Source of the DNA: Candidatus Brocadiia bacterium
GTDB lineage: Bacteria; Planctomycetota; MHYJ01; JACQXL01
Length of the DNA stretch: 5,725 nt
Direction of reading: 5' to 3'
Assembly (NCBI GenBank): GCA_020062035.1
Contig: JAGUXD010000091.1
Coordinates: forward strand, 1 to 5,725
Part shown: one piece after another, positions 1 to 5,725 of the stretch
How the letters are laid out: each line of letters opens with the position of its first letter
How positions within the stretch are numbered: the first letter of the stretch is position 1
Program-made: the position numbers and the translations under genes
Notes under the pieces: model-generated
What the model was told of the DNA's origin: nothing
The model's database searches: none
The model's input: only the letters and a program-made list of their open reading frames with translations

Positions 1-63
1 ACTTATAAAACAGATAAAACATCTATTGACGCAAAGATTAAAGAATGCGACAGAAAGAAATGA
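1..63 (+). CDS. 3' end of an unidentified CDS (partial, runs off the left edge)
   Basis: Frame 1 is open from the window edge to a TGA at 61-63 and encodes about 20 lysine-rich, hydrophilic C-terminal residues ending in ECDRKK. Its stop overlaps the ATG at 60 as ATGA, the same arrangement found at the next gene junction (893-896). That recurrence is the main reason to believe this frame. Frame 2 is also open here and stops near position 79, so the choice of frame is an inference. The fragment is too short for any family to be recognised. It is probably the preceding gene of the same operon. Confidence 0.45.
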   Translation, partial: TYKTDKTSIDAKIKECDRKK

Positions 64-896
64 CAGTTATAAAAACTAATCTATCCCACCAAATTAAAAC
101 ATCTATCAAATATATCAGAACTAAAATTAAGAAATTTACACCAGAAATCGGTATTATCCTCGGAACAGGACTTGGAAAATTCTCGCGGGAGATAGAAGAC
201 AAAATAATAGTATCTTATAATAAAATCCCCGGTTTTCCTGTGTCCACAGTTGCAACTCATAAAGGAGAATTAGTTTTTGGCAAAATCGCTAATAAACCTG
301 TTATTGCAATGGTAGGCAGATTCCATTATTACGAGGGCTACTCACTACAGCAGGTTACCTTTCCTGTTCGCGTAATGAAGGCATTGGGTGTAAAAGTCCT
401 GATTATTTCTTCTGCAGTCGGTAGTGTAAATGATTCATGTCCTTGTGGGATGGTTGTTCTCATAAAAGACCATATCAATTTATTGGGCAATAATCCTTTA
501 ATCGGTCCGAACGACGATTCTTTAGGTCCGCGATTTCCTGATATGTATGATACTTATGATAAGCGCCTTCTGGAATTAGCAAGACAGGTTAGCGAGGAAA
601 ATAGAATAAAAACTTATGAAGCAATCTATGCGGCTATGACAGGTCCTAATTTAGAGACCCCGGCTGAATATCGGATGGTTCGTATCATCGGCGCTGATGT
701 GGTCGGAATGTCAACGGTTCCTGAAGCGATTGTCGCGGTTCATTCGGGTTTGCGCGTCTTGGCTCTCGCAGTGGTTACAGACCTGGCTACCCCATCTGCC
801 CTGAAACCCATTAACCTTGATGAGATTATTCAGATTGCCAATAATGCCGAGCCACATCTCAGTACCATTATAAATGGAGTGATTGCGAAACTATGA
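60..896 (+). CDS. Purine nucleoside phosphorylase, trimeric (PNP/MTAP) family
   Basis: This cytosolic purine-salvage enzyme cleaves purine (deoxy)ribonucleosides with phosphate to give free base and (deoxy)ribose-1-phosphate. I chose the ATG at 60 (278 aa) over the in-frame ATG at 45 because it forms an ATGA overlap with the preceding frame. Residues below count from 60. Family landmarks appear in order: a phosphate loop LGTGLG (33-38, Thr where human PNP has Ser33), H67 (human His64), GRFHYYEGY (86-94, with Arg, His and Tyr matching human 84/86/88), SSAVGSVND (117-125) in place of the usual TNAAGGLN, KDHINLLG, LGPRFPDMYD, GPNLET with Glu199 matching human Glu201, and GADVVGMSTVPE (211-222). 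The base-contacting Asn243 of human PNP is Asp241 here (VVTDLA), while the Glu typical of PNP rather than MTAP is kept. A role with inosine/guanosine is likely from family; adenosine use is possible. The gene overlaps ileS by four bases. Confidence 0.93.
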   Translation: MTVIKTNLSHQIKTSIKYIRTKIKKFTPEIGIILGTGLGKFSREIEDKIIVSYNKIPGFPVSTVATHKGELVFGKIANKPVIAMVGRFHYYEGYSLQQVTFPVRVMKALGVKVLIISSAVGSVNDSCPCGMVVLIKDHINLLGNNPLIGPNDDSLGPRFPDMYDTYDKRLLELARQVSEENRIKTYEAIYAAMTGPNLETPAEYRMVRIIGADVVGMSTVPEAIVAVHSGLRVLALAVVTDLATPSALKPINLDEIIQIANNAEPHLSTIINGVIAKL

Positions 897-3751
897 GTGA
901 CTCGCCTGTGGATTATCAAAAAACCCTGAACCTACCACAAACCGATTTTTCTATGAAAGCGGATTTGGTGAAAAAGGAACCCCTTATCCGCCAGAAATGG
1001 GAAAAAGAAGACCTCTATCATCAGATACTCAAAAAGAATCAGGATAATCCCAAATATATCCTTCACGACGGACCACCTTACGCCAATGGCGATGTTCATT
1101 GTGGCACTGCCTTAAATAAGATTCTCAAAGACATCGTCGTCAAGTTCAAGACAATGCAGGGTTATTCTACGCCCTTTGTTCCGGGCTGGGATTGTCACGG
1201 TATGCCGATTGAACATCGGGTAATGACCCAGTTAGGCAATAAAGCCCGCTCGCTCACCAAATCTCAGATTCGTGATGAATGCGAAAAATACGCCCGTAAA
1301 TATATTGGTATCCAACGTCAGCAATTTAAGGCACTCGGTGTTTTTGCGGACTGGGAAAGACCCTATCTCACCCTTGATTTCTCTTATGAATCTGCTGTCA
1401 TAGAAGTATTTCGTGACTTAGTTAAACAAAACTATATCTATCGTAAACTTAAACCTATTCACTGGTGTATGTATTGTGAAACCGCACTGGCTGAGGCAGA
1501 ATTAGAATATGCTGACGAAACCAGTCCTTCTATCTATGTCAAATTTCCGACCGCCCCTACCTTCGCTCAAGTGCTATCTAAAAAACTTGATAAACAGTTA
1601 AAGGGCTTACCTGTTTCCTTTCTAATCTGGACGACCACACCATGGACCTTACCAGCCAATGTAGCGATTGCCTTAAATCCGACATTTGAATATGCTTTAA
1701 TCAAGACAAATAACGAATATCTAATTATCGCTCTCGGCTTGGTTGAAAAAGTAATGGATATTATCGGGTATAAGAATTATAAGGTCATTACCAAAATCAA
1801 TGGCAGCCAATTAGAGGGTTTGACTTATAAGCATCCTTTTGTAAATCGCACCTGTCAGATTATCCTGGCTGATTATGTCCGTTTGGAAGATGGCACAGGC
1901 ATTGTCCATATTGCACCAGGACACGGTGAAGAGGACTATGAGAGCGGATTAAAATACAATCTGCCTGTTATCAGCCCTGTTGATAGAAGCGGCAGGTTCA
2001 CATCTTCTGCCGGCATCTTCCCTGGTATGCAGGTGTTTGACGCGGATGAAGAAATCTGCCGGATGCTTAAAGATAAAGGACTTCTTTTATTGCGCAAAGA
2101 TATTGTTCATTCCTATCCCCATTGCTGGCGCTGTAAAAAACCGGTTATCTTCAGAGCTACTGAACAATGGTTCATCGCGGTTGATAATAATTCCGCAAGA
2201 CAAAAGGCACTCAAAGAAATCAAGAAAGTAAAATGGGTTCCGGACTGGGGCGAGGCCAGAATTTCCTCTATGCTTGGGACCAGACCCGATTGGTGCATCT
2301 CGCGCCAGCGAAATTGGGGCGTTCCTATACCGGTTTTCTACTGCACCAGATGTAACGAAGCCCTTCTTGATGTCGCGGTAATTGATTCTATCAAGGAAAT
2401 ATTTCGTAAAGAAGGCGCCAATGTCTGGTTCAGGAGAGCCGCAGGAGAGTTAATGCCCAAAGATACTAAATGTCCGAAATGTTCATCAACCGAGTTCGCC
2501 AAAGAAAACGACATCTTTGATGTCTGGTTTGAATCTGGCTCGTCATTCAGGGCTGTGGTCGCGGAATATCCTGACCTCTTATTCCCGGCTGATTTATATT
2601 TAGAAGGCACAGACCAGCACCGTGGCTGGTTTCAGTTATCATTATTACCTTCGGTGATGACACGTTCCATAGCGCCCTTCAAGACAGTCCTTACCCACGG
2701 GTTTGTCAAGACCCCTGAAGGCGACAAAATATCCAAATCCAGAGGCACTCTTTTATTATCTGATGAAATGGTCTCAAAAGTCGGCGCAGATATTGTGCGT
2801 CTCTGGATTTCTTCTATCAACTTTACAGATGATATTCCGATTTCTATGGAAATCCTGACTGAAAAAGCCGACCCGTATCGTAAGATTCGCAATACCTTTA
2901 GGTTTTTGTTAGGTAATCTCTATGATTTTGAGCCCGAAAAAGATACCGCTAGATATGAAAAACTCTGGGAAATTGATAAATGGGCTCTGAATAAACTCCA
3001 TCGCCTAATCACGGATGTAACTAAGTATTATGACGACTTTGAATTCTACAAGGTTTTTAAGGAAATTCATAATTTCTGTATCATAGAAATGAGTGCATTC
3101 TATTTTGATATCCTCAAGGACCGACTTTATACCTTTGCTAAAACCTCTGTAGATAGAAAATCAGCCCAGAGCGTTTTATACGAGGTTCTTCTTTCACTTA
3201 CCAAACTTGTTGCTCCGATATTGGTATTTAGCGCAGAAGAAATCTGGGGTCATGTACTTTCCTTAAATCCCAAATTGGACAGAAGTGTTCACTTAACCAA
3301 TTTGCCCAAAGCAGATGAAAACAAGATTAATAACAAATTGGAAGAGAACTACCAGAAAATCATCAGTGTTCGTTCTGAGGTTACCAGAGAGATAGAAAAT
3401 CTACGAAATCAGGACAAATTAGGTGCGACAATTGAAGCAGATGTAAAACTCTTTACTGATGATGCGTCCTTCTTTGAGTTTCTTAAATCCTATGAAAAAG
3501 ACCTTCAGATGATATTAAAGGTCTCATCAGTGCAAGTTATTAAGAAAGCCCAAGCGATGCCAACAGAAAAACTCCAACTGTCTGTAGAGATTAGCAAATC
3601 AAAGTATCAAAAATGCTCAAGATGCTGGAATTATACTGAAAGTGTTGGCAGGTACCCCGCACATCCAGGACTTTGTTGCAGGTGCTTGAAAGTAATAACC
3701 ACAGACCCAGACCCCGATTTCATCGGGGCATCGGGGCAGATAAACACATAA
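893..3751 (+). CDS. ileS: Isoleucyl-tRNA synthetase (class Ia, bacterial IleS1-like)
   Basis: This cytosolic enzyme attaches isoleucine to tRNA-Ile using ATP and edits misactivated valine. The 952 aa match the usual bacterial length. Seen in order: GPPYANGDVHCGTALNKILKD (60-80), the HIGH region with HCGT at 69-72; VPGWDCHGMPIE (97-107); the CP1 editing domain, with WTTTPWTLPAN (246-256) and GTGIVHIAPGHGEEDY (335-349); an HCWRCKKP segment (410-417); CISRQRNWGVPIP (468-480); two CxxC pairs (484/487 and 527/530); GTDQHRGWFQ (572-581); and KISKS (612-616). An anticodon-binding helical region lies at about 690-850. The C-terminal zinc finger has C908/C911 and C928/C931 (CSRCW, CCRC), typical of IleS1 rather than the eukaryote-like IleS2. 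A GGAG at 876-879 precedes the ATG by 13 bases, and the start overlaps the upstream stop as ATGA, implying translational coupling. The last about 17 residues after the zinc finger are low-complexity and encoded by a palindrome. No T-box is possible here, since the gene begins inside the preceding one. Confidence 0.98.
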   Translation: MSDSPVDYQKTLNLPQTDFSMKADLVKKEPLIRQKWEKEDLYHQILKKNQDNPKYILHDGPPYANGDVHCGTALNKILKDIVVKFKTMQGYSTPFVPGWDCHGMPIEHRVMTQLGNKARSLTKSQIRDECEKYARKYIGIQRQQFKALGVFADWERPYLTLDFSYESAVIEVFRDLVKQNYIYRKLKPIHWCMYCETALAEAELEYADETSPSIYVKFPTAPTFAQVLSKKLDKQLKGLPVSFLIWTTTPWTLPANVAIALNPTFEYALIKTNNEYLIIALGLVEKVMDIIGYKNYKVITKINGSQLEGLTYKHPFVNRTCQIILADYVRLEDGTGIVHIAPGHGEEDYESGLKYNLPVISPVDRSGRFTSSAGIFPGMQVFDADEEICRMLKDKGLLLLRKDIVHSYPHCWRCKKPVIFRATEQWFIAVDNNSARQKALKEIKKVKWVPDWGEARISSMLGTRPDWCISRQRNWGVPIPVFYCTRCNEALLDVAVIDSIKEIFRKEGANVWFRRAAGELMPKDTKCPKCSSTEFAKENDIFDVWFESGSSFRAVVAEYPDLLFPADLYLEGTDQHRGWFQLSLLPSVMTRSIAPFKTVLTHGFVKTPEGDKISKSRGTLLLSDEMVSKVGADIVRLWISSINFTDDIPISMEILTEKADPYRKIRNTFRFLLGNLYDFEPEKDTARYEKLWEIDKWALNKLHRLITDVTKYYDDFEFYKVFKEIHNFCIIEMSAFYFDILKDRLYTFAKTSVDRKSAQSVLYEVLLSLTKLVAPILVFSAEEIWGHVLSLNPKLDRSVHLTNLPKADENKINNKLEENYQKIISVRSEVTREIENLRNQDKLGATIEADVKLFTDDASFFEFLKSYEKDLQMILKVSSVQVIKKAQAMPTEKLQLSVEISKSKYQKCSRCWNYTESVGRYPAHPGLCCRCLKVITTDPDPDFIGASGQINT
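3703..3736. repeat. Palindrome with tandem half-copy inside the ileS 3' end
   Basis: CCCCGATTTCATCGGGG (3712-3728) is a perfect 7-bp stem with a 3-base TTC loop. The right arm is repeated directly as CATCGGGG at 3721-3728 and 3729-3736. Just upstream AGACCC occurs twice in tandem (3703-3708, 3709-3714). The block encodes IleS residues of about 938-948, beyond the C-terminal zinc finger and 13 bases before the stop. No T-tract follows on either strand, so it does not look like a standard intrinsic terminator. A degenerate dispersed palindromic repeat is the other reading. Confidence 0.7.
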
Positions 3752-3777
3752 TCCGCCTTAGGCCTTGCCTGACTCCA

Positions 3778-3849
3778 TACCCCCGGGGGGAATTGAACCC
3801 CCATCTACGGCTTCGGAGGCCGGCGCTCTTTCCATTGAGCTACGGGAGC
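3778..3849 (-). tRNA. tRNA-Arg, anticodon CCG (reads CGG)
   Basis: A complete 72-nt cloverleaf reads on the minus strand. The acceptor stem GCTCCCG (3849-3843) pairs with CGGGGGT (3785-3779), including G1-U72 and U3-G70 wobbles. The D-arm is GCTC/GAGC with loop AATGGAAA. The anticodon loop CTCCGAA (3818-3812) places CCG at 3816-3814 after U33. The variable region has 4 nt. The T-arm is GGGGG/CCCCC with loop TTCAATT, and the discriminator is A73. C35 and an A at position 20 fit known arginine identity elements. The outermost anticodon-stem pair is a C27/U43 mismatch. CCA is not encoded (TGG follows A73), so it must be added after transcription. The gene starts 6 bases after the stop of the pseudopilin on the same strand, so it may be processed from that transcript; no promoter of its own can be placed in the gap. 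Confidence 0.93.
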
Positions 3850-3855
3850 ATAAAA

Positions 3856-4926
3856 CTACCTTATCTTCACGCTTCCCCAGAATGTTACTTCTAATATGAA
3901 TGAATCTCTGGCTGATGATGAGATGAATGTCAGGGGTGAAACTGGTTGCACAAGATTGCCCTTTTTGTCAAACTGTATCATTAGCGGTGTGGCTAATGCA
4001 GAGGCGCCTTCAATTATAGATATATCCGATTCTAATGTTATCTTGTCAATTTCAGCAATTACAGAGATTTTTACTTCATCAATCATTCCTATGAAAGAAC
4101 TTACCGGGTTGCTAACCATTACATCCCATTTGCCTGGCATAACAGCCGCGATACCATTTTTACTTCCAACAAACATATTATTCACATATAAAGATAATAT
4201 GCCGGAGTTATCAGAGAGAGTATAATCAGGTTCATAAGTCATCACAATATGGGTCCAGCGTTGATATGGGATAAACGCAGGAGATGTTCTTGTTGACAAT
4301 CCTCCATAGGTTATTTCAATACTGTCATCATCTTCAATAGAAATTCCGCCATTAGATAACTCAATAACTGTTCTTTTAGTTGGCAGGGCGGGTGGTGTCG
4401 CAGAAATCCAGCATTCTATTGAGATACCCTGGTTTTGAGTCATAATGGGAATAGTGCCACATTGCGCCCAACCTATTGAGGTTATCATAAAACAATTGCC
4501 AATCCGTCCATCTACGAAAATATCCGCATCTCCATTTAACTGGGCGTTATTCCCAAAGGCACCTGTAGAATTACCATTTGTATTATCTTCAAAATGCCAC
4601 AAACCCACGGTTCTACGAGCACAGGTGTATATCCGTCTCTCAACAGGGTCAATAACGAGTGTGCTTGTTCCTTTTTCGGTAATGGCGTTACTTCTGGTGT
4701 AGCGTAACATAGAAACAATCTCGCCACGAACTCCCTGAAAACCCATTTGTCTTCCGGAGAAAGAGAGAACCGCTAATCCTACTCCAGCCATTACGGCAAT
4801 TATGGATAAGACAACTAATAATTCAACTAAAGAGTAAGCCCCGTTAGAGATAGGTTGCCAGAGGCAACCGTCATCCCGCTTTAGCGGGATTATCTCTAAC
4901 GGATAAGCCGTGTGATTTTTCATCAT
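3856..4926 (-). CDS. GspH/FimT-like pseudopilin carrying a LamG-like domain, with an in-frame palindromic insertion in its leader
   Basis: This is probably a minor pseudopilin of a type II secretion or type IV pilus-like system, inserted in the inner membrane and assembled after prepilin-peptidase cleavage. The start is taken at ATG 4926 (356 aa); ATG 4923 is adjacent, and a TTG at 4947 would overlap the upstream gene. Residues 32-54 (SLVELLVVLSIIAVMAGVG...) form the conserved hydrophobic helix with Glu5 equivalent E35. The expected cleavage site follows Ala30 rather than the usual Gly. EIVSMLRYTRSNAITEKGT (69-87) and the end IQFDKKGN...ILEVTFWGSVKIR resemble the GspH/FimT core. Between them, about 109-289 reads as a concanavalin/LamG-like jelly roll: LWHFEDNTNG, VDGRIGNCF, GISIECWIS, QRWTHIVMTY, LSLYVNN, FIGMIDEVKISV. 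Residues 9-31 come from a nested palindrome and its duplicated target site. It lies 11 bases after the GspG-like gene, in an apparent operon, and is followed by tRNA-Arg. The substrate or ligand is unknown. Confidence 0.85.
   Translation of the reverse strand: MMKNHTAYPLEIIPLKRDDGCLWQPISNGAYSLVELLVVLSIIAVMAGVGLAVLSFSGRQMGFQGVRGEIVSMLRYTRSNAITEKGTSTLVIDPVERRIYTCARRTVGLWHFEDNTNGNSTGAFGNNAQLNGDADIFVDGRIGNCFMITSIGWAQCGTIPIMTQNQGISIECWISATPPALPTKRTVIELSNGGISIEDDDSIEITYGGLSTRTSPAFIPYQRWTHIVMTYEPDYTLSDNSGILSLYVNNMFVGSKNGIAAVMPGKWDVMVSNPVSSFIGMIDEVKISVIAEIDKITLESDISIIEGASALATPLMIQFDKKGNLVQPVSPLTFISSSARDSFILEVTFWGSVKIR
4835..4909. repeat. Direct repeats TAAGCC bounding the palindromic element (putative target-site duplication)
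   Basis: TAAGCC occurs at 4835-4840, touching the left arm of the element, and at 4904-4909, one base beyond the right arm. On the coding (minus) strand both copies read GGCTTA and encode Ala-Tyr in the same frame: T-A-Y before the insertion and G-A-Y after it. Six bases alone could match by chance. The joint fit with element edges and protein alignment makes a duplication the better reading. Confidence 0.65.
4841..4902. mobile_element. 62-bp nested palindromic element (three-way-junction shape), inserted in a pseudopilin gene
   Basis: The outer arms CCGTTAGAGATA (4841-4852) and TATCTCTAACGG (4891-4902) are perfect 12-bp inverted repeats. They enclose two perfect hairpins: GGTTGCC/GGCAACC (4853-4859 and 4863-4869, loop AGA) and ATCCCGC/GCGGGAT (4873-4879 and 4884-4890, loop TTTA). 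Only GTC (4870-4872) is unpaired at the junction. TAAGCC flanks it directly at 4835-4840 and, one base away, at 4904-4909, like a 6-bp target-site duplication. Removing 69 bp gives back a standard pseudopilin N-terminus. It encodes no protein of its own, so any movement must have relied on an enzyme supplied from elsewhere. Calling it mobile is an inference from the flanking repeats and the clean ancestral reading frame. Confidence 0.8.
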
Positions 4927-4937
4927 ATGAATTAGTT

Positions 4938-5570
4938 TTAGTTCCAACTATTGATATCGTTATTTAAGCCGTTGTTATTCTGTTCATCAATGCCGATTGA
5001 CCAGAGTTGAAAACTAAAAGGAGAGAAATAAACAGAGGTTTTAGGACTCATTTGTGGGCTAATCGCTTCCCCAATTTTTCTAAAAGAGTACTCACTGCCT
5101 TTACCAGGATTATCATAGTCCCGGGAATGGAAATAGACAATAGGATTTCTGAATTCGTCAACGATTTCTCTCAGTTGCGTATCGCCAAACCACCAATTAG
5201 TAGGCGGAGTAGCGGTACTGTCTCCATCTAAATTAGTATATTTATCTTCTTTAATTTCCAATAAAAATGGTCCGCCTTTATTCTGGTCAGAAAGACAGGC
5301 AACCACGGACTCAATACCGTTATTTACTCCGTTAGATGTACCCATATACAAATCAGAAAGGTCAGTTGGCGGGTAATCTCCGTAGACCGCATAATATGCC
5401 TCTAAAGAACTACGGATGTTATAAATAAGTGCTCGCGTTGCCTGTTCTTTGGCTTTGCCTTTAGCAGGCAGAAGACCGACTGCTAATACGGTTGCCAGAA
5501 AACTAATAATTGCCAGAACTAATAACAACTCCAGTAAAGTAAACCCTCTGTTTTTTATCCGATAGAGCAT
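4938..5570 (-). CDS. GspG-like major pseudopilin of a type II secretion system (or related type IV pilin)
   Basis: The 210-aa protein has a classic class III signal: a short basic leader MLYRIKNRG (1-9), cleavage expected after Gly9, then FTLLELLLVLAII with Glu5 equivalent E14 and a hydrophobic helix to about residue 34. A helical continuation AKEQATRALIYNIRSSLEAYY (40-60) leads into VYGDYPP (62-68), typical of GspG-type pseudopilins. The C-terminus, LWSIGIDEQNNNG...NDINSW, matches the GspG pattern of a calcium-site loop followed by D-I-x-x-W. A middle section of about 100 residues, with FRNPIVYFHSRDYDNPG (140-156), replaces the shorter GspG loop. In GspG the protein forms the shaft of the periplasmic pseudopilus. 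AAGGAG (5583-5578 on the minus strand) stands 7 bases before the ATG, a strong ribosome binding site. The stop lies 11 bases ahead of the next pseudopilin, so the two are likely co-transcribed. Type IV pilin is the alternative. Confidence 0.9.
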   Translation of the reverse strand: MLYRIKNRGFTLLELLLVLAIISFLATVLAVGLLPAKGKAKEQATRALIYNIRSSLEAYYAVYGDYPPTDLSDLYMGTSNGVNNGIESVVACLSDQNKGGPFLLEIKEDKYTNLDGDSTATPPTNWWFGDTQLREIVDEFRNPIVYFHSRDYDNPGKGSEYSFRKIGEAISPQMSPKTSVYFSPFSFQLWSIGIDEQNNNGLNNDINSWN

Positions 5571-5577
5571 ATAAAAT

Positions 5578-5583
5578 CTCCTT
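5578..5583 (-). promoter_or_regulatory. Shine-Dalgarno site of the GspG-like gene
   Basis: AAGGAG on the minus strand lies 7 bases before the ATG at 5570. It is the clearest ribosome binding site in the window and fixes that start. By contrast the next pseudopilin has only a distant GGA, which fits translation coupled to the gene before it. Confidence 0.8.
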
Positions 5584-5609
5584 TTCCTTAGTATATAAAC
5601 ACCGACTAA

Positions 5610-5723
5610 CTAAAAAGGTTTTGCTGAATTTATCTCACTTGCAATTATTTCGCCATCTACGAAAATGGTCTCATCTATAATATAAGACATTTTACTTGAT
5701 GATACAAATAAAAAAATTATTGT
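5610..5723 (-). CDS. Possible 3' end of an unidentified CDS (partial, runs off the right edge)
   Basis: One minus-strand frame is open from the window edge to a TAG at 5612-5610 and gives 37 residues ending in EIINSAKPF-like sequence (exactly EINSAKPF). It could equally begin at an internal ATG (5690), giving 26 residues. It contains TIFVDGE, and a 14-bp stretch coding for IFVDG is shared in the same frame with the LamG-like part of the neighbouring pseudopilin (4508-4521). This supports real coding sequence but is weak. The stop is 39 bases from the GspG-like start, a plausible operon spacing. No function can be assigned. Confidence 0.4.
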   Translation of the reverse strand, partial: TIIFLFVSSSKMSYIIDETIFVDGEIIASEINSAKPF

Positions 5724-5725
5724 CT

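Follow-up and report, generated by a model that had tools for sequence, protein, structure and literature searches.

We propose, with good confidence, that the 65-bp segment at positions 4839-4903 of the window (the whole 5,725-nt stretch of DNA that was analysed, contig C172 of a 1.19-Mb draft genome, G000, that is 64% complete) is a non-autonomous element with terminal inverted repeats and a 4-bp target-site duplication (TSD), placed in the predicted leader-coding part of a pseudopilin gene and likely moved in trans by a GIY-YIG nuclease. With somewhat less assurance, we favor the wider reading that the window copy is a miniature derivative of a new class of DNA transposon of uncultured bacteria, in which an autonomous element of about 280 bp would encode an 86-residue GIY-YIG nuclease as its sole protein, with terminal repeats that form part of the end of the gene, would insert at prepilin cleavage sites and start codons and would stay invisible to its host through the action of the prepilin peptidase or through a restarted start codon. 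The role of the nuclease as the mover of the element is one that we infer from sequence comparison.

Read directly from the sequence, the element lies in frame within a pseudopilin gene, and the features of the region are the following.

3777-3850, minus strand: tRNA-Arg gene (anticodon CCG), between an isoleucyl-tRNA-synthetase-like gene and the pilin genes
3856-4947, minus strand: host gene, a GspH-like pseudopilin with a Laminin_G_3 domain, the open reading frame being listed from TTG
4835-4838, no strand: left copy of the target-site duplication TAAG, from the sequence and the 4-bp rule seen in relatives
4839-4852, plus strand: left terminal inverted repeat CCCCGTTAGAGATA, 14 bp, equal to the family consensus by comparison with relatives
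4853-4869, plus strand: subterminal hairpin A, GGTTGCC-AGA-GGCAACC, with GGTCGCC..GGCGACC as its equivalent in relatives
4870-4872, plus strand: junction GTC, from the sequence
4873-4890, plus strand: hairpin B, ATCCCGC-TTTA-GCGGGAT (ATCCCGCTTTAGCGGGAT)
4891-4903, minus strand: right terminal inverted repeat TATCTCTAACGGA, one base shorter than the consensus
4904-4907, no strand: right copy of the target-site duplication TAAG, from the sequence
4938-5570, minus strand: GspG-like pseudopilin gene (GFTLLELLLVL), without an insert, adjoining the host gene

The outer arms CCGTTAGAGATA (4841-4852) and TATCTCTAACGG (4891-4902) pair perfectly, and the 12-bp outer repeat, the two 7-bp hairpins and the three-base junction described in the initial annotation were all found in place. 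The predicted fold of the 65-bp element has an energy of -40.3 kcal/mol (RNA parameters), and an outer repeat of at least 12 bp arose in none of 200,000 single-letter shuffles of the element. As had also been claimed, removal of 69 bp from the gene restores a pseudopilin start, giving MMKNHTAYSLVELLVV, and the inserted frame contains no stop codon; across the insert the gene reads MMKNHTA-YPLEIIPLKRDDGCLWQPISNGA-YSLVELLVV. The likely start of the host gene is the ATG at 4926 or 4923, and the element is placed between this start codon and the prepilin motif, with the mature protein predicted to begin at YSLVELLVV immediately after the insert. That N-terminal motif (residues 37-56 of the listed frame) scored 20.0 bits against Pfam N_methyl, slightly below the 21.2 cut-off, and 17.4 bits against NCBIfam IV_pilin, above the 16.3 cut-off. 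Pilin relatives lacking the insert, which the annotation had proposed looking for, do exist: from 30 fetched loci, 12 related pilin N-termini were inspected, and the 23 inserted residues are absent from all of them. A search of the window against Rfam gives the tRNA alone, without a match to the element. Elsewhere in the same genome, a longer repeat ending ..TATAGTCCCGCTTTAGCGGGATTATCTAAAGCAAGGACTTTTTGGACAG stands near several contig ends (C185, C164, C122, C109, C93, C80, C72 and C34), where an insertion sequence present in many copies probably terminates.

Copies of the element are dispersed within and between genomes. Allowing up to one mismatch, we counted CCCCGTTAGAGATA 10 times in the window genome, 8 to 86 times in each of seven relatives (reversed control, 0 to 9) and 18 to 87 times in each of seven genomes reached via other records (control, 0 to 3), these being counts of ends, two per intact copy. 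An exact search with the 19 bases that span an end and the start of its hairpin returned 70 matching stretches in named genome records, titled Planctomycetota, Omnitrophota, Elusimicrobia or Endomicrobiales, Ratteibacteria and, in one case, Taylorbacteria. The left half of the window element has relatives in another genus at an E-value of 2.6e-10, while a match in genome G024 was rejected as covering the inner palindrome alone. Among viral contigs there was one match, a 56-bp copy with the TSD TCTG (L258:555-610, IMGVR_UViG_3300031898_000117). The initial annotation, which had suggested an undescribed in-frame mobile element and a search for further copies with varied flanks, was therefore right in outline: such copies were found, and the element is inserted, dispersed, palindromic and accompanied by a target duplication. 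Together with the insert-free N-termini, these copies mean that the annotation's own refuting condition does not refute it. We assign a vanishingly small probability to chance as the origin of the nested palindrome, or to ordinary variation in the leader of this one pilin; against both stand the shuffles, the match in another genus and the 12 insert-free N-termini, and the dispersed copies refute them.

The target duplications were scored on 123 elements, defined as ends paired in the fetched loci with flanks ignored. An exact 4-bp duplication was found in 70 of them, as opposed to 2 of 123 when the four bases just beyond served as the control, and duplications of 3, 5 and 6 bp numbered 5, 5 and 0, respectively. 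All 66 exact duplications scored fit YNNR, with TAAA, TCAA and TGAA the commonest (folded with their complements), and are preceded by G and followed by C at 52%; outside G-YNNR-C the target consensus is weak. Both flanks are YNNR in 106 of the 123 pairs overall, often even where the duplication is not exact, as would be expected if copies have recombined. For the window copy, the initial annotation had correctly noted TAAGCC on both sides (4835-4840 and 4904-4909), but its interpretation as a 6-bp duplication does not agree with the family. Because the family repeat starts with CCCC and the family duplication is 4 bp, the window duplication is TAAG rather than TAAGCC, and the CC of the left TAAGCC is part of the element and that of the right part of the host gene. 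Strict pairing scored this copy as non-exact because its right terminal repeat lacks one base of the consensus. By size, 116 of the 123 elements are at most 191 bp and the remaining seven are 264-287 bp. Longer candidates were also discarded, L235:3653-4610 because its pairing is weak and the extended L245 and L253 spans because they combine neighboring copies.

Many copies carry a short hairpin beside one or both ends, most commonly GGTCGCC..GGCGACC, of which GGTTGCC..GGCAACC in the window is one compensated variant. The hairpin arms co-vary, with 4.78 of 5 inner pairs compared with 3.85 when arms were swapped between copies (maximum 4.16 in 1000), as scored on the 64 of 246 ends that fit an anchored pattern and with kinship among copies still in the statistic; this covariation supports a conserved structure. 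Double-hairpin copies of 73 bp, built to the same plan as the window copy, were found in another genus (L125 and L136). The inner palindrome ATCCCGCTTTAGCGGGAT is also dispersed on its own in the window genome, with 56 matches on both strands at up to two mismatches (reversed control, 0), a count in which palindromic sites can score on both strands, and it was probably added to the window copy. Some of its copies (for example, L015, L030 and L031) apparently lie within coding frames. At a different locus (L047, genome G003), the interior of an element has an AAGGAG and an ATG in frame via the right repeat into the downstream coaD-like gene (MNISNRVRKAIYAG..), to which this copy may lend translation signals.

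All seven elements longer than 191 bp (in G002, G005 twice, G006, G099, G103 and G104) hold one gene, which encodes the 86-residue GIY-YIG nuclease, both G005 copies being broken by stops or a frameshift. The protein scores 59.2 bits against PF01541 (cut-off 22.6), and the one solved relative found for it is BH0048 (PDB 1zg2, E-value 1.1e-10). At its end the gene reads ..KNRLKRFLSLTG, in which LSLTG is the in-frame translation of the terminal repeat CTATCTCTAACGGGG. A search returned 7212 protein relatives at an E-value of 1e-3; in the best 120 of these, 113 have the repeat-coded tail and 97 of the 113 stop within 8 residues past it. Among five intact copies, dN/dS was 0.13-0.24 in nine of ten pairs, the tenth being saturated, which indicates purifying selection on the nuclease. 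Short and long forms are linked by L318, a 126-bp element flanked by TTGA on each side, whose ends are perfect or nearly so. It retains codons 1 to 23 of the nuclease gene and is alone among the 116 short elements in that a recognizable piece of this gene was detected in it (E-value 0.01). In addition, L304, a 171-bp GIY-YIG element with variant repeats and a flanking TGAA on each side, has an internal deletion.

Extending the analysis from the element to the gene, we considered 60 GIY-YIG loci, which are the matches with a locus minus very short fragments and repeats of listed places, although a few places are still listed twice (e.g. L265/L299, L274/L296 and L262/L309). Flanking repeats were present at 19 of the 60, versus 11 of 857 random control placements, with the repeats at L264, L295 and L326 matching at only 10 of 12 bases and possibly due to chance. 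They include other terminal repeats of like style, among them CCCCGTGAAATA, CCCCGCCCTTCC, CCCCGCACCTTTT and CCCTGTTAGAGTT. Convincing exact TSDs among the 19 were limited to L289 and L301, with L264 a weak third. The other 41 loci have no such terminal repeats, and the GIY-YIG gene family is thus not always mobile. In the window genome, 64% complete, there was no close GIY-YIG copy, and the sole PF01541 match lies within a 437-aa frame; an intact nuclease copy is present in G002, another genus of the same family. Across the window's phylum, a nuclease match at an E-value of 1e-25 was found in only 8 of 392 genomes, and in G101, G105, G108 and G109, which carry copies of the element, nuclease matches were distant or absent. 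No GIY-YIG relative was found in viral contigs, and plasmids gave two distant nuclease matches, one named yazA.

In several respects the short copies resemble bacterial miniature inverted-repeat elements (MITEs), being short, with terminal inverted repeats, a target duplication of constant length and many dispersed non-autonomous copies. They could accordingly be ordinary MITEs that depend on the DDE transposase of some unseen insertion sequence acting in trans, with the GIY-YIG genes as captured passengers, an explanation that we consider unlikely. Terminal repeats with a constant 4-bp duplication are the classic DDE mark, multi-copy insertion sequences are often lost at the contig breaks of draft genomes, so that a transposase could have been lost, and only two of the seven long GIY-YIG copies have an exact TSD, which is missing in the other five. 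Yet among 57 adjacent inward repeat pairs in four genomes, all spanned 49-191 bp save one of 280 bp, which holds the GIY-YIG gene, and one spacing of 6706 bp, with none between 0.3 and 6 kb and hence no size class for a DDE transposase between repeats; other long spans with matching flanks, in the fetched loci, were composites or weak pairs, as noted above. The gene-bearing relative encodes a GIY-YIG nuclease rather than a DDE enzyme in every one of the seven long elements, these elements share their ends with the short copies, and one short copy retains the start of the gene. The end of the protein at a repeat-coded tail also argues against passengers, as do the several distinct terminal repeats at GIY-YIG genes, which would be unexpected for passengers of one insertion sequence, and prepilin cleavage sites recur as targets, unlike in MITEs. 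Insertion sequences of the IS5/IS701 type, which use DDE transposases, make a 4-bp YTAR TSD, whereas the duplications of this element are YNNR, with the three commonest forms given above.

The initial annotation had instead drawn a parallel with Rickettsia palindromic elements (RPEs), which is not supported, given the 4-bp YNNR duplications and the nuclease gene in the full-length form. The likeness lies in the palindromic structure and, for the window copy, in-frame residence inside a protein gene; the hosts differ, as does the way in which the insertion would be tolerated, through leader removal. Fusions of RPEs with protein genes are among the matters described in a review (PMC10969869). 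We regard an RPE-like family without a nuclease, spread as coding repeats, as very improbable: it would account for a short palindrome in frame within a coding gene, but not for exact 4-bp duplications or for many copies per genome across several phyla, and it is contradicted by full-length GIY-YIG copies with matching ends and TSDs (L289 and L292).

The in-frame insertion recorded by the initial annotation is correct; what went unnoticed there is that the insertion point coincides with the predicted prepilin cleavage site and that this position is recurrent for the family. Eleven of the 123 elements lie exactly before a prepilin motif (one in the window, four in G006, three in G103, two in G104 and one in an Omnitrophota genome), where random points in that DNA would give 0.3; a twelfth match to the rule, L140, was spurious and was dropped by eye. 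At L253, three neighboring pilin genes have a copy each, the third with an interrupted right end. The L289 element is full-length; its two repeats are perfect and are flanked on each side by the TSD TTTA/TAAA. An in-frame fusion joins it to a prepilin, the GIY-YIG protein running through RFLSLTG directly into FTFLEISLVILVIG. Sixteen sequences related to this prepilin, 54-79% identical to it across the mature part, lack a GIY-YIG part, and one relative, P0121 (77%), carries GDLSLTG in its place, a short end of the leader that is coded by the repeat; thus, one pilin family is recorded in empty, short-filled and nuclease-filled versions.

Among the matches listed for the L289 fusion, a query that itself held the prepilin and so favors prepilin-bearing matches, 83 have the GIY tail and 37 fit the type IVa prepilin motif, although two of the 37 (P0145 and P0201) look spurious and three more have the motif further downstream. 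With the GIY part alone as query, none of the 113 tail-bearing proteins in the best 120 of 7212 runs into a prepilin. In six of the 83 (P0156, P0159, P0164, P0166, P0167 and P0175), the tail is joined to a GQxxxE motif resembling that of type IVb pilins or TadE proteins, which suggests that other prepilin-peptidase substrates may be targeted as well. Five proteins (P0182, P0186, P0190, P0192 and P0209) have the GIY tail followed by a second repeat-coded-looking stretch and then a pilin-like start (..SNGGFVALMTVIV), and look as if two elements had entered one site.

Start codons form the second kind of site. Under a rule of an NTG overlapping the target, 12 of the 70 exact-duplication elements match, compared with 1.9 expected under the same loose rule, and at least one match is doubtful. 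The plus-strand match at L289:2248 is probably spurious, since the prepilin-site count already includes this element, read from the opposite strand, and the matches at L115 and L227 use GTG, the G at L115 coming from a neighboring copy. Both L292 and L301 lie in start codons with the TSD TGAA; at L301, the GIY-YIG frame now opens with the host ATG, and a GTG that overlaps the stop of that frame allows a restart of the host gene.

Both kinds of site could reflect survival alone, with random insertion at YNNR and copies persisting where they are harmless, as in start codons, prepilin leaders and intergenic DNA, a reading that is compatible with the GIY-YIG transposon, of which it concerns one step, and to which we give serious weight while rating it a little below even. 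Start codons and prepilin leaders both tolerate in-frame or restarting inserts, and the consensus outside G-YNNR-C is weak; against survival alone stands the large enrichment at the exact cleavage position, and GFTL codons can spell GGGTTTACC, a match to the target consensus, from which a true target preference is also expected.

In the mechanism that we propose for the GIY-YIG transposon, the nuclease would cut a palindromic G-YNNR-C-like target, and probably also the CCCNG ends of the element, which would then be joined in and gap-filled to leave the 4-bp duplication; short copies such as that of the window would be mobilized in trans. A palindromic YNNR target of constant 4-bp length fits cutting by a symmetric dimer with a 4-base stagger. 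The cleavage motif of I-TevI is CNNNG, with which the beginning of the repeats, CCCNG or close to it, agrees. Known GIY-YIG nucleases leave short 3′ overhangs, and these do not alone account for the 4-bp duplication, which counts against the nuclease model. At prepilin sites, the inserted frame ends ..LSLTG/FTLIE or ..ISNGA/YSLVE, and cleavage by the prepilin peptidase at the slash would release a normal mature pilin. In the window, where the copy precedes the predicted cleavage between A and Y, the peptidase would remove insert and leader together and leave the mature pseudopilin unchanged; leader removal by the host would thus make the insertion nearly silent.

Other known systems share single features with this element. 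Homing endonucleases of the GIY-YIG group, of the I-TevI type or the free-standing Seg type, have the same catalytic domain (the TIGR01453 match is weak and below cut-off), but here no intron or intein was seen, and there are terminal inverted repeats, dispersed copies with duplications and non-autonomous derivatives. The single-domain GIY-YIG proteins of the UPF0213/YhbQ-YazA group (COG2827), with BH0048 as the solved relative, differ in that the element proteins end in the repeat-coded RFLSLTG and are flanked by terminal repeats. The IS200/IS605 and REPIN-RAYT systems likewise have subterminal hairpins and small non-autonomous palindromes, but their HUH/Y1 transposases make no target duplication, whereas the present family has an exact 4-bp one. 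Inteins also combine an endonuclease inside a host protein with removal at the protein level, as would occur here, but the element has no self-splicing, and its removal would need the host prepilin peptidase and would affect the leader only.

The window element is most likely best seen as a miniature copy of a GIY-YIG-nuclease transposon, one that favors prepilin leaders and start codons and that most likely represents a transposon class whose cuts are made by the nuclease. To our knowledge, no bacterial transposon class is run by a GIY-YIG nuclease, as opposed to DDE, HUH, tyrosine and serine enzymes, and we found no element of this kind in the titles and abstract openings returned by our searches of the open-access literature, although a prior account in a preprint or subscription journal may exist. 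If true, this would be the first such class that we know of, and if the GIY-YIG protein is the mobilizer, the element would be among the smallest autonomous DNA transposons. It could also help to explain the many small GIY-YIG genes in some candidate-phylum genomes, as reflected in the 7212 relatives; in a groundwater study, the genes transferred from Patescibacteria include a GIY-YIG gene (PMC12455944). More broadly, the element suggests a low-cost niche for mobile DNA within protein genes, namely the leader peptide that the host itself cuts off.
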